64,000 nt of DNA from Stenotrophomonas maltophilia (GTDB lineage Bacteria; Pseudomonadota; Gammaproteobacteria; Xanthomonadales; Xanthomonadaceae): NCBI RefSeq assembly GCF_900186865.1, contig NZ_LT906480.1:4172001-4236000 (forward strand), written 5' to 3'. The notes under the pieces are model-generated. The model was not told the DNA's origin, did no database searches, and worked only from the letters and a program-made list of their open reading frames with translations. The translations under genes and the position numbers were made by a program. Shown here in pieces: positions 1 through 64,000 of the stretch (position 1 is the stretch's first letter; each line of letters begins with the position of its first letter).

Positions 1-1
1 G

Positions 2-82
2 CATCCTTCAGCGCGGATGTACGCCCTGTGGAGCGCGCGCGCGCTGCCGGTTGCCGCGCATCTGCTTGGCGGCACGGACTGA
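2..82 (+). CDS. 3' end of an unidentified gene
   Basis: The window opens inside a reading frame that ends with TGA at 80-82. The visible 26 residues end in ARALPVAAHLLGGTD, an Ala/Leu-rich tail with no recognisable motif. The stop lies 4 nt before the ATG of the methyltransferase, so the two are probably co-transcribed and translationally coupled. It could belong to a lipid or pigment biosynthesis cluster, given the methyltransferase and deacetylase that follow, but that is only a guess. Confidence 0.5.
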   Translation, partial: HPSARMYALWSARALPVAAHLLGGTD

Positions 83-86
83 GGCG

Positions 87-803
87 ATGGACGGCACGCC
101 ACGGAACGGCCCGCCCCTGCCCTGTGCTCCCCTGACGGCCCCGCAGGCCCGCTTGATCGCCGAAGCGTTCCGCCCGGCGCAGGCCTGGGGCAGCCGCCGC
201 GACTACTACTACACCCGCGGCAAGCTCGGCAGCGATCCGCTGTACGACGGCGTGCTGCAGCATCTGCCTGACGACGGGCAGCCGGTGCTGGACCTCGGCT
301 GCGGGCTGGGCCTGTTCGCCCATGTACTGCGCCAGCGCGGCGGCACCCAGCGCTACCTGGGCGTGGACGTGGATGCGGGCAAGATCGCCCGCGCGCAACG
401 TGCCGCCGTCGAGCTGCATGACGTGCGCTTCGACTGCGTGGACGTGCAGGCGCCACTGCCGGCGCAGGCCGGGCACGTCCTGCTGCTGGACGTGCTGCAG
501 TACCTGGACGCGGACCCACAGCAGGCACTGCTGCGCGCGGCCAGTGCACGGGTGGCCCCCGGCGGCTGCCTGCTGCTGCGCACGCCGCTGGCCACCGGCG
601 ATGGCCGCGACCGCACCACGCGGGTGGCGGATCGGCTGGCCTGGCTGGTCGGCTGGATGGGCACGCGGCCGCGCCACTATCCTGACCCGCAGGTCCTGCA
701 GGCGACACTGACCGAAGCGGGATTGCAGGTGGCCGCCCCCCGGCCACTGCATGGGCGTACGCCGTTCAACAGCTGGCTGCTGGTAGCGCGGCGGAACCGG
801 TAG
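87..803 (+). CDS. class I SAM-dependent methyltransferase
   Basis: This 238-residue cytosolic protein has a Rossmann-type methyltransferase core. The SAM-binding motif I is DLGCGLGLF, followed by an acidic motif (GVDVD) at the end of strand 2 and a motif VLLLDVLQYL typical of the methyltransferase 11/12 group. The substrate cannot be read from sequence. The ATG at 87 is preferred over an in-frame ATG at 51 because it follows GAGG closely and begins just after the upstream stop at 82. Its TAG stop (801-803) is supplied by a GTAG-type palindromic repeat that starts at 800. A role in modifying a lipid, pigment or polyketide made by the upstream cluster is possible. Confidence 0.8.
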   Translation: MDGTPRNGPPLPCAPLTAPQARLIAEAFRPAQAWGSRRDYYYTRGKLGSDPLYDGVLQHLPDDGQPVLDLGCGLGLFAHVLRQRGGTQRYLGVDVDAGKIARAQRAAVELHDVRFDCVDVQAPLPAQAGHVLLLDVLQYLDADPQQALLRAASARVAPGGCLLLRTPLATGDGRDRTTRVADRLAWLVGWMGTRPRHYPDPQVLQATLTEAGLQVAAPRPLHGRTPFNSWLLVARRNR

Positions 804-868
804 CGCCGGGCCATGCCCGGCGAGCGCAGCGGCGCCCGTGGAACCCACCGGGCATCGCCCGGCGCTAC
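800..868. repeat. inverted pair of GTAG-type hairpins
   Basis: A hairpin starting GTAGCGCCGGGCC at 800 faces an inverted copy ending GGCGCTAC near 868. It belongs to the GTAG-headed palindromic repeats scattered through this window. It sits between convergent genes and its GTAG provides the TAG stop of the methyltransferase. Confidence 0.75.
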
Positions 869-878
869 TGCATCCGTG

Positions 879-1673
879 TCAGCTGACCGGCAGCCGCGCC
901 TTCAGGCCGCGCTCGTCCAGCGCCTGCAGCACGCGCTCGATGATCGCCAGATTGTGGCCGTGGGCGGCGCCCTCGTGCAGCAGCACGATGGCCCCTGGGC
1001 GCAGGTCCGGCAGCAACCGCGCCAGCACGCCCTCCGGCGTGCAGCTGACGCGGTCGTAACCGCGGGCACTCCAGCCCACGCGCACCAGGCCCAGCGCCTT
1101 CAACACCGGCGCCACGAACGGGTTGGTCATGCCCACCACCGAGCGATACCAGCGCACCGGATGCCCGCTCAGCGCCTGCAGCGCATGCTGGCAGCCTTCG
1201 ATCTCGGCCCGCATCGCCGCTGGGCCCAGGCGCCAGAAGCGGGCCTGCGGGTGGCTGAGACTGTGATTGCCGAGATCGTGGCCACGGCGCAGGATCTCGG
1301 CCACCAGTTCCGGCTGCGCCAGTGCACGGTCCCCCACCAGGAAGAAGGTCGCACGCGCCTGGTGGCGGTCCAGGAGGTCGAGCACGGCACGGGTTTCCGG
1401 GCCGGGTCCGTCATCGATCGTCAGCCAGACACTGTTGCCAGCGTCCGGCACCCGGCTCAATACCGGCGCGTAGAAACGGCTGTTGGGCAGGAATATCGGC
1501 ACCATGAACAGCGCGTGACTGGCCACCATCAGCGGCAGGGCCCAGTGCCAGCCTGCCAGTACCCATACCAGGATCACGGCCAACTGCGACGCCACCAGCC
1601 AGGGCAGCCAGCGCCAGGGCCGGGTCGGGATGCGATGCAATGTTCCTGCGTTGCTCATCCCCCATGATGCCAT
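879..1673 (-). CDS. polysaccharide deacetylase family protein (NodB domain)
   Basis: The 264-residue product has an N-terminal hydrophobic region (about residues 20-62, two predicted membrane segments) followed by a NodB/carbohydrate esterase 4 domain. Motif 1 is TIDDGP (85-90) with the catalytic and metal-binding aspartates. Motif 2 is NHSLSHP with metal histidines at about 137 and 141. The C-terminal motif VLLHEG carries the last expected histidine. Motif 3 is altered (YRSVVG instead of the usual RPPYG type), so the substrate may not be chitin or peptidoglycan. It is convergent with the methyltransferase and divergent from the glutaredoxin gene. A membrane-anchored role in envelope glycan or glycolipid processing is an inference. 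A start at the second Met (1658) is also possible. Confidence 0.85.
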   Translation of the reverse strand: MASWGMSNAGTLHRIPTRPWRWLPWLVASQLAVILVWVLAGWHWALPLMVASHALFMVPIFLPNSRFYAPVLSRVPDAGNSVWLTIDDGPGPETRAVLDLLDRHQARATFFLVGDRALAQPELVAEILRRGHDLGNHSLSHPQARFWRLGPAAMRAEIEGCQHALQALSGHPVRWYRSVVGMTNPFVAPVLKALGLVRVGWSARGYDRVSCTPEGVLARLLPDLRPGAIVLLHEGAAHGHNLAIIERVLQALDERGLKARLPVS

Positions 1674-1717
1674 GGGGGGTAGAATTGATGATTCGAATTC
1701 CCGGAACCCCGACGTCC

Positions 1718-2644
1718 ATGTCCCTCGATCCCGCCCTGCGTTCGCGCATCGAATCCATCCTCAACGCCAACCGCGTCGTGCTGTTCATGAAGGGCCAGCC
1801 GTCGATGCCGCAGTGTGGCTTCTCGGCCAAGGCCGTGGGCGCGCTGCAGGACCTCGGTGTCGAGTTCGCCCACGTCAACGTGCTGGCCGACCAGGAAATC
1901 CGTGAAGGCATCAAGGCCTACGGCGACTGGCCGACCATCCCGCAGCTGTACATCGACGGCGAACTGGTCGGCGGCAGCGACATCGTGCTGCAGATGGCCG
2001 CCAGCGGCGAACTGAGCAGCGTGCTGGGCCTGGCCGCACCGGACCGCACCCCGCCGAGCATCACCGTCACCCCGGCCGCTGTGGAAATGCTCAAGGGCGC
2101 GCTGGCCGACGCCCCGGGCGCTGCCCTGCAGCTGACCATCGACGCCGGCTTCCAGCCGAACTTCCAGCTGGCCCCGCATGACGAAGGCGCGATCGCTGCC
2201 GAGTCCAATGGGCTGCGCGTGCAGTTCGACCTGTCCAGCGCCCGTCGCGCCAACGGCATCACCATCGACTGGGTGGACGACATCCGCGGCAAGGGCCTGG
2301 CGATCGACAACCCGAACGCGCCGAAGCCGGTACAGGAAATCAGCGTGCGTGATGCCGACGACCTGGTGCGCGCCGGCAACATCACCCTGGTGGACGTGCG
2401 CCCGGCCGACGAGCGCGCCATCGCAGCCGTCGGCGTGCCGTTCAGGAGCTTCGACGGCAACGGCCGTGCGGAGCTGGAAGCCCTGCCGAAGGACACCGCG
2501 CTGGCCTTCATGTGCCACCACGGCGGCCGCAGCGCACAGGCTGCCGAGCAGTTCCGTGCACTGGGCTTCACCAAGGTGTTCAACGTCACCGGCGGCATCA
2601 ATGCCTGGTCCGAAGACGTGGACAACGGCGTGCCGAAGTACTGA
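1718..2644 (+). CDS. grxD: Grx4-type monothiol glutaredoxin fused to IscA-like and rhodanese domains
   Basis: This 308-residue protein has three parts. Residues 1-105 form a monothiol glutaredoxin with the signature CGFS (33-36), which binds glutathione-ligated [2Fe-2S] clusters. Residues about 110-200 resemble a HesB/IscA fold but lack the usual cluster-binding cysteines. Residues about 205-308 form a rhodanese domain with active-site loop CHHGGRS. Grx4 proteins are normally about 110 residues; the extended form is known in Xanthomonadaceae. It probably acts in iron-sulfur cluster trafficking and sulfur transfer in the cytosol. The ATG at 1718 is chosen because the family's N-terminus begins here; upstream in-frame Mets overlap the divergent promoter region. 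A bidirectional terminator follows at 2713. Confidence 0.9.
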   Translation: MSLDPALRSRIESILNANRVVLFMKGQPSMPQCGFSAKAVGALQDLGVEFAHVNVLADQEIREGIKAYGDWPTIPQLYIDGELVGGSDIVLQMAASGELSSVLGLAAPDRTPPSITVTPAAVEMLKGALADAPGAALQLTIDAGFQPNFQLAPHDEGAIAAESNGLRVQFDLSSARRANGITIDWVDDIRGKGLAIDNPNAPKPVQEISVRDADDLVRAGNITLVDVRPADERAIAAVGVPFRSFDGNGRAELEALPKDTALAFMCHHGGRSAQAAEQFRALGFTKVFNVTGGINAWSEDVDNGVPKY

Positions 2645-2668
2645 TCGGCCCCGGCATGGGGTCGACTT

Positions 2669-2707
2669 GGGGTCGGATCCCTTTCCGCAGGAAAGGGCTC
2701 TGGCCCC
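2669..2707. repeat. GGGGTC-headed imperfect palindrome
   Basis: GGGGTCGGATCCCTTTCC pairs imperfectly with GGAAAGGGCTCTGGCCCC around a 3-nt loop. Relatives are found at 21972 and 30432, so this is a second palindromic repeat family, distinct from the GTAG hairpins. Confidence 0.75.
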
Positions 2708-2712
2708 AGCAC

Positions 2713-2742
2713 AGAAAACGCCGGCATTCGCCGGCGTTTTCT
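2713..2742. terminator. bidirectional intrinsic terminator
   Basis: A perfect 12-bp stem (AGAAAACGCCGG with CCGGCGTTTTCT) encloses a 6-nt loop and is flanked by A and T runs on opposite sides. It lies between the convergent grxD-like gene and the DUF924 gene, so it can stop transcription from both. Confidence 0.85.
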
Positions 2743-2763
2743 GCATCCACGCATGGCGTGGAC

Positions 2764-3303
2764 CTACCCGGCGAAGCCGCCTTCGGCCAGGTAATCCAGC
2801 TCTTCCGCCGTGGGCAAGCGACCGAGCACGGCATTGCGATGCGGGAAGCGCCCGAAGCGGCGGATGATGTCGCGGTGCAGTTCGGCGTACTGCAGGTACT
2901 CCTTGTCACCCAGCACGTCGAACATCGCCACCGAACGGTCCTGGTCCATCGGATCCTCGGAGTGCTCGAACGGCAGGTAGATGAAGGCGCGCAGCTTCGG
3001 TACCAGCTGCAGGTCCAGGCCTTCCTCGATGGCGCGCATGGCGTAGTGCCGGGCCAGGCCATCGGTGGCGTAGGAATGGGCGGTCCCACGGAAGCAGTTG
3101 CGCGGGAACTGGTCCAGCAGCAGCATCAGCGCCAATGCCCCTTCGGCACTGCCCAGCCAATGCTCGCGCGCGCGCGAAGCGGCGGCGAAATGCTCATCCA
3201 GGAACAACTGGCGGAACTGCGCGTCGAACGCATCGTCGCGGGCGAACCACTTCGCAGGGCCCGCTTCTTTCCAGAATTCCACCACTTGCGCGGCAACGTC
3301 CAT
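2764..3303 (-). CDS. DUF924 family protein
   Basis: The 179-residue product matches the DUF924 family (TPR-like helical fold, function unknown) over its full length. Typical motifs are VVEFWKEAGPAKWF near the N-terminus, LLLDQFPRNCFRG in the middle and YLPFEHSED further on. It has no signal peptide. The ATG at 3303 is preferred to a GTG one codon upstream. It is followed on its 3' side by the terminator shared with the glutaredoxin gene. No function is proposed. Confidence 0.85.
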   Translation of the reverse strand: MDVAAQVVEFWKEAGPAKWFARDDAFDAQFRQLFLDEHFAAASRAREHWLGSAEGALALMLLLDQFPRNCFRGTAHSYATDGLARHYAMRAIEEGLDLQLVPKLRAFIYLPFEHSEDPMDQDRSVAMFDVLGDKEYLQYAELHRDIIRRFGRFPHRNAVLGRLPTAEELDYLAEGGFAG

Positions 3304-3346
3304 CACCTACTCCCCAGGGCCGGCGCGCCGCGCCAGGCCATCATCA

Positions 3347-4123
3347 TCATTCGTCGAAGCGCAGGTGGCGGACCGACTTGCCGTTGCGCCGGATAAGCTT
3401 AAGCGCCTCGATACCGATCTGGATATGGTTTTCCACGAACTGGGAGCTGACCTTGGCATCGGAGGCCTCGGTCTTGACCCCATCGGGGATCATCGGCTGG
3501 TCCGAGACCAGCAGCAGCGCGCCGCTGGGGATGTGGTTGGCGAAGCCGGCGGCGAACACGGTGGCGGTTTCCATGTCGATGGCCATGCAGCGCATCGCCC
3601 GCAGCCGCTCCTTGAAGGCCTCGTCATGCTCCCAGACCCGGCGGTTGGTGGTGTAGACGGTACCGGTCCAATAGTCGTGGCCGAGGTCGCGGATCATGGT
3701 CGAGACCGCACGCTGCAGCGCGAACGCCGGCAACGCCGGCACTTCCGGCGGCAGGTAGTCACCCGAGGTACCCTCGCCACGGATCGCAGCGATCGGCAGC
3801 ACCAGGTCGCCCAGCTGGTTCTTGCGCTTGAGGCCGCCGCACTTTCCCAGGAACAGCACCGCCTTGGGCATCACCGCCGACAGCAGGTCCATGATGATCG
3901 CGGCATTGGGGCTGCCCATGCCGAAGTTGATCATGGTGATGCCGTCGATCGTGGCGCTTGCCATCGGCCGGTCCAGGCCGATGACCGGCGCACCGGTCAG
4001 CTCGGAAAAGGTATGCAGGTAGCCGCCGAAGTTGGTCAGCAGGATGTGCTGGCCGAACTGGTCCAGAGGCACCCCGGTATACCGGGGCAGCCAGTTGTCG
4101 ACGATTTCCTGCTTGCTTTTCAT
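3347..4123 (-). CDS. amn: AMP nucleosidase, short form
   Basis: The 258-residue cytosolic enzyme belongs to the nucleoside phosphorylase fold and is most like the catalytic half of AMP nucleosidase, which hydrolyses AMP to adenine and ribose-5-phosphate. Recognisable parts are the core FLGKCGGLKRKNQLGD, the MAIDMETATVFAAGF segment with the purine-site Glu, and VSDQPMIPDGVKT. E. coli Amn is about 480 residues because of an extra N-terminal regulatory domain; this form lacks it, as in other Xanthomonadaceae. The ATG at 4123 fits family length; the frame is open further upstream but that part is not conserved-looking. Confidence 0.82.
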   Translation of the reverse strand: MKSKQEIVDNWLPRYTGVPLDQFGQHILLTNFGGYLHTFSELTGAPVIGLDRPMASATIDGITMINFGMGSPNAAIIMDLLSAVMPKAVLFLGKCGGLKRKNQLGDLVLPIAAIRGEGTSGDYLPPEVPALPAFALQRAVSTMIRDLGHDYWTGTVYTTNRRVWEHDEAFKERLRAMRCMAIDMETATVFAAGFANHIPSGALLLVSDQPMIPDGVKTEASDAKVSSQFVENHIQIGIEALKLIRRNGKSVRHLRFDE

Positions 4124-4275
4124 GGGCGGTCCGGTACGGCGGGGGACCGGGTATTTTCGGCCACCCGGCCGGTGCAGTCGAGCCGCCGTCGACCGTCCTG
4201 TGAAGAAGGTCACTTGGCAAGCCCGCCACCACCGGGCTAGCGTCGGCGGTTGGACCAGGTTGCAAGGGGAACTGC

Positions 4276-5685
4276 ATGGCATCGACGTTGTTGCGCGCCG
4301 GGGTGGCCCTGGCGCTGCTTTCATTGAGTACGGCTCCGGCGGTGGGCGCCTCGCGCTTTGTCGCCGATCCCTACCCCAGCACCTACCAGGCCCATCCCGA
4401 TGCGCCGGTACTGATCCACAACGCCACCGTGCTGACCGGTACCGGCCAGCGCCTGGACAACGCCGATGTGCTGCTGCGCGACGGCCGCATCGTTGCCGTC
4501 GGCCGCCAGCTGCAGGCCGATGCGGGCGTCACCCGCATTGATGCACAGGGCAAGTGGGTCACTCCGGGCCTGATCGACGTGCATTCGCACCTGGGCGTGT
4601 ATCCCAGCCCGGGTGTCGGTGCGCACAGCGACGGCAACGAGATGACCGCACCGGTCACCGCCAACGTCTGGGCCGAACACTCGGTGTGGCCGCAGGACCC
4701 GGGCTTCGCCACCGCGCTGGCCGGCGGCGTGACCAGCATGCAGGTACTGCCGGGCTCGGCCAACCTTGTCGGTGGCCGCGGCGTGACGCTGAAGAACGTC
4801 CCGGCCATCACCTACCAGGCGATGAAGTTCCCCGGTGCGCCGTGGGGCCTGAAAATGGCCTGCGGCGAGAACCCCAAGCGGGTCTATGGCGAGGGCAAGG
4901 GCGTGACCCCGGCCACGCGCATGGGCAACGTGGCCGGCTATCGTGCCGCCTTCATCGATGCCGCCGACTACATCGCCAAGAACAAACCCAAGCCGGCCAA
5001 GCGCAAGAGCTGGTTCGGCAGCGACAAGGGCGACAGCGCCGGTGATGCCGGCGGCAAGCGCGATCTCAAGCTGGACACGCTGGCCGGCGCGATCGAAGGC
5101 GACATCCGCGTGCACATCCACTGCTACCGCGCCGACGAGATGGCCACCATGCTCGATCTGGCCAAGGAATTCGGCTTCAAGGTAGCCGCCTTCCACCACG
5201 GCGTGGAGGCCTACAAGCTGGCCGACAGGCTGGCCGCCGACGGCGTCTGCGGTGCGCTGTGGGCCGACTGGTGGGGCTTCAAGATGGAAGCCTTCGACGG
5301 CATTCCGGAGAACATCGCGCTGGTCGACCGGCCGAAGAACAGCTGCGCCATCGTCCACTCCGATTCACCCGAGGGCATCCAGCGCCTGAACCAGGAAGCA
5401 GCCAAGGTGATGGCGTCCGCGCGCCGCGCGCGCATGCCGGAGATCACGCCCGAACACGCCATCACCTGGATGACCGCCAACGCTGCCAAGGCGCTGGGCA
5501 TTGAAGGCCAGACCGGCACCCTGGAGGCCGGCAAGATGGCCGACGTGGTGGTCTGGAACGGCAACCCCTTCAGTTCGTATGCGCTGGCCGAGCAGGTCTT
5601 CATTGATGGCCGCAGGTTGTACGACCGCAGTGCACCGGCAGCGCCGCCGCGTTCTGATTTCCAGCTTGGCCAGGAGGTGCGCTGA
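4276..5685 (+). CDS. exported metal-dependent amidohydrolase
   Basis: This 469-residue protein begins with a cleavable-looking signal peptide (to about residue 25) and continues as an amidohydrolase-superfamily TIM barrel of the imidazolonepropionase-like group. Metal ligands are visible: HSH at 103-105 in GLIDVHSHLG, later histidines in VHIHCYRAD and AFHHGVEAYK, and the final catalytic Asp in IVHSDSPEG. The C-terminal composite-domain strand TLEAGKMADVVVWNG is typical. A strong AAGGGGA ribosome site precedes the ATG. Its TGA overlaps the ATG of the next gene by 1 nt, indicating translational coupling. A role as a periplasmic peptidase or cyclic amide hydrolase is likely, with unknown substrate. 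Confidence 0.88.
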   Translation: MASTLLRAGVALALLSLSTAPAVGASRFVADPYPSTYQAHPDAPVLIHNATVLTGTGQRLDNADVLLRDGRIVAVGRQLQADAGVTRIDAQGKWVTPGLIDVHSHLGVYPSPGVGAHSDGNEMTAPVTANVWAEHSVWPQDPGFATALAGGVTSMQVLPGSANLVGGRGVTLKNVPAITYQAMKFPGAPWGLKMACGENPKRVYGEGKGVTPATRMGNVAGYRAAFIDAADYIAKNKPKPAKRKSWFGSDKGDSAGDAGGKRDLKLDTLAGAIEGDIRVHIHCYRADEMATMLDLAKEFGFKVAAFHHGVEAYKLADRLAADGVCGALWADWWGFKMEAFDGIPENIALVDRPKNSCAIVHSDSPEGIQRLNQEAAKVMASARRARMPEITPEHAITWMTANAAKALGIEGQTGTLEAGKMADVVVWNGNPFSSYALAEQVFIDGRRLYDRSAPAAPPRSDFQLGQEVR

Positions 5686-6968
5686 TGGTGGTGCTCAAGC
5701 AGTTGACGCAGTCTGCCGCGAAGGGCAGCCGAGCATGGTTCGGCGCTACTGTCATGGTGCTGGCCTGCATCTCCGCATCCGCACAGGCACAGGACCTGCT
5801 GGTGCGCAACGCAACGGTGCACACGGCCAGCGCACGCGGCAGCCTGCACAACGCCGATGTGCTGGTCCAGGGTGGCATCATCCGCGCGGTCGGCCCCGGC
5901 CTGTCCGCGCCGGCCGGGGCGACCGTGGTCGAAGCCAATGGCAGGCCGCTGACCCCGGCCCTGTTCGGTGGCATCACCGAAACCGGCATCGAAGAGGTCT
6001 CGGGTGAATCGAGCACGGTGGACAGTTCGTTGAAGCTCGGTGAGCAGCCGCTGCGCCCGGAATTCGACGTCACGCTCGCCTACAACCCGGCCTCGGTGCT
6101 GATTCCGGTCACGCGCCTGGAAGGCATCGGCTTCACTGCATTGGGGGCAGCCACTGGTGGTGGTTTCGTGGCCGGCCAGGGCGGCGTAATGCGGCTGGAC
6201 GGCAGCGCCGACCCGATCGGCCCGCGTGCCCTGTTCCTGCGCATCGGCGCGGCCGCCTCCGAACTGACCGGCCATTCGCGCGCCGCGCAATGGATGCTGC
6301 TGCAACAGATGGTCGACGAAGCTCGCGGCCAGGTTGCTGTGGATTCGCCGCACGCGCTGTTGACCCCGGCCGGGCGCCGTACGCTCAGTCGCTACCTGGC
6401 CGGCCAGGGCCGCATCGTGGTGGAGGTGGATCGTGCCTCGGACATCCGCCAGCTGCTGCGCTGGGCCACACGCGAGAAGGTAAAGATCGCCATTGCCGGT
6501 GCCAGCGAAGCCTGGCAGGTCGCGCCGGAGCTGGCCGCTGCGCACGTGCCGGTATTCGTCGACGTGCTGGCCAACCTGCCGGCCAGCTTCGACCAGCTCG
6601 GTGCCACCCTGGAAAACGCCGCGCGCCTGCAGCGTGCCGGCGTGGCGGTTTCTTTCGTGCAGCGCGGCGATGCCACCCACAACGCGCGCAAGATGCGCCA
6701 GCTGGCTGGCAATGCAGTGGCCAACGGCCTGCCCTGGGCTGACGGTCTGGCCGGGCTGACCCGGGTACCCGCACAGGCGTTCGGCGTGGCCGACCAGATC
6801 GGCAGCATCGAGCCCGGCAAGCGCGCCGACCTGGTGCTGTGGGAAGGCGACCCGCTGGACGTGGCGCACTATGCCGAACAGGTCTGGCTGGGCGGGCGTG
6901 CGATGCCGATGCGCTCGCGCCAGACCGACCTGCGTGATCGCTACCTGCAGCGCAATGCGCAGCCCTGA
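5685..6968 (+). CDS. amidohydrolase-family protein lacking metal ligands
   Basis: The 427-residue product has a signal peptide (residues about 1-36) and the amidohydrolase architecture, with the N-terminal beta composite domain and the C-terminal strand SIEPGKRADLVLWEGDP. At the place where the family has HxH it reads PALFGGITETGIEEV, so the metal-binding histidines are absent, and the later His and Asp positions are also not recognisable. It is therefore probably a non-catalytic partner of the upstream paralogue, with which it overlaps by 1 nt. The tandem arrangement suggests a heteromeric periplasmic complex. A changed activity without metal cannot be excluded. Confidence 0.8.
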   Translation: MVVLKQLTQSAAKGSRAWFGATVMVLACISASAQAQDLLVRNATVHTASARGSLHNADVLVQGGIIRAVGPGLSAPAGATVVEANGRPLTPALFGGITETGIEEVSGESSTVDSSLKLGEQPLRPEFDVTLAYNPASVLIPVTRLEGIGFTALGAATGGGFVAGQGGVMRLDGSADPIGPRALFLRIGAAASELTGHSRAAQWMLLQQMVDEARGQVAVDSPHALLTPAGRRTLSRYLAGQGRIVVEVDRASDIRQLLRWATREKVKIAIAGASEAWQVAPELAAAHVPVFVDVLANLPASFDQLGATLENAARLQRAGVAVSFVQRGDATHNARKMRQLAGNAVANGLPWADGLAGLTRVPAQAFGVADQIGSIEPGKRADLVLWEGDPLDVAHYAEQVWLGGRAMPMRSRQTDLRDRYLQRNAQP

Positions 6969-6988
6969 CCGCATTGAAGGACACCACC

Positions 6989-7621
6989 ATGGCCACCCTG
7001 CGCTGGTACTTCGACTTCGTCTCGCCCTACTCCTACCTGCACTGGCAGAAGCTGAAACAGTTGCCGCAGTTCGCGCAGATCCAGACCGTGCCGATCGCCT
7101 TCGGCGCGGTGCTGCATCACCTGGGCAATCTCGGGCCGGCCGAGATTCCGGCCAAGCGCCGTTTCATGTACCGCCAGCTGCAATGGACCGCGCAGGCCGA
7201 GGGCACGCCGATGCGCTTCCCGCCCGGCCATCCGTTCAATCCGTTGTCGGCGCTGCGCCTGTGCCTGGCCGCCGGAGCCAGCGCACAGGCGGTGGACGTG
7301 CTGTTCGACTGGATCTGGCGCGACGGCCATGCCGGTGACAGCGCCGAGGCCCTGCGCGAACCGGGTGCGCAGCTGGGCATCGAGGATGTCGCCAGCGCCA
7401 TCGCCGCCCCGGCGGTCAAGGAACAGCTGCGGCGCAACACCGAGGCCGCAATCGGCGCCGGGGTGTTCGGGGTCCCGACCCTGGCCATCGACCAGGAACT
7501 GTTCTGGGGCAACGACGCCCATCCGCTGATGGCGGCCGTGCTGGCCGATCCCGCCCTGCTGCAGCAGCCCGAATGGCAACGCCTGGACAGCCTGCCGGTG
7601 GCGGTACAGCGCGATCGCTGA
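6989..7621 (+). CDS. 2-hydroxychromene-2-carboxylate isomerase family protein (DsbA fold)
   Basis: The 210-residue cytosolic protein has a DsbA-like thioredoxin fold with the family N-terminus WYFDFVSPYSYLHW and a C-terminal helix-turn with GVFGVPTLAID containing the cis-Pro. This family includes kappa-class glutathione transferases and NahD, which isomerise hydroxychromene carboxylate using glutathione. No aromatic catabolic genes flank it, so the true substrate is unknown. The ATG at 6989 follows GAAGGA well; an in-frame TTG at 6974 is less likely. It starts 20 nt after the amidohydrolase gene and is probably in the same transcript. Confidence 0.85.
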   Translation: MATLRWYFDFVSPYSYLHWQKLKQLPQFAQIQTVPIAFGAVLHHLGNLGPAEIPAKRRFMYRQLQWTAQAEGTPMRFPPGHPFNPLSALRLCLAAGASAQAVDVLFDWIWRDGHAGDSAEALREPGAQLGIEDVASAIAAPAVKEQLRRNTEAAIGAGVFGVPTLAIDQELFWGNDAHPLMAAVLADPALLQQPEWQRLDSLPVAVQRDR

Positions 7622-7715
7622 ACAGGGGTGGCGCCTTTCCCTCGGGCGCGGGCTCTGGTTTTGAGATAGATTTCACGTTTCCGAACCTACAACCGCCCTG
7701 GAGGGGGAGCCGCGG

Positions 7716-8657
7716 ATGCGCATCGGAATCGTCGTCGACTCGGCCTGCGACCTGCCGCAGGACTTCATTGCCGAGCACAACATCGTGCTGCTGCCGATCA
7801 CCGTCCGCATCGGCGAAGCCGTGCTGGCCGATCACCGCGATGAGCAGGCCACGCTGAGCTTCCTGCACGCGCACGTGGCCGAACACGGCGCCGAGGCGGA
7901 AACCATTCCCTTCAGTGTCAACCAGATCCGCGACCTGTTCCTGCAGCAGCTGGTGATCGATTACGACCACGTGTTCTGCATGACCATCACCAAGACCCGC
8001 AGCCCGATCCATGACAACGCGCTGCAGGCCAGCTTCGCCATCCTCAACGACTACAAGCCGGTGCGCCAGGCGGCAGGCTACAACTCACCGTTCGCGCTGC
8101 GCGTGCTCGATACCCAGAACCTGTTCGCCGCGCAGGCGGTTACGGCGGTGGAAGCCGTGCGCCTGCGCGAGAGCAACGCCAGCGTGCAGCAGATCCGGGA
8201 GCGGCTGGAGGAACTGGCCGGCAACGTGCACGGCTACATGGTCACCCGTGACCTGTACTACATGCGTGCGCGCGCACGGCACAAGGGTGACCGCAGTGTC
8301 GGCCTGCTCAGCGCCGCACTGGGCAGCGCGCTGGACATCAAGCCGGTGCTGCATGGCTACCGCGGCGAGACCGGGCCGGTGGCCAAGATCAAGGGATTCG
8401 ACAATGCCGTGCAGAAGCTGTTCGCGGTGGTCGGCCAGCGCGTACGTGCCGGACTGATGACGCCGACGGTGTGCGTCAGCTACGGCGGAGAACTGGACGA
8501 GCTGCGTGCCCTGCCCGGCTACGCACAGCTGAAAGAGGTCTGCGCCACCCATGGCGTGACCGTGTACGAATCGGTGATGAGCCTGACCGGCATGGTCAAC
8601 GTCGGCAAGGGCGCGGTCACCGTAGGCTTCGCCGATGGGCCGCATCGGTTCGAATGA
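7716..8657 (+). CDS. DegV family fatty-acid-binding protein
   Basis: The 313-residue product matches DegV, which binds a fatty acid between two alpha/beta domains and in Firmicutes (FakB) presents it to a kinase. The N-terminus IGIVVDSACDLPQDFI and the central TITKTRSPIHDNA loop are family landmarks. A strong GGAGGGGG ribosome site precedes the ATG. No fakA kinase gene is nearby. In this lineage the role could be lipid binding or a redox-independent signalling function, which the sequence does not settle. Confidence 0.85.
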   Translation: MRIGIVVDSACDLPQDFIAEHNIVLLPITVRIGEAVLADHRDEQATLSFLHAHVAEHGAEAETIPFSVNQIRDLFLQQLVIDYDHVFCMTITKTRSPIHDNALQASFAILNDYKPVRQAAGYNSPFALRVLDTQNLFAAQAVTAVEAVRLRESNASVQQIRERLEELAGNVHGYMVTRDLYYMRARARHKGDRSVGLLSAALGSALDIKPVLHGYRGETGPVAKIKGFDNAVQKLFAVVGQRVRAGLMTPTVCVSYGGELDELRALPGYAQLKEVCATHGVTVYESVMSLTGMVNVGKGAVTVGFADGPHRFE

Positions 8658-8734
8658 GCGCTGGCCACGGCCGGAATCTGCACATCGATTCCACTGCGGT
8701 TGTGCCAGTCTTGCCGCACTTCAAGGAGAACTCC

Positions 8735-9073
8735 ATGCCTGCGCAGTACCACATCAGCCTGCCCGACCCGTCCAAGGCCCGTGGCAATGACCCTGACCTG
8801 TCCTTCCACTCGCAGGGCGCCGCCGGTTTCGCCGAAGAGCTGCAGGATGCCCTGCGCAGCGGCACGCTGTTCGAGCGCTGGAAGGCCAAGCAGCCCGACC
8901 CGGACGCGGTGGAACCGCAGTGGGGCGTGACCGATCCGGACGCCACCGTGACCGGCGAGCAGAAGGACCTGCGCATCAACCTGGTCGCCACCACCCGCAT
9001 CGACAGTGATGTGTTCAAGCAGCGCCTGCGCCTGCTGGCCGGCAGCCACTGGGAACTGCGCGACGTGCGTTGA
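8735..9073 (+). CDS. conserved hypothetical protein
   Basis: This 112-residue cytosolic protein has no signal peptide, membrane segment or recognised motif. It starts PAQYHISLPDPSKARGND and is rich in acidic and polar residues, with a C-terminal stretch DSDVFKQRLRLLAGSHWEL. A good AAGGAG ribosome site lies 9 nt before the ATG. It follows degV in the same direction by about 80 nt. It is followed by an inverted pair of GTAG repeats. No function is proposed. Confidence 0.7.
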   Translation: MPAQYHISLPDPSKARGNDPDLSFHSQGAAGFAEELQDALRSGTLFERWKAKQPDPDAVEPQWGVTDPDATVTGEQKDLRINLVATTRIDSDVFKQRLRLLAGSHWELRDVR

Positions 9074-9084
9074 GGCCCTGCTCT

Positions 9085-9190
9085 GGTAGGTGCCAACCTT
9101 GGTTGGCAACTACCGGGACGCGAGGTAGTGCCGGCCGCTGGCCGGCAACCGCAACATCCATGAAGGTGCCGGCCAGCGGCCGGCACTACC
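9085..9190. repeat. three GTAG-type hairpins, two as an inverted pair
   Basis: A single hairpin of the GGTAGGTGCCAACC type (9085-9114) is followed by a GGTAGTGCCGGCC hairpin at 9124-9147 and its inverted copy at 9167-9190. The last four bases of the inverted copy (CTAC on the plus strand) give the TAG stop of the efflux outer-membrane gene at 9186-9188. Confidence 0.9.
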
Positions 9191-10598
9191 AGCCACCACC
9201 CAGCGCGCGGTACAACTCTACACGCGCGATCGCGGCGGTGGCCTGGCTGTTGGCCAGCGCGGCCTGGTTGTCCAGTGCGATGCGCTGGGTGGTCAGCACG
9301 TCCAGCATGTCGACCACGCCGGCCTGGTACTGCCGGCGCGCCGCCCCCAGTGCCGTCTCGCTCTCATCCACTGCCACGTGCAGCTGCACCGTGCGCTGCT
9401 GCTCGGCACTGTAGCCATCCATGGCGTCATCCACTTCGTGCCATGCCTGCAGCACGGTACGGCGGAACTGCAGGGCCGACTGTTGCTGCTGCAGCCTGCT
9501 CAGCGCGAGATTGGCCTTCAGCCGTCCGCCCTGGAAGATCGGCAGGCTGATCGACGGACCGATGCTGAAACGGTGCGCGTTCCAGCCATCCAGATCATCG
9601 AGCTGCTTGGCCTGGAAGCCGGCGTCGCCATTCAAGGTGATGCGCGGCAGGAAACTGGCCTTGGCCACGCCGATGCCTGCCGTTGCCGCATGCAGTGCCG
9701 CTTCGGCACGACGGATGTCCGGGCGACGCTCGGCCAGTTCACTGGGCAGCCCCACCGCTACGGCCGGCAACGCCGGCCAGTCACGGCGTGCATCCTGCAG
9801 CTGCGCGTCCAGCGCCTGCGGCGGCTGCGCCAGCAGGAACGCCAGCGCATTGCGCAGCTGCGATTCGCGATGCCGCAACGGCGCGATGCGTGCCTGCAGC
9901 GATGCCACCTGCGCGGCCGCGCTGGACACCTGCAGCGTGCTGGCCACACCCTGGCGTTGGCGTGCTTCGGTCAGGCGTTTGATGTCGTGGGCGATGCTGA
10001 GGTTGTCCTCGGTGATCGCCAGCAGCTGCCGCGTCGCGCGCAGCTGCAGGTAATCACGCGCGGTTTCCGCCAGCAGCGCGATGCGCACTGCATGTGCATC
10101 CTCCTCGGCCATCTGCACGCGCGCGTCGGCCGCTTCCACCTGGCGCCGCACGCGGCCCCACAGGTCCAGTTCCCAGCTCAGGCCGATACCGGCCTGGAAC
10201 AGCCCGTAGTCATCACGGCCGCCGTTGCCGGACGGATCATTCAGGCCCACCTCGCTGTTGCGTGCACGCACGCCACTGGCGCTCGCGCTGACGCTGGGCA
10301 GGCGATCGGCGGCGGTGATGCCGCGTGCAGCACGGCTCTGCTGCACGCGGTTGGCCGCCAGCTGCAGGTCCAGGTTGGCCGCCAGCACCTGGTTGCCCAG
10401 CTGCCCCAGCAGCGGATCGTCGAAACCGGCCCACCAGGCCGCGTCCTGGTCGATGGCGTTGCCGGCGACGGCCTCACCCTGCCAGTGGCTGGGCAGTTCC
10501 GCCTGCGGGCGTACGAAGTCCGGACCCATCGTGCAGGCAGCCAGGGCCGTGCACAGGCTGGCCGCAACGAAGGTGCGGAACACGGTGACTGCGCTCAT
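9186..10598 (-). CDS. efflux outer-membrane lipoprotein (OprM/NodT family)
   Basis: The 470-residue protein has a lipoprotein signal with lipobox LAAC near residue 22 and TMGPDFVRP immediately after the cysteine, the hallmark of the OprM/NodT family of TolC-like channels. Two outer-membrane-efflux repeats follow, with the motif LPSELAERRPDIRRAEA. It forms the outer-membrane duct of a tripartite pump. Its ATG overlaps the TGA of the upstream membrane-fusion gene by 4 nt, so it is the last gene of the operon. The TAG stop lies inside a GTAG repeat. Confidence 0.92.
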   Translation of the reverse strand: MSAVTVFRTFVAASLCTALAACTMGPDFVRPQAELPSHWQGEAVAGNAIDQDAAWWAGFDDPLLGQLGNQVLAANLDLQLAANRVQQSRAARGITAADRLPSVSASASGVRARNSEVGLNDPSGNGGRDDYGLFQAGIGLSWELDLWGRVRRQVEAADARVQMAEEDAHAVRIALLAETARDYLQLRATRQLLAITEDNLSIAHDIKRLTEARQRQGVASTLQVSSAAAQVASLQARIAPLRHRESQLRNALAFLLAQPPQALDAQLQDARRDWPALPAVAVGLPSELAERRPDIRRAEAALHAATAGIGVAKASFLPRITLNGDAGFQAKQLDDLDGWNAHRFSIGPSISLPIFQGGRLKANLALSRLQQQQSALQFRRTVLQAWHEVDDAMDGYSAEQQRTVQLHVAVDESETALGAARRQYQAGVVDMLDVLTTQRIALDNQAALANSQATAAIARVELYRALGGGW

Positions 10599-11677
10599 GC
10601 GCCCTCCCCGCTCTTGTGGCCCGGACTGTGCTGCACGCTCTGCGCGCGCGCGCGGCTGCCCAGGTCAACGCTGGCTTCCACCGACATGCCGGCACGCAGC
10701 TGGTCCAGCAGCGGCTGGCCCGGCTCCAGCACGATCTTCACCGGAATGCGCTGCACCACCTTGGTGAAGTTGCCGGTGGCGTTCTCTGGTGCGACGGCAG
10801 CAAAGGTGACGCCGGTGGCTGGTGCAATGCTGTCGATGTGCCCGCGCAGCGGCTTGCCCGGGAATACGTCCACCTTCAGTTCGACCTGCTGACCGGCCTG
10901 CATGCGGGTCATCTGCGTTTCCTGGAAGTTGGCGACCACGAAGGCGCGCTTCAGCGGCACCACCGCAGCCACTGGCGTACCCGGCGTCAGGTAGGCACCC
11001 ACGCGCACCGCGCGGCGACCGACCATGCCATCGATCGGTGCGCGCAGCACGGTGTGCGACAGATCCAGTTCGGCGCGTGCCTGCGCCGCTTCCGCACGCT
11101 GCACCGCCGCCTGTGCAGCCTGCACGCCCGCGCTGAGGATGTCGGTGCGCTGGCGTGCGGTCGACAGCGCGGCCTGGCCCTGCTGCAGATGCGCACTGGC
11201 CACGGCCTGCTTCGACTGCGCCTGCTGCGCGTTCTGCACGGTACCGGCGCCGTCACGGGCCAGTTCGCGGTAACGCTGCTGGTCGGCACTGGCCAGGGTC
11301 AGCTCGGAACGGCTGACATCGACACTGGCCCTGGCCTGCGCGATCAACGAGTCCTGCTGGGCCAGTGCGGCCTGCGCATTGGCCAGCTGTGCACGGGCAT
11401 TGGCGAGGTCGGCACGGGCCGCCTGCAGGGCGACCTGGTAGTCGCGGTCGTCGATGCGGGCCAGCACATCACCGGCCTTCACCGACTGGTTGTCCTCGAC
11501 TTCCACGGCACTGACGAAGCCGGGAATCTTCGGCGCTACCAGGGTGTAGTCGGCCACCACGTACGCATTGTTGGTGGTCTGGTGGCCGCCATCGCGCAGC
11601 AGCAGCCACGCGCCGACGGCCAGGGCCAGCACGCCCAGGCCCAGGCCGGTGTTGAGGGTGGTTCGATTGATCGTCAT
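10595..11677 (-). CDS. HlyD/EmrA-family membrane fusion protein
   Basis: The 360-residue periplasmic adaptor has one N-terminal membrane anchor (residues about 10-26), a split lipoyl domain, a long alpha-helical hairpin rich in Ala and Gln (about 85-200) and a beta-barrel segment VVPLKRAFVVANFQETQ typical of EmrA. It couples the inner-membrane MFS transporter to the outer-membrane channel. It starts 21 nt downstream of the MFS gene and overlaps the channel gene by 4 nt. Drug specificity cannot be read. The known EmrCAB system of this species has the outer-membrane gene first, so this is probably a separate pump. Confidence 0.9.
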   Translation of the reverse strand: MTINRTTLNTGLGLGVLALAVGAWLLLRDGGHQTTNNAYVVADYTLVAPKIPGFVSAVEVEDNQSVKAGDVLARIDDRDYQVALQAARADLANARAQLANAQAALAQQDSLIAQARASVDVSRSELTLASADQQRYRELARDGAGTVQNAQQAQSKQAVASAHLQQGQAALSTARQRTDILSAGVQAAQAAVQRAEAAQARAELDLSHTVLRAPIDGMVGRRAVRVGAYLTPGTPVAAVVPLKRAFVVANFQETQMTRMQAGQQVELKVDVFPGKPLRGHIDSIAPATGVTFAAVAPENATGNFTKVVQRIPVKIVLEPGQPLLDQLRAGMSVEASVDLGSRARAQSVQHSPGHKSGEGA

Positions 11678-11698
11678 GAGGGGGTTCCTGCGAAAGGT

Positions 11699-13228
11699 TC
11701 AGGCCACGGCACGTGGCGGATGGATGCGGGTGGGCATCCAGGCAATGAGGGGAATGAAGGCCAGCGCCACCAGTGCGACCACCCAGTACAGGTCGGCCGA
11801 AGTCAGCGCCTGTACCTGTGCATGCAGGCGCGCGCCCAGCTGCGGGCCATCGGCCAGCCACGGTTGCTCGCCAAGGCGATCGACCAGCACGGTGGAATGG
11901 AAATGACGGCGGCCCTGGGCGACGGCATCCAGCACGCCGCCGGCGAGCACGGCAGCGAAGCCCTTGACCGTGTTGAACCAGGCCGAGGCGAACGGGCCGT
12001 CCTGCGGCGCCAGGCCGCCGGTGGCCAGCATCAGCAGCGGCAGCACCGCCATCGGTTGCGCGAACACCTGCAGCAGCTGCACCCACAGGAAGTTGTCGCG
12101 GATCCAGGCCACGTCCAGGTGCGAGCCCAGCCAGCAGGCCAGCGCCAGCATCGCCAGGCCCGTGGCCTGCACCCAGCGGCAGTCCACCGCGCGGATGTTC
12201 AGCAGCGCCGCCACCAGCGGCAGCGCGATCACCTGCGGCAGCGCCACCCACAGCAGCATCGGTGCGGTCTGCAGCGGCCGGTAGCCCTGCACGCTGGCCA
12301 GGAACCCGGACGGGATCGAGATCACCGCCAGCAGCACGAACAGCACGCCGCCCAGCGTCACCAGCGAGTAGCTGAGATTGCGGTTGGCCAGCAGCTGCAG
12401 CTTGAAGAACGGCAAGGGGTGGAACCATTCATTGATCATGAACAGCACCATCAGGCCGGCACCGCCACCGATCATCAGCGTGATCATCGGCGAGTCGAAC
12501 CAGTTCAGGCGCGGGCCCTGCACCAGGCCCAGCACCAGCAGCACCAGCGCCGGCAGGCCCAGCAGCAGGCCGACGCCATCGAACTGGGCGAAGCGTTCCA
12601 GCCGCAGCGGGTCCTGAGGCAGGCCCCAGCCGACCATTGCCATGGCGGCCAGGCAGTACGGCACGATCTGCCAGAACGCCCAGTGCCAGCCCACCTGCTC
12701 GACCCAGAACGCGGCCAGCGGCGTGCCCATGCTCGGGCCGAACGTCGCCGTCAGTGCGTAGCCGGCCAGGCCGTACAGCTTGATGCCCGGGGGCAGGAAG
12801 CGCAGCGCCACGCTCATCAGCAGCGGCGGCAGCGCGCCACCGCACAGACCCTGCAGCGCGCGCAGCAGCAGGAACACCTGCAGGTTCGGGGCAAGCGGGC
12901 ACAGCACGCCCAGCACCATGAAGCCACCGATCATCGCCAATGCGAAGCGGCGCAGCGAGAAGGTGGCGGCACACCACGGTGCGAAGGCCATCGCGCTGAC
13001 CGACATCGCGCTGTAGAGGGCGACGATCCAGCTGCCGTCGTCGACGCTGAAACCCATCGCACCACGGATGTCGGCCAGAGCGACCTTGGTGATGTTCTCG
13101 TTGAAGCCCGACACCAGCACCGCCAGCAGCACGCCACACAGGCCGACCAGAATGCGGCGATCGAGCCCGGGGGCGGCGGCAGGACGGGGCGCTGCGGCGG
13201 CCGGGACAGCGGCGGCCGGCGTACTCAT
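11699..13228 (-). CDS. DHA2-family MFS multidrug transporter (EmrB-like)
   Basis: The 509-residue inner-membrane protein has about 14 hydrophobic segments, the DHA2 count, after a Pro/Ala-rich N-terminal tail. Motif-like stretches are GFNENITKVALADI in TM1 and GLCGGALPPLLMSVALRFLP around TM4. It would use the proton gradient to drive export. The ATG at 13228 has an AGGTG site upstream; an extra nine codons upstream are open but start less well. It is the first gene of a three-gene operon (transporter, adaptor, channel). A LysR-type gene lies 153 nt upstream in the same direction and is the likely regulator. Confidence 0.9.
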   Translation of the reverse strand: MSTPAAAVPAAAAPRPAAAPGLDRRILVGLCGVLLAVLVSGFNENITKVALADIRGAMGFSVDDGSWIVALYSAMSVSAMAFAPWCAATFSLRRFALAMIGGFMVLGVLCPLAPNLQVFLLLRALQGLCGGALPPLLMSVALRFLPPGIKLYGLAGYALTATFGPSMGTPLAAFWVEQVGWHWAFWQIVPYCLAAMAMVGWGLPQDPLRLERFAQFDGVGLLLGLPALVLLVLGLVQGPRLNWFDSPMITLMIGGGAGLMVLFMINEWFHPLPFFKLQLLANRNLSYSLVTLGGVLFVLLAVISIPSGFLASVQGYRPLQTAPMLLWVALPQVIALPLVAALLNIRAVDCRWVQATGLAMLALACWLGSHLDVAWIRDNFLWVQLLQVFAQPMAVLPLLMLATGGLAPQDGPFASAWFNTVKGFAAVLAGGVLDAVAQGRRHFHSTVLVDRLGEQPWLADGPQLGARLHAQVQALTSADLYWVVALVALAFIPLIAWMPTRIHPPRAVA

Positions 13229-13381
13229 CGCCGGGCACCTATCCGTGCGGTGCACGGCATGTTGGGGGTCATTGGAATGCGCTCAGTGAAACTCCGGGGA
13301 GCGCAGTCTAGGGAGCCGGTACCCTGCGAAAAATGGCGCGACCCGCATCCCAGGCGTGCGCCAGTCGCACGCATGCAGATG

Positions 13382-14299
13382 TCAGCGCGGGGCCTCCCCT
13401 GCGCTTTCGCACATGGTCTTGATCGACCGCCGCAGCCACTGGTGGGCGGCGTCGTTGTCCAGGCGTGGATGCCAGGCCTGCACGATGGCGGCGGTCCGCA
13501 CCGGGATCGGCAGCGGGAACAGGCGCAGCGGCAGGCGCATGCTGACGATCCGCTCCAGCATCACGCTCGGCATCTGCGGCAGGATCAGGTCCGATTCGGC
13601 CGCCGCGAAGATCGCGCCGTGGAAGGTCGGGCTGATCAGCGCCACCCGCCGCTGCAGGCCCAGCGCGGCCAGATCATCGTCGATCGGACCACGCGGCAAG
13701 CCGCGGCGCGACACCGCGATGTGGTCGCAGGCGGCAAAACGCTCGGCGCTGATCTCCTCATCGAACAAGGGATGATCTTCGCGCGCGGCGCCCATGAACG
13801 AGGTACTGAACAGGTTCTGCACCTTGGTATCGGGCGCATGCTTGCCGGCCGTGCTGATGTACAGGTCGATCCGGCCCTGCGCCATCGCATCGTCGTCGGT
13901 ATCTCCTTCGGGCACGAAGCGCAGCACCGCGCGCGGCGCCTGCTGGCGGAACAGCTCGCGCAGGCGCCCGCCGAAACCACCGACGAACACATCATTGGCA
14001 CGCACGCTGAAAGTCCGCTCGAGCACGCGCATGTCCACTTCACGACCGGCGTTGAAGACGCGGTGGGCCTGCTCGATCACATCGCGGACCTGCTCGCGCA
14101 GCTGCAGGGCGCGGGGCGTGGGCGCCAGACCGCGGCCGGCACGCACCAGCACCGGGTCGCCCAGCGCGGTGCGGATCCGGCCCAGGGTACGGCTCATCGC
14201 CGGCGCGCTCAGGTTCATCCGGCGCGCGGCGGCGGCCACGCTGCATTCGTCAATCAGCACGTCCAGTGCCAGCAACAGGTTCAGGTCCGGCAGGGGCAT
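13382..14299 (-). CDS. LysR-type transcriptional regulator (NodD-like subgroup)
   Basis: The 305-residue protein starts LPDLNLLLALDVLIDE and has a winged helix-turn-helix in which the recognition helix reads SAPAMSRTLGRIR, characteristic of the NodD/PcpR-like LysR subgroup, followed by a substrate-binding domain. It lies upstream of and co-directional with the efflux operon, an arrangement expected of its regulator, and is divergent from the universal stress protein gene. The ATG at 14299 matches the usual LysR N-terminus. The effector is unknown. Confidence 0.88.
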   Translation of the reverse strand: MPLPDLNLLLALDVLIDECSVAAAARRMNLSAPAMSRTLGRIRTALGDPVLVRAGRGLAPTPRALQLREQVRDVIEQAHRVFNAGREVDMRVLERTFSVRANDVFVGGFGGRLRELFRQQAPRAVLRFVPEGDTDDDAMAQGRIDLYISTAGKHAPDTKVQNLFSTSFMGAAREDHPLFDEEISAERFAACDHIAVSRRGLPRGPIDDDLAALGLQRRVALISPTFHGAIFAAAESDLILPQMPSVMLERIVSMRLPLRLFPLPIPVRTAAIVQAWHPRLDNDAAHQWLRRSIKTMCESAGEAPR

Positions 14300-14440
14300 G
14301 ACAGTCTCCAGTAAATCAGATGAATTTACGGCACTTGCAACCACGGTGGATTGCGTTCGACGCATTCATTGACTGACGCGCACGGCATGGGTGCGCGCGG
14401 TGACATCGGCGACCATCCCCGGCCTGCCAAGGAGACATCC

Positions 14441-14887
14441 ATGTTCAATACCCTGCTGGTCGCCCTGGATGGTGGCCCCCAGCACGCGCGCGTGCTGGAC
14501 CTGGCCGCCGCCATCGCCGGCCCCCACAGCCGCCTGCACCTGCTGTGCGTGCTCGACCCCGAATTCGCGCTGGCGGCCGATGCCAGCGAAGCCGACCGCA
14601 TCGAGTACCCGGAAGCCGCCCGCCAACGCTCGCGGGCCGAAGCGGTGCTGGCCGAAGCCCTGGCCCAGCTGCGCGAACGCGGCGTCGACGCCATCGCGCA
14701 GATTCCCTCCGGCGACCCGGGCGAAGTGATCAGCGAGCAGGCCCGGCGCCTGAAGTGCGACCTGATCGTCATCGGCCACCGCCACCTGTCCCGGCTGGAA
14801 CGCCTGTTCGAACCCTCGATCGGGCAATGGACCATCGACCACGCGCCCTGTCCGGTGCTGGTGGAAACCCGCGACCCACAGCCCTAG
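14441..14887 (+). CDS. universal stress protein (UspA family)
   Basis: The 148-residue cytosolic protein begins MFNTLLVALDGG and contains the ATP-binding Usp signature LIVIGHRHLSRLERLFEPS, a variant of the usual G-x2-G-x9-G(S/T) motif in which some glycines are replaced. It is a single-domain UspA-like protein. A strong AAGGAG site precedes the ATG. It is divergent from the LysR gene and ends 5 nt before the next gene, with which it is likely co-transcribed. Confidence 0.88.
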   Translation: MFNTLLVALDGGPQHARVLDLAAAIAGPHSRLHLLCVLDPEFALAADASEADRIEYPEAARQRSRAEAVLAEALAQLRERGVDAIAQIPSGDPGEVISEQARRLKCDLIVIGHRHLSRLERLFEPSIGQWTIDHAPCPVLVETRDPQP

Positions 14888-14892
14888 CCACC

Positions 14893-15363
14893 ATGGCCTC
14901 CCGTTCCCCGTTGTTTCCCACCCGGGTCAACTACCGCGCCTTCGGTCGACAGTTCGGCCGCGGCGAACAGGCGCTGCTGGGCGCGATACGGCAGCTGCGC
15001 GACCCCGATCTGCACGCCGATGGCCTTGCCCAGCTGAGCGGACTCGGGCTTGGCCAGGAGGGATGCGACGCCTTCATCGGCCTGCTGCCGCTGCTGGCCA
15101 CCCCCGCCGCTCCGATCGATCTGCTGCCGGCCGGCTCTCCCTTCATTGCCGCCAGCGAATTGGACCTGCTGGTCTGCCTGCTGCGCATCGCACAATGGCG
15201 GCATGCGCGGCCCCGCGAAGACGACACGCTGGCACCCTTGCGCCGGCAACTGGCACGCTGTGCGATGGCCGTGCAGGCGGCAAACCTGCCGTTGCGGCAG
15301 CGCTCGTTGTCACCGGTCGGGCTGAGGCTGCTCGATCCGACCGGCTGGTTGCGGCAGCGATAA
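14893..15363 (+). CDS. hypothetical protein downstream of usp
   Basis: This 156-residue protein begins ASRSPLFPTRVNYRAFG and is mostly alpha-helical in character, rich in Leu, Ala and Arg, with no signal peptide or metal motif. The ATG is 5 nt after the stop of the universal stress gene, which supports it as a real second cistron. I do not recognise the family; it looks like a lineage-specific protein of Xanthomonadaceae. Confidence 0.65.
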   Translation: MASRSPLFPTRVNYRAFGRQFGRGEQALLGAIRQLRDPDLHADGLAQLSGLGLGQEGCDAFIGLLPLLATPAAPIDLLPAGSPFIAASELDLLVCLLRIAQWRHARPREDDTLAPLRRQLARCAMAVQAANLPLRQRSLSPVGLRLLDPTGWLRQR

Positions 15364-15402
15364 GCCGTCGCGCCCCCCGTGTGATCGCATGCAGAGAGCT
15401 GC

Positions 15403-16848
15403 TCAGCAGTCCATCGTTCCGTGCGTGCTGCCCTCGTCATCCAGCACGTGCGCATGCAGGATCACCTGGTTGCGGCCAGCCCACTTGGCGGCATACAGGC
15501 CGGCATCGGCGTCTGCCAGCAACTGATCGGCACTGGCCAGAGCCGACGGATGCAGATAACCCACGCCGACGCTGATGCTGACCGCGCCTTCCGGCAATGG
15601 CAGCGCTTCGACCGCTTCGCGCAGCCGCTCGGCCAGCGCCAGCACGCCCGACAACGGGCTTCCGGGCACGATGACGGCGAACTCTTCACCGCCATAACGC
15701 GCAACGCTGTCACCACCGCGACCGGCTATGGCCTTCAGCACCCCGGCCACCGCCTGCAGGCAACGATCACCGGCCGGATGGCCGTGCTGGTCGTTGAAGG
15801 CCTTGAAGTGGTCGATATCCACCAGCAGCAGGCCCAGCTCGGTGCCGCTGCGCCGTGCGCGATTCCACTCGGACGTCAGCCGTGCGTCGAACTCGCGGCG
15901 ATTGGCCACGCCGGTCAGGCCATCCTGCCGCGCCAGTTGATCCAGTGCTGCCTTGCGTTCCAGAAGATCGGTCTGCAGCAGGACGCTGCGCAGGCCGAAG
16001 CCAAGGGTGGCTACGACGAAGCCGGCAACGGCCAACGGCCGCGCATGATCGACCACCAGCGTGCCGACCACCAGCAGCAGCAATGGCAGGATGATCGGAC
16101 CGGCGGCCTGCACCGTCCTCGCCAGCCGCGGGTGCGGCGTTGTGCCTGCGTCCGGCGCCGTGTCCAGCGCCAGGCAGGCGATCAGCAGGAAAGGTATGTC
16201 AATCAGCAGATCGTTGAACGCACCGAATGCATCGTCGGACGTGTAATGGTTGATGTAGTAGGCCACCAGCAGATAGGCCATCGCGTACAGCGCCAGTGCG
16301 CGGAAGAACCTGCGCCGTTCGGGCACGTCGCCGGCCAGCCATCGCACCACGGCGAACGCGGCGATACACAGGTTCTGGATGTCGAACATGCGCTGCATGT
16401 TGGACAATGCGTGGTCGTCGATGTCCACGCGGGCGGCGAACGACTGCGCATGCACGAAGAACAGCACGCCAAGCAGCGCCGCCATCGCCGCATCGATCAG
16501 GCTGATGCTCAGGCGCTCGCGGCGTGCCCGGGCCAGGATGAACACCAGGGGCACGCCATACAGCACGTAAAGGAACAGGCTTGCGCGCGGGGTGAAATCG
16601 GCACGCCCGGCGCCCAAGGCGTCGATCATGTTGAACGCCATACCGCCGGCCCACAGCAGCAGTGCCAATGCCGTGGCGCGCCACCCCAGTGCCGCGCGGT
16701 CGCGGCGGGCCCGCCACATGCAGGCGACCGTAGCCAGCAGCGGCGCGCCGGTCAGGAAAACGAAGGAGCCTACCCCGGCGGGGCCAGGCCACAGGGCCAG
16801 CACCAGGCCATGGCACAGCACATACAGCAGCGCCAGCACTACCGGCAT
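15403..16848 (-). CDS. membrane diguanylate cyclase (GGDEF)
   Basis: The 481-residue protein has an N-terminal half with about eight membrane segments and a C-terminal GGDEF domain. The active-site loop is GGEEF, in YGGEEFAVIV, and an RGGD sequence lies exactly five residues before it, matching the RxxD inhibitory site for product feedback. It should therefore be an active, c-di-GMP-regulated cyclase anchored in the inner membrane. The ATG at 16848 starts directly at the first membrane helix; the frame is open upstream but covers non-conserved, Arg-rich sequence. It is convergent with the gene at 14893. Confidence 0.9.
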   Translation of the reverse strand: MPVVLALLYVLCHGLVLALWPGPAGVGSFVFLTGAPLLATVACMWRARRDRAALGWRATALALLLWAGGMAFNMIDALGAGRADFTPRASLFLYVLYGVPLVFILARARRERLSISLIDAAMAALLGVLFFVHAQSFAARVDIDDHALSNMQRMFDIQNLCIAAFAVVRWLAGDVPERRRFFRALALYAMAYLLVAYYINHYTSDDAFGAFNDLLIDIPFLLIACLALDTAPDAGTTPHPRLARTVQAAGPIILPLLLLVVGTLVVDHARPLAVAGFVVATLGFGLRSVLLQTDLLERKAALDQLARQDGLTGVANRREFDARLTSEWNRARRSGTELGLLLVDIDHFKAFNDQHGHPAGDRCLQAVAGVLKAIAGRGGDSVARYGGEEFAVIVPGSPLSGVLALAERLREAVEALPLPEGAVSISVGVGYLHPSALASADQLLADADAGLYAAKWAGRNQVILHAHVLDDEGSTHGTMDC

Positions 16849-16952
16849 GCATCCCCCCGATCCGCAAGGCCGTCTACGCGCACGATAGCGCGCCGGCACG
16901 CCACAGCGGCGTGATCCACTGCGGCAAAACGACACTCCGAGTGCACCGCGAT

Positions 16953-17027
16953 GGTAGTGCCGGCCGCTGGCCGGCAAACCCAATGAATCACAGGGCTGCA
17001 GGTTGCCGGCCAGCGGCCGGCGCTACC
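16953..17027. repeat. inverted pair of GTAG-type hairpins
   Basis: A GGTAGTGCCGGCC hairpin at 16953-16977 faces an inverted copy at 17003-17027 with 25 nt between. It sits in the space between the diguanylate cyclase and the S-formylglutathione hydrolase genes. Confidence 0.9.
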
Positions 17028-17036
17028 GGAAAGCCC

Positions 17037-17867
17037 TCAGCCCTGCAGGGCGCGGGCGTGGTGGGCGATGTGCTCGCCGATGAAGCTGGCGATGAAGTAG
17101 TAGCTGTGGTCGTAGCCGGGCTGCAGGCGCAGGGTCAGCGGATGGCCGGCGGCATCGCAGGCCTGCTGCAGGCGCTGCGGCTGCAGCTGGGTCTGCAGGA
17201 ACTCGTCCGCCTCGCCCTGGTCGACCAGCAGCGGCAGGCGCTCGCCAGCCATAGCGATCAGCTCGCAGGCATCCCATTGCGCCCAGTCGGCCGGGTTGTC
17301 GCCCAGATAGGCATGGAAGGCCTTCTGCCCCCACGGCACGTGGCTGGGCGCGACGATCGGCGAAAACGCCGACACGCTGCGATAGCGCCCGGGGTTGCGC
17401 AGCGCGATCACCAGCGCGCCATGGCCGCCCATCGAATGGCCACTGATCGCGCGCGCGTCGGTCACCGCGAAGTTCGCCTCGATCAGCGCCGGCAGCTCCT
17501 GCGCCACGTAGTCATGCATGCGGTAGTGCTTCGCCCACGGTGCGCGGGTGGCATTGAGGTAGAACCCTGCCCCCTTGCCCAGGTCGTAGCCCTCGGCATC
17601 GGCCACGTCATCACCGCGCGGGCTGGTGTCGGGCGCGACGATGATCACACCGTGCTCGGCCGCATAACGCTGCGCGCCGGCCTTGGTGATGAAGTTCTGC
17701 TCGGTGCAGGTCAGGCCGCTCAGCCAGTACAGCACCGGCAGCTTCTGTGTTTCCGCCTGCGGTGGCAGGTACACGGCGAACTGCATGTCGCAGCCCAGCG
17801 TGGTCGAATGATGGCGGTAGACGTCCTGCCAGCCGCCGAAACAGGCGCGGTGTTCAATGCGTTCCAT
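17037..17867 (-). CDS. fghA: S-formylglutathione hydrolase
   Basis: The 276-residue esterase-D-family enzyme hydrolyses S-formylglutathione to formate and glutathione, the second step of formaldehyde detoxification. The nucleophile elbow is GHSMGG with Ser145; [22 protein letters not shown] and the C-terminal YDHSYYF (catalytic His) are family landmarks. Length is normal. It is the last gene of a cluster with frmR, the class III dehydrogenase and a YqcC-like gene, all on this strand, and should be under the FrmR operator at 19762. Confidence 0.95.
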
Positions 17868-17888
17868 GGTGCTCTCCTGCGCGGCGCG

Positions 17889-18290
17889 TCAGCGCACGCG
17901 TGCTTCTGGTAGATGCCGACCTTGGTCGGCATATCCACGCCCGGCGTGGATGCCTTGGTTGATCCGTTCATCCAGCTGTGCCAGCAGGCGCAGCAATGAT
18001 TCGACGCCAGGCTGGCCGTCCAGGTTGCGATACGCCGCCACCGCCACGTCGCTGCGTGGTGGCCACTGGCCGTCGGCGCGGGCTTCGTGCAGGCGCGGCA
18101 GGAATACCTGCGCAAGCCACTGCTCGAACGGCATGCCATCGTCGCTGCCGAAGGCCGAAGTCACCGCACGCGGTGGTCCCACCTCGCCGTCGACCCAGCC
18201 CAGTGCACGCAACGCCTGCTCGATCGGCGCCACCAGGGCCGCGCGCGGGTCTTCCGCACGCGGCCGGCGCAGGGCATCGAACCAGCCCAT
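17889..18290 (-). CDS. YqcC family protein with a repeat-encoded tail
   Basis: The 133-residue product resembles the YqcC/DUF446 family: FEQWLAQVFLPRLHEA and LLRLLAQLDERINQ are typical, and the family is about 105 residues long. The last 20 or so residues (from GIHAGRGYADQGRH) are encoded by a palindromic repeat at 17908-17951, so they are probably a recent extension and not part of the fold. It lies between the dehydrogenase and hydrolase genes of the formaldehyde cluster (8 nt after the former), a location not seen in E. coli frmRAB. Function unknown; in E. coli yqcC sits by truC. Confidence 0.75.
   Translation of the reverse strand: MGWFDALRRPRAEDPRAALVAPIEQALRALGWVDGEVGPPRAVTSAFGSDDGMPFEQWLAQVFLPRLHEARADGQWPPRSDVAVAAYRNLDGQPGVESLLRLLAQLDERINQGIHAGRGYADQGRHLPEARVR
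17908..17951. repeat. two adjacent palindromes inside the yqcC-like 3' end
   Basis: A GTAG-type hairpin (17908-17932, stem ATGCCGACC/GGTCGGCAT) adjoins a second palindrome ATCCACGCCCGGCGTGGAT (17933-17951). Both lie within the reading frame and encode its C-terminal tail. Confidence 0.85.
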
Positions 18291-18298
18291 GACGCGGC

Positions 18299-19743
<1,445 letters not shown>

Positions 19744-19761
19744 GGCGGGCCATCTCGGAAC

Positions 19762-19781
19762 TATACTGGGGGACAGTATAC
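19762..19781. promoter_or_regulatory. FrmR-type operator
   Basis: TATACTGGGGGACAGTATAC lies 18 nt upstream of the frmR ATG. It has the TACT-G-tract-AGTA arrangement that RcnR/FrmR-type repressors bind, and extended TATACT/AGTATA inverted arms. Its place between the LysR stop and frmR start fits autorepression of the whole cluster. Confidence 0.8.
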
Positions 19782-19813
19782 AAGCCGAAGTCACGAACTC
19801 AATCCTGGCCGGC

Positions 19814-20719
19814 TCAATCGAACAATCCCTCACCCGCCAACCGGGTCAGCTCATCCACCACGTAGCGCACCTTCGGCCGCAGGTGGCGCGTCGGTGGCCA
19901 CAGCGCGTGGATATCGATGTGCCGTTGCATGTGCGCATCCAGCACCGACCGCAACGCGCCGGAATCCAGGTGGCGGCGTACCAGTGAAACCGGCATCTGG
20001 CAGATACCAAGCCCGGCGATGGCTGCCTCGATCACCGCGTCGCCGTCATTGAGTTGATACGGCGCATTCGGGATGAATGTCCCTTCGTCCTCCTCGCTAC
20101 CGATCCGCCACCACACCGGTTGCCCGTGGCGGAAGCCAACAATGCTGCGGTGCTGCGCCAGTTCCTCCACCGTGCGCGGCACGCCGTGCGCCTGCAGGTA
20201 CTCCGGCGATGCGCAGGTGACCAGTCGCTGGCGCCCCAGCCGCCGCGCCACCAGATGCTCGGCCTGGTGCAGCCCGCCGAAGCGGATCAGCAGGTCGATG
20301 CCTTCCTCGACGGGATCGACGAAATGATCGGTGAAGGTCATCGTCAACTGCAGGTCCGGGTACTGCCGGCACAGCCGCAACAGCACCGGCAGCACCACCA
20401 GGCGCCCGAACGAGGATGGCATGTCGATGCGCAGCCGCCCGCTGGGCAGGCCGGCCGAACCCAGGCAGGCCTCGGCGGCGGAGATTTCTTCCAGCGCCGC
20501 CGCGCACGATGCGTAGTACGCCTCGCCATCGGTGGTCAGCGCGATGCGCCGCGTGGTGCGGTGGAACAGGCGCACCCCCAGCCGCGCTTCCAGCCGGGCG
20601 ATGGCCTTGCCCACCGCCGAGCGCGAGATGCCCAGCGCGTCGGCGGCCTCGGTGAAGCTGCCTGAGCGGGCCGTGGTGACGAACGTGACCAGGCCATTCA
20701 ACGATTCCAGCGGCAGCAT
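19814..20719 (-). CDS. LysR-type transcriptional regulator
   Basis: The 301-residue protein has an N-terminal winged helix (SGSFTEAADALGISRSAVGKAI) and a substrate-binding domain of the CrgA/DsdC-like group (SGRLRIDMPSSFGRLV, LICQMPVSLV-like C-terminal region). It is divergent from the OYE-family reductase at 20840, 120 nt away, and is the likely regulator of that gene. Such LysR/ene-reductase pairs often respond to electrophiles. It is co-directional with frmR but separated by the FrmR operator. Confidence 0.87.
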   Translation of the reverse strand: MLPLESLNGLVTFVTTARSGSFTEAADALGISRSAVGKAIARLEARLGVRLFHRTTRRIALTTDGEAYYASCAAALEEISAAEACLGSAGLPSGRLRIDMPSSFGRLVVLPVLLRLCRQYPDLQLTMTFTDHFVDPVEEGIDLLIRFGGLHQAEHLVARRLGRQRLVTCASPEYLQAHGVPRTVEELAQHRSIVGFRHGQPVWWRIGSEEDEGTFIPNAPYQLNDGDAVIEAAIAGLGICQMPVSLVRRHLDSGALRSVLDAHMQRHIDIHALWPPTRHLRPKVRYVVDELTRLAGEGLFD

Positions 20720-20839
20720 CGTTCGCGCTCCATTGGGGACAAATAGTCCCGCACCCAGGGAGATCGAAGCGCTTTATGCGCCCGCATGTCAACTCCATCC
20801 TGTGTGCATCGCGCCGCTGGCGCCTTCCCCCGCACCGAG

Positions 20840-21952
20840 ATGACCGACATGACCGCCGCCCTGTTCCGCCCCTTCGACCTTGCAGGCACTTCCCTGCGCA
20901 ACCGCATCGCGATGGCGCCGATGACCCGTGCCCGCAACCCCGGAGCGGTCGCCAACGAACTCACCGCGCAGTACTACCGGCAGCGCGCCAGCGCCGGCCT
21001 GATCATCAGCGAAGGCACGCCTGTCTCGCCGCAGGGCCAGGGCTACATCGACGTGCCGGGCATCTGGTCGGCCGAGCAGGTGGCCGGGTGGAAGCGTGTC
21101 ACCGAGGCGGTGCATGCCGCACAGGGCACGATCTTCGCCCAGCTCTGGCACGTCGGCCGCATGTCGCATTCCTCGCTGCAGCCCGACGGTGGGCAACCGG
21201 TCAGCGCCGGTACCCGCCCGGTGGCCAGCGCACCGAAGAACACCTCGTTCGTGTACCTGGACGATGGCAGCCGCGGCCACGCCGATCCCACTCCGGCACG
21301 TGCACTGGAGACTGCGGAGATCCCCGGTATCGTCGACGACTTCGTGCGCGGGGCAGACAACGCCATTGCGGCCGGCTTCGACGGCATCGAACTGCATGCG
21401 GCCAACGGTTACCTGTTCGAGCAGTTCCTCAACCCGCTCATCAACCAGCGTGATGATCGCTACGGCGGCTCGCTGCCCAATCGTGCGCGCTTGATCCTGG
21501 AGACCGTCGATGCGATGGCGCAGTGTATCGGTGCGCATCGCATCGGCGTGCGCCTGGCACCGAACAACCTCACCTTCGACATGCCGTTCTATCCCGACAA
21601 TGAAGCCACCTATCTGTACCTGGCCGAGGAACTGGGCAAGCGTGGGCTGGCCTACGTGCACCTCAACGACAACCTGCAGGCGGGCCAGTCGGTGCTGGGC
21701 GAGGCGTTCCTGCGGCAGTTCAGGCAGGCCTACGGTGGCACCGTCATCCTGGCAGGTGGCATGACCCGCGAACGCGCCCTGCAGCTGGTCGAAGCGGGCA
21801 CCATTGACCTGGCCGCGTTCGGCCAGCCGTTCATCGCCAACCCGGATCTGGTCGAACGCCTGCAGCGCAACATCGCGTTGGCCACGCCCGACCGCAGCAC
21901 CTATTACGGGGGCGGCGAAGCAGGCTACCTCGACTACCCGGCCGCGGGCTGA
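20840..21952 (+). CDS. Old Yellow Enzyme family alkene reductase
   Basis: The FMN-dependent TIM-barrel enzyme (370 residues from this start) reduces activated C=C bonds or nitro groups with NAD(P)H. Family signatures are LFRPFDLAGTSLRNRIAMAPMT, FAQLWHVGRMSH, the active-site pair in IELHAANGYLFEQFLNP, and the FMN-phosphate region VILAGGMTRERA with FGQPFIANPDLV. Starts at 20840 or 20849 both fit; 20786 is too early. It is divergent from a LysR gene. NemA-like detoxification of electrophiles such as maleimides or nitro-esters is plausible. Confidence 0.9.
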   Translation: MTDMTAALFRPFDLAGTSLRNRIAMAPMTRARNPGAVANELTAQYYRQRASAGLIISEGTPVSPQGQGYIDVPGIWSAEQVAGWKRVTEAVHAAQGTIFAQLWHVGRMSHSSLQPDGGQPVSAGTRPVASAPKNTSFVYLDDGSRGHADPTPARALETAEIPGIVDDFVRGADNAIAAGFDGIELHAANGYLFEQFLNPLINQRDDRYGGSLPNRARLILETVDAMAQCIGAHRIGVRLAPNNLTFDMPFYPDNEATYLYLAEELGKRGLAYVHLNDNLQAGQSVLGEAFLRQFRQAYGGTVILAGGMTRERALQLVEAGTIDLAAFGQPFIANPDLVERLQRNIALATPDRSTYYGGGEAGYLDYPAAG

Positions 21953-21971
21953 TCCCCCACGGGGCCCCCAC

Positions 21972-22059
21972 GGGGTCGGATCCCTTTCCAACGGAAAGGG
22001 CTCTGCCCCCTGTTCGGCGAACAAGGCGTCAGAGCCACGCTGCGCGCGGATCCGACCCC
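21972..22059. repeat. GGGGTC-type palindrome
   Basis: GGGGTCGGATCC at 21972-21983 is perfectly inverted as GGATCCGACCCC at 22048-22059, enclosing an inner hairpin (CCCTTTCC/GGAAAGGG) like the ones at 2669 and 30432. It separates the convergent reductase and SMI1-family genes and may act as a terminator. Confidence 0.8.
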
Positions 22060-22064
22060 GGCCT

Positions 22065-22742
22065 TCAGGCGTCCTCGCGCACGTAGGCGAACGACTCGTC
22101 CAACCGCTCGAAGCCGATCACCTCAGCGACGATGGCCTGTGCATCCTCGTCGCTGATGTTTCCTTCAGCGATATCGTCAACGCGGGCGAACAGCCGCTGC
22201 AGGGCTGCGTACTGGTCATCGCGCAGGAACGGCTGGTGGCTCTGCAGCCACCGCCGCAGGTTGCTGGCCAGCTCGCCGTGCGACAGCAGCGTGTACGGCC
22301 CCTGGTAGTCAGCAACGGCTTCGACCATCTTGCGGAAAAGGAAATCCTGATAGCTGGCCGTCAGCACATCGGCACGATCATCGTCATGCCACACCAGCAC
22401 GACGGGGGGCTCGGCAAAGCCGGGCGCGTTGCTCCAGAAGCAGTAGCTGTCGCCGCCGCCGGTCCGCGCGAAGGGCAGCAACTGCAGGTCAGTGCGCAGG
22501 GGATTGTAATGATCCTCCGCAGTCAGCTCCTGCCACGCCTCGAGCAGCTCATCGTCCTCCAGGGGCTCATAGTCCTGGGCATACAGCAGCACCGGCGGAT
22601 CCGCCTGCAGCGTCGGAAATATCACCTCGGACCATTCCGGATGGGGAGCACCCCAACTCAACCGATCCGCTGCGTGCAGCTGCTTGAACAGGGGCGGGAA
22701 GGACTGGCCGGTGGCCTGTTCGATGCCGGATAGCGCGCTCAT
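22065..22742 (-). CDS. SMI1/KNR4 family protein
   Basis: The 225-residue soluble protein has the SMI1/KNR4 (SUKH) pattern: an N-terminal helix with ATGQSFPPLFKQLHAA, the turn WGAPHPEWSEVIFP, and a core with FARTGGGDSYCFW and PPVVLVWHDDDRADVLTASYQDFLF. SUKH proteins often act as immunity proteins against contact-dependent toxins, but solitary copies occur; no toxin gene is adjacent here. The ATG at 22742 fits family length. Function left open. Confidence 0.8.
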   Translation of the reverse strand: MSALSGIEQATGQSFPPLFKQLHAADRLSWGAPHPEWSEVIFPTLQADPPVLLYAQDYEPLEDDELLEAWQELTAEDHYNPLRTDLQLLPFARTGGGDSYCFWSNAPGFAEPPVVLVWHDDDRADVLTASYQDFLFRKMVEAVADYQGPYTLLSHGELASNLRRWLQSHQPFLRDDQYAALQRLFARVDDIAEGNISDEDAQAIVAEVIGFERLDESFAYVREDA

Positions 22743-22856
22743 GGATGTCCTTGTCGATAGAGACCGCCCAGCTTGCCCGAATCCGCGCAGGAGATGAACC
22801 GGCCGCAGCACGCGGCAGGACTAGACTGCGACCACCGGATGCCGCCCATCGCTGCC

Positions 22857-23687
22857 ATGAACGCCACTGCCCACAGCTTCATCGTCAACCTCGACGTGCC
22901 CGACCTGGCCGCCGCCGAAGACTTCTACATCCGGGCCTTCGGCCTGCGCATCGGCCGCCGTCTCGGCCCGGGCGCCGTGGAGCTGCTCGGTGGGCCAACG
23001 CCGCTCTACCTGCTGCACAACGACGCCGGCAGCGCCGCCACCGAAGACGGCGACGTGCGCGACTACGAGCGCCATTGGACGCCGCTGCACCTGGATTGGG
23101 TGGTGGATGACATCGAAGCCGCGCTGGTACGTGCAGTCGCAGCCGGAGCGACGCTCGAGCAATCCGTACGCGAGCGTCGCTGGGGGCACATCGCCGTGCT
23201 GGCCGATCCGTTCGGCCACGGCTTCTGCCTGATCCAGTTCAGTGGCGAAGGCTACGACGCGCTGGTCGAATGGCCGTTGCGCCGTTCACCACGGCAACGG
23301 CACCGCTTCGCCGTTGGCGCGCTCGCCGTAGTACAGCGACGGCAGCAGGCGCGAGAGGAAGCTGAACTCCGTGTAGCAGTGCTTGAGCAGGCCCAGCCCG
23401 ACCGCATCGCCGGCATCGCGGTGCGGATCGGTGCTGTCCAGGCCGAGCACGAAGCGGCTGCGCAGCACACAGCCAAACGGCGTATCGCGTGCGACGTGCA
23501 GCATCTGCCCGTCGCAGGGGTCAGCGTTTGCATCCAGACGGACCTGGTCGCCGAAGCCGATTCGCGCGGCGATCACCGCCGATACATCGCCTGCATCCTG
23601 TGCCGCCTGCAGGCGCTCGGGCACCAGCAACGTGCGCGGGTCATGGAACTTCAGGCGCGCCGCCACCGGCGGAATGTCGGCCAGTGA
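22857..23687 (+). CDS. VOC (glyoxalase-like) protein whose frame overruns the neighbouring gene
   Basis: The first 135 residues form one vicinal-oxygen-chelate domain (HSFIVNLDVPDLAAAEDFYIRAFG, then HWTPLHLDWVVDDI, GHIAVLADPFGHGFCLIQF), enough for a complete small VOC protein. The frame then continues for about 134 codons antisense to the convergent gene at 23286-23981 before a stop at 23685. The tail has the Arg/Gln/Ala-rich composition of antisense translation and is unlikely to be a fold. Either the real protein carries this tail or the natural stop near 23290 has been lost by mutation. Starts at 22839 and 22857 are both possible. Confidence 0.7.
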   Translation: MNATAHSFIVNLDVPDLAAAEDFYIRAFGLRIGRRLGPGAVELLGGPTPLYLLHNDAGSAATEDGDVRDYERHWTPLHLDWVVDDIEAALVRAVAAGATLEQSVRERRWGHIAVLADPFGHGFCLIQFSGEGYDALVEWPLRRSPRQRHRFAVGALAVVQRRQQAREEAELRVAVLEQAQPDRIAGIAVRIGAVQAEHEAAAQHTAKRRIACDVQHLPVAGVSVCIQTDLVAEADSRGDHRRYIACILCRLQALGHQQRARVMELQARRHRRNVGQ

Positions 23688-23981
23688 TTCCACGGCATGG
23701 ATGCTGGCGCCGTGGTAGCTGCGCCCGCGCTGCCAGGCCGCGTCCCAGCCGCGATGCTCGACATGATCGACCGGATGCCACCAGCGGATGTGCTGGGTGG
23801 TCTCGAAGAAGGTGAACCACCAGTCGAGCATGCGGCCCTTGCAGCCGTGCAGATCGGTGCGCACCGCCACCAGCAGGGTGCCGTCTTCGCGGCGCTGGAT
23901 GACGGTCTCCAGGTGCATCGGTGCCGGGTCAAGCAGATCGTGGTGGTCCAGCCAGGCGCGGGCGTTCACAGCGGTATCCAT
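23286..23981 (-). CDS. DAPG hydrolase (PhlG/phloretin hydrolase)-like protein
   Basis: The 231-residue protein resembles the family of 2,4-diacetylphloroglucinol and phloretin hydrolases, which cleave C-C bonds of acylated phloroglucinols using a zinc site. The section MLDWWFTFFETTQHIRWWHP followed by a His-rich DH and the C-terminal segment with HCYTEFSFLSRLLPSLY are typical. It is shorter than PhlG, so the substrate may differ. It is divergent from a TetR-type gene with a 33-bp palindrome between, the same arrangement as phlG and its TetR regulator in Pseudomonas. Its 3' end overlaps the VOC frame. Confidence 0.65.
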   Translation of the reverse strand: MDTAVNARAWLDHHDLLDPAPMHLETVIQRREDGTLLVAVRTDLHGCKGRMLDWWFTFFETTQHIRWWHPVDHVEHRGWDAAWQRGRSYHGASIHAVESLADIPPVAARLKFHDPRTLLVPERLQAAQDAGDVSAVIAARIGFGDQVRLDANADPCDGQMLHVARDTPFGCVLRSRFVLGLDSTDPHRDAGDAVGLGLLKHCYTEFSFLSRLLPSLYYGERANGEAVPLPW

Positions 23982-24010
23982 CGGGGTCTCCTGCGGTGTT
24001 GGGAGTCCCG

Positions 24011-24043
24011 ACAATACGGAAACGCTATCCGTTTCGCAATTGT
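24011..24043. promoter_or_regulatory. probable TetR operator
   Basis: An interrupted palindrome centred at 24027 has inner arms GAAACG/CGTTTC (24019-24024 and 24030-24035) and outer arms ACAAT/ATTGT (24011-24015 and 24039-24043). It lies in the 85-nt space between the divergent PhlG-like and TetR genes, where a self-regulating TetR would bind. Confidence 0.7.
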
Positions 24044-24066
24044 CCGGATGCGGTAAGATGGGCGCA

Positions 24067-24720
24067 ATGAACAGCACCACCGTGCCCGAGCCCACATCAC
24101 CGACCCGCCGCCGCGGCCGCCCTGCGCGGCCGGAAGCCGAAGTCCGCCACGCCGTGCTGCAGGCCACGCTGGAACTGCTGCTGGCGCAGGGCTACGAGGC
24201 CACCACCATCGAAGCGGTGGCGGCGCACGCCGGGGTGGCGAAGAAGACCGTCTACCGCCACGCCAGCAACCGCGAGGAACTGGTTGGGTTGGCGGTGCGT
24301 GAGTGGACCGACGGCTTCGCGCCACAACTGCAGCGCGATGCGCGCAATGCCCAAGAGGTCGTGCCGTTGCTGCAGGACATCCTGCACGCGGTGTGCGCGC
24401 AGGCGCTGTCGGCGCAGGCGGTGCAGGTATTCCGCCTGCTGGCCACCGACTTTCCCGGCAAGGACGCGCTGCTGCAGGCCTATCTGGACAACGGCATCGA
24501 ACGCGGCCGTGCGCTGCTGGCCGACTGGCTGGCGCGCCAGCAACAGCGTGGGCTGCTGCGCGAGGGTGATCCTGTTCGCATGGCGCGATTGCTGCTGGCG
24601 ATGGCCGTGGCCGAGCCGCTGCGCGAACGCGTGATCGGTGTGGTGGCCGAGGATGCGCCGGTGGACGTGCACCTGCGCGACTGCGTGGCGTTCTTGGCGC
24701 CGGTGTTGCAGGCGCCGTAA
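24067..24720 (+). CDS. TetR family transcriptional regulator
   Basis: The 217-residue regulator has an N-terminal basic arm (RRRGRPARPEAEV), a TetR helix-turn-helix (TTIEAVAAHAGVAKKTVYRH) and an all-helical ligand domain with a C-terminal TetR_C-type region. It is divergent from the PhlG-like hydrolase and its operator-like palindrome lies between them, so it likely represses that gene and itself and is released by an aromatic ligand. A start at 24058 (three codons earlier) is also possible. Confidence 0.88.
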   Translation: MNSTTVPEPTSPTRRRGRPARPEAEVRHAVLQATLELLLAQGYEATTIEAVAAHAGVAKKTVYRHASNREELVGLAVREWTDGFAPQLQRDARNAQEVVPLLQDILHAVCAQALSAQAVQVFRLLATDFPGKDALLQAYLDNGIERGRALLADWLARQQQRGLLREGDPVRMARLLLAMAVAEPLRERVIGVVAEDAPVDVHLRDCVAFLAPVLQAP

Positions 24721-24728
24721 GGTTGTTC

Positions 24729-24863
24729 CATCCACGCGTGGCGTGGATCTACCGGCCGGTCCCGATTCGTTGGTCGGCAATGGCCTTCCACGGTGGGTGC
24801 CGACCGTTGGTCGGCAATGGCCTGCCCCGGTGGGTGCCGACCGTTGGTCGGCACTCCTGCAGT
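24729..24863. repeat. cluster of short palindromes
   Basis: ATCCACGCGTGGCGTGGAT is followed by three related hairpins of the TGCCGACCGTTGGTCGGCA type, two of them in near-identical 50-bp units. The cluster lies between the convergent TetR and LysR genes. Confidence 0.8.
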
Positions 24864-24866
24864 AAC

Positions 24867-25751
24867 TCACTCGCGCAGCATGTCCACGAACGCGCGCAAC
24901 GCACCGGGCATCTGCCGCTGCTTCGGGTAGTACAGCGCGAAGCCGGCGAACGGTTCGCTCCAGTCTTCCAGCACTGCCACCATCTGGCCGGATTCGATGT
25001 ACGGGCGGGCGGTGTCTTCCAGCACATAGGCCAGGCCGATGCCATCGAGTACCGCTCTGACCACGGTGCCCTGCTCGCACAGCGTCAGCCGCCCCGGTAC
25101 ATCGATCTCCAGCGCCTGCCCACCGCGCTCGAACTGCCACTTGTACAGATGCCCGCTGGCGAAGCGGAAGCGGATGCATTCGTGTGCGGCCAGGTCGCGC
25201 GGATGCTGTGGCGCCGGGCGCCGCCGCAGGTAGTCCGGCGAGCCGACAATCAAGCCACGCAGCGGTGGGCCCATCGGCACCGCCACCATGTCCTCGGGTA
25301 CGAACTCGTGCAGGCGCACGCCGGCGTCGTAGCCTTCGGCAACGATATCGACCAGGCCATCGTTCTCGGTCAGCTCCACCCGCACGTCGGGATGGGCGTG
25401 CAGGAAGCGCGCCAGCCGTGGCCCCAACTGGGTCGGCACTGCGGCGCGGGTAGCATTGATACGCAGCAGGCCCGCCGGCGCGGCGCGGAACTGGTTCATC
25501 TCCTCCAGCGCGTCATTCACCTGGCCCAGCGCGGGCTGCAGGCGTTCCAGCAGGCGCTGCCCGGCCTCGGTCAGGGCCACGCTGCGGGTGGTGCGATGGA
25601 ACAGGCCCACGCCCAACCGTTCCTCCAGCGCGCGGATGGCATAGCTCACCGCCGAGGTCGACAGCGCCAGCTCGGCGCCGGCACGGCGGAAGCTGCGGTG
25701 ACGGGCGACCGCCGCGAACGCGGCCAGGTGGGTGAGATTGTCAGTGGCCAT
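24867..25751 (-). CDS. LysR-type transcriptional regulator
   Basis: The 294-residue protein has a typical LysR winged helix (SFRRAGAELALSTSAVSYAIRALEERLGV) and an effector domain of the DsdC/CrgA-like group (GLLRINATRAAVPTQLGPRL). It is divergent from the zinc alcohol dehydrogenase at 25859, 107 nt away, and probably controls it. Effector unknown. Confidence 0.87.
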   Translation of the reverse strand: MATDNLTHLAAFAAVARHRSFRRAGAELALSTSAVSYAIRALEERLGVGLFHRTTRSVALTEAGQRLLERLQPALGQVNDALEEMNQFRAAPAGLLRINATRAAVPTQLGPRLARFLHAHPDVRVELTENDGLVDIVAEGYDAGVRLHEFVPEDMVAVPMGPPLRGLIVGSPDYLRRRPAPQHPRDLAAHECIRFRFASGHLYKWQFERGGQALEIDVPGRLTLCEQGTVVRAVLDGIGLAYVLEDTARPYIESGQMVAVLEDWSEPFAGFALYYPKQRQMPGALRAFVDMLRE

Positions 25752-25858
25752 GATTGTGCAGTTTCACTTGATGAATCATGCCGATATCCGTGCTTCTTGC
25801 GGCTGGGTACGGGGCGTATTGTAAAACGCCTTTCGACAAACCCTGCCAAGCATTCCCC

Positions 25859-26917
25859 ATGTCCCTCGCCCGTGGTTACGCCGCCCACTCCCATACCGAC
25901 CCGCTGGTGCCCTTCGAGTTCGAACGCCGCGCGGTCGGCCCGGACGATGTGCGCATCGAGATTCTCTACAGCGGCATCTGCCACTCCGACCTGCACCAGG
26001 CCCGCGACGACTGGGGTGGCTCGATCTACCCGATGGTGCCAGGCCACGAGATCATCGGCCGCGTGACCGAGGTCGGCAGCAACGTCACCCGCTTCAAGGT
26101 CGGCGACCACGCCGGCGTCGGCTGCATGGTCGACTCCTGCCGCCACTGCGATGCCTGCGAGCACGACCTGGAGCAGTACTGCGCAGAGGGCGCGACCTGG
26201 ACCTACAACGGCCGTGAACGCGAAAGCGGCGCGCCGACCTACGGCGGCTATTCCGACCACGTGGTGGTCGAACAGCGCTTCGTGGTGAAGGTGTCCGACA
26301 CCCTCGACCTGAAGGCCGCCGCGCCGCTGCTCTGCGCCGGCATCACCACCTGGTCGCCGCTGCGCCACTGGAAGGTCGGCCCGGGCCAGAAGGTCGGCGT
26401 GATCGGCCTCGGTGGCCTCGGCCACATGGGCGTGAAGTTCGCCAAGGCACTCGGCGCGCACGTGGTGATGATCACCACCACGCCGGAAAAGGGTGCCGAC
26501 GCCAAGCGCCTGGGCGCCGATGAGGTGCTGGTCTCGCGCGATGCCGCGCAGATGAAGGCGCACGCGGGCAGCTTCGACTTCCTGCTCAACACCATCCCGG
26601 TCGGCCATGACACCAACCCGTACATGGGCCTGCTCAAGCGTGAAGCCACCATGTGCCTGGTCGGCGTGCTGACCGAACTGGACCCGCCGCTGACCGGTGG
26701 CAGCGTGATCTTCGGCCGCAAGCACCTGACCGGCTCGGCGATCGGCGGCATGGCTGAAACCCAGGAAATGATGGACTTCTGTGCCGAGCACGGCATCGTC
26801 AGCGATGTGGAGATGATCGACATCAAGAACGTCAACGAGGCCTGGGAACGCATGGCGAAGAACGATGTGCGCTACCGCTTCGTGATCGACATGGCGACGA
26901 TGAAGAACGCCGCCTGA
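25859..26917 (+). CDS. NAD(P)-dependent zinc alcohol dehydrogenase (YahK/CAD-like)
   Basis: The 352-residue medium-chain dehydrogenase has the catalytic-zinc motifs SGICHSDLHQARDDWG and GHEIIGRVTEVG, structural-zinc cysteines in CRHCDACEHDLEQYC, and the nucleotide-binding turn GLGGLGHMGV. This subgroup (YahK, AdhC, cinnamyl alcohol dehydrogenase) prefers NADPH and reduces aldehydes. The ATG at 25859 fits the family; the extra 27 codons upstream lie in the LysR/ADH promoter region. A strong intrinsic terminator follows at 26941. Confidence 0.92.
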   Translation: MSLARGYAAHSHTDPLVPFEFERRAVGPDDVRIEILYSGICHSDLHQARDDWGGSIYPMVPGHEIIGRVTEVGSNVTRFKVGDHAGVGCMVDSCRHCDACEHDLEQYCAEGATWTYNGRERESGAPTYGGYSDHVVVEQRFVVKVSDTLDLKAAAPLLCAGITTWSPLRHWKVGPGQKVGVIGLGGLGHMGVKFAKALGAHVVMITTTPEKGADAKRLGADEVLVSRDAAQMKAHAGSFDFLLNTIPVGHDTNPYMGLLKREATMCLVGVLTELDPPLTGGSVIFGRKHLTGSAIGGMAETQEMMDFCAEHGIVSDVEMIDIKNVNEAWERMAKNDVRYRFVIDMATMKNAA

Positions 26918-26940
26918 TCCAAGGCAGATGTGGAAAATGA

Positions 26941-26967
26941 AAAACCCCGGCAATGCCGGGGTTTTTT
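26941..26967 (+). terminator. intrinsic terminator after the alcohol dehydrogenase
   Basis: AAAACCCCGGC pairs with GCCGGGGTTTT around a 3-nt loop and is followed by more T residues. It is the transcription end for the dehydrogenase gene and, reading A-rich on the other side, may also serve gshA. Confidence 0.9.
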
Positions 26968-26970
26968 TCT

Positions 26971-27030
26971 GGTAGTGCCGGCCGCTGGCCGGCGCCCCCG
27001 CCTGGCTGCCGGCCAGCGGCCGGCACTACC
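26971..27030. repeat. inverted pair of GTAG-type hairpins
   Basis: A GGTAGTGCCGGCC hairpin (26971-26993) and its inverted copy (27008-27030) stand directly beside the terminator between the convergent dehydrogenase and gshA genes. Confidence 0.9.
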
Positions 27031-27039
27031 GCAATCCAC

Positions 27040-28404
27040 TCAGTACGCGAATTCGCGGAACACCGGATCGACGTCGCCGTGCCAGCGGCCATGGAACAGC
27101 GCCAGCTTGCGCTCGGCCGGGGTCAGCCCGGATTCGACGATCTCCTGCAGCACGTCCAGGAACTTGCTCTCGTCCTGGCCGTCGGCATTGCGCGCCGCGC
27201 GGCGCTTGAGGCCTTCGACGGAAATCTTCACGGCTTCGCGGGCCAGGTCGCGCACCGTGCCATTGCGGAACGGCAGGCTCATCGCATGCTTCGGCACACC
27301 GTCGCGCAGTGCATGACGCTCGGCCAGGGTGAAGTCACGCACCAGGTCCCAGGCGGCATCCAGTGCGGTGTCGTCGTACAGCAGCCCGACCCAGAACGCC
27401 GGCAGCGCACACAGGCGGCTCCACGGACCACCATCGGCGCCGCGCATTTCCAGGTACTTCTTCAGGCGCACTTCCGGGAACGCAGTGGTCATGTGGTCCG
27501 ACCAGTCGCGCAGCGTCGGCAGTGCACCCGGCAGCACCGGCAGCTTGCCCTGCATGAAATCGCGGAAGCTCTGCCCGCTGGCGTCGTGGTAGATGCCATC
27601 CCGGTAGGAGAAGTACATCGGCACGTCGAGCAGGTAATCGACATAGCGCTCGTAACCGAAGCCGTCCTCGAACACGAAGTCGAGCATGCCGGTGCGAGCG
27701 GCGTCGGTGTCGGTCCAGATGTGCGAGCGGTAGCTCAGGTAGCCGTTCGGGTTGCCTTCGGTGAACGGCGAATCGGCGAACAGCGCGGTGGCGATCGGCT
27801 GCAGCGCCAGCGATACGCGGAACTTCTTCACCATGTCCGCTTCGGTCGCGTAGTCCAGGTTCACCTGTACCGTGCAGGTGCGGGTCATCATGTCCAGGCC
27901 GAGCGAACCGACCTTGGGCATGTACGAACGCATGATCTTGTAGCGGCCCTTGGGCATCCAGGGCATCTCGTCGCGCTTCCACTTCGGCTGGAAGCCCATG
28001 CCGAGGAAACCCAGCTGCAGTTCGCCGGCCACCTGTGCCACTTCGTTGAGGTGGGTGCCGGTCTCCACGCAGGTCTGGTGGATGGTCTCCAGCGCCGCGC
28101 CGGACAGTTCCAGCTGGCCGGCCGGTTCCAGCGTCACCGAGGCGCCATCGCGCAGCAGGGCGATGGTGTTGCCGTTCTCCTGCACCGGCTCCCAGCCGAA
28201 GCGGACCAGGCCGTTGAGCAGCGCTTCGATGCCGCGCTCGCCTTCGAAGGTCGGCGGGCGCAGGTCATCCAGGCGGAACCCGAACTTCTCGTGCTCGGTG
28301 CCGATGCGCCACTGCGCGCGGGGCTTCTCGCCGGAGGCGATCACCTCCACCAGCTGCGAGCGGTCGGTAATGGGGGTATCGGCGACGTGGCTGGGGCTCG
28401 ACAA
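27040..28404 (-). CDS. gshA: glutamate-cysteine ligase, plant/alphaproteobacterial type
   Basis: The 454-residue enzyme makes gamma-glutamylcysteine, the first step of glutathione synthesis. It belongs to the GCS2-like class shared by plants and many proteobacteria: [14 protein letters not shown] at the start, [13 protein letters not shown], and [13 protein letters not shown] are landmarks. I favour a TTG start at 28404 ([13 protein letters not shown] follows), because the only upstream ATG at 28482 lies within a likely promoter (TGACGC and TATAGT, 15 nt apart on this strand). It is divergent from the VIT-family gene. Glutathione from this pathway serves the formaldehyde cluster in this window. 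Confidence 0.93.
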
Positions 28405-28556
28405 GGGAAAGGCTCGCTGGACGGTGGCGGGGGATGTGGGGCTCGCGGCCTTCCATCGCAAGGGCGCACTATAGCGTGGCACCCCGTTGCGTCATGCGAC
28501 GGTGACGGGTTTCAGCATCCTACCGACGCCCTCTTGACCCTCGTACACTCAGAGCC

Positions 28557-29261
28557 ATGAGCCGCCATTCACGACACCCCGAACTGCATCGCTCCGAGCG
28601 CGTCGGCTGGCTGCGAGCCGCCGTGCTGGGCGCCAACGATGGCATCGTCTCGGTGGCTGGCCTGGTGGTCGGCGTGGCCGCCAGCGGCGCCTCGGCTGCG
28701 ACCATCCTGGCCACCGGCGTGGCGGGTACCGTGGCCGGCGCGATGTCGATGGCGGCGGGCGAATATGTCTCGGTGCAGACCCAGGCCGACACCGAAGCGG
28801 CCGACCTGGCAATGGAAAAGCGCGAGCTGCGCGACGATCCGCACAGCGAACTGGAGGAGCTGGCCGCGATCTACCGCCACCGCGGCCTGGAGCCTGCGCT
28901 GGCGCGGCAGGTGGCCGAACAGCTCACCGCCCACGATGCGCTGGGTGCCCACGCCCGCGACGAACTGGGCATCACCGATACCCTGCGCGCCCGCCCGCTG
29001 CAGGCAGCGCTGGCCTCGGCCGGTGCGTTCACCTGCGGTGCGGCGCTGCCAGTGCTGACCGCCCTGCTGGCGCCGGTCGACAAGGTCGCACTGATGACCA
29101 CGGCCAGTACCCTGCTCGGCCTGTGCCTGACCGGCGCGGTGGCAGCCCAGGCCGGCGGCGCCCCGCCGGTACGCGGCGCAATACGGGTGATGTTCTGGGG
29201 TGCACTGGCAATGGCCGCCGCTGCAGGCGTCGGTCGCCTGTTCGGCGCCCAGGTGACATGA
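28557..29261 (+). CDS. VIT1/CCC1-family membrane protein
   Basis: The 234-residue inner-membrane protein matches the vacuolar iron transporter family: GWLRAAVLGANDGIVSVAGLVVGVA for the first helix, then TVAGAMSMAAGEYVSVQTQAD. About five membrane segments and a soluble helical stretch between segments 2 and 3 are visible. The family exports Fe2+ or Mn2+, but specificity cannot be told here. Its TGA overlaps the ATG of the AraC gene (ATGA), so the two are translationally coupled. Confidence 0.88.
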   Translation: MSRHSRHPELHRSERVGWLRAAVLGANDGIVSVAGLVVGVAASGASAATILATGVAGTVAGAMSMAAGEYVSVQTQADTEAADLAMEKRELRDDPHSELEELAAIYRHRGLEPALARQVAEQLTAHDALGAHARDELGITDTLRARPLQAALASAGAFTCGAALPVLTALLAPVDKVALMTTASTLLGLCLTGAVAAQAGGAPPVRGAIRVMFWGALAMAAAAGVGRLFGAQVT

Positions 29262-30082
29262 CCGGCATGCTGCCGCCAGTTACCGCACTGCTGGCCGAGA
29301 TGGCCAGCCTGGCCGGCTGCGCACGCGCCGAAGGTTATGCGTGCATCACCGCGCGGCGCGAACATGGCGCCAGCTCGGTGGAGATTCCGCAACCGCAGTT
29401 CGCGATCCTACTGGAAGGCCGCAAGCAGGTGCGTACCGCGCACCAGTCGCTGGAGTTCATCCCCGGCGACATCCTGCTGCTGACCCAGCGCTGCCGCATC
29501 GATGTGGTCAACACCCCCGACCCACGCAGTGGCCGCTACCTCAGTGCCATCGTGCCGCTGTGTGCCGAAGTGCTGGCGGCCGCACGCACGCTGTGGAGCG
29601 AGGAGCTTCCCGCGCCAGGCCAGGCGATGGCGCGACTGCCGTTGATCGATCATGGCGCGGTGCTGCGCCAGTGGCGGCAATCGCTGCAGGACGGTCGTTA
29701 CAGCGAAGCGCGGCTGGCCCTGGCCTCGCTGGTACTGACCCTGTGCCGGCAGGGCCACGGCAACCTGCTGCTGCCGCAGGCACCGAGCCTGGGCGAACAG
29801 ATCCGCGACCGCATCGCCGCCGAACCCGCACGCGACTGGCAATCGCGCGATGTGGAAGAACAGTTCGCGCTGAGCGGCGCGACCCTGCGCCGTCGCCTCG
29901 CCGCCGAGGACACCAGCCTGCGCCAGCTGCTCACCGAGGCAAGGCTGGCGCATGGCATGCAGCTGCTCTACACCACCGACCTGCCGTTGAAGACCGTGGC
30001 AGCGCGTGCGGGCTACCGGTCTGCAGCGAGTTTCAGCAAGCGCTTCGCCGAGCAGTACGGACTGGCTCCCACAGACATTTGA
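29258..30082 (+). CDS. AraC-family transcriptional regulator
   Basis: The 274-residue regulator has an N-terminal cupin-like region (PQFAILLEGRKQV, LEFIPGDILLLTQ) and a C-terminal AraC DNA-binding domain with two helix-turn-helices (TLRRRLAAEDTSLRQLLTEARL and KTVAARAGYRSAASFSKRFAEQYG). The start at 29258 overlaps the VIT-family stop. This coupling suggests it controls the membrane protein or its own operon. It resembles the subgroup with an N-terminal domain of about 120 residues (YqhC/RmpA-like). Ligand unknown. Confidence 0.87.
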   Translation: MTGMLPPVTALLAEMASLAGCARAEGYACITARREHGASSVEIPQPQFAILLEGRKQVRTAHQSLEFIPGDILLLTQRCRIDVVNTPDPRSGRYLSAIVPLCAEVLAAARTLWSEELPAPGQAMARLPLIDHGAVLRQWRQSLQDGRYSEARLALASLVLTLCRQGHGNLLLPQAPSLGEQIRDRIAAEPARDWQSRDVEEQFALSGATLRRRLAAEDTSLRQLLTEARLAHGMQLLYTTDLPLKTVAARAGYRSAASFSKRFAEQYGLAPTDI

Positions 30083-30091
30083 GGGGGTTCG

Positions 30092-30697
30092 GCAGGGCTT
30101 GCAGCCCTGCACCTGCTCAATGCAACGGCAACGGCAACGGCCAAAGCCAGAGCCAGAGCGGCATTCCGTGGGATGGCGGGACGGTGTGGGTGGGCAGGAC
30201 ACGCCGTAAACCCCCCTTCCGGGGTCCGGCCCAGCCGCTGGCGGCTGTGCGTTCGGGCGCTTGCGAAGCAGTGCTTCGCAAGCAAAGCGCCCTCACCCAT
30301 GGGGGCTCGATGGCGCCATCCATGGCGCCAACGGTCCTGCCCACCCACACCGCCCCACCTCTGACAGATCTTCGCGACTGTTGGTAGGTGTCGACCTTGG
30401 TCGACACATCTGTCAGATATCGAATGAAACTGTGGGGTCAGATCCGTTTTCCTGCGGAAAACGGATCTGACCCCACGAGCTGACAGATCGCGGAAAACTG
30501 TCGAAGGCGGGGTGGGTCCGGTTGCGGGAGTGTCCGCGGCATGGATGCCGCGGCCAAGCCCCCATGGACGGGTTTACGGCGTCTCCCGCAACCGGACCCA
30601 CCCCGCCATCCCACCCACAGGAAACCAGTTTTTGACGTTGCTTTGGCTGCGGCCGTTGCCTCTGCGGGTGCAGGGCGCAGCCCTGCAGACAACACCC
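30092..30697. repeat. 600-bp nested palindromic element in a 715-nt gene-free region
   Basis: The gap between the AraC and MBL-fold genes has no credible coding frame. It holds a nested set of inverted repeats: an 18-bp perfect pair (30183-30200 with 30334-30351, extended by mismatches), a 12-bp hairpin (30259-30283), CTGACAGAT/ATCTGTCAG arms around a GTGTCGACC hairpin (30361-30416), a 21-bp perfect hairpin (30432-30476), and a 25-bp perfect pair (30506-30530 with 30583-30607) enclosing CCGCGGCAT/ATGCCGCGG. The outer flanks (30092-30142 and about 30640-30697) are themselves imperfect inverted copies. It looks like repeated insertion of palindromic units, or one large composite element. Confidence 0.85.
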
Positions 30698-30797
30698 CTT
30701 CCCTGAGCATTCCGCGCAGCGGTTTGAGCGCCGTGCACACGCCGGCCACGGCACGCTATGCGGCAACGGAACCGCCCGTCATCCACCGAGAACCGCC

Positions 30798-31769
30798 ATG
30801 ACCCTGCGTCACCTGCCGCTGCGCGGCGCCCTGCTGCTGGCACTGTCGTCCCTGCCGCTGTGCGCGCTGGCCGAGGCCACTTCGCCCGCCCCCACCCAGC
30901 AGGTGCCCGGCGTCTATCACCAGCGCGTCGGTGCGCTGCAGGTCACCGCCCTGTTCGACGGCGTGGTCGCGCTGGGTCGGCAGGAAGTGGTGGACGTGCC
31001 GCCGACACTGGTCAGCCGCCTGCTGGAAGGCCGTTACGTGCCGGAAGACAAGAAGGGCCTGCAGACCGCGATCAATGCGTTCCTGATCCGCCAGGGCAAC
31101 CACCTGACCCTGGTCGACACCGGCACCGCGCAGTGCTTCGGCCCCGGCCTGGGCCAGGTGCTGGGCAATCTGCGCGCCTCCGGCGTGGACCCGGCCGAGG
31201 TGGATGAGGTGCTGCTGACCCACGCCCATCCGGACCACCTGTGCGGCGTACTCGACGCGCAGGGCAAGCCGGCCTACCCCAATGCCACGGTGTGGCTGTC
31301 CAAGGCGGATGCCGATTACTGGCTCAACCCGGCCAGCGAGGGCACCGCGCCAAAGGGCGTGCGCTTCGCCTTCCCGCTGGCACGCAATGCGGTCGCGCCA
31401 TACCAGGCCAACGGCCACCTGCGCACCTTCAGCCCCGGCGACGCCCTGCCCGGCGGCGCGGTGGCGATGGACACCCATGGCCATACCCCCGGCCATGTCT
31501 CCTACCGGTTCGACAGCCAGGGCCAGTCACTGCTGGTGTGGGGCGATGTGCTGCACTTCCACGCGGTGCAGTTCGCGCATCCGGAAGCGGCATTCGAGGC
31601 GGATTCGGACCGCAAGGCGGCCATCGCCAGCCGGCGGGCGCTGTTGCAGCAGGCCACCGCCAACGGCTGGTGGGTGGCCGGTGCGCACCTGCCGTTCCCC
31701 GGCCTGGGCCATGTGCGTGGCGAGGGTAAGGCCTATGCGTGGGTGCCGGCGGAGTATTCGCCGTTGTGA
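30798..31769 (+). CDS. exported MBL-fold hydrolase (methyl-parathion-hydrolase-like)
   Basis: The 323-residue protein has a signal peptide (cleavage near residue 25) and a metallo-beta-lactamase fold: THAHPDHLCG with the HxHxDH motif at 142-147, GHTPGH with the third-site His, WGDVLHFHAVQF with the bridging Asp, and a C-terminal AGAHLPFPGLGH. This set matches the periplasmic methyl parathion hydrolase/OPHC2 group, which includes Stenotrophomonas members and acts as lactonase or esterase on natural substrates. It is preceded by the palindromic element and followed by two hairpins. Confidence 0.88.
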   Translation: MTLRHLPLRGALLLALSSLPLCALAEATSPAPTQQVPGVYHQRVGALQVTALFDGVVALGRQEVVDVPPTLVSRLLEGRYVPEDKKGLQTAINAFLIRQGNHLTLVDTGTAQCFGPGLGQVLGNLRASGVDPAEVDEVLLTHAHPDHLCGVLDAQGKPAYPNATVWLSKADADYWLNPASEGTAPKGVRFAFPLARNAVAPYQANGHLRTFSPGDALPGGAVAMDTHGHTPGHVSYRFDSQGQSLLVWGDVLHFHAVQFAHPEAAFEADSDRKAAIASRRALLQQATANGWWVAGAHLPFPGLGHVRGEGKAYAWVPAEYSPL

Positions 31770-31773
31770 GGGT

Positions 31774-31829
31774 GTGCCGACCAAGGTCGGCACCCACCGA
31801 TCGGGTAGCGCCCGGCTGCCAGCCGGGCG
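31774..31829. repeat. two hairpins: GTGCCGACC type and GTAG type
   Basis: GTGCCGACCAAGGTCGGCAC (31774-31793) and a GTAGCGCCCGGCTG hairpin (31804-31829) lie between the convergent MBL-fold and engB genes and probably help end both transcripts. Confidence 0.85.
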
Positions 31830-31841
31830 ACCGGAAATGCC

Positions 31842-32444
31842 TTATTCCAGCCCCAGCCAGCCGCCGATCACGCCGCGGGCTTCGTCCACGCCGGTACGGT
31901 CTTCGCCGGAGAACACCTGCACGCTGACGCTGTCGCCGTAGGCCGATTGCAGTTCCTTGCGCACCTTCTGCAGGGACTGCATCTGCTGGCTGCGGCTGAG
32001 CTTGTCGGCCTTGGTCAGGAGGGCGTGCGCCGGCAGGCCGCGCTGCACGGCGTAGGACAGCATCTGCCGGTCGTAGTCCTTCAGCGGATGGCGGATGTCC
32101 ATCACCACCACCAGCCCCTTCAGGGCTTCGCGGGTGCGGAAATACTTGTCGATGAAGGCCTGCCAGTGCGCCTGCAGGTCCAGCGGCACCTTTGCATAGC
32201 CGTAACCTGGCAGGTCGACCAGATGCGCTTCCGGGGTGACCTGGAAGAACACCAGCTGCTGGGTACGGCCAGGGGTCTTGGAGACACGGGCCAGGGCGTT
32301 CTGGCGGGTCAGCGCGTTGAGCGCACTGGACTTGCCGGCGTTGGAGCGGCCGGCGAAGGCCACTTCGGCCCCTTCGTCGGGCGGCAGTTGCCGCACGTTG
32401 TGGGCCGAAAGGTGGTAACGGGCGCGTTCGATGAGCAATGACAT
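31842..32444 (-). CDS. engB: ribosome biogenesis GTP-binding protein YihA/EngB
   Basis: The 200-residue essential GTPase acts in 50S subunit assembly. The P-loop GRSNAGKSS, switch region KTPGRTQQ, G3 motif DLPGYGYAKV and TKADK specificity motif are all present. Length is normal. It is divergent from the cytochrome c4 gene. The engB, c4, dsbA order is conserved in related bacteria. Confidence 0.96.
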   Translation of the reverse strand: MSLLIERARYHLSAHNVRQLPPDEGAEVAFAGRSNAGKSSALNALTRQNALARVSKTPGRTQQLVFFQVTPEAHLVDLPGYGYAKVPLDLQAHWQAFIDKYFRTREALKGLVVVMDIRHPLKDYDRQMLSYAVQRGLPAHALLTKADKLSRSQQMQSLQKVRKELQSAYGDSVSVQVFSGEDRTGVDEARGVIGGWLGLE

Positions 32445-32600
32445 GTGCCTAGGATCGCATGTTGCGGCGCCGCGCGCCCGTGCCGGCGGCCCCTGCGGGC
32501 ATTTTGCTGCACTGCTGCGTTGACCGTGCGCGGAAACGGCGTTGATAATCCGGGCGATGCCGGCGGCCACCGCCCGGCCCGGTCCATACGGAGCTTCAGC

Positions 32601-33400
32601 ATGCGCCACGCTCGCGTTCTTGCCGTATCCGCCCTTGCCACTGCTGTAGTCGTTGCCGCTGCTGCGTTCGCGCAGACCACGTTGACCCCGCTGCCCGACA
32701 ACGGGCCGATCAACACCGCCTCGCTGGAGGTGGATTTCAGCAAGACCCACTGGGGCGATGCCAAGGCCGGCCAGACCAAGGCCTCGGCCTGCGCGGCCTG
32801 CCATGGCGCCGACGGCAATTCCACGGTGGAGATGTACCCGTCCATCGCCGGCCAGAGCGAACGCTACGTCGCCCAGCAGATGGCCCTGATCGCCAATGGG
32901 CAGCGCAGCTCCGGTGCGGCGGTGGCGATGGTGCCGTTCGTGCAGAATCTCACCCCGCAGGACATGCGCGACATCGGCGCGTTCTTCGCCACGCAGAAGG
33001 CCACCGCCGGCATCGCCGATGACACGGCAGTCACCGACGGCCCGTACAAGGGCATGAAGTTCTACGAGATCGGCCAGCAGCTGTACCGTGGCGGCGACGC
33101 CAAGCGCGGCCTGCCGGCCTGCATGGCGTGCCACGGCCCCAGCGGTGCCGGTAATCCGGGTCCGGCCTATCCGCACATCGGTGGTCAGCACGCCAGCTAT
33201 GTCGCGCGCCGCCTGCAGGAATACCAGGTCGGCCAGACCAACGAGACCGACAAGGCCCACTTCCAGATCATGGCGACAGTCGCGCAGAAGCTGAGCGAGC
33301 AGGAGGGGCAGGCGCTGTCGAGCTACCTGCAGGGCCTGCACAACAAGGCCGACGATGTGGCCACTGCCCCCCGTCGGCGCAACCGGCTGCCGCCCCCTGA
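32601..33400 (+). CDS. cytochrome c4, with a probable 1-nt deletion at the 3' end
   Basis: The diheme periplasmic cytochrome has a signal peptide (to about residue 24) and two heme sites CAACH and CMACH, each with a C-terminal Met ligand candidate. It passes electrons to terminal oxidases. Codons up to about 33366 are normal; then a run of six C at 33367-33372 precedes an Arg/His-rich stretch that continues in frame through the terminator into dsbA with no stop. Adding one C restores an Ala/Pro-rich tail (PSAQPAAAP) and a TGA at 33398, the end used here. The break is either a real mutation in the homopolymer or a sequencing error. Confidence 0.85.
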
Positions 33401-33457
33401 CCACCACTGGTCGGCCCGGGCCGCCACCACGGCCCGCGCCTGCGGTATGTTTCCTTC

Positions 33458-33488
33458 ACGCCGGCGACCGCGCCGGCGTTGCTTTTTT
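33458..33488 (+). terminator. intrinsic terminator between c4 and dsbA genes
   Basis: ACGCCGGCG pairs with CGCCGGCGT around a 4-nt loop and is followed within 3 nt by six T. It stands between the natural end of the cytochrome gene and the dsbA start, which supports these being separate transcription units. Confidence 0.85.
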
Positions 33489-33506
33489 CAACGGAGATGC
33501 GTGTCG

Positions 33507-34157
33507 ATGAGGTTGATTTCCCGCCTGCTGTTGTCCGTGCTGGTGCTGCTGCCGCTGGCAGCCTGCGCCGCTACCCCCGCCAATGCCCCGCTGGTCGAGG
33601 GCAAAGACTACGAGCGCATCGCCCAGCCGGGCCCGTTCCAGCCGCTGGCCGGCAAGATCGAGGTGGTCGAGGTCTTCGGCTACACCTGCCCGCATTGCGC
33701 CCACTTCGAACCGCAGCTGGAAGCCTGGGCGGCCAAGCTGCCGGCCGACGTGCGCTTCACCCCGGTCCCGGCTGCCTTCGGTGGCGCCTGGGATGCCTGG
33801 GCACTGGCCTACTACGCCGCCGACGAGGTCGGCGTGGCCAAGCGCAGCCACGCTGCCGTGTTCAAGGCCCTGCACGAGCAGGGATCGCTGCCGATGCAGA
33901 ACGTCTCGGCCGATGAGCTCGCCACCTTCTACAAGGCGTATGGCGTGACCCCGGACCGTTACCTGCAGGCCCTGCGCGGCGACGCCGTACAGAAGAAGGT
34001 CGATGCCGCGCGCGCGTTCGCCCAGCGCACCAGGATCCCGGGGACCCCGGCGCTGATCATCAACGGCCAGTACCTGGTGCGTGGCAACAGCTTCGACGAC
34101 CAGCTGCGCATCGCCTCGGCGCTGATCGCCCAGGCCCGCGCTGCCCGCGGCCGCTGA
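33507..34157 (+). CDS. dsbA: thiol:disulfide interchange lipoprotein DsbA (CPHC)
   Basis: The 216-residue protein has a lipoprotein signal with lipobox LAAC (Cys20) and a DsbA fold with active site CPHC at 61-64 and the cis-Pro loop RIPGTPALI. It forms disulfide bonds in exported proteins, tethered to a membrane. The ATG at 33507 has GGAG about 10 nt upstream. The frame is open upstream into the cytochrome gene because of the frameshift there. A second DsbA follows 106 nt downstream. Confidence 0.93.
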   Translation: MRLISRLLLSVLVLLPLAACAATPANAPLVEGKDYERIAQPGPFQPLAGKIEVVEVFGYTCPHCAHFEPQLEAWAAKLPADVRFTPVPAAFGGAWDAWALAYYAADEVGVAKRSHAAVFKALHEQGSLPMQNVSADELATFYKAYGVTPDRYLQALRGDAVQKKVDAARAFAQRTRIPGTPALIINGQYLVRGNSFDDQLRIASALIAQARAARGR

Positions 34158-34263
34158 ACCAACACCCACCACCGACACGGCGCTGTCGCCGCCGCATGTC
34201 ATCATTTCCCTCTGGCCGGCGCCTGGCGCCGGCCCCACCATTCCAGATGCTGGAGACGTTTCC

Positions 34264-35100
34264 ATGAAGATCCGTTACGCCCTCGCCCTCGCAGCGCTGC
34301 TGCCGATCCTGGCTGCCTGCAAGGCTGATGATGGCAGCACCAACACCACCGCGGCCCCGGCCGAACCGGCTGCAGCCCCGGCAGCCACCACCGAACCGAC
34401 TGCTGCGCCGGCGGCGGGCAGCGAAGGCGCCGCGCCGGCTGCCGCTGAAGGCGAGAAGGCCCCGGCCGAAGCGGCTCCGGCCACCGCACCGGCCCCGACC
34501 ACCGCCGCACTGACCGGCCCGGCCCCGGTGGAAGGTGCCGACTACCAGGTGATCCCGAACGGCCAGCCGTTCCAGCCGGCCACCGGCAAGATCGAAGTGA
34601 CCGAGATCTTCGGCTACGTCTGCCCGGCCTGCGCCGCATTCCAGCCGCTGGTCGGCCCGTGGAAGGCCGGCCTGCCGGGCGACGTGAACTTCGTCTACGT
34701 GCCGGCCATGTTCGGCGGCACCTGGGATGACTACGCCCGTGCCTTCTACGCCGCGCAGACCCTGGGCGTGCAGGAGAAGACCCACGAAGCGCTGTACGCC
34801 GCCATCCACTCGCAGAAGACCCTGAAGGGCGAGCGCGGCCGTGATTCGGTGGAAGACATCGCCAAGTTCTACGGTGCCTACGGCGTGGATCCGAAGCAGT
34901 TCGCCGCCACCATGGGCAGCTTCGCAGTGAATGCCAAGACCAACTCGGCCAAGCAGTTCGCGCAGCGCAGCCAGATCAGCGGCACCCCGTCGATCATCGT
35001 CAACGGCAAGTACCTGGTGAAGGGCAAGAGCTTCCCGGACATGCTGCGGATCGCCGACCACCTGATCGCCCGCGAACGCGGTGCGGCCCAGGCTCACTGA
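34264..35100 (+). CDS. second DsbA-family lipoprotein with an Ala/Pro-rich linker (CPAC)
   Basis: The 278-residue paralogue has lipobox LAAC (Cys19), then a low-complexity Ala/Pro/Glu linker from about residue 20 to 88, and a DsbA domain with active site CPAC at 120-123 and cis-Pro motif ISGTPSIIV. The CPAC dipeptide usually gives a different redox potential from CPHC, so the two DsbAs may have different substrates. The linker could let the domain reach across the periplasm. It is in tandem with the first dsbA. Confidence 0.9.
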   Translation: MKIRYALALAALLPILAACKADDGSTNTTAAPAEPAAAPAATTEPTAAPAAGSEGAAPAAAEGEKAPAEAAPATAPAPTTAALTGPAPVEGADYQVIPNGQPFQPATGKIEVTEIFGYVCPACAAFQPLVGPWKAGLPGDVNFVYVPAMFGGTWDDYARAFYAAQTLGVQEKTHEALYAAIHSQKTLKGERGRDSVEDIAKFYGAYGVDPKQFAATMGSFAVNAKTNSAKQFAQRSQISGTPSIIVNGKYLVKGKSFPDMLRIADHLIARERGAAQAH

Positions 35101-35123
35101 TCCAAGAGAAGCGTTTCCCGGCC

Positions 35124-35891
35124 GTGAATTCCCCCCGTACACGGACCCTGCGCTTGCTGACGGCCAACATCCAGGCCGGCTCAAGTACCCGCCGCTACAG
35201 CGACTATGTGACCCGCAGCTGGTCACATGCGCTGCCGGCGGGTCGCAAGCGCAGCAGTCTTGACGCGATCGCCACCCTGGCGCGCGACCATGACATCGTC
35301 GGCCTGCAGGAGGCCGACCCGGGCAGCCTGCGCTCGGGCTTCACCAACCAGACCCACTATTTGGCCCAGCGCGCCGGATTCAATTACTGGAGCCACCAGC
35401 CGAACCGGCGCATGGGTGGGGTCGCCTCCAGCGCCAACGGCCTGTTGAGCAAACTGGAACCGGTTGAAGTGCAGGATCACGCCCTGCCCGGCCGCATCGG
35501 CGGGCGCGGCGTGCTGCTGGCCAAGTTCGGCGATGGCGCCGATGGCCTGGCGGTGGCGGTGGCCCATCTGTCGCTGGGCGCGGGATCGCGGATGTCGCAG
35601 CTGGGCTTCATCGCCGAGCTGTTGTCCGACCACCCCAACGCGGTGCTGATGGGCGACTTCAACTGCCTGGCCGAGCGCCCGGAAATGCAGGTGCTGTACC
35701 AGAAGACCCGGCTGCAGCCCCCGGGCTGCATCGTGCCGACCTTCCCCAGCTGGCGCCCGGACCGCGCCATCGACCACATCCTGGTCAGCAGCGGCCTGCA
35801 GACCCGCACCGTGGAAGCCGTACCGGCCGCGTTCTCCGATCACCTCGCCCTGGCGATGCAGATCGACGTCCCGGCCGACGCCCTGCGCTGA
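35124..35891 (+). CDS. endonuclease/exonuclease/phosphatase family protein
   Basis: The 255-residue cytosolic protein has the EEP fold: RLLTANIQAGS at the first metal strand, IVGLQEADPGS with the metal Glu, AVAHLSLG, MGDFNCLAE with the Asp and Asn, and DHILVSSGL with SDHLALAMQ for the catalytic His. GTG is the start at 35124, just after the dsbA stop. This gene commonly follows dsbA in gammaproteobacteria. It may be a DNase or phosphodiesterase; substrate unknown. Confidence 0.88.
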   Translation: MNSPRTRTLRLLTANIQAGSSTRRYSDYVTRSWSHALPAGRKRSSLDAIATLARDHDIVGLQEADPGSLRSGFTNQTHYLAQRAGFNYWSHQPNRRMGGVASSANGLLSKLEPVEVQDHALPGRIGGRGVLLAKFGDGADGLAVAVAHLSLGAGSRMSQLGFIAELLSDHPNAVLMGDFNCLAERPEMQVLYQKTRLQPPGCIVPTFPSWRPDRAIDHILVSSGLQTRTVEAVPAAFSDHLALAMQIDVPADALR

Positions 35892-35904
35892 CCATTCCTG
35901 GTGG

Positions 35905-35954
35905 GTGCCAACCTTGATTGGCACGCTCTCCGCCGGGCATCGCCCGGCGCTACC
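35905..35954. repeat. GTGCCAACC hairpin plus inverted GTAG hairpin
   Basis: GTGCCAACCTTGATTGGCAC (35905-35924) is followed by a GTAG-type hairpin in inverted orientation (35933-35954). The CTAC of the latter supplies the TAG stop (35950-35952) of the RhtA-like gene. Confidence 0.85.
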
Positions 35955-36825
35955 CGGTCTGCGCCACCGGCACCTTCAACCGCCGCGCGGTCATCGTGCT
36001 ACCCACCGAGGCCAGCACCGTGCAGCCGATCGCCAGCCACTGCAGCCCGTGCAGGTGCTCGTGCAGCAACAGCATCGCCCACAGCGCGGCCACCGCCGGC
36101 TCCATGCTGATCAGGATGCCAAAGGTCTCCTTCGGCAGGCGCTTGAGCGCCATCATTTCCAGCGACATCGGGATCGCGCTGGACACCAGTGCCACCAGCA
36201 GGCCCGCCGCCAGGATCTTCGGGTCGAGCAGCGCGGCACCGGCATGCACCACGCCCACCGGTACCACCACCAGAGACGCCGCCAGCAGCCCCAGCGAGAC
36301 CGAGTGCCCGGCATGCAGATGACCGGCACGCTTGCCGAACACGATGTACAGGCCCCAGCAGGCCGCAGCGCCCATCGCGTACAGCATACCGGCCGGGTCC
36401 AGCGCGGGGCCACCGCCGATCGGCAGCAGCAACAGCAGCCCCACCGCCGCGCAGCCCACCCAGAGGAAATCGATCGGGCGTCGTGATGACAGCATCGCCA
36501 CCGTCAGCGGCCCGGTGAACTCGATGGCCACCGCGATGCCGAAGGGAATCGTGCGCAGGGCCATGTAGAACAGCAGGTTCATCAGCCCCAGGGTGAGCCC
36601 GTAGCGCAGGATGGTGATTGCATCCACGCGGCTGGTCTTCCAGCGCCATGGCCGCCAGAACAGCAGCAGCAACAGCGCTGAAAAGCCCACGCGCAGCGCG
36701 CTGGTGCCCTGCGCACCGATCAGCGGGAACAGGTGTTTTGCGTAGGAAGTGCCGATGGCCAGCGAGGTGACCGAGCCGAGCACCGCCAGCGCCGGCAACA
36801 TCGGCGCAAGTCGTGAGGTCTGCAT
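35950..36825 (-). CDS. EamA/RhtA-family amino-acid or metabolite exporter
   Basis: The 291-residue inner-membrane protein has ten predicted helices in two EamA repeats and resembles RhtA, the threonine/homoserine exporter (FPLIGAQGTSALRVGFSALLLLLFWRPW; GILISMEPAVAALWAMLLLHE is a strong signature). The ATG at 36825 is chosen; one TTG lies two codons upstream. It is divergent from an Lrp-type regulator 72 nt away, which likely controls it. Its stop is repeat-derived. Confidence 0.9.
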   Translation of the reverse strand: MQTSRLAPMLPALAVLGSVTSLAIGTSYAKHLFPLIGAQGTSALRVGFSALLLLLFWRPWRWKTSRVDAITILRYGLTLGLMNLLFYMALRTIPFGIAVAIEFTGPLTVAMLSSRRPIDFLWVGCAAVGLLLLLPIGGGPALDPAGMLYAMGAAACWGLYIVFGKRAGHLHAGHSVSLGLLAASLVVVPVGVVHAGAALLDPKILAAGLLVALVSSAIPMSLEMMALKRLPKETFGILISMEPAVAALWAMLLLHEHLHGLQWLAIGCTVLASVGSTMTARRLKVPVAQTG

Positions 36826-36897
36826 GCGCAAAGTCTATTGCGTCGGCGCCGAGCACTTGGCTCAATTGACAGCCTGTTCGTGCAACTTCTGCTCGCC

Positions 36898-37380
36898 ATG
36901 GCCATCGCTCCCGTGCTCGACAGTTTCGACCGCGCCATCCTCGACCTCCTGCAGCGGGACAACACCCTGCCGCAGCGCGAAATCGCCGAGTCCGTGCACC
37001 TGTCCACCCCGGCCGTGCAACGGCGCATCAAGCGCCTGCAGGACAGTGGCGTGATCGCGGCCAACGTGGCGGTGGTCGCCGCAGCCAAGATCGGTCGGCC
37101 GCTGACCATCATCGTCGAGGTGCGCGTGGTCAGCGAGCAGCGCGACCGCGTGGCGCCGTTCAGGCGCCGCGTGCAGGACGACCCTGCGGTGCAGCAGTGC
37201 TACTCCATCACCGGCGATGGCGATTTCCTGCTGCTGCTTTCGGCGGCGTCGATGGAAGAGTACGAGGCCATCACCGAGCGGTTGTTCGGCGGCGATGACA
37301 ACATCGAGCGCTTCCGCACCTCGGTGGCGCTGGGCACGTTGAAGCGGAGTTTCGAGGTCCCGCTGACACCGGTTCTGTAG
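36898..37380 (+). CDS. Lrp/AsnC-family transcriptional regulator
   Basis: The 160-residue regulator has an N-terminal helix-turn-helix (LDLLQRDNTLPQREIAESVHLSTPAVQRRIKRL) and a C-terminal RAM domain ending in FGGDDNIERFRTSV. It is divergent from the RhtA-like exporter, a common pairing. Its TAG stop (37378-37380) lies in a degenerate GTAG repeat, within which the next gene's ATG also falls. Ligand is likely an amino acid. Confidence 0.9.
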   Translation: MAIAPVLDSFDRAILDLLQRDNTLPQREIAESVHLSTPAVQRRIKRLQDSGVIAANVAVVAAAKIGRPLTIIVEVRVVSEQRDRVAPFRRRVQDDPAVQQCYSITGDGDFLLLLSAASMEEYEAITERLFGGDDNIERFRTSVALGTLKRSFEVPLTPVL

Positions 37381-37389
37381 CGTCGAGCC

Positions 37390-37941
37390 ATGAATACACC
37401 GTCCTCCCACGCCCACCGCCTGCGCCGCTGGTTGCTGCGTGGCCTGTGGCTGGCCATTGCGCTCGTCGCGGCGATGACGCTGTGGAACAGCCCATGGGCG
37501 GTCGCACCGAAGATGCTGTGGGCGCTCTCGCGGATGCCGCCGGCCACGCAACTACCGGTGCCGGTGGACGGCGTGCGGCCACGCCAGATCGCCGATACCT
37601 TCGGCGCGCCACGTGGCCGTGACCGCTCCCACGCCGGCATCGACATCTTCGCCAAACGCGGCACCCCAGTGCGCAGCGCCACGGCCGGTGTCGTCGCGGA
37701 TGTCAGCGAACGCGGGCTCGGCGGGCGTCAGGTCTGGGTGATTGGGCCCGGACACGAACGCTACTACTACGCGCATCTGGAGGCCTGGGCCGACGGCCTG
37801 GCACGCGGCCAGGTGGTGCAGCCCGGCGATCTGCTCGGCCATGTCGGCGACAGCGGCAACGCCAAGGGCACGCCGCCGCACCTGCACTGGGGCGTCTACG
37901 GCACCGACGGCGCGCGAAACCCGCTGCCACTGCTGCGCTGA
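37390..37941 (+). CDS. M23-family metallopeptidase
   Basis: The 183-residue protein has one N-terminal hydrophobic segment (residues about 14-28) and a LytM/M23 domain with zinc motifs HAGIDIFA (HxxxD) and PPHLHWGVYG (HxH). It is likely a periplasmic peptidoglycan endopeptidase or LytM-like factor. The ATG at 37390 lies 10 nt after the lrp stop inside a GTAGCGTCGAGCC repeat, with no clear ribosome site. Expression may depend on coupling to the upstream gene. Confidence 0.85.
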   Translation: MNTPSSHAHRLRRWLLRGLWLAIALVAAMTLWNSPWAVAPKMLWALSRMPPATQLPVPVDGVRPRQIADTFGAPRGRDRSHAGIDIFAKRGTPVRSATAGVVADVSERGLGGRQVWVIGPGHERYYYAHLEAWADGLARGQVVQPGDLLGHVGDSGNAKGTPPHLHWGVYGTDGARNPLPLLR

Positions 37942-37975
37942 CTGCCACTGCACGCCCGCAGATCGATCTGTTCAT

Positions 37976-38010
37976 GATTTGTAAATAGGAATAGTTCGTA
38001 TTACCATTTC
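37976..38010. promoter_or_regulatory. AT-rich Fur-box-like site before the siderophore receptor
   Basis: The AT-rich stretch GTAAATAGGAATAGTTCGTA sits in an otherwise GC-rich region upstream of the TonB receptor. It has a degenerate Fur-type arrangement of AATA/TATT-like blocks, consistent with iron control. The match is imperfect. Confidence 0.45.
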
Positions 38011-38112
38011 TTTCGTTTCCGGTGGTGCCAGGACGGCCTGCCCGTCCGTTTCCCACCCGTAGCGCCTCGCCTCTGGATGCCGGCCGAGCGCGCGTGCTCG
38101 TCCAGGACCCCC

Positions 38113-40272
38113 ATGACCCGTTCCGTCTTCCGTACGCCGCAGCCACAACGGCTGTCCGTTGCCGTGCTCGCCGTTCTCTGCACCGTGGCCCCGGCCGCCT
38201 TCGCCGAAACCGCCGCCGATCCGACCAACCTCGACAAGGTGGTGGTGAAGGGTGAACGCGCCGAAGGCTATTCGGTGCGCCGCACCTCGGCCGGTACCCG
38301 CTTCGACCTGGCCCCGCGCGAGATCCCGCAGTCGATCAGCATCATCAGCCACCAGCGCATCGAAGATCAGAACCTCGACGACATCATCGACGTGCTGGCC
38401 AACACCACCGGCGTGACCAGCACCCAGTCCGACAGCGAACGCACCGAGTTCTACGCGCGCGGTTTCTACATTGATGCCTACCAGTTCGATGGCCTGCCGA
38501 CGCAGATGGTGCAGAACTGGAGCTACTGTGATTCCGGCCTGGACCTGGCGCTGTACGACCGCGTGGAGGTGGTGCGTGGTGCCACCGGCCTGCTCAGTGG
38601 TGCCGGCAATCCGTCCGCGTCGGTGAACCTGATCCGCAAGCATGCCGACAGCGCCGAACTGACCGGCAGCGCCTCGGTGAACGTCGGCAGCTGGGGCCGC
38701 ACCCGCACCACCGTGGACGTGGGCAGTGCGCTGAACGCCAGCGGCACCGTGCGCGGCCGCGTGATCGGCAGCTACCTGGACACCGACGGCCAGATGGATC
38801 GCTACAACCAGCGCAAGACGCTGGGCTATGCGGTCATCGACGCCGACCTGACCCCGGACACCCAGCTGAGCGTGGGCTACGACTACCAGCAGAAGCGCGC
38901 CAACGGCGCGACCTGGGGCGGCTTCCCGATGCTGTACTCCGATGGCTCGCGCACCGGCTATGACGAATCGTTCAACGCCAGCCCGGACTGGACCTACTGG
39001 GACACCACCAGCAAGCGCGCGTTCGCCACCCTGCAGCACGCCTTCAGCAATGGCTGGAAGTTCAAGGTCGGTGCCACGCACGATGAGACCAAGGCCGACG
39101 ACAAGCTGTTCTACCCGGCATACAACGACTGGACCACGGGCGCATCGAACTTCGACAGAACCAACGGCACGGGCATCTCGCCTTCCGCGGGTTTCTACAA
39201 CACCGAGCGCAAGGTCACCGGTGTTGATGGCTACGTTGACGGTCCGTTCCAGCTGTTCGGCCGCGAGCACCAGTTCATGGCCGGACTGAGCTACAACAAG
39301 CGCGACTATGCCAACTACGGCGACTACCAGGTCGGTGGCGCCGGCAAGACCTGGGACCCGTTCACCAGCTACCTGCACTGGACCGGCAACATCAGCGAGC
39401 CGAACTGGAACCCGCTGGCACTGGCCAGCCAGGGCACCATCACCCAGAAGGCCGGTTACGCCGCCGCACGCCTGTCACTGGCCGATCCGTTGAAGCTGAT
39501 CATCGGCGCCCGCTACACCGACTGGAAGAGCGAAGGCGAGAACGACGACCGCGAACACAAGGTGACCACCCCGTACGCCGGCCTGGTGTATGACATCAAC
39601 GACACCTACTCCGCGTACGCCAGCTACACCGAGATCTTCCAGCCGCAGACCGCCCGCGACCGCAACGACCGTTATCTCGACCCGGTCGACGGCAAGAGCT
39701 ACGAGGTGGGCGTCAAGGGGGCTTGGTTCGACAACCGCCTGAATGCCTCGCTGGCGGTGTTCCGCATCGAGCAGGACAACGTCGCCCAGGTCACCAGCGA
39801 GCCGATCATCGGCCGCCCGGGTGAGTTCGCCTCGATCGCCGCACGCGGCACCGTCAGCCGTGGCTTCGAGTTCGAGGTGAACGGTGAACTGGCACCGGGC
39901 TGGAATGCCACCTTCGGCGCCTCGCGCTACGTGGCCAAGGACATCAACGACGCCGACATCAACACCAACCTGCCGCAGACCGCCCTGAAGCTTTTCACCA
40001 GCTACACCCCGCAGTCGCTGCAGGAACTGACCGTCGGTAGCGGTGCCAACTGGCAGAACCGCATCTACTACCCGGTACCTGCCTACGGCCGCATCGAGCA
40101 GAGTGGCTATGCACTGGTGAGCGCCTTCGTGCGCTACCGCATCTCGCCGGAGTTCAGCGTGCAGGCCAACCTCAACAACCTGCTGGACAAGAAGTACCTG
40201 TCGCAGATCAACGGCTACGGTGCGTATGGCGATGGCCGCAACGGCTCGCTGACGTTCACCTGGTCGTTCTGA
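38113..40272 (+). CDS. TonB-dependent siderophore receptor (FpvA/FhuE-like)
   Basis: The 719-residue outer-membrane protein has a signal peptide, a TonB-box-like segment (LDKVVVKGE), a plug domain (REIPQSISIISHQRIEDQNL, YDRVEVVRGATGLLSGAGNPSA) and a 22-strand barrel ending in GSLTFTWSF with a C-terminal Phe. This plug pattern identifies ferric-siderophore receptors of the FpvA/FhuE type; there is no N-terminal STN signalling domain, so it lacks transcription self-control through an anti-sigma factor. The ATG at 38113 is chosen over 38077. A Fur-box-like sequence lies upstream. Confidence 0.92.
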   Translation: MTRSVFRTPQPQRLSVAVLAVLCTVAPAAFAETAADPTNLDKVVVKGERAEGYSVRRTSAGTRFDLAPREIPQSISIISHQRIEDQNLDDIIDVLANTTGVTSTQSDSERTEFYARGFYIDAYQFDGLPTQMVQNWSYCDSGLDLALYDRVEVVRGATGLLSGAGNPSASVNLIRKHADSAELTGSASVNVGSWGRTRTTVDVGSALNASGTVRGRVIGSYLDTDGQMDRYNQRKTLGYAVIDADLTPDTQLSVGYDYQQKRANGATWGGFPMLYSDGSRTGYDESFNASPDWTYWDTTSKRAFATLQHAFSNGWKFKVGATHDETKADDKLFYPAYNDWTTGASNFDRTNGTGISPSAGFYNTERKVTGVDGYVDGPFQLFGREHQFMAGLSYNKRDYANYGDYQVGGAGKTWDPFTSYLHWTGNISEPNWNPLALASQGTITQKAGYAAARLSLADPLKLIIGARYTDWKSEGENDDREHKVTTPYAGLVYDINDTYSAYASYTEIFQPQTARDRNDRYLDPVDGKSYEVGVKGAWFDNRLNASLAVFRIEQDNVAQVTSEPIIGRPGEFASIAARGTVSRGFEFEVNGELAPGWNATFGASRYVAKDINDADINTNLPQTALKLFTSYTPQSLQELTVGSGANWQNRIYYPVPAYGRIEQSGYALVSAFVRYRISPEFSVQANLNNLLDKKYLSQINGYGAYGDGRNGSLTFTWSF

Positions 40273-40285
40273 TGTAACCGGCTTC

Positions 40286-40345
40286 TGTGGAGTCGAGCCA
40301 TGCCCGACTCTGCCACAGAGGGCAGTCGAGCACGGCGACTCTACA
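40286..40345. repeat. degenerate GTAG-type repeat pair
   Basis: GTGGAGTCGAGCCATGCCC and the inverted GCACGGCGACTCTAC form a hairpin pair related to the GTAGAGTCGAGCC family. It follows the TonB receptor. A further 120 nt up to the next gene holds nothing else I recognise. Confidence 0.7.
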
Positions 40346-40471
40346 ACGGGGGCGCTCAGCGCCCTCGTTGCGGCGGCGCCCCGGCAGGTGTAGCGTCGCG
40401 GACACGGTGGCCTGCAGCTTCGACCCGTGCCATCCGGACACCTTGCGCCTCCCCTTCAAGGACGACCGGCC

Positions 40472-40906
40472 ATGCGCACCCGCACGAAACTCGGTCTCTC
40501 GCTCATGACCCTGTTCTCGTCGCTACCGCTGATGATCGGCACCGGCAACGGCTACTTCATCCTGCTTCTGCTGATCGGCCTGCCCGCCGCCATCCTGTCC
40601 TGGTTCGATCTGGGCCGTGAACTGCGTGCCATCCCCAGCCCCACCCGTACCGAGCGAGCGCTCGGCCTGGCAATGGGCGTTCCGCAGGTGCTGTTCGGGC
40701 TGTTGTGTGCGGTCATCGGCCTGCTGTTGGTTGTCTGGATCCTTTACAACCTGCTGATCGAGCACCAATCGCAGTTCCGCATCCCGTCACTGCCCGCCTT
40801 CGCGGCTGGGCCGATGATGATCGTGGTCGGGCTGGGTTGGGCGCGCACAGCCTTCCGCCGCGCGGCCCTTGAGCAGGACGCCCCGGAACAGGACATTCCG
40901 GATTGA
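40472..40906 (+). CDS. small three-helix membrane protein, unknown function
   Basis: The 144-residue protein has hydrophobic segments at about residues 22-42, 66-92 and 106-124 and a polar C-terminal tail with an acidic repeat (EQDAPEQDIPD). AAGGAC lies a short distance before the ATG. It lies downstream of the siderophore receptor in the same direction but 199 nt away, so co-transcription is doubtful. I do not recognise the family. Confidence 0.7.
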   Translation: MRTRTKLGLSLMTLFSSLPLMIGTGNGYFILLLLIGLPAAILSWFDLGRELRAIPSPTRTERALGLAMGVPQVLFGLLCAVIGLLLVVWILYNLLIEHQSQFRIPSLPAFAAGPMMIVVGLGWARTAFRRAALEQDAPEQDIPD

Positions 40907-40950
40907 TCCCTGATGACCGGTGCCGGGACATGCCCGGCACCGGTCCCTCA

Positions 40951-43812
40951 TCAGAACCGCAGATCCGCGCGCAGGTACCAGTAGCGGCCACGCGGGATGT
41001 CATAGGTCGAGGCGTCGTAACCGTTCAACGAGCACGACAGGCAGATCGGCGGATCCTTGTCGAACACGTTGTTCAGGCCGGCGGTCAGCTGCAACCCCTT
41101 CATCCAGTCGATCTTGTAGCCCACCTGCATGTCGTGGAAGGTGGTGGCCGACAGCGTGTTGGTGCCCGCTGCCTGGTTGCTGCACACCGGGAAGGCCGCG
41201 GCATCGCCACAGTTCTCGGTCAGCTCGGAAATGTGCCGCACCGTCCAGTTGGCGCTCCAGCGGTCCATCGTCCAGCCGATGCTGGCATTGCTGGTCCACT
41301 CCGGAATCGAGCTGTCGGCCACTTCCACGCCCGGCTTCTGCGGCTGCTTCTGCCCGGCCGCGCCGGTGGCCTCGTAACGGCCGACGAAGGTGTTCTTCCA
41401 CGCCAGCTTGAACTGGCCGATGGAGGTCTGCGGCAGGGTCCAGAACAGATCCACGTCCCAGCCGTCGGTCTTGATCGAACCCAGGTTGGTCAGGCGGTTG
41501 TTGAAGCTGCTGACCGCACCGGTGCTGGCACGGGTGATGCCATCGCAGTAGATCGGGTCCAGCGTATCCACGCACAGGTCCAGCTGGGTCTGCGCGTTGA
41601 TCGCCTGGATCGCACCATCGATGGCATGGCGGTAGAAGGTCACCTCCACATCGAAGCGCTCCGACCACGACGCATTGTTGCCGAACCACGGGCTCCACAC
41701 GAAGCCGGCGCTGAAGCTGCGCGAGCGTTCCGGCTCCAGCTCGCGGTTGCCGCCGGTGGTCACCGAGATCTGCGAGTTGGCCTGCTGGAAGCCGGCCGGC
41801 ACGCCCAGCGCGGCACAGTTGGCGGCGCTGCCACGCGGCGGAGTGCCGCCCAGACCCACCGAGCACGGGTCGAACAGCTGCAGGTCGGCACGCGCCGCCG
41901 AGCCGTACAGTTCACCGATCGACGGTGCGCGGAAGCCCTCGGCGTAGGTGGTGCGCAGCACGAAGTCATCGGTCACCTGCCAGCGCAGGCCGTACTTGGG
42001 CGTGAACTCGCCACCGAAGGTGGAGTAGTCCGAATAGCGGCCGGCCAGGCTCAGGTCCAGTTTCTTGCCGAACGAGGAATCGGCGAAGATCGGCACGCTC
42101 AACTCCAGGTAGGCCTCGTTGACGTCGTAGGAACCGGAGGTCGGCTGCGACGGCACGCCGTTGTAGTGGCCGATCACCGTCAGCGGATCGGGCTGGTAGG
42201 AGCCCTTGTACTTGCGGTACTCGAAGCCGGTGGCGAACGATACCGGACCGGCCGGCAGCGAGAACAGCTCGCTGGACAGGTTGGCGGTGAACAGGCTCAG
42301 TTCGTTCTGGCTGCGGTCGCGCACCACCGGCTGGACCCACTTCAGCATGTCCGGGGTGATCGAACCGACGCCGCCGAAGATGTTCAGCGGCACGCAGCCC
42401 GGCGTGGCCGCACAGACGGACGGATCGCCCAGCGCCATGTTCACCTTGTAGATGTCATAGCTGCCGTAGTTGGTCTGTTCAGCCTTGTTCTTGCTGTACA
42501 TGCCGTTGACGTCCCAGTACCAGCTGCGGTCGGCGGCATGGAAGTCACCGACCAGGCCGGTGGCGAAGTAGGTGGTGTCCACTTTCTGTTTGAACACGCG
42601 CGCACCGCCTTCCACCGGGCGACGACCGATCAGGCTCATGTTGTCGCCGGAAACGAGATCGAAGCCGAACGGGTTGTACGGGTTCAGGCGCGAGACCACG
42701 ATGTTGTCGGCCAGCGGATTGCCGGTGGCGCCATCGGGGCCGAAGAACAGCGGCTCCGGGCCGGCCTGGTTGGTCGACTCACGACGGTTGCCCAGTGCCT
42801 TGACGTACCACTGCACGTTGTCGGTGATGTCGAAGCGGAACTGACCGAACAGGCCTTTGCGCTCCGACGGCGTCAGCACCATGTTGTATTCGGCGAAGTT
42901 GAAGCGGTCGGCGGTGGTGAAGCAGTGGTAGTCATCCGTGCGGCTGCAGCCGGCGCTGCCGTCGTAGCGCGGATTGCTCACGCCGGTATTGGGCACGATG
43001 TTCTGCACCGCACCGGTGTTCGGGTCGGTGAACATGAAACGGCCCTGCGGAATGCCACCGCTGCCGAACGCCAGGCCGGTGCCGGGAATCGGGAAGCGCG
43101 ACTGCTCGCGGTCCTTGGCAAATACCGGATCCTGCTTGGTCCAGCTGGCGCCCAGGAACAGGCTGAAGCGGTCGCCACTCTTGCCCCAGGCCAGGTCCAC
43201 GCCCTTCTGCGTGCCGTCGCCCTTGCTGTACTCGCCGTAGTTCAGCGTCACCTGCCCACCATCGAAGTCACGGCGGGTGATGATGTTGACCACGCCGGCA
43301 ATGGCATCGGAGCCGTACAGCGACGACGCGCCATCTTCCAGCACCTCGATGCGCTCGACGATGGCCAGCGGAATGGTATTGAGATCGGTGGCCGAGCCGA
43401 CGCCGGAGGCGGACGACTCATTGACCCAGCGGATGCCATCGACCAGCACCAGCACGCGCTTGGCCCCCAGGTGGCGCAGATCGACCTGCGCCGAGCCGGC
43501 ACCCACGCCACTGCCATCGGGCGGGAAACCGAAGTTGCCGGACGAGTTGAACTTGGCGTTGAGCGCCGAACCGGAACCGGTGAGCTGCTGCAGCACTTCG
43601 CCGATCGAGGTCAGGCCGGTGCGTTCGATGTCACCGCGCGTCAATGTCTGGATCGGCACCTGGCCTTCGACTTCAGCGCGCTTGATGCGGGTACCGGTCA
43701 CTTCCACCGCATCGAGGTTGGTGGTGGATTGCGCAGCGGCACCCAACGGTGCCAGGGCCGTCACGCACAGCGCAACGGCAACCGCCAACGGGCGGTGATG
43801 CAGGTGAATCAT
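40951..43812 (-). CDS. large TonB-dependent receptor
   Basis: The 953-residue outer-membrane receptor has a signal peptide, a TonB box ([14 protein letters not shown]), a plug with the [20 protein letters not shown] signature and [26 protein letters not shown], and a barrel ending in [11 protein letters not shown]. This pattern is the large receptor family abundant in Xanthomonadaceae and Caulobacter that imports oligosaccharides, peptides or other polymers' breakdown products. It shares no operon with a transporter here, so the substrate is unknown. The ATG at 43812 starts a typical signal peptide ([18 protein letters not shown]). Confidence 0.92.
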
Positions 43813-44441
43813 TCGCTCTCTCTCCAAAGGAATGTCGGGACATGGACTGCCGCGCTCCCCCCTGCGTGGCGGCAGCGTCTCCTTTGTAAACAAACAGTAA
43901 AAGCCACGGCGTGATGATCGACACTCTTTCACGCGGAATTGACGCAATTGCAGGCCGATTACGTCAGATAGCTGCAGGTTATGACCGGACGATACTGTTC
44001 GCTGTGAACGTCGTTAATGCCGGGTGCGACAGCCGTTTCCCGGCTTTCCCGCAATTGGGCAAGTGCTCTTGCCGATCCGTCCAACGACAATGCGCCTTCG
44101 CCATCGGCAGCATGATGATCGCCGTTGCCGTCGGTTGACGGTCTCGATCAGATCGCCTTCTAGCTGGAACTCATACCAAGATGGTGAGTAACCCGTAGGG
44201 AGGAGCTCTTGCAATGATGGACTGCAGATCGCCGGGATCACCGTGCGAACGTGAGGCACTCAATGTCTGCTCTTTCGGATCCTGCCATCTCGATGACAGA
44301 GCTAAATGCATCGACTAGCTTGAACCTACGGAGCAAATTCAGACAACATTTAGGAACAGTTTGAAAACTGCCCGTCAAACGGATTTTCGGGGCCGACCAA
44401 GGTGAGACTGAGAACCCCAGTCATTCTCATGAGGCTCAATT
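43813..44441. other. 629-nt gene-free region of lower GC
   Basis: It holds the promoter of the TonB receptor (near a TTTGT-AA-ACAAA palindrome at about 43882) and then a stretch with visibly lower GC than the surroundings that continues into the gene at 44442. No frame has a convincing start, length and composition. A short minus-strand frame at 44014-44259 contains a protein-like stretch (YSPSWYEFQLEGDLIETV) and might be a gene remnant. Confidence 0.5.
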
Positions 44442-45329
44442 GTGAAAACAATCACCGTCATGATCCATGTCGCGATTGTCACGGCATTGCTTCTGTCCCC
44501 GGCAAGCGAATCGAGAGCGGGGGGCCTGATTGAATGCAACAACTGTGCATCTCCCAAGGATGCAGCCCTGATGTCAGGCTCCGGGTTGGCGGTTGTAATG
44601 GACTTCGAAAAAGCCCGACTGAGCGCCTTCGAAGTTGAATATGATCGCGAGATCAGAAAGTGGCGCGCACTTTCGACACCGGTTCCCGCACAGATTCAAA
44701 TGGCCTTCCTACGAATTCTGGATGCGACGTCAGCCTTTCGAGCGTCACCTGAAGACGCCCACGCGATGGCAGGAGGCGGATCAGTAGTCGTGCTGCATCC
44801 AGACAACCCCGGAAACACCAATGGAGTGAGGTTTCCCGAGTCTTACAAGTCCTCCAATACCTTCGACATCGTCGCCTCAGCCACACTGAGAACCAGACTT
44901 GGCCAGTATCTAGCCACAGAACTGGCAGGAGCCAATACGGGAAGCCCAACCTGGAACAGCATTGCGCTCTCGATTCAACAAGCGGCCCTGAACTGGGCAG
45001 GTCTCAAAGGTGGCGGATCCATAGCAATAATGATCACATGGCGTGACGGGTCAAAGACGCTTTATCGAGTAACACCCGACAACGTGGCCGAAGCCAAGTA
45101 TCAGAAGGGCGAAAGTCGCGACAGCACAGGCAACAAGGTTCCTGACGAATCCATCGCCGACCCGATCTCCGCCCCTTCGTACGCCGGACAATACTATTTC
45201 GGCCAGCATCGTGACCTGGACAACTGGGTCAGATCCGCACAGATGTATGGAGTCCCCGTCCAGCGCGGAAGCAGCAGCCGCATCTCGTGCAGTTGGGATG
45301 GTCGCACAGTCTACTGCCAGCAATACTGA
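44442..45329 (+). CDS. secreted protein of unknown function, lower GC
   Basis: The 295-residue protein starts with GTG (GAGG 7 nt upstream) and has a clear signal peptide (cleavage after about residue 26, ASESRAGG). The mature protein has an N-terminal CNNC, a mostly polar alpha/beta pattern, and a C-terminal SCSWDGRTVYCQQY with two more cysteines, which could form disulfides in the periplasm. I recognise no domain. Its GC and codon use are lower than its neighbours, which suggests transfer. It is isolated between the TonB receptor and exbD. Confidence 0.8.
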   Translation: MKTITVMIHVAIVTALLLSPASESRAGGLIECNNCASPKDAALMSGSGLAVVMDFEKARLSAFEVEYDREIRKWRALSTPVPAQIQMAFLRILDATSAFRASPEDAHAMAGGGSVVVLHPDNPGNTNGVRFPESYKSSNTFDIVASATLRTRLGQYLATELAGANTGSPTWNSIALSIQQAALNWAGLKGGGSIAIMITWRDGSKTLYRVTPDNVAEAKYQKGESRDSTGNKVPDESIADPISAPSYAGQYYFGQHRDLDNWVRSAQMYGVPVQRGSSSRISCSWDGRTVYCQQY

Positions 45330-45385
45330 CACCCACATCCGCCGCTCATGTCGCAATCTCCCCACGAGCGGCGGTTTAGATAGCC

Positions 45386-45793
45386 CTACCGCACGAACGC
45401 AATGCGCTCCATACCGGTGGCCTCGGCAGCGGCCAGAATCCGCGCCATGCCTTCGTACTCGGCCGCCGGATCGGTGGCGATGCGCAGCTCCGGCAGGTTG
45501 CCGGCATGTTCGCCCACCTGTGCCTGCAGGCGCACCTGCAGATCGCCAATGGCCATCGGCTGGCCATTCCAGCTGAGCTGGTTGCCAGCGTCCAGGCTCA
45601 GCTCGATCGGCGGTGGCGGTTCGGGGCGATCGATCGTGCGATCGGTGGCCTGTGGCAGCTGCACGGCAATCGGCCGGGCCACGATCGGCGCGGTCACGAT
45701 GAAGATGATCAACAGCACCAGCATCACATCCACCAGTGGCGTGACATTGATGTCCGCCAGCGGGCCGCTTCTTCCTGCGCTACTGAACGCCAT
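45386..45793 (-). CDS. exbD: ExbD/TolR-family biopolymer transport protein
   Basis: The 135-residue protein has a short cytoplasmic N-terminus with ADINVTPLVDVMLVLLIIFIV, in which the Asp of the membrane helix (VDVMLV) is the proton-conducting residue, and a periplasmic domain. With ExbB it energises TonB or a similar partner. No exbB or tonB gene is adjacent, so this copy is solitary here. It is divergent from the lytic transglycosylase gene. Confidence 0.88.
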   Translation of the reverse strand: MAFSSAGRSGPLADINVTPLVDVMLVLLIIFIVTAPIVARPIAVQLPQATDRTIDRPEPPPPIELSLDAGNQLSWNGQPMAIGDLQVRLQAQVGEHAGNLPELRIATDPAAEYEGMARILAAAEATGMERIAFVR

Positions 45794-45955
45794 GTGCCGC
45801 TCCGTGCAGCCGGGCCGTTCGCCCAAGGCCGACAGTACGTCGCCTTCCGTCACCTGCGGCAGTGCCTGTACGGGTTCGTTCAGCTGTCGTTGCCGACGCC
45901 CGGCGTGCACGCAATGCGAAACTGAATTCAGCCAGTCCCCGCTATGCTGGACGCC

Positions 45956-47929
45956 ATGACCCGACGCTCTTCGACCGCCCTGTCCCTGCTGCCCTTGGCC
46001 ACCACGCTGCTGATCGGCTGCGCCAATGCCCAGTCCCTCGACGCCCAGAACGCGCAGCTGAAGGCCGCGATCGCTGCCGCCGAACGCGGCCAGTTCGATC
46101 CCGGCCAGGCCGCCGCACTCAGCCGCCATCCGGCTTACGGCTGGCTGGAGTACGCCAACCTGCGCCGCAACATCGACACCGTCGATACCGCGCAGGCGCA
46201 GGCCTTCCTCAAGCGCTATGACGGCCAGGCCGTGGCTGCCACCTTCCGCAGCGTGTGGCTGCCCTCGGTCGCGCGCCGCCAGGACTGGCCCACGCTGCTC
46301 GCCAACTGGGCGCCCACCGACAACGTCGGGCTGCGCTGTGCGCAGCTGACCGCGCGCCAGATGACGGGCAAGGTCGATCCGCAGTGGATCAGCGAGGCAC
46401 AGGACCTGTGGCGCAAGAACGGCAAGTCGCTGCCGGACGGCTGCGACGCGGTATTCGCAGTGCTGCAGGCACAAGGCGGCCTGAGCGACGCCCTGCGCTG
46501 GGAGCGTATCGATGCCGCCGCCGACGCACAGCAGCCGGCCGTGATGCGCAGCGCCGCACGCGGCCTGCCCGCCGCGGACCTGGCGCAGGCCAACAGCTAC
46601 GCCGCCTTCGTCGACAAGCCCAATGCCAGCGCGTTGAACTGGCCGCGCAACGAGCGCAGCCGGCGCATCGCCACCGACGGCCTGGCCAAGCTGGCCAAGG
46701 CCGACCCGGCCGCCACCGAACAGCAGTTGCCGCAGTACGCCCAGGCGCTCGGCCTGAGTGCCGAGCAACAGGGCCAGGTGCTGTACCAGATCGCGCTGTG
46801 GACGGTGGCTTCCTACCTGCCCGATTCGGCACGCCGCCTCAACGCAGTGCCTGAATCGGCGTATGACGAACGCCTGCATGAATGGCGCGTGCGCGAGGCG
46901 ATGTCGCGCGGTGACTGGCCGGCGGCACTGACCGCGATCCGCAAGATGGCCAGCAAGCAGCGCAGCGACCCGCGCTGGCGCTACTTCGAAGGCCGCATGC
47001 TGGAGAAGACCGGCCAGGCCCAGCAGGCGCAGCCGTTGTTCCGCGATGCGGCGCGCGCACCGACCTTCCACGGTTTCCTGGCTGCCGACAAGCTGCAGCA
47101 GGGCTATACCCTGTGCCCCTGGAAGCCGAACGACAGCGCGCAGGCACAGGCGGTGATCGCGCGCGACCCGGCCATGCAGCGCGCGATGGCGCTGTACCAG
47201 ATCGACCGTGCCGGCTGGGCCGTGGCCGAATGGAACAGCGCGCTGTCGCGCTTCGATGACACCCAGCGCCGCCTGGCGGTACGCGTGGCGCAGGACAACG
47301 GCTGGTTCGACCGCGCCGTGTTCGCGCTCGGCAAGCAGCCGCAGGAACAGCGCCTGTACGACCTGCGCTTCCCGTTGCACCACGACGCTACCATCCGCCG
47401 CGAATCAGCACGCAACGCGATCGATCCGGCCTGGGTAGCGGCGGAAATCCGCGCCGAGAGCACCTTCACTCCGCGTGCGCGCTCGCCTGCCAACGCCATG
47501 GGCCTGATGCAGGTGCTGCCGGCCACCGGTGCCGGCGTGGCCAAGTCGATCGGCCTGACCGGCTACGGCGGCGCCGACAGCCTGTACGACCCGGACACCA
47601 ACATCGCCATCGGTACCGCCTACCTGCGCCAGCTGATGAACAAGTACGACGGCCTGCCGTACGTGACCATCGCCGCCTACAACGCCGGCCCGACCCCGAC
47701 CGCACGCTGGCAGGGCCAGCGCCCGGGCTTTGACCCGGACCTGTGGATCGAGACCATCAGCTACAAGGAAACCCGCGAGTACGTCGCCCGCGTGCTGGCC
47801 TTCAGCGTGATCTACGACTGGCGCCTCAATGGTGATGCGCTGCCACTGAGCGACCGCCTGATGGGCCGCCTGGTGGACAAGCGCAAGAACTTCAGCTGCG
47901 CCGCCAACGCTGAGCAGGGCGGCGATTGA
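45956..47929 (+). CDS. slt: soluble lytic murein transglycosylase
   Basis: The 657-residue periplasmic enzyme has a signal peptide, a long superhelical U-domain and a C-terminal SLT domain with the catalytic Glu in AAEIRAESTFTPRARSPANAMGLMQVLP and the later signature YNAGPTPTARW. It cleaves peptidoglycan glycosidic bonds to form anhydro-muropeptides. Length is typical of Slt70. Starts at 45944 and 45956 are both possible. Confidence 0.93.
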   Translation: MTRRSSTALSLLPLATTLLIGCANAQSLDAQNAQLKAAIAAAERGQFDPGQAAALSRHPAYGWLEYANLRRNIDTVDTAQAQAFLKRYDGQAVAATFRSVWLPSVARRQDWPTLLANWAPTDNVGLRCAQLTARQMTGKVDPQWISEAQDLWRKNGKSLPDGCDAVFAVLQAQGGLSDALRWERIDAAADAQQPAVMRSAARGLPAADLAQANSYAAFVDKPNASALNWPRNERSRRIATDGLAKLAKADPAATEQQLPQYAQALGLSAEQQGQVLYQIALWTVASYLPDSARRLNAVPESAYDERLHEWRVREAMSRGDWPAALTAIRKMASKQRSDPRWRYFEGRMLEKTGQAQQAQPLFRDAARAPTFHGFLAADKLQQGYTLCPWKPNDSAQAQAVIARDPAMQRAMALYQIDRAGWAVAEWNSALSRFDDTQRRLAVRVAQDNGWFDRAVFALGKQPQEQRLYDLRFPLHHDATIRRESARNAIDPAWVAAEIRAESTFTPRARSPANAMGLMQVLPATGAGVAKSIGLTGYGGADSLYDPDTNIAIGTAYLRQLMNKYDGLPYVTIAAYNAGPTPTARWQGQRPGFDPDLWIETISYKETREYVARVLAFSVIYDWRLNGDALPLSDRLMGRLVDKRKNFSCAANAEQGGD

Positions 47930-47938
47930 TCGCAACAC

Positions 47939-48098
47939 GGTACTGCCGGCCGCTGGCCGGCATTCCCCGGTATCCACGCCCTGGAGTGAAACGATGAGCC
48001 TGCTGGCCTGGATCAGGCTGGCCGCTGTATCGGGAGTGCCGGCCGCTGGCCGGCAGCTTCGGTGTGACTGCCGTTGCCGGCCAGCGGCCGGCACTACC
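47939..48098. repeat. three GTAG-type hairpins
   Basis: One hairpin (GGTACTGCCGGCC, 47939-47962), a second (GGGAGTGCCGGCC, 48032-48055) and an inverted third (48075-48098) fill most of the 204-nt gap between slt and cca. The first two have lost the GTAG head by substitution. Confidence 0.88.
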
Positions 48099-48133
48099 GG
48101 TGCATCTGCGCCGGGCATGCGATGATTCCAGCC

Positions 48134-49354
48134 ATGAAGATCTATCTTGTCGGCGGCGCCGTACGCGACCGCCTGCTGCAGCGTCCCGCCGGCGACCACG
48201 ACTGGGTGGTGGTTGGCGCCACGCCCGCGCAGATGGAAGCGCAGGGCTACACCGCGGTCGGCCGCGATTTCCCGGTATTCCTGCATCCAAAGACCGGTGA
48301 GGAGTACGCACTGGCGCGTACCGAACGCAAATCCGGCCGCGGCTATCGCGGCTTTGTGGTCGATGCCGACCCGGGAGTGACGCTGGAAGAAGACCTGCAG
48401 CGCCGCGACTTCACCATCAATGCGATTGCCTGCGACGAAGACAGCGGGGCGCTGGTCGATCCTTACGGCGGCGTGCGTGATATCGAGCAGCGCGTGCTGC
48501 GCCATGTCGGCCCTGCGTTCGTGGAAGATCCGTTGCGCGTGCTGCGCGCGGCACGCTTCATGGCGCGCTTCGCCCCGCTGGGCTTCACCGTCGCCGAAGA
48601 GACCATGGCGCTGATGCGCGAGATCGCCGCCAGTGGCGAACTGGATGCACTGGTGCCGGAGCGAGTGTGGCAGGAACTGCGCAAGGCGCTGGTCAGTGAG
48701 CAGCCCTCCGCCTTCCTGCGCACGCTGCACGATGCACATGCACTGGGCCCTATCCTGCCCGAGCTGGAAGCGCTGTATGGCGTGCCGCAGCGTGCCGAAT
48801 TCCATCCGGAAGTGGATACCGGCATCCACCAGGAAATGGTCAGCGACATGGCGGCGAAGCTGGCCCCCGGCGATGACCTGGTCGGCTTTGCCGCGCTTAC
48901 CCACGATCTCGGCAAGGGCCTGACCCCGCCGGGGGAGTGGCCGCGCCACATCATGCACGAACAGCGCGGCATCAAACCCCTGAAGGCACTGTGCGCGCGG
49001 TTGAAGATTCCCGCCGAGCACCAGCAGCTGGCCGAAGCGGTCTGCCGGGAGCACTTGAACGTGCACCGCATCGACGAACTCCGCGATGCCACCGTGTTGG
49101 AACTGCTGGGCCGCTGTGATGCGCTGCGCCGGCCGGAGCGCGTGGCCCGCATCGCACTGTGCTGCGAGGCCGACAAACGCGGCCGGCTCGGCTTCGAGGA
49201 CGCCGACTACCCGCAGGGCGAAACGCTCAAGCGCCTGCACCAGGCGGCACTGTCAGTACAGGCGCGGGACCTGGATACCACCCATCTGAAGGGCCCGGCC
49301 ATCGGTGAAGCGTTGGCCAAGGCACGGGTGAAGGCGATTGCCGCCGCCCGCTGA
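48134..49354 (+). CDS. cca: multifunctional CCA-adding tRNA nucleotidyltransferase with HD domain
   Basis: The 406-residue enzyme adds CCA to tRNA 3' ends. The N-terminus [15 protein letters not shown] and the catalytic GDHDWVVVG with the metal Asp pair are diagnostic, followed by [15 protein letters not shown]. The HD domain with ALTHDLGKG and HEQRGIK provides the phosphatase/phosphodiesterase activity of the E. coli-type enzyme. Start at 48134. Confidence 0.95.
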
Positions 49355-49392
49355 TTCTCAACGGCCGTACCGGGCGCGCGTGGAGCGTCATG

Positions 49393-49419
49393 GGTAGTGC
49401 CGGCCGCTGGCCGGCAACC
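49393..49419 (+). repeat. single GTAG-type hairpin
   Basis: A lone GGTAGTGCCGGCC hairpin lies between the convergent cca and lipoprotein genes. Confidence 0.88.
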
Positions 49420-49439
49420 CCAGGTTGCCGCCACAGGAG

Positions 49440-49847
49440 TCAGTTCTCACCCAACTCCTGGACTTCAATTGCCACGACATTGCATCCACCCAGCAGCACG
49501 GTCCCTCGGGATCGCAGGTCCCCGATCAGTTTCCCCCTGATGGTCGCGTAGGCACCAGAGCGTCGTTCAACCTGGTCAATCATGCGCTTGGGGATCAAAA
49601 GCGACACACAGCTTGCTTCACTGTTGTACCGGCGGTACTCCGCTTTGCTGTCCCAGATGCCACGATCCTCGAACTGTGCCACCAGGTAGCCGCGAAGTTC
49701 CACCTGGGACCCATCCAGCTCCGCGCTTCCCTTGATGGCCTTGCTTGGCAGCAGCGCCGCCGGGTTGGAGGAAGGTGCCTGCCCGGAAGTTGCACACCCG
49801 GCCACGGTTGCGAACAACAGGAAGACGCCAGGCAGGAACCACTTCAT
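49440..49847 (-). CDS. small lipoprotein coupled to the RHS-core gene
   Basis: The 135-residue product has a lipobox VAGC (Cys18) after a typical signal (WFLPGVFLLFATVAGC). The mature part has a beta-rich OB-like pattern: AELDGSQVELRGYLVAQFED, VSLLIPKRM, ATIRGKLIGDLRSRGTVLLGG. Its ATG overlaps the stop of the RHS-core gene (ATGA), so it is translated with it. An immunity role against the RHS C-terminus is a hypothesis from position and lipoprotein nature. I do not recognise the family. Confidence 0.75.
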   Translation of the reverse strand: MKWFLPGVFLLFATVAGCATSGQAPSSNPAALLPSKAIKGSAELDGSQVELRGYLVAQFEDRGIWDSKAEYRRYNSEASCVSLLIPKRMIDQVERRSGAYATIRGKLIGDLRSRGTVLLGGCNVVAIEVQELGEN

Positions 49848-50776
49848 CGCCCACTTCCTGGCAGGTAGAACAGCTCCTGCTGCTTGGTGATGTTCTGCTG
49901 GATGAGCCGCTGCTCGGTCGGCGTCATGCGGCCCTGAATCATCCGGAATTGCACCTTGCCGTCGACCAGCTCACGCACACCAACCCGCGAACCCGTGCTG
50001 TCCACCGTGATGTTGGGAACCCCCGGGCTCACGAGGGGACCGGAATCTCCTGGCGTCAGCCGATCCACCAGGCCACTCTGCTCCAGATGGCCGTGCATCA
50101 CAGCCACGGTATCGGCGGTCGGCGTCAGTTCCGCATAGAACCCGGACGCATCCGAGGACGTCGCCATTGATGGATCCACCCGGATCGACTCGGTACCGTT
50201 GCTGCTTGCCTCGATGGTGACAGCCTTCTCCCGGTTGCCACTACCGACTCTCACCGAATCGGTGTTGGCCAGAGCGGTCTTCTCCGTCTGCGCCGAAAGC
50301 TGGATGTCCAGGCCACTTGATCGGCTCTGGTCGAAACGCCTGGCATCGATGCACGTGGACCGGCCGGCCCCTTCCGGGCATCGTCCATCCGGATCCGTGA
50401 ACCGGTAGGGATTTCCGTTGGCGTAGTGGTAGCGGTTGAACTGCCCAACCGGCTGTCCATATGCCGTCACCGGGTCCACCGACAGGAATACTCCCAGCTG
50501 TGGGTCCATGTACCGCTGCTGCATGTAGCTCAACCCAGTAGCCGCGTCGCTTACATGCCCTGTATAGCCAGGACCATCGGCCACCCCTTCACCGATCGCG
50601 GCTCCGTAGGGTTCGTAGTCATAGCGTGTGATGACGGCGCCCGCCCCGTTGGTTTCAGCGACAACCGACCCGAGGGCGTCGGTATGGACGTAGGTGACGA
50701 CCTGTGCGCCGGCAATGGCGCTGTACATCAGTGAAGTCGATGCGAACAACGCCAGCCGCAGCTTCGAAGCCACCAT
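49844..50776 (-). CDS. exported minimal RHS-core protein with a variable C-terminal domain
   Basis: The 310-residue protein has a signal peptide (LRLALFASTSLMYSAIAGAQ) and one RHS-associated core (residues about 25-131): DALGSVVAETNGAGAVITRYDYEPYG, GLSYMQQRYMDPQLGVFLSVDP, ending in the signature YRFTDPDG. The remaining 180 residues are the usual site of polymorphic toxin domains. There HGH (228-230) and TPGD (241-244) recall the metal motif of JAMM/DUF4329-type domains with S replaced by T. There are no long RHS repeats, so it cannot form a cocoon. The ATG at 50776 has GGAGAACGG just upstream. It is translationally coupled to the lipoprotein gene. Confidence 0.78.
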   Translation of the reverse strand: MVASKLRLALFASTSLMYSAIAGAQVVTYVHTDALGSVVAETNGAGAVITRYDYEPYGAAIGEGVADGPGYTGHVSDAATGLSYMQQRYMDPQLGVFLSVDPVTAYGQPVGQFNRYHYANGNPYRFTDPDGRCPEGAGRSTCIDARRFDQSRSSGLDIQLSAQTEKTALANTDSVRVGSGNREKAVTIEASSNGTESIRVDPSMATSSDASGFYAELTPTADTVAVMHGHLEQSGLVDRLTPGDSGPLVSPGVPNITVDSTGSRVGVRELVDGKVQFRMIQGRMTPTEQRLIQQNITKQQELFYLPGSGR

Positions 50777-50934
50777 TCCGTTCTCCAGCAGGTCCATCCT
50801 GAACTGCCTCCCCCATGAGCGGGGGATGCCCCCTGGGTCCGCGCGTGCCCACTTTCCCTGCCGCTCGCCTGCCCTGCCCGTTTCGTGCAGAGCATTGCAG
50901 CCACATGCGCCCCTTGCCGAACGTGGTTCCTGGC

Positions 50935-51369
50935 TCAGTGCGCCATGCCGCGGGTGATCGCCGCCGCACGCTGCTTCAGCTGGGCCACGGCATCGGGAAT
51001 CATCTCCATGCCCACGTCCAGGCCGGGGTTCAGCACCAGGCCGACGCCGTCGCCGATCCCGGCCAGCAGCGCGTGCACCGCGATCGGCATGGCATGCGCG
51101 AACTGCGGCAGCTGCTCGTGCCACAGGCCCGCGCGCTCGGGCGCGGTGAACACCGCGAACATCGGCTCGCCGCTCTCGCTGGTCAGCACCAGCGGCGAGA
51201 TGCTCTCGTCCCAGGCACCGTCTTCGCCGATGGCCTTGTCCAGCAGCACGAACGCCGTCGAGGTCAGCAGGCCATCGAGGAACTGCGATGCGGTCAGCGT
51301 GCCGTCCTGGGCCTGCAGCAGGCGCACCTCGAGGTCGTTGAGGGGTTCGAACGGGGTGTCGTGGTCCAT
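50935..51369 (-). CDS. SseB-family N-terminal domain protein
   Basis: The 144-residue cytosolic protein resembles the SseB N-terminal family (enhanced serine sensitivity B): FEPLNDLEVRLLQAQDGTL, SPLVLTSESGEPMFAVFTAPERA, LLAGIGDGVGLVLNPG. The function of this family is unclear. It is the third gene of an operon with the S41 peptidase and the zinc-ribbon protein on the same strand. Confidence 0.75.
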   Translation of the reverse strand: MDHDTPFEPLNDLEVRLLQAQDGTLTASQFLDGLLTSTAFVLLDKAIGEDGAWDESISPLVLTSESGEPMFAVFTAPERAGLWHEQLPQFAHAMPIAVHALLAGIGDGVGLVLNPGLDVGMEMIPDAVAQLKQRAAAITRGMAH

Positions 51370-51418
51370 GGTCGGTTCCGGTACGTGGTTGCAGGGCAGA
51401 CTTTAACAGGCCCGCTCC

Positions 51419-51754
51419 TCAACCGAGGAATCCGTGCCGCCACAGCCAGCCCAGCGCGGCCAGCCCGGCCACGCCGACCAGCATCAACGGCAGGCCGAAG
51501 CGGTGCCGCCACGGGATCGGCACCCCGCCCAGCTGCTGGTCCATGGTCTCGGTATCCAGCACCCAGCCGTGCTCGCACCGGGTGCAGGCCAGCTCGTAGC
51601 GGCGCTGGTAGGTGAGGCCAAACAGCAGGTCGATGCGCGCCATTTTGTAGCGCAGTTGCGGGGCGAACTCGGTTTCCGTCTGGCAGCGCAGGCAATGGTG
51701 GGCTTCGGTCGGGCCGACCACCACCACCCGCTCCTGCTGGCCGATCAGGATCAT
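51419..51754 (-). CDS. zinc-ribbon membrane-anchored protein
   Basis: The 111-residue protein has a probable zinc ribbon with two CxxC pairs (HCLRCQTE and ACTRCEHG) and one C-terminal membrane helix (about 86-105). It starts 3 nt after the S41 peptidase stop, so it is in the same transcript. The family is unknown to me; a tail-anchored zinc-ribbon protein interacting with the neighbouring peptidase or SseB-like protein is a possibility only. Confidence 0.75.
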   Translation of the reverse strand: MILIGQQERVVVVGPTEAHHCLRCQTETEFAPQLRYKMARIDLLFGLTYQRRYELACTRCEHGWVLDTETMDQQLGGVPIPWRHRFGLPLMLVGVAGLAALGWLWRHGFLG

Positions 51755-51757
51755 GGA

Positions 51758-52795
51758 TCAGCGGCCCTGGCAGGCGGGTTGGGCCAGCAGCCAGGCTTGG
51801 GCGGCGGCCAAAGTGGCGGCATCACCCTCGATACGCTGGTCGGGCTCGATCTTCAAGCCATCACCACGATCATTGCGGTCGCGCATCACGGTGGTGGTCA
51901 GCAGCAGGCGACTGCCATCGGCAAGCGTGTGCACGACATTGCCAGTGGAGACACCCGCAGTGGGCTGACCGAAACTCCGCGTCTGCGGACGACCACGCCA
52001 CGCCAGCACCGAGGCCTCGCCCGAACTGCCGGTGCGCGGCCCGAACAGCACCGCCACCGGCGCGCCGGGCTGCCGCAGCACATAGCCGGACTGGCCGAAG
52101 TCCAGCACCGACTTGCCTGCACGCTGCACGGCGGTCGCGGTCAACGTCCAGCGCTCCGGCCCCTGTGCAGTTTCGAACGACCCCACATCTTCGTTGTTCA
52201 CTACCGAGGTGCGCAGCAGCGGTGCCATGCCCAGCAGCATCGGCCACATGTTGCCACCGCTGTTGTCACGCAGGTCGACGATCCAGCCACAGCGCGCGCC
52301 GTCGTCCTTGCTGCGGATGACCTGCTGCCACCGCGCGGCACGCTGGATGTCCTGGCGGAACTTTTCCTGCGGCGTCGCGCCCGGCGTGGAGGCATAACCC
52401 TCGATGACCACCCAGCCGATGCGCATATCCACCGCATCGGCCGCCTTGGCCCGGTCCACGGCGGCGGCGCCGGCCTGCTGCGCGCGCGCAAGGGATTCGC
52501 TCTGGCGCTGGGTCGTCGTCCATCCGCCATGATTGCCCGTGCTGACCGCAATGGCTTCGCGCAGAACGGCCAGCCGTTGCGCCGGGTCGCCCTGCGCCGA
52601 TTGCAGGCGTACGCGGGTGGCGGCCCAGTCCACCCGATCCCGATACAGCGCCTGGCGTTCAAGCAGATTGAGGATCTCGGCCTGGGCCACCGGCGAGGGC
52701 ACCTCGACCGCGCCTGGCGTATCGGCCATGGCGCCGGTCGCCAGCAACACGAGCATCAGCGCGCCGATGCGACGCACTCCCTTGCGAACCTGCAT
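51758..52795 (-). CDS. exported S41-family serine peptidase
   Basis: The 345-residue protein has a signal peptide and a tail-specific-protease-like domain: GWIVDLRDNSGGNMWPML marks the substrate-binding strand and GPRTGSSGEASVLAW contains the nucleophile Ser in the family position. A typical PDZ domain is not evident and the catalytic Lys cannot be fixed by eye. It is the first gene of a three-gene operon. The ATG at 52795 is used; an upstream frame is spurious. Confidence 0.85.
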   Translation of the reverse strand: MQVRKGVRRIGALMLVLLATGAMADTPGAVEVPSPVAQAEILNLLERQALYRDRVDWAATRVRLQSAQGDPAQRLAVLREAIAVSTGNHGGWTTTQRQSESLARAQQAGAAAVDRAKAADAVDMRIGWVVIEGYASTPGATPQEKFRQDIQRAARWQQVIRSKDDGARCGWIVDLRDNSGGNMWPMLLGMAPLLRTSVVNNEDVGSFETAQGPERWTLTATAVQRAGKSVLDFGQSGYVLRQPGAPVAVLFGPRTGSSGEASVLAWRGRPQTRSFGQPTAGVSTGNVVHTLADGSRLLLTTTVMRDRNDRGDGLKIEPDQRIEGDAATLAAAQAWLLAQPACQGR

Positions 52796-53207
52796 GTGAC
52801 GTTTCCTTGTCGTTGAGGCAGGCGCACAGCATAGCCCGCAGGTGATGGCTTTCGCCATGCGCGAACTGTCGTATCTGGCCCCGCCGCGGGTTGCAGCAAG
52901 ACAGCGTGCACGCGATCAGTAAATTGCAACTTTGCCCATGTCATTGCCACGTAGAACGCGAGAAGGTTGCCTCCGTCGGCGCCTCCTGCGCTGGCCGGGA
53001 TTGGCGTCCTGAATCAAACATCGAAACGATCGAGTTGCCGCCTCAGCGGCAATCGCGACAATGCACCGGCTTGCCCATGGCGGGCGGTGCGTGGGGATCC
53101 TCGTGATCCGTCGGCTTTTTTTTCGTTTCGATTTTGACCGGCACGCCAACCCGCACCGCCCGCCACCTTGCACGCCGCAGGTGGCCTTGCCTCGTGAGGT
53201 TGCCGCC
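52796..53207. other. 412-nt intergenic region with a possible small-RNA terminator
   Basis: No gene is recognised. A weak stem (GGATC/GATCC, 53095-53109) followed by eight T at 53116-53123 resembles an intrinsic terminator on the plus strand, with no coding gene before it. It may end a short transcript or attenuate the gene at 53208. Confidence 0.4.
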
Positions 53208-53642
53208 ATGAACACGCCCCACCCCACCTATCCACGCCTGCAGGCATTGCTCGGCGCTGCACTGCCCGGCCTGCAGCTGCCCACTACCGCCGCCGAAGCG
53301 TTGGAAGATGCACTCGCCGAAGCCAACGAACAGGCGCCGCTCTCCGCATTCTTCGCGCGGTTGCGCGGCATCGCTCACAGCCACGCAGCCGACGGCCAGG
53401 CGTGGCGCGAGCGGCAACTCAGCGAGGGGCGCGGTCGGGAACTGGCCGAGGCGACGCGTTGCCTGGCGGCGTTGTCTGCGTGCGGCGGGGTACTGCTGGC
53501 TGCACAGTCTGCGCGCGAGACGGACGATGCGCAGGCGCAGTGTCCGCCGCAGGTGGAGGAAGGCCTGCTGCACGCAATGGTGGTGTTGGCCGATCATGCC
53601 GGCGCGCTGGTGGAACCGGATGCGTGCGCACCGCTGCTGTAG
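53208..53642 (+). CDS. small cytosolic protein, unknown
   Basis: The 144-residue product is Ala/Leu-rich and helical: TTAAEALEDALAEANEQAPL, AFFARLRGIAHSHAADGQ. No signal peptide or metal motif is evident; three cysteines are present. GTGAGG precedes the ATG at modest distance. Its TAG stop (53640-53642) is supplied by the start of a GTAG-type repeat. I do not recognise the family. Confidence 0.65.
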   Translation: MNTPHPTYPRLQALLGAALPGLQLPTTAAEALEDALAEANEQAPLSAFFARLRGIAHSHAADGQAWRERQLSEGRGRELAEATRCLAALSACGGVLLAAQSARETDDAQAQCPPQVEEGLLHAMVVLADHAGALVEPDACAPLL

Positions 53643-53870
53643 AGCCGAGCCGTTGCTGGGCTGCGCGGAGGTCATGGCATCGGTGGGATTCGTGCCGACC
53701 AAGGTCGGCACCTACCAGAGCAGGTCATGGCAGCGAGAAGCATCGTGTCGACCAAGGTCGACACCCACCAGAGCGGATCATGGCGTCGATTGGCCCTGTG
53801 CCGGCCAAGGTCGGCGCCTACCAGCAGGTCATGGCAGCGAGAAGCATCGTGTCGGCCAAGGTCGGCGCCT
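53639..53870. repeat. array of four related hairpins at about 52-bp period
   Basis: After the GTAG head at 53639, hairpins lie at 53692-53711, 53745-53764, 53798-53818 and 53849-53869. The stems vary but keep pairing, for example GTGCCGACC/GGTCGGCAC against GTGTCGACC/GGTCGACAC. A 28-nt spacer at 53723-53750 is repeated at 53827-53854, showing duplication of a unit of about 104 bp. Confidence 0.9.
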
Positions 53871-53902
53871 ACCAGAGCGGGTCATGACATCTGCACCGCG
53901 CG

Positions 53903-56900
53903 CTACCAGTCCGCGCGCAGGCCGATGTTGCCTTCGATGATGCGGCGCTTCTCGTTGCGATCGCCACCCAGTTCGCGGGTGTAGTCGGCCACCGCGTACG
54001 CACTGATGGTGCGGTTGAAGCGCCCGACCACACCGACGCCGGCCTCCAGTGCACGCGAGCGCTGCGAATTGATGATCGTGTCGTTGTCGAAGCCGACGCG
54101 GTCTTCGCCGGAACGGCCATGCCAGTAGTTGAGCTTGAAGTACGGCTGCCAGCCGTTGTCGGCCAGCTGATAGTCGCCGGCAAGGCGCAGGCCGATGCGG
54201 CCGGTCCAGGCGTTGTCGTTGTCGAAGCGTACGCTCGACACCTCATCGCGGCGGTCGTCCAGCGAGGTGCGTTGCCAGATCACCTGCACCTGCGGTTCCA
54301 GCCACCACGCCGACTGCCCGAAGTGCAGCAGCGGTTTGCCCGCCTCCACCGACACGCTGGTGCCATCACCCTTGATCCCGAAGCCGAGCCCGCGCGAGGA
54401 ACGTACGCGGCCGTCGTAGCGGCTCTGCATCGCCACGGCGTCGATGTAGCCGCCACTGCTGTCGGTGAAGGTCCAGTACAGGCCCACGTGCTTGTCGTCC
54501 AGGCGGTTCTGGCCTACCTGCACGTTCTCCCAGCCCAGTGCCAGGCCGGTGGTCTTGCCCTGCGCGCGGGTGCGGCCGACGAACACGCCGATCTGGTTGC
54601 GGTGGTTGTCAGAGGCAGCAGCCCACACATCCAGACCGGCCTGCAGGCCCATCACATCGCCATCGAAGCCGGGCTGCGAATCGCCCTTCCAGTGGATCTC
54701 GCTGCTCTGCCCCACCAGACGGCCCCAGGCGGTGCGGAACGCACCCTGGCTGTACAGCAGGCGCTGCTCGCCCTGCCGCTCGTGGAAGGTACCCAGGCTG
54801 GCCAGCGAGGTCTCGCGCAGCAGCGGCGGCACCACGGCATAGGCAGCAGTCTCCACGCGGTACAGCGGCACCACCGCGCCTTCGGCGGGGCGTGCGCCCG
54901 GCGTCGGCGGCGCACCGGTTCCGGGCAGCGCACCGCCGGCCACCGGCACGTCCGGTACCGCTGGATCACTGGGCGGCGCCACAGGCGCCGGTTCCGGTGG
55001 CGGCGGCGGTGGTGCGGTCTCGCCGGCTGTCAGGTCTGGATCGGGGGCGCCTTCGGGCGGCGGCGGCGGTGCCGGGGTGATCGGTGGCGGTGGTGCGACG
55101 GGTGGCGTCGGCGGCGGCGGCACGCCATTGATACCGCTTCCGTTTGGCGCCGGTGCCGGGCCGGCCACCAGGGTCGAGCGCAGGTACCAGTTCTCGCTGG
55201 TACCGGCACTGACACCACCCTTGAACAGGAAGTACTCGTAGGCGCCGGCCGCGACCGGTGCGAACAGCGAAAACGCGCCCGGCGCGGTGCGGCCACCATT
55301 CAAGGCCTGCACCACCAGGATGCCATCGGCCAACGTGGCAGCGCCGCTGCCGCCGGCATTGAGCACGCCGATGCCGGTCGTGCCGGTGACGGCACCACCA
55401 TCGATCACCAGGCGGTCGCTGGTTGAATTATCCGCCCCCAGAACGGTGCGCAGGTACAGACCACCACCGTCACCGCGGTAGTTGCCACGCACGGTGAACA
55501 CGTCGCCGGCGCCAGTACCGGTCAGGTCGATGCGCCCGGCATTGACCATCTCCACCAGTCCACCACTGTTGAACGGACGGACGGCATGGCTACCACTGCC
55601 CGCGTAGACGGTGCTGGTGTCATCCACCGTGAGCGTGCCGGTGCCGGTTCCGCTGTCGCCCAGCACCAGATCGCCATCAAAGGTCAGCTCGGTGCTGTTG
55701 GCCAGGCTGATCGCCTCCCAGTTCTGGAAGCGGCCCACGCCCGTGGTCTTGACGTTGTTGAAGTTGAGCTGGTCGATGCCACTGCCGCCGTCCAACAGCG
55801 GCACCGCACCGAGGTTGCCCTGGTTGAGGCTGCTGAGGTTGGCCACATCGTTGTCCGGCCCCATGTCGATCGCGCCGTAGACGATGCCACCGCCACTCCA
55901 GTTGAAGGTGTCGCTGCCGGTACTGAGCAGCACCTGCCCGCGCACGGTGCCGTCGGTGATGGTCACGCTGTCGTTGCCGCCACTGACACTGATGTTGCCG
56001 CCGATGTAGGCCGTGCCCGAGATGATGATGGTATCGGTGTCGAAGCCGGTGACCACGTTGCCGTCCACCGTACCGCCAGACTGGTCCCACAGGTTCTTGT
56101 CCAGCTTCATGTTGACGCGGCCGATGCGGCCAGCGGTCATCCAGGCCTGGTCGCCATCCTCGAACGCGCCGATGATGCGGCCACCGCTCATGCGGAAGGT
56201 ATCGATGTTGTCGCCCTGCTGCAGCGCGCCGATGGTGCCGCCACTCATGATGAAATCATCGCGGCCACTGCCCTGCGCCACCACGCCGGTGACGGCGCCG
56301 CCGGTGCCGGTCATCTGGTCATCGCCGCCGCCCTGGTCGACGCTGTCGATCGTGCCATCGCTGAGCAGCAGCACATCATTGCCATCGCCCTGCAGGACGC
56401 CGCCGGTGATGCTGCCGCTCTGCATCTCGAGGCGATCATTGCCCGCATCGAACTGTACGCCGGTGCGCCCGCTGATCGCTCCTCGATTGACCAGCACGCT
56501 GTCGCCCGCACCGACGAACTGCAGGGCGGTGTTGTTGCCGGTGCTGATGCTGCCGGTGTTGTCGACGCGGCTGCCACCCCCAAGCTGCACGGTTACACCG
56601 CCGACCGAACTGATCGCGCCCTGGTTTGACAGCAGGTGACCACCGGCGCCGACCAGCGCGATGGCCGATCCACCACCACTCTGCTGCAGCTGTGCACCGG
56701 CGGCGACATTGACGGTGATGCCGGCCGCACCATTTGCGGCAACGGGAGTGGTCTGCGGATTCGGCGCGTTTGTATCACAGGTGACCGTCTGGCCGGCGGT
56801 CGGTGCCGGGCTGTTGCAGCCGGCCCAGGCAACGCTGGCGGTCGTCAGAAGCAGGGAGGGAACGGCGAGGGCCTGCAACACGGAAACAGCAAGGCGGCGC

Positions 56901-56932
56901 GGACGGAACGCACGCGGAACGGCACGGTACAT
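53903..56932 (-). CDS. autotransporter with repeat passenger and Pro-rich linker
   Basis: The 1009-residue type Va protein has a signal peptide (to about residue 38), a passenger of beta-helix type with about 20-residue repeats containing GGDD- and SGG-type turns, then a Pro-rich linker (about residues 620-700), and a C-terminal beta-barrel ending in NIGLRADW. No serine-protease or lipase motif is seen in the passenger, so an adhesin or biofilm role is more likely. It is upstream-isolated by 299 nt and faces the repeat array at its 3' end. Confidence 0.9.
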   Translation of the reverse strand: MYRAVPRAFRPRRLAVSVLQALAVPSLLLTTASVAWAGCNSPAPTAGQTVTCDTNAPNPQTTPVAANGAAGITVNVAAGAQLQQSGGGSAIALVGAGGHLLSNQGAISSVGGVTVQLGGGSRVDNTGSISTGNNTALQFVGAGDSVLVNRGAISGRTGVQFDAGNDRLEMQSGSITGGVLQGDGNDVLLLSDGTIDSVDQGGGDDQMTGTGGAVTGVVAQGSGRDDFIMSGGTIGALQQGDNIDTFRMSGGRIIGAFEDGDQAWMTAGRIGRVNMKLDKNLWDQSGGTVDGNVVTGFDTDTIIISGTAYIGGNISVSGGNDSVTITDGTVRGQVLLSTGSDTFNWSGGGIVYGAIDMGPDNDVANLSSLNQGNLGAVPLLDGGSGIDQLNFNNVKTTGVGRFQNWEAISLANSTELTFDGDLVLGDSGTGTGTLTVDDTSTVYAGSGSHAVRPFNSGGLVEMVNAGRIDLTGTGAGDVFTVRGNYRGDGGGLYLRTVLGADNSTSDRLVIDGGAVTGTTGIGVLNAGGSGAATLADGILVVQALNGGRTAPGAFSLFAPVAAGAYEYFLFKGGVSAGTSENWYLRSTLVAGPAPAPNGSGINGVPPPPTPPVAPPPPITPAPPPPPEGAPDPDLTAGETAPPPPPPEPAPVAPPSDPAVPDVPVAGGALPGTGAPPTPGARPAEGAVVPLYRVETAAYAVVPPLLRETSLASLGTFHERQGEQRLLYSQGAFRTAWGRLVGQSSEIHWKGDSQPGFDGDVMGLQAGLDVWAAASDNHRNQIGVFVGRTRAQGKTTGLALGWENVQVGQNRLDDKHVGLYWTFTDSSGGYIDAVAMQSRYDGRVRSSRGLGFGIKGDGTSVSVEAGKPLLHFGQSAWWLEPQVQVIWQRTSLDDRRDEVSSVRFDNDNAWTGRIGLRLAGDYQLADNGWQPYFKLNYWHGRSGEDRVGFDNDTIINSQRSRALEAGVGVVGRFNRTISAYAVADYTRELGGDRNEKRRIIEGNIGLRADW

Positions 56933-57231
56933 GGGGCACTCCTGGGCGGGAAATCAGGAACTGCGTATGTGCGGCACGGCGCTTGCAGTCTGCCGTGTGG
57001 TGAACCATTTCGATAGGTGAACTTGCGTGCGGGAAATCACAGTTCAGATGTGAAATCGCCCAGCCCTCACGCCGATGTGATGTGGCTGAAATCATTCATT
57101 TTTTCCGGCATCCGGAATCACGCGCAAAGCATCCATGCATGGCGTGGATCTACTGATCCTGCATCGCCAATCGATTCGCTCATGGCACCTGGTAAATCTA
57201 CGTCATGCCTGGATGCCGTTGGCGGATGGGG
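56933..57231. other. promoter region of the autotransporter
   Basis: The region contains the autotransporter's upstream sequence, with an inverted repeat TCACA-N7-TGTGA near 57040-57056 (halves like a CRP/Clp site but everted), and farther on a palindrome related to ATCCATGCATGGCGTGGAT (about 57131). No gene is seen. Confidence 0.5.
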
Positions 57232-58299
57232 TCAGATCTTCAGGTAGATCTTCCGCTTATCCAGCCACCACGCCACGCCCCACCACAGTGCGACGAACAC
57301 CAGCGCCTGCAGCATCGACGCCAGCTCCAGCGCCTGCGGCATCGCGGTGGCCAGCTGCTGCCAGATCCACCCCCAGATCCCGGTGGCCATCAGCACCACC
57401 GACATCACCGATGCCCCCAGGTACGCGGTGATCGCATTGACCCCGAAGCGCCGGCCGAGTGCCGGCCAACCCTTCTGGTCGATCAGCACGTGGCCCAGCC
57501 ACAGCGCCAGCGCGGCCAGGCCGCCGGTCCACAGCACGTAGCTGGGCGTCCACAGCTGCTTGTTCAACGGCAGAACCACGGCCAGCAGCAGGCCCAGCAC
57601 AGCGGTCGCCACGCCCAGCCCTGCCAATGCCGCCGAACGCCCGTTGCGCAGCAGGCCACCGGCAAGCAGGCCGAGCACGGTACTGGCCAGCGCCCCCAGC
57701 GTGCTCAGCAATCCTTCCGGGTCATGGCCCAGTCCGGTATCGGCATGCCACTGGTAGATCCACGGTGCGAACAGCGCGGTATCCAGGCGGCTGGCCGGGT
57801 TGGTCCACGGCGCCAGGTCGCCGATGCCCAGCAGCAACAGGGTGTACCCCACCAACAGCGCGATCAAAGCGCCCACCTGCACGCGTGGTCGCGCGTAGAC
57901 CGCCAGTACGCCCACCAACGCCGCACACACCGCGATGCGTTGCAGCACGCCCCAGATGCGGAAGTGATGCGTATCCAGTGCCCACCAGATCAGCAGATGC
58001 AGCAGCGCACCGGCCACCAGGATGCGCAGCGCTCGCTCCAGCACGCCGCGCGCCAACGCGGGTCGCGCCGCCGCATCCTGCGCGCGCGGCGCCACGCTGA
58101 AGGCCATCGACACACCGACCAGGAACAGGAAGAACGGGAACACCAGATCGGTCGGCGTGCAGCCATGCCAGTCCGAATGACGCAGCGGTGCAAACACCGC
58201 ACTCCAGTCACCCGGGTTATTGACCAGCAGCATCGCCGCCACGGTGATGCCGCGCAGGGCATCGATCGAGCCCAGCCGGCGTGGCGGCGAACTGTTCAT
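57232..58299 (-). CDS. nagX: NagX-like inner-membrane acyltransferase-fold protein (DUF5009)
   Basis: The 355-residue protein has about ten membrane segments. LGSIDALRGITVAAMLLVNN and HSDWHGCTPTDLVFPFFLFLVG are typical of the heparan-alpha-glucosaminide N-acetyltransferase-related DUF5009 family. In Xanthomonas and Shewanella nagX lies in GlcNAc clusters and is thought to handle GlcNAc or chito-oligosaccharides at the membrane. Its ATG overlaps the nagA stop by 1 nt (TGATG), so it is the last cistron of the nag operon. Confidence 0.88.
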   Translation of the reverse strand: MNSSPPRRLGSIDALRGITVAAMLLVNNPGDWSAVFAPLRHSDWHGCTPTDLVFPFFLFLVGVSMAFSVAPRAQDAAARPALARGVLERALRILVAGALLHLLIWWALDTHHFRIWGVLQRIAVCAALVGVLAVYARPRVQVGALIALLVGYTLLLLGIGDLAPWTNPASRLDTALFAPWIYQWHADTGLGHDPEGLLSTLGALASTVLGLLAGGLLRNGRSAALAGLGVATAVLGLLLAVVLPLNKQLWTPSYVLWTGGLAALALWLGHVLIDQKGWPALGRRFGVNAITAYLGASVMSVVLMATGIWGWIWQQLATAMPQALELASMLQALVFVALWWGVAWWLDKRKIYLKI

Positions 58300-59447
58300 C
58301 AGGCGGCCTCGTACTGCCCGGCAATCCAGGTGCCCCGCACCTGCAGGGCATCATCCAGCAGCACCAGGTCGGCCTGGTAACCCTCGGCGATATGGCCCAG
58401 GCGGTCGTCGACGTTGAGGAACTGCGCCGGGTAAGTCGAGGCCATGCGTGCGGCTTCGGCCAGCGGCTGGCCGAGCAGCTGCACGGTGTTGCGCACCGCA
58501 GTGGCCATGTCCAGCGCCGAGCCGGCCAGCGAACCGGCAGCATTGCGCACCACGCCGTCGATGGCGGTGATGGTTTCGCCATACAGCACGTAACTGGGAT
58601 CGTCGGCGCCAACCGGCGGCATCGCATCGGTCACCAGCAGCAGGCGACCGCGCGGCTTGGCTGCCAGCGCCACGCGCAGGCTGGCCGGGTGCACATGCAC
58701 GCCATCGACAATGATGCCGATCCAGCTGTCGCGGTCCTCGAGCGCAGCGCCCACCGCACCGGGCTCACGCCCCTGCAACGGCGACATCGCGTTGTACAGG
58801 TGGGTGAAGCCACGCACGCCAGCATCCAGGCCGGCACGAATTTCTTCGTACGTGCCAGCAGTGTGGCCAGCAGCAACGATCACGCCACGTTCGACCAGCG
58901 CGCGGATGGTTTCCAGCGGCACGCGTTCCGGTGCCAGTGTCAGCAGGGTCACGCCGTTGTCCAGCGAGGCGGCCAGCGCGATTTCTTCTTCGTCCGGCAC
59001 GCGGAACTTGCTGGGATCGTGGGTGCCCTTGCGCGCCGGCGCGATGTACGGGCCTTCCAGGTGGATGCCGATCACGCCGGGCACACCCTGCGCGATCGCT
59101 TCGCGCATCGCAGCGATTGCTTCGCGCATCACAGCCACGTCGTCGCTGATCAGCGTTGGCAGCATCGCGGTGGTGCCGAAGCGGCGGTGCGCCTGCGCGA
59201 TGGTGCGCAGCGAGGCGACATCGGGCGTGTTGTTGAACAGCGCGCCACCGCCACCATTGACCTGCACGTCGATGAAGCCGGGCAGCAGCCAACCGCCGCC
59301 CAGGTCCACCTGCTCTGCAGCGTGGCCCAGCTGCGGTGCCGCATCGGGCAGCAGCGCGCTGATGCGACCGTCCTCGATCACCACCGCCAGATCGTCGCGG
59401 AATTCATCGCCGGCGAGAATGCGAGCATTGCGCAGGACCGTCGCCAT
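58299..59447 (-). CDS. nagA: N-acetylglucosamine-6-phosphate deacetylase
   Basis: The 382-residue amidohydrolase removes acetyl from GlcNAc-6-phosphate. Landmarks are LLPGFIDVQVNGGGG (the Gln replaces the first family His of HxH as in many NagA), GIHLEGPYIAPARKGTHD with the metal Glu, AAGHTAGT, HLYNAMSPLQGREPG, and LLVTDAMPPVGAD with the catalytic Asp. It sits between nagB-II and nagX with 1-nt overlaps at both ends, so the three are tightly coupled. Confidence 0.95.
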   Translation of the reverse strand: MATVLRNARILAGDEFRDDLAVVIEDGRISALLPDAAPQLGHAAEQVDLGGGWLLPGFIDVQVNGGGGALFNNTPDVASLRTIAQAHRRFGTTAMLPTLISDDVAVMREAIAAMREAIAQGVPGVIGIHLEGPYIAPARKGTHDPSKFRVPDEEEIALAASLDNGVTLLTLAPERVPLETIRALVERGVIVAAGHTAGTYEEIRAGLDAGVRGFTHLYNAMSPLQGREPGAVGAALEDRDSWIGIIVDGVHVHPASLRVALAAKPRGRLLLVTDAMPPVGADDPSYVLYGETITAIDGVVRNAAGSLAGSALDMATAVRNTVQLLGQPLAEAARMASTYPAQFLNVDDRLGHIAEGYQADLVLLDDALQVRGTWIAGQYEAA

Positions 59448-60475
59448 CACACCGTCTCCGTGACCTTGTTCAGATGCGGCGGCAGGTCCGGGTTGAAGCC
59501 ACGACGCAGCGCCAGCGCATTGATCGCGCGGTAGAAGCTCTGCACGGTCAGCAGCGGTGCGCACAGCGGGTGCGGCGCAGCAGCCACCGGCAGGTTGCCG
59601 CCAGCACCGGCCATCCATACCTGTGCGCCACGCGCGGTGAATTCCTCGACGACGGCACGGGTGCCGGCGCCGGTTTCATCCGGCTGGGCAAAGGCCAGCA
59701 CCGGGAAGCCGCGGTCGACCAGCGCCATCGGGCCGTGCTTCACTTCAGCCGAGCTGTAGGCTTCGGCATGCAGGCTGCAGGTTTCCTTGAACTTCAGCGC
59801 CGCTTCCTGCGCCGCCCCCAGGCCCAGGCCACGGCCGAGCACGAACAGGTTGGTGGCCTCGACCAGGCCTTCGGTCACCGCGCTCCAGTCGCACTGCCAC
59901 GCCTCACGCAGCGCGTCGGGCAGCAGGTCCAGCGCCGCGCGCAGGCTGCTGTCCTGCTTCCAGTACGCGGCCAGCTGCAGCAGCGCGGCCAGCGACGCCA
60001 GGTAACTCTTGGTCGCCGCCACGCTCTTTTCGGCACCCGCGTGCAGCGGAATGACCGTGTCGGCCAGCTGCGCCAGCGGTGAATCCTCGACGTTGACCAG
60101 CGCGATCACGCGCGCACCGGCCGCCTTGGCGGCCTCGGCGTTGCGCAGCAGGTCCGGGCTCTTGCCCGACTGCGAGATGACGATGAACAGTGCGCCGCGC
60201 AGCTGCAATGGTGCGGCGTAGACCGACCCCACCGATGGCGAGGCCGACGCGACCACCAGGCCCAGCTGGGTTTCCAGCAGATACTTGCCATAGGTGGCGG
60301 CGTGGTCGGAGCTGCCGCGTGCACAGGTGACCACGAACGGCGGCGGTGCAGCACGCAGGCTGGCGGCCAGGGTTTCCATGGTGGCGTGGTTGCGCGAGAA
60401 CTGGCGCGCGACCACGTCGGCCGCTTCAGCGGCCTCGGCGAACATCAGGGTGGACGTGGGGTCTGACAGCGACAT
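59447..60475 (-). CDS. nagB-II: glucosamine-6-phosphate deaminase, SIS type (NagB-II)
   Basis: The 342-residue protein has two SIS domains: CARGSSDHAATYGKYLLE, ISQSGKSPDLLRNAEAAKAAG, GLGAAQEAALKFKETCSLHAEAY, EVKHGPMALVD and the C-terminal LNKVTETV. This is the isomerase half of the GlmS fold without the glutaminase domain, used as NagB-II in Xanthomonas and Shewanella to convert glucosamine-6-phosphate to fructose-6-phosphate and ammonia. It is 7 nt from the regulator gene and overlaps nagA by 1 nt. Confidence 0.93.
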   Translation of the reverse strand: MSLSDPTSTLMFAEAAEAADVVARQFSRNHATMETLAASLRAAPPPFVVTCARGSSDHAATYGKYLLETQLGLVVASASPSVGSVYAAPLQLRGALFIVISQSGKSPDLLRNAEAAKAAGARVIALVNVEDSPLAQLADTVIPLHAGAEKSVAATKSYLASLAALLQLAAYWKQDSSLRAALDLLPDALREAWQCDWSAVTEGLVEATNLFVLGRGLGLGAAQEAALKFKETCSLHAEAYSSAEVKHGPMALVDRGFPVLAFAQPDETGAGTRAVVEEFTARGAQVWMAGAGGNLPVAAAPHPLCAPLLTVQSFYRAINALALRRGFNPDLPPHLNKVTETV

Positions 60476-60482
60476 GGCAGGC

Positions 60483-61550
60483 TCAGGCAGGATCGGAAGG
60501 AAGGGGGCGTGCGCCGGCGGGGCGCATCGGCGCGGTCGAACCACGCACCACCAGCTGCGGCACGAAGCCCTGGTTGTGCAGCGGTGCCGGCGCATCGTCG
60601 TAGGCGTCGCTGCGCAGCTGCGCGATCAGCAGGCGCGCGGCGTGGCGGGCGATGTCCTCGGTGGCCTGCTTGGCGGTGGTCAGCGGCGGCCACGACTGGC
60701 GCGAGAACGGGCTGTCCTCGAAACCGGCGATGGACAGGTCGTACGGCACGTTCATGCCGGCCGACTTGGCAGCGGCCAGCACACCGGCGGCGATTTCATC
60801 GTTGGAACCGAAGATGGCGGTGGGCGGTTCGCGCAGCGCCAGCAGGCGGCGCGCACCGCGGAAACCGTCATCGAAGGTGTAGTCGCCCTGCACCACCAGG
60901 TGCTTGTCCACGGTCATGCCGTAGTCCTTCAGCGCGGCTTCGTAACCGGCGTAGCGCTCGCCGGAGGAACGGTGCGAGATGCCGCCCCAGAGGAAGCCGA
61001 TGCGCTGGTGACCCAGCTGGATCAGGTGCTCGGTGATCTCATAGGCCGCCTCACGGTCGTCGACGAACACGCAGGCGCCGTCGGCCGGGTCTTCGGTGGC
61101 GGCGATGATGCGCACCAGCTTGATGCCGCGTGCGGTCAACGCCTGGATCAGGTCGCGGCGCTCGGACATCGGTGCGGTCAGCACCAGCCCGGCCAGCCGC
61201 GAACGCTGCACCCAGTCGGCCAGTTCATCGGCCAACAGCGGCGAGCTGGAGTCGCAGGGATGGATCTGCAGGCCGAAACCGGTCTCGCGGCATGCGGCCA
61301 GCACGCCGTTCTGCACGCCGATGATGTGGTACGGGTTCGGGTTGTCGTAGACCAGCCCGATCACGAAGGTGGTGCCGCTGCGCAGGTTGCGCGCGGACGG
61401 ATCGGGCTCGTAGTCGAGTTCGGCGATGGCACGCAGCACCCGCGCACGGGTGGCCTGCATCACCGAGGGCTCGTTGTTGATCACCCGCGAGACCGTCTTC
61501 AGCGAGACCTTGGCCTTCTCCGCAACGTCCTTGATGGTCGCTCTGCGCAT
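60483..61550 (-). CDS. nagR: LacI-family regulator of the GlcNAc cluster (NagR-like)
   Basis: The 355-residue repressor has the LacI helix-turn-helix (TIKDVAEKAKVSLKTVSRVINNE, hinge ELDYEPDPSARNLRSG) and a periplasmic-binding-protein-type sensor domain. Genomic position next to nagB-II, nagA and nagP matches NagR of Xanthomonas, which responds to a GlcNAc metabolite. It probably binds the palindromes upstream of nagP and the kinase gene. Confidence 0.92.
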   Translation of the reverse strand: MRRATIKDVAEKAKVSLKTVSRVINNEPSVMQATRARVLRAIAELDYEPDPSARNLRSGTTFVIGLVYDNPNPYHIIGVQNGVLAACRETGFGLQIHPCDSSSPLLADELADWVQRSRLAGLVLTAPMSERRDLIQALTARGIKLVRIIAATEDPADGACVFVDDREAAYEITEHLIQLGHQRIGFLWGGISHRSSGERYAGYEAALKDYGMTVDKHLVVQGDYTFDDGFRGARRLLALREPPTAIFGSNDEIAAGVLAAAKSAGMNVPYDLSIAGFEDSPFSRQSWPPLTTAKQATEDIARHAARLLIAQLRSDAYDDAPAPLHNQGFVPQLVVRGSTAPMRPAGARPLPSDPA

Positions 61551-61589
61551 GGGTTTTCCCTGGGGTTGGCTGCCGTCCATCATCGCCGA

Positions 61590-62876
61590 TCAGCGCTCCT
61601 GCGGCAGGCCGGCGCGGTGGCCGACCACCGAATAGAACAGGATGTACAGGTAGCAGGGCACCATCAGCAGCACGAACACCAGCTGGAAGTCGATGTGCTG
61701 CTTGAGCACGGCGAACAGCTGCGGAATGATCGCGCCACCGGCAATACCCATCACCAGCAGCGCCGAACCGGTCTCGGTGAAGCGGCCCAGGCCACGGATC
61801 GCCAGCGGGAAGATCGCCGGCCACATCATGGCGTTGGCAAAACCCAGCAGGGCCACGAAAGCCACCGACACGTAGCCGTGGGTGGCCCAGGCGCCAAGAC
61901 AGAACACCACGCCCAGCACCGCCGAAATGGTCAGGTAGCGCGACTGCGAGACAACCTTGGGGATCAGCAGCAGGCCGACCACGTAACCGACCAGCATTGC
62001 GCCCAGGGTAAGCGAGGTGAACATCTTGGTCTGGTCCAGCGGCAGGTCGAAGCCGTGGCCGTAGGTACCGATGGCATCGCCGGCCATCACCTCCACGCCC
62101 ACGTAGACGAACAGGCACAGCACGCCCAGCCACAGATGCGGGAACTGGAAGATGCTGCGACGCTCGGCGGCACCGGCCGCAACCGGCGTGGCATTGGCTT
62201 CGGACGACTTGATTTCCGGCAGCGGCGAGAACAGCACGGCCACCGCCAGCAGCACCAGCAGGCCGGCCATGGCCAGGTACGGCACATGGATCTTGGCGGC
62301 GAATTCGTTGAGCAGCGCGGCCTTGGTGACCGCATCAGCCGCCTGCACCTGCGCATCAAGGTCGCCGATGCCATGCAGCACCACGGTACCGATCAGCACC
62401 GGCGCGAGCATGCCGGCGATCTTGTTGCAGATGCCCATCAACGCGATGCGGCGTGCCGCCGTCTCGATGGGCCCAAGGATGGAGATGTAGGGGTTGATCG
62501 CGGTCTGCAGCAGGGCCAGGCCGCTGCCGATCACGAACAGGCCGCCGAGCGCGCCCGGATACCAGCGCTGGGTGGCGAATTCGCCGAACAGCGCGGCGCC
62601 CCCGGCCATCACCAGCAGGCTCAGGCTCAGGCCCTTCTTCATGCCGGTGCGGCGCAGAATCCACGATGACGGCAGGGCCAGGAAGAAGTAGGACAGGTAG
62701 AACACCATCAGCACCAGGAAGGCGCCGACCTCGCTGAGTTCGAAGGCGAGCTTGACGAAGGTGATCAGCGGGCCGTTGAGCCAGGTGAAGAAGCCGATCA
62801 GGAAGAACAGCACGCCGACGATGGCGATGGAGGTGGCCACGTTCGGGCGCACGCTTGCAGCGGAGACGGCGGACAT
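61590..62876 (-). CDS. nagP: GlcNAc permease NagP (FucP/GluP-type MFS)
   Basis: The 428-residue transporter has twelve predicted helices and FucP-type signatures (GFFTWLNGPLITFVKLAFEL, LALPSSWILRRTGMKKGL, GSGLALLQTAINPYISILGP). In nag clusters such a gene encodes the proton-coupled GlcNAc transporter NagP. The first gene transcribed in the cluster, it has NagR-like palindromes upstream. The ATG at 62876 is preferred over upstream frame. Confidence 0.92.
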   Translation of the reverse strand: MSAVSAASVRPNVATSIAIVGVLFFLIGFFTWLNGPLITFVKLAFELSEVGAFLVLMVFYLSYFFLALPSSWILRRTGMKKGLSLSLLVMAGGAALFGEFATQRWYPGALGGLFVIGSGLALLQTAINPYISILGPIETAARRIALMGICNKIAGMLAPVLIGTVVLHGIGDLDAQVQAADAVTKAALLNEFAAKIHVPYLAMAGLLVLLAVAVLFSPLPEIKSSEANATPVAAGAAERRSIFQFPHLWLGVLCLFVYVGVEVMAGDAIGTYGHGFDLPLDQTKMFTSLTLGAMLVGYVVGLLLIPKVVSQSRYLTISAVLGVVFCLGAWATHGYVSVAFVALLGFANAMMWPAIFPLAIRGLGRFTETGSALLVMGIAGGAIIPQLFAVLKQHIDFQLVFVLLMVPCYLYILFYSVVGHRAGLPQER

Positions 62877-62930
62877 CGGGAAGGGCTCCTGCGGCGACGG
62901 CCGCAGAACGCGGCGTCGGAGAGTGGCTGG

Positions 62931-62946
62931 GAACAACGTTGTCACA
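62931..62946 (-). promoter_or_regulatory. NagR-box-like operator upstream of nagP
   Basis: ACAACGTTGTCA at 62933-62944 is close to the ACATCGTTGTCA core found at 63170. The part ACAACGTTGT is a perfect palindrome. It lies about 57 nt upstream of the nagP ATG. On the minus strand a TTGACA (62971-62976) precedes it. Confidence 0.7.
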
Positions 62947-63106
62947 TTCTTTCGATGGACAACCGCGGTTTGTCAACTTCCCCGCGAGGCCGCGTGAACC
63001 TCGTGCTGCACTGCGCAACCCGATGGCAGCGGATCGTGCTGAATGCGCCGCAGCCCTTGAGCCCCGTGCAGCAACGGTTCCAGCGTGAAACCCATGCTCA
63101 CGCCAT

Positions 63107-63150
63107 GTAAACGTTTACTGCACGCCGCATTCGTTGCGACGCAGCAACGA
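63107..63150. promoter_or_regulatory. two further palindromes in the nagP-kinase gap
   Basis: GTAAACGTTTAC (63107-63118) is a perfect palindrome of the LacI/CcpA operator type. TCGTTGC/GCAACGA (63131-63150) is a separate inverted repeat with 6-nt spacer. Both could bind NagR or another LacI-type regulator. Confidence 0.6.
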
Positions 63151-63166
63151 AAGTGTCACGAACTCG

Positions 63167-63194
63167 TTGACATCGTTGTCAGCGCGGTTACAGA
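63167..63194 (+). promoter_or_regulatory. putative promoter and overlapping NagR-type operator for the kinase gene
   Basis: TTGACA (63167-63172) and TACAGA (63189-63194), 16 nt apart, resemble a -35/-10 pair. The operator TGACATCGTTGTCA (63168-63181) covers the -35, so a bound repressor would block transcription of the kinase gene that starts at 63255. Confidence 0.65.
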
Positions 63195-63254
63195 CTCCGC
63201 CCCAATCGCCGCCCTCGAACCTTGGGGACGGCCCCACCTGCAGCAGGAGCCCGC

Positions 63255-64000
63255 GTGACCGCCAGCCACCCCGCCCCGGCCCATGTCCTGTCCCGAATCG
63301 CGCCCTCGTTCCTGGCCGCCGACGTCGGTGGCACCCATGTGCGCGTGGCCCGGGTCCAGGCCAGCGGTGATGCCGCCCATCCGGTGCAGGTGCTGGAGTA
63401 CCGCAAGTACCGCAACGCCGACCATGCAGGCCTCAGCGCGATCCTGTCCGACTTCCTCGGCGAAGGCCCGCGGCCCACGCACTGCGTGGTCGCCAGTGCC
63501 GGCTACGCCCGCGAGGACGGCACGGTGATCACCGCCAACCTGCCGTGGCCGCTGTCGGCACGCCAGGTGGAAGCCGACGTCGGCCTGCAGCGGGTCTTCA
63601 TCGTCAACGACTTCGAAGCCGTGGCCTATGCCGCCGCGCAGGTTGACGCCAGTGGCGTGCTGCACCTGTGCGGACCGGAAACCGCCGCCCGCGGCCCGAC
63701 CCTGGTGGTCGGCCCCGGTACCGGCCTCGGCGCCGCGCTGTGGATCCCCACCGCGCACGGCCCGGTGGTGCTCCCGACCGAAGCCGGCCAACCGACCCTG
63801 GCCGCCAGCACCGAACTGGAAATGGCCATCGTCCGCCACATGCAGCGCGACCGCGCGCACGTGTCGATCGAACACGCGATCTCCGGCCCGGGCCTGATGA
63901 ACCTGTACCGCGCGGTATGCGCGCTGCAGGGCCAGGCGCCGACCCTGGCCAGCCCCGACGCGGTCACCGCTGCGGCCATGGCCGACAGCGATGCGCATGC
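63255..64000 (+). CDS. glucokinase / GlcNAc kinase (NagK), partial at window end
   Basis: The frame begins with GTG at 63255 (AGGAG at 63244-63248) and stays open for 248 codons to the end of the window. It shows glucokinase (PF02685-type) motifs: AADVGGTHVRVARV for the phosphate loop, FIVNDFEAVAYAAA with the catalytic Asp, VVGPGTGLGAAL, EAGQPTLAAST and ISGPGLMNLYRA. In Xanthomonas a gene of this type beside nagP supplies the GlcNAc kinase (NagK). It is divergent from nagP and shares the operator region. The C-terminus lies beyond the window. Confidence 0.9.
   Translation, partial: MTASHPAPAHVLSRIAPSFLAADVGGTHVRVARVQASGDAAHPVQVLEYRKYRNADHAGLSAILSDFLGEGPRPTHCVVASAGYAREDGTVITANLPWPLSARQVEADVGLQRVFIVNDFEAVAYAAAQVDASGVLHLCGPETAARGPTLVVGPGTGLGAALWIPTAHGPVVLPTEAGQPTLAASTELEMAIVRHMQRDRAHVSIEHAISGPGLMNLYRAVCALQGQAPTLASPDAVTAAAMADSDAH

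Follow-up and report, generated by a model that had tools for sequence, protein, structure and literature searches.

The closest described surroundings of the locus treated here are the dsb genes of Stenotrophomonas maltophilia, and a study of dsbA and dsbL deletions places these genes in a cluster whose exact regulation it calls unknown (PMC13099141). A cc4 is named, as annotated, in the oxidase-positive strain SM7059, with no mention of a frameshift (PMC6486260). For sequence records in general, two further papers report that the residual errors of long-read-only bacterial assemblies most commonly concern homopolymer length (PMC8812927), and that gene-fragmenting errors are still detectable in a hybrid assembly (PMC12007338). 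No c4-DsbA fusion was recognised in the literature searched by titles and abstract openings.

The underlying biology is that of an ordinary Stenotrophomonas c4-dsbA neighbourhood. The window, by which we mean the whole stretch of 64,000 nucleotides of S. maltophilia DNA analysed here, shares with Stenotrophomonas and its relatives the gene order c4, dsbA, and a simple scan places a hairpin with a T-rich tail between the two genes in 85 of 89 genus loci. It differs from this ordinary neighbourhood in that its c4 has no stop codon of its own, owing to a difference of one base in a run of C. Like the window, which has a second DsbA-family gene of 278 aa on the plus strand at 34264–35100 (ORF listing and domain search), many genomes hold a stretch of about 66–68% similarity roughly 1.4 kb further on. 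The second gene is perhaps the dsbL of the published S. maltophilia clusters, a name that is given from the description in that study and not from sequence (PMC13099141).

The recorded open frame

Starting from the ATG at 32601 on the plus strand, the first stop in frame is the TGA at 34155–34157, and the frame 32601–34157 thus covers 518 codons in which a terminator-like hairpin stands between two complete parts, a diheme cytochrome c4 and a DsbA lipoprotein, as the original prediction had it; direct reading, the ORF listing and Pfam all bear this out. The ORF tool gives GTG 32445 as an alternative start, and the ATG at 32601 leads to a signal-peptide-like beginning. The conserved part of cytochrome c4 and the start of its tail occupy 32601–33372 (plus strand), with the two CXXCH haem motifs CAACH (C64-H68, residues 64–68) and CMACH (C174-H178, residues 174–178), and with cytochrome c domains at residues 61–128 (PF13442) and 158–246 (PF00034) of the 518-residue translation. 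Sequence matches in the PDB for this part are the cytochrome c4 chains 6q2u, 1etp and 8uf3, the best with 1.6e-46. The chain of a cytochrome c4 is expected to end after the second domain, and here the recorded frame enters DsbA instead.

The tail of c4 reaches a run of C at 33367–33372 (plus strand), which does consist of six bases, and a TGA in another frame lies at 33398–33400, both as predicted from the window. The recorded frame continues through an Arg/Pro-rich linker of 134 bases (33373–33506, plus strand), and the matching stretch in the relatives holds the end of the c4 tail, the c4 stop and the intergenic stretch. The terminator-like hairpin with its T run lies within the linker at 33458–33489 (plus strand), with nine pairs at 33458–33479. 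The gene dsbA follows at 33507–34157 on the same strand, with its own ATG at 33507, a Shine-Dalgarno-like GGAG at 33493–33496, a lipoprotein-like signal containing LAAC, presumably a lipobox, and a CXXC active site (C363-P-H-C366). The signal begins at ATG 33507, yet it is internal within the recorded fused frame. Pfam finds a DSBA domain at residues 355–500 (PF01323, 5.1e-14) and the PDB sequence matches of this part are 2rem (1.1e-71), 3h93 and 4zl7; the NCBIfam DsbA models match below cut-off only, with 57.7 vs 290 bits.

An open frame of 521 aa is also present on the minus strand at 31842–33407, running antisense through c4 into a GTPase gene that we take to be EngB/YsxC-like. The GTPase portion alone is probably the coding part of this frame.

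Comparison with related loci

The c4-dsbA locus was matched in 91 of 91 genomes of the genus, and the c4 frame was followed in 89 loci from these genomes, the window's own included and G054 and G067 left out. In all of the 88 other loci the c4 stop precedes dsbA, and the two genes are fused only in the window's own. The same holds for 78/78 named loci from Stenotrophomonas, Xanthomonas, Pseudoxanthomonas, Lysobacter and others, a set that overlaps with that of the genus, as many of its loci are from the same genomes. These comparisons show that, of all loci examined, this record alone has the fused state. The locus L125 (JAHREJ010000014.1), titled Bacillus subtilis strain SK7B5, holds a Stenotrophomonas-like c4-dsbA pair, and the record is mislabelled or contaminated.

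The closest relative, G043, is 99% identical over 33100–34157, and around the break it has the same bases with a C run that is one longer, its c4 terminating before the hairpin. Three of the 89 genus loci have at least six C in a row in the c4 tail, namely the window's own (six), G043 (seven) and the distant L088 (six), and none of the 78 named loci does. In L088 the c4 ends normally in spite of its six C and the genes are unfused. The prediction that a homopolymer frameshift at the C run is where the frame breaks is strongly supported by this comparison, as the nearest relative is identical over 60 bases except for the one extra base of the run, and the suggested alignment with other Stenotrophomonas c4 loci has come out in its favour. 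The prediction had allowed for a frameshift or a real fusion; the frameshift is strongly supported, with c4 ending before dsbA in 88/88 other genus loci, and the fusion finds no support in them, with none fused among these 88 or among the 78 named loci.

Proteins were searched with the 518-residue frame as well, where 7997 candidates sharing most words were scored, 626 passed and the best 120 of these 626 were listed. Among these best 120, only P0001, a protein of 513 aa from ENA, spans both the c4 and the DsbA halves, and neither the window's own 518-residue protein nor any near-identical fused protein is found among them. P0001 matches c4 closely to residue 244 and then diverges. The protein alignment suggests that its frame changes ahead of the linker and again within it, in the DsbA signal, and in two stretches of DsbA itself. 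Like the window it has one recorded frame across c4 and DsbA, and unlike the window it has the apparent extra frame changes in linker, signal and DsbA. Judged from its alignment, P0001 seems to derive from an assembly of the c4-dsbA locus that is rich in errors, and fusions of the two genes by error apparently do occur. As the only other spanning protein listed has several frame changes, support for a real fusion is limited to the record itself. The protein collection already contains an apparent error-made chimera of the locus, and caution is called for in GC-rich genomes, where one recorded base can yield a convincing two-domain redox fusion.

The open linker has to be seen against what is expected by chance. 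In a first-order Markov model of the 134 bases a given frame is free of stops in 72% of trials, and in 49% when the composition of 30000–37000 is used. Apart from the window's own there are 88 genus loci; traced backwards from dsbA, its frame stays open beyond the conserved end of c4 in 44 of them and in 34 of the 40 relatives whose c4 is at least 92% identical. Among the six close relatives that remain, five (L024, L028, L031, L043 and L044) have c4 and dsbA in one frame, parted by the c4 stop codon alone, and in the sixth, L027, the open part of the dsbA frame starts one base after the conserved c4 end. This same-frame arrangement with the c4 stop between is found in 36/88 relatives overall, again without the window's own locus, and in 5/40 of the close ones. 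As the frame is open in many relatives and is stop-free in 72% of the Markov trials, the readable linker is no evidence of selection. The open frame itself is not beyond chance; what is unusual is the difference of this record from the 88 other loci of the genus.

The hairpin upstream of dsbA

Over 37 of 62 distinct upstream stretches, 97.5% of the cells compared are paired as in the nine-pair stem, and structures slid along the sequence reach a pairing of at most 63.1%. Cells of the stem changed on both sides number 15, against 7.0 in shuffles of which 0/500 were as high, in a test where related sequences can exceed the shuffles also without a structure. Neither the stem pairs with two-sided changes (2) nor the further pair types (5) exceed in number what the shuffles give, 324/500 being as high, and the hairpin region does not stand out from its shuffles when folded as a single sequence (z -0.26). 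The comparison across genomes supports the stem and points to a conserved hairpin in which some of the changes are compensatory. The window's stem ends 27 bases 5' of the dsbA start, and transcripts from any promoter further upstream must therefore cross the hairpin. The hairpin at 33458–33489 is a candidate attenuator setting the ratio of c4 to dsbA, and its conserved position directly 5' of dsbA may merit study.

Origin of the short C run

We are highly confident that the short C run of the record arose in one of two ways, by an error of base calling or consensus or by a recent slip private to the strain, and that it joins an ordinary c4-dsbA pair. The run at 33367–33372, one base shorter than in the closest relative, shifts c4 into the dsbA frame at a point beyond the complete diheme domain, where the Ala/Pro tail is variable. 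As the stretch is GC-rich with few stops, the shifted frame reaches the stop of dsbA. In either case the start and ribosome-binding site of dsbA itself are retained, as are both haem motifs of c4.

A genuine and selected cytochrome c4-DsbA fusion protein could be read from two domains that are complete within one frame, but such a fusion is present in 0/88 other genus loci and 0/78 named loci, and both the ribosome-binding site of dsbA and a terminator-like hairpin lie in the linker, so that we regard this reading as scarcely credible. It is highly improbable, if a little less so, that the run is a phase-variable switch or a site of programmed frameshifting, where run length or slippage of the polymerase or the ribosome would set the readthrough of c4 into dsbA, and where translation across the hairpin would block folding of the terminator and raise dsbA expression. 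The closest relative does have the run, one base longer, the conserved hairpin is directly 5' of the dsbA ribosome-binding site and the target frame is open in 34/40 close relatives. At least six C in the c4 tail are however found in just 3/89 genus and 0/78 named loci, and the frame relation between c4 and dsbA is not kept, being the same frame in 36/88 relatives and in 5/40 close ones. Programmed frameshifting was rejected, as the slippery run is not conserved and the six C in the tail of L088 leave the genes unfused. We also consider it very unlikely that a real six-C allele alters regulation in such a way that translation over the hairpin prevents termination and couples dsbA to c4 expression, with some membrane-anchored c4-DsbA being made; if it did, the run length would be a slow switch of disulfide-bond capacity.

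C runs slip during replication, and a real and recent slip of one base in the strain, giving c4 an Arg-rich tail that is foreign to it and leads on into DsbA, is a serious possibility to which we give somewhat less than an even chance. The DsbA signal, being internal, would then either serve as a stop-transfer sequence or be cleaved, and the start codon of dsbA would continue to yield native DsbA. This reading is favoured by the normal look of the frame breaks and seven-C runs of the record, and by the sparing of both haem motifs, because of which counter-selection could be mild. The slip is shared by no examined relative, however, no near-identical fused protein is found among the best 120 of 626 matches, and about 260 additional residues are likely to be a burden for a periplasmic cytochrome. 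If the short run is real, the haem motifs and the DsbA active site should survive, native DsbA should still form since dsbA has its own start and ribosome-binding site, and a ribosome crossing the hairpin could lower termination and raise dsbA transcription. On balance we lean, as a matter of judgement, slightly towards a base-calling or consensus error, which we take to be more likely than a recent slip in the strain. The one-base difference that breaks the frame in comparison with the relatives resembles the homopolymer errors described for long-read assemblies (PMC12007338, PMC8812927), and differs from the gene-fragmenting errors in these papers in that two genes are joined and none is cut short, with no general excess of breaks.

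The quality of the record was checked over about 200 kb of the chromosome against five relatives with three reference gene sets. Broken genes in the window's own genome are 1/117, 2/122 and 3/110 in the three sets (116, 120 and 107 intact) and one to four in each of the other genomes compared, and neither a general excess of frame breaks nor a generally poor assembly was found over these 200 kb and five relatives. An initial gene comparison that flagged 33/130 and 25/129 genes was read as mostly noise from start choice and was replaced. Exact C runs of 6, 7 and 8 number 608, 85 and 15 in the own genome, which gives a 7-to-6 ratio of 85/608 = 0.14, against 0.12–0.19 in 11 other genomes, and an 8-to-7 ratio of 15/85 = 0.18, the lowest of 12, the others being 0.18–0.39. 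A systematic shortening of C runs in this record was not shown: the 7-to-6 ratio is ordinary, even if none of the 11 other genomes has a lower 8-to-7 ratio. With no systematic homopolymer fault shown there is room for a true mutation. At this single site, the numbers of frame breaks and C runs count neither against the record nor in its favour.

A strict scan for record-specific indels gave six coding-labelled events in the own genome and 3, 6, 2, 2 and 2 in the five relatives; the break site, with flanks that differ in four of the five relatives, is not among these events. Two of the own six events are single-base insertions against 5/5 relatives at 16853 and 19409, just 5' of genes that we assume to be diguanylate-cyclase-like and alcohol-dehydrogenase-like, respectively. 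Another of the six lies outside the window, near 4126102 (G000:C1, about 45.9 kb before its start; L100), where one base breaks the frame of a presumably short-chain dehydrogenase-like gene of about 286 aa in comparison with 5/5 relatives compared.
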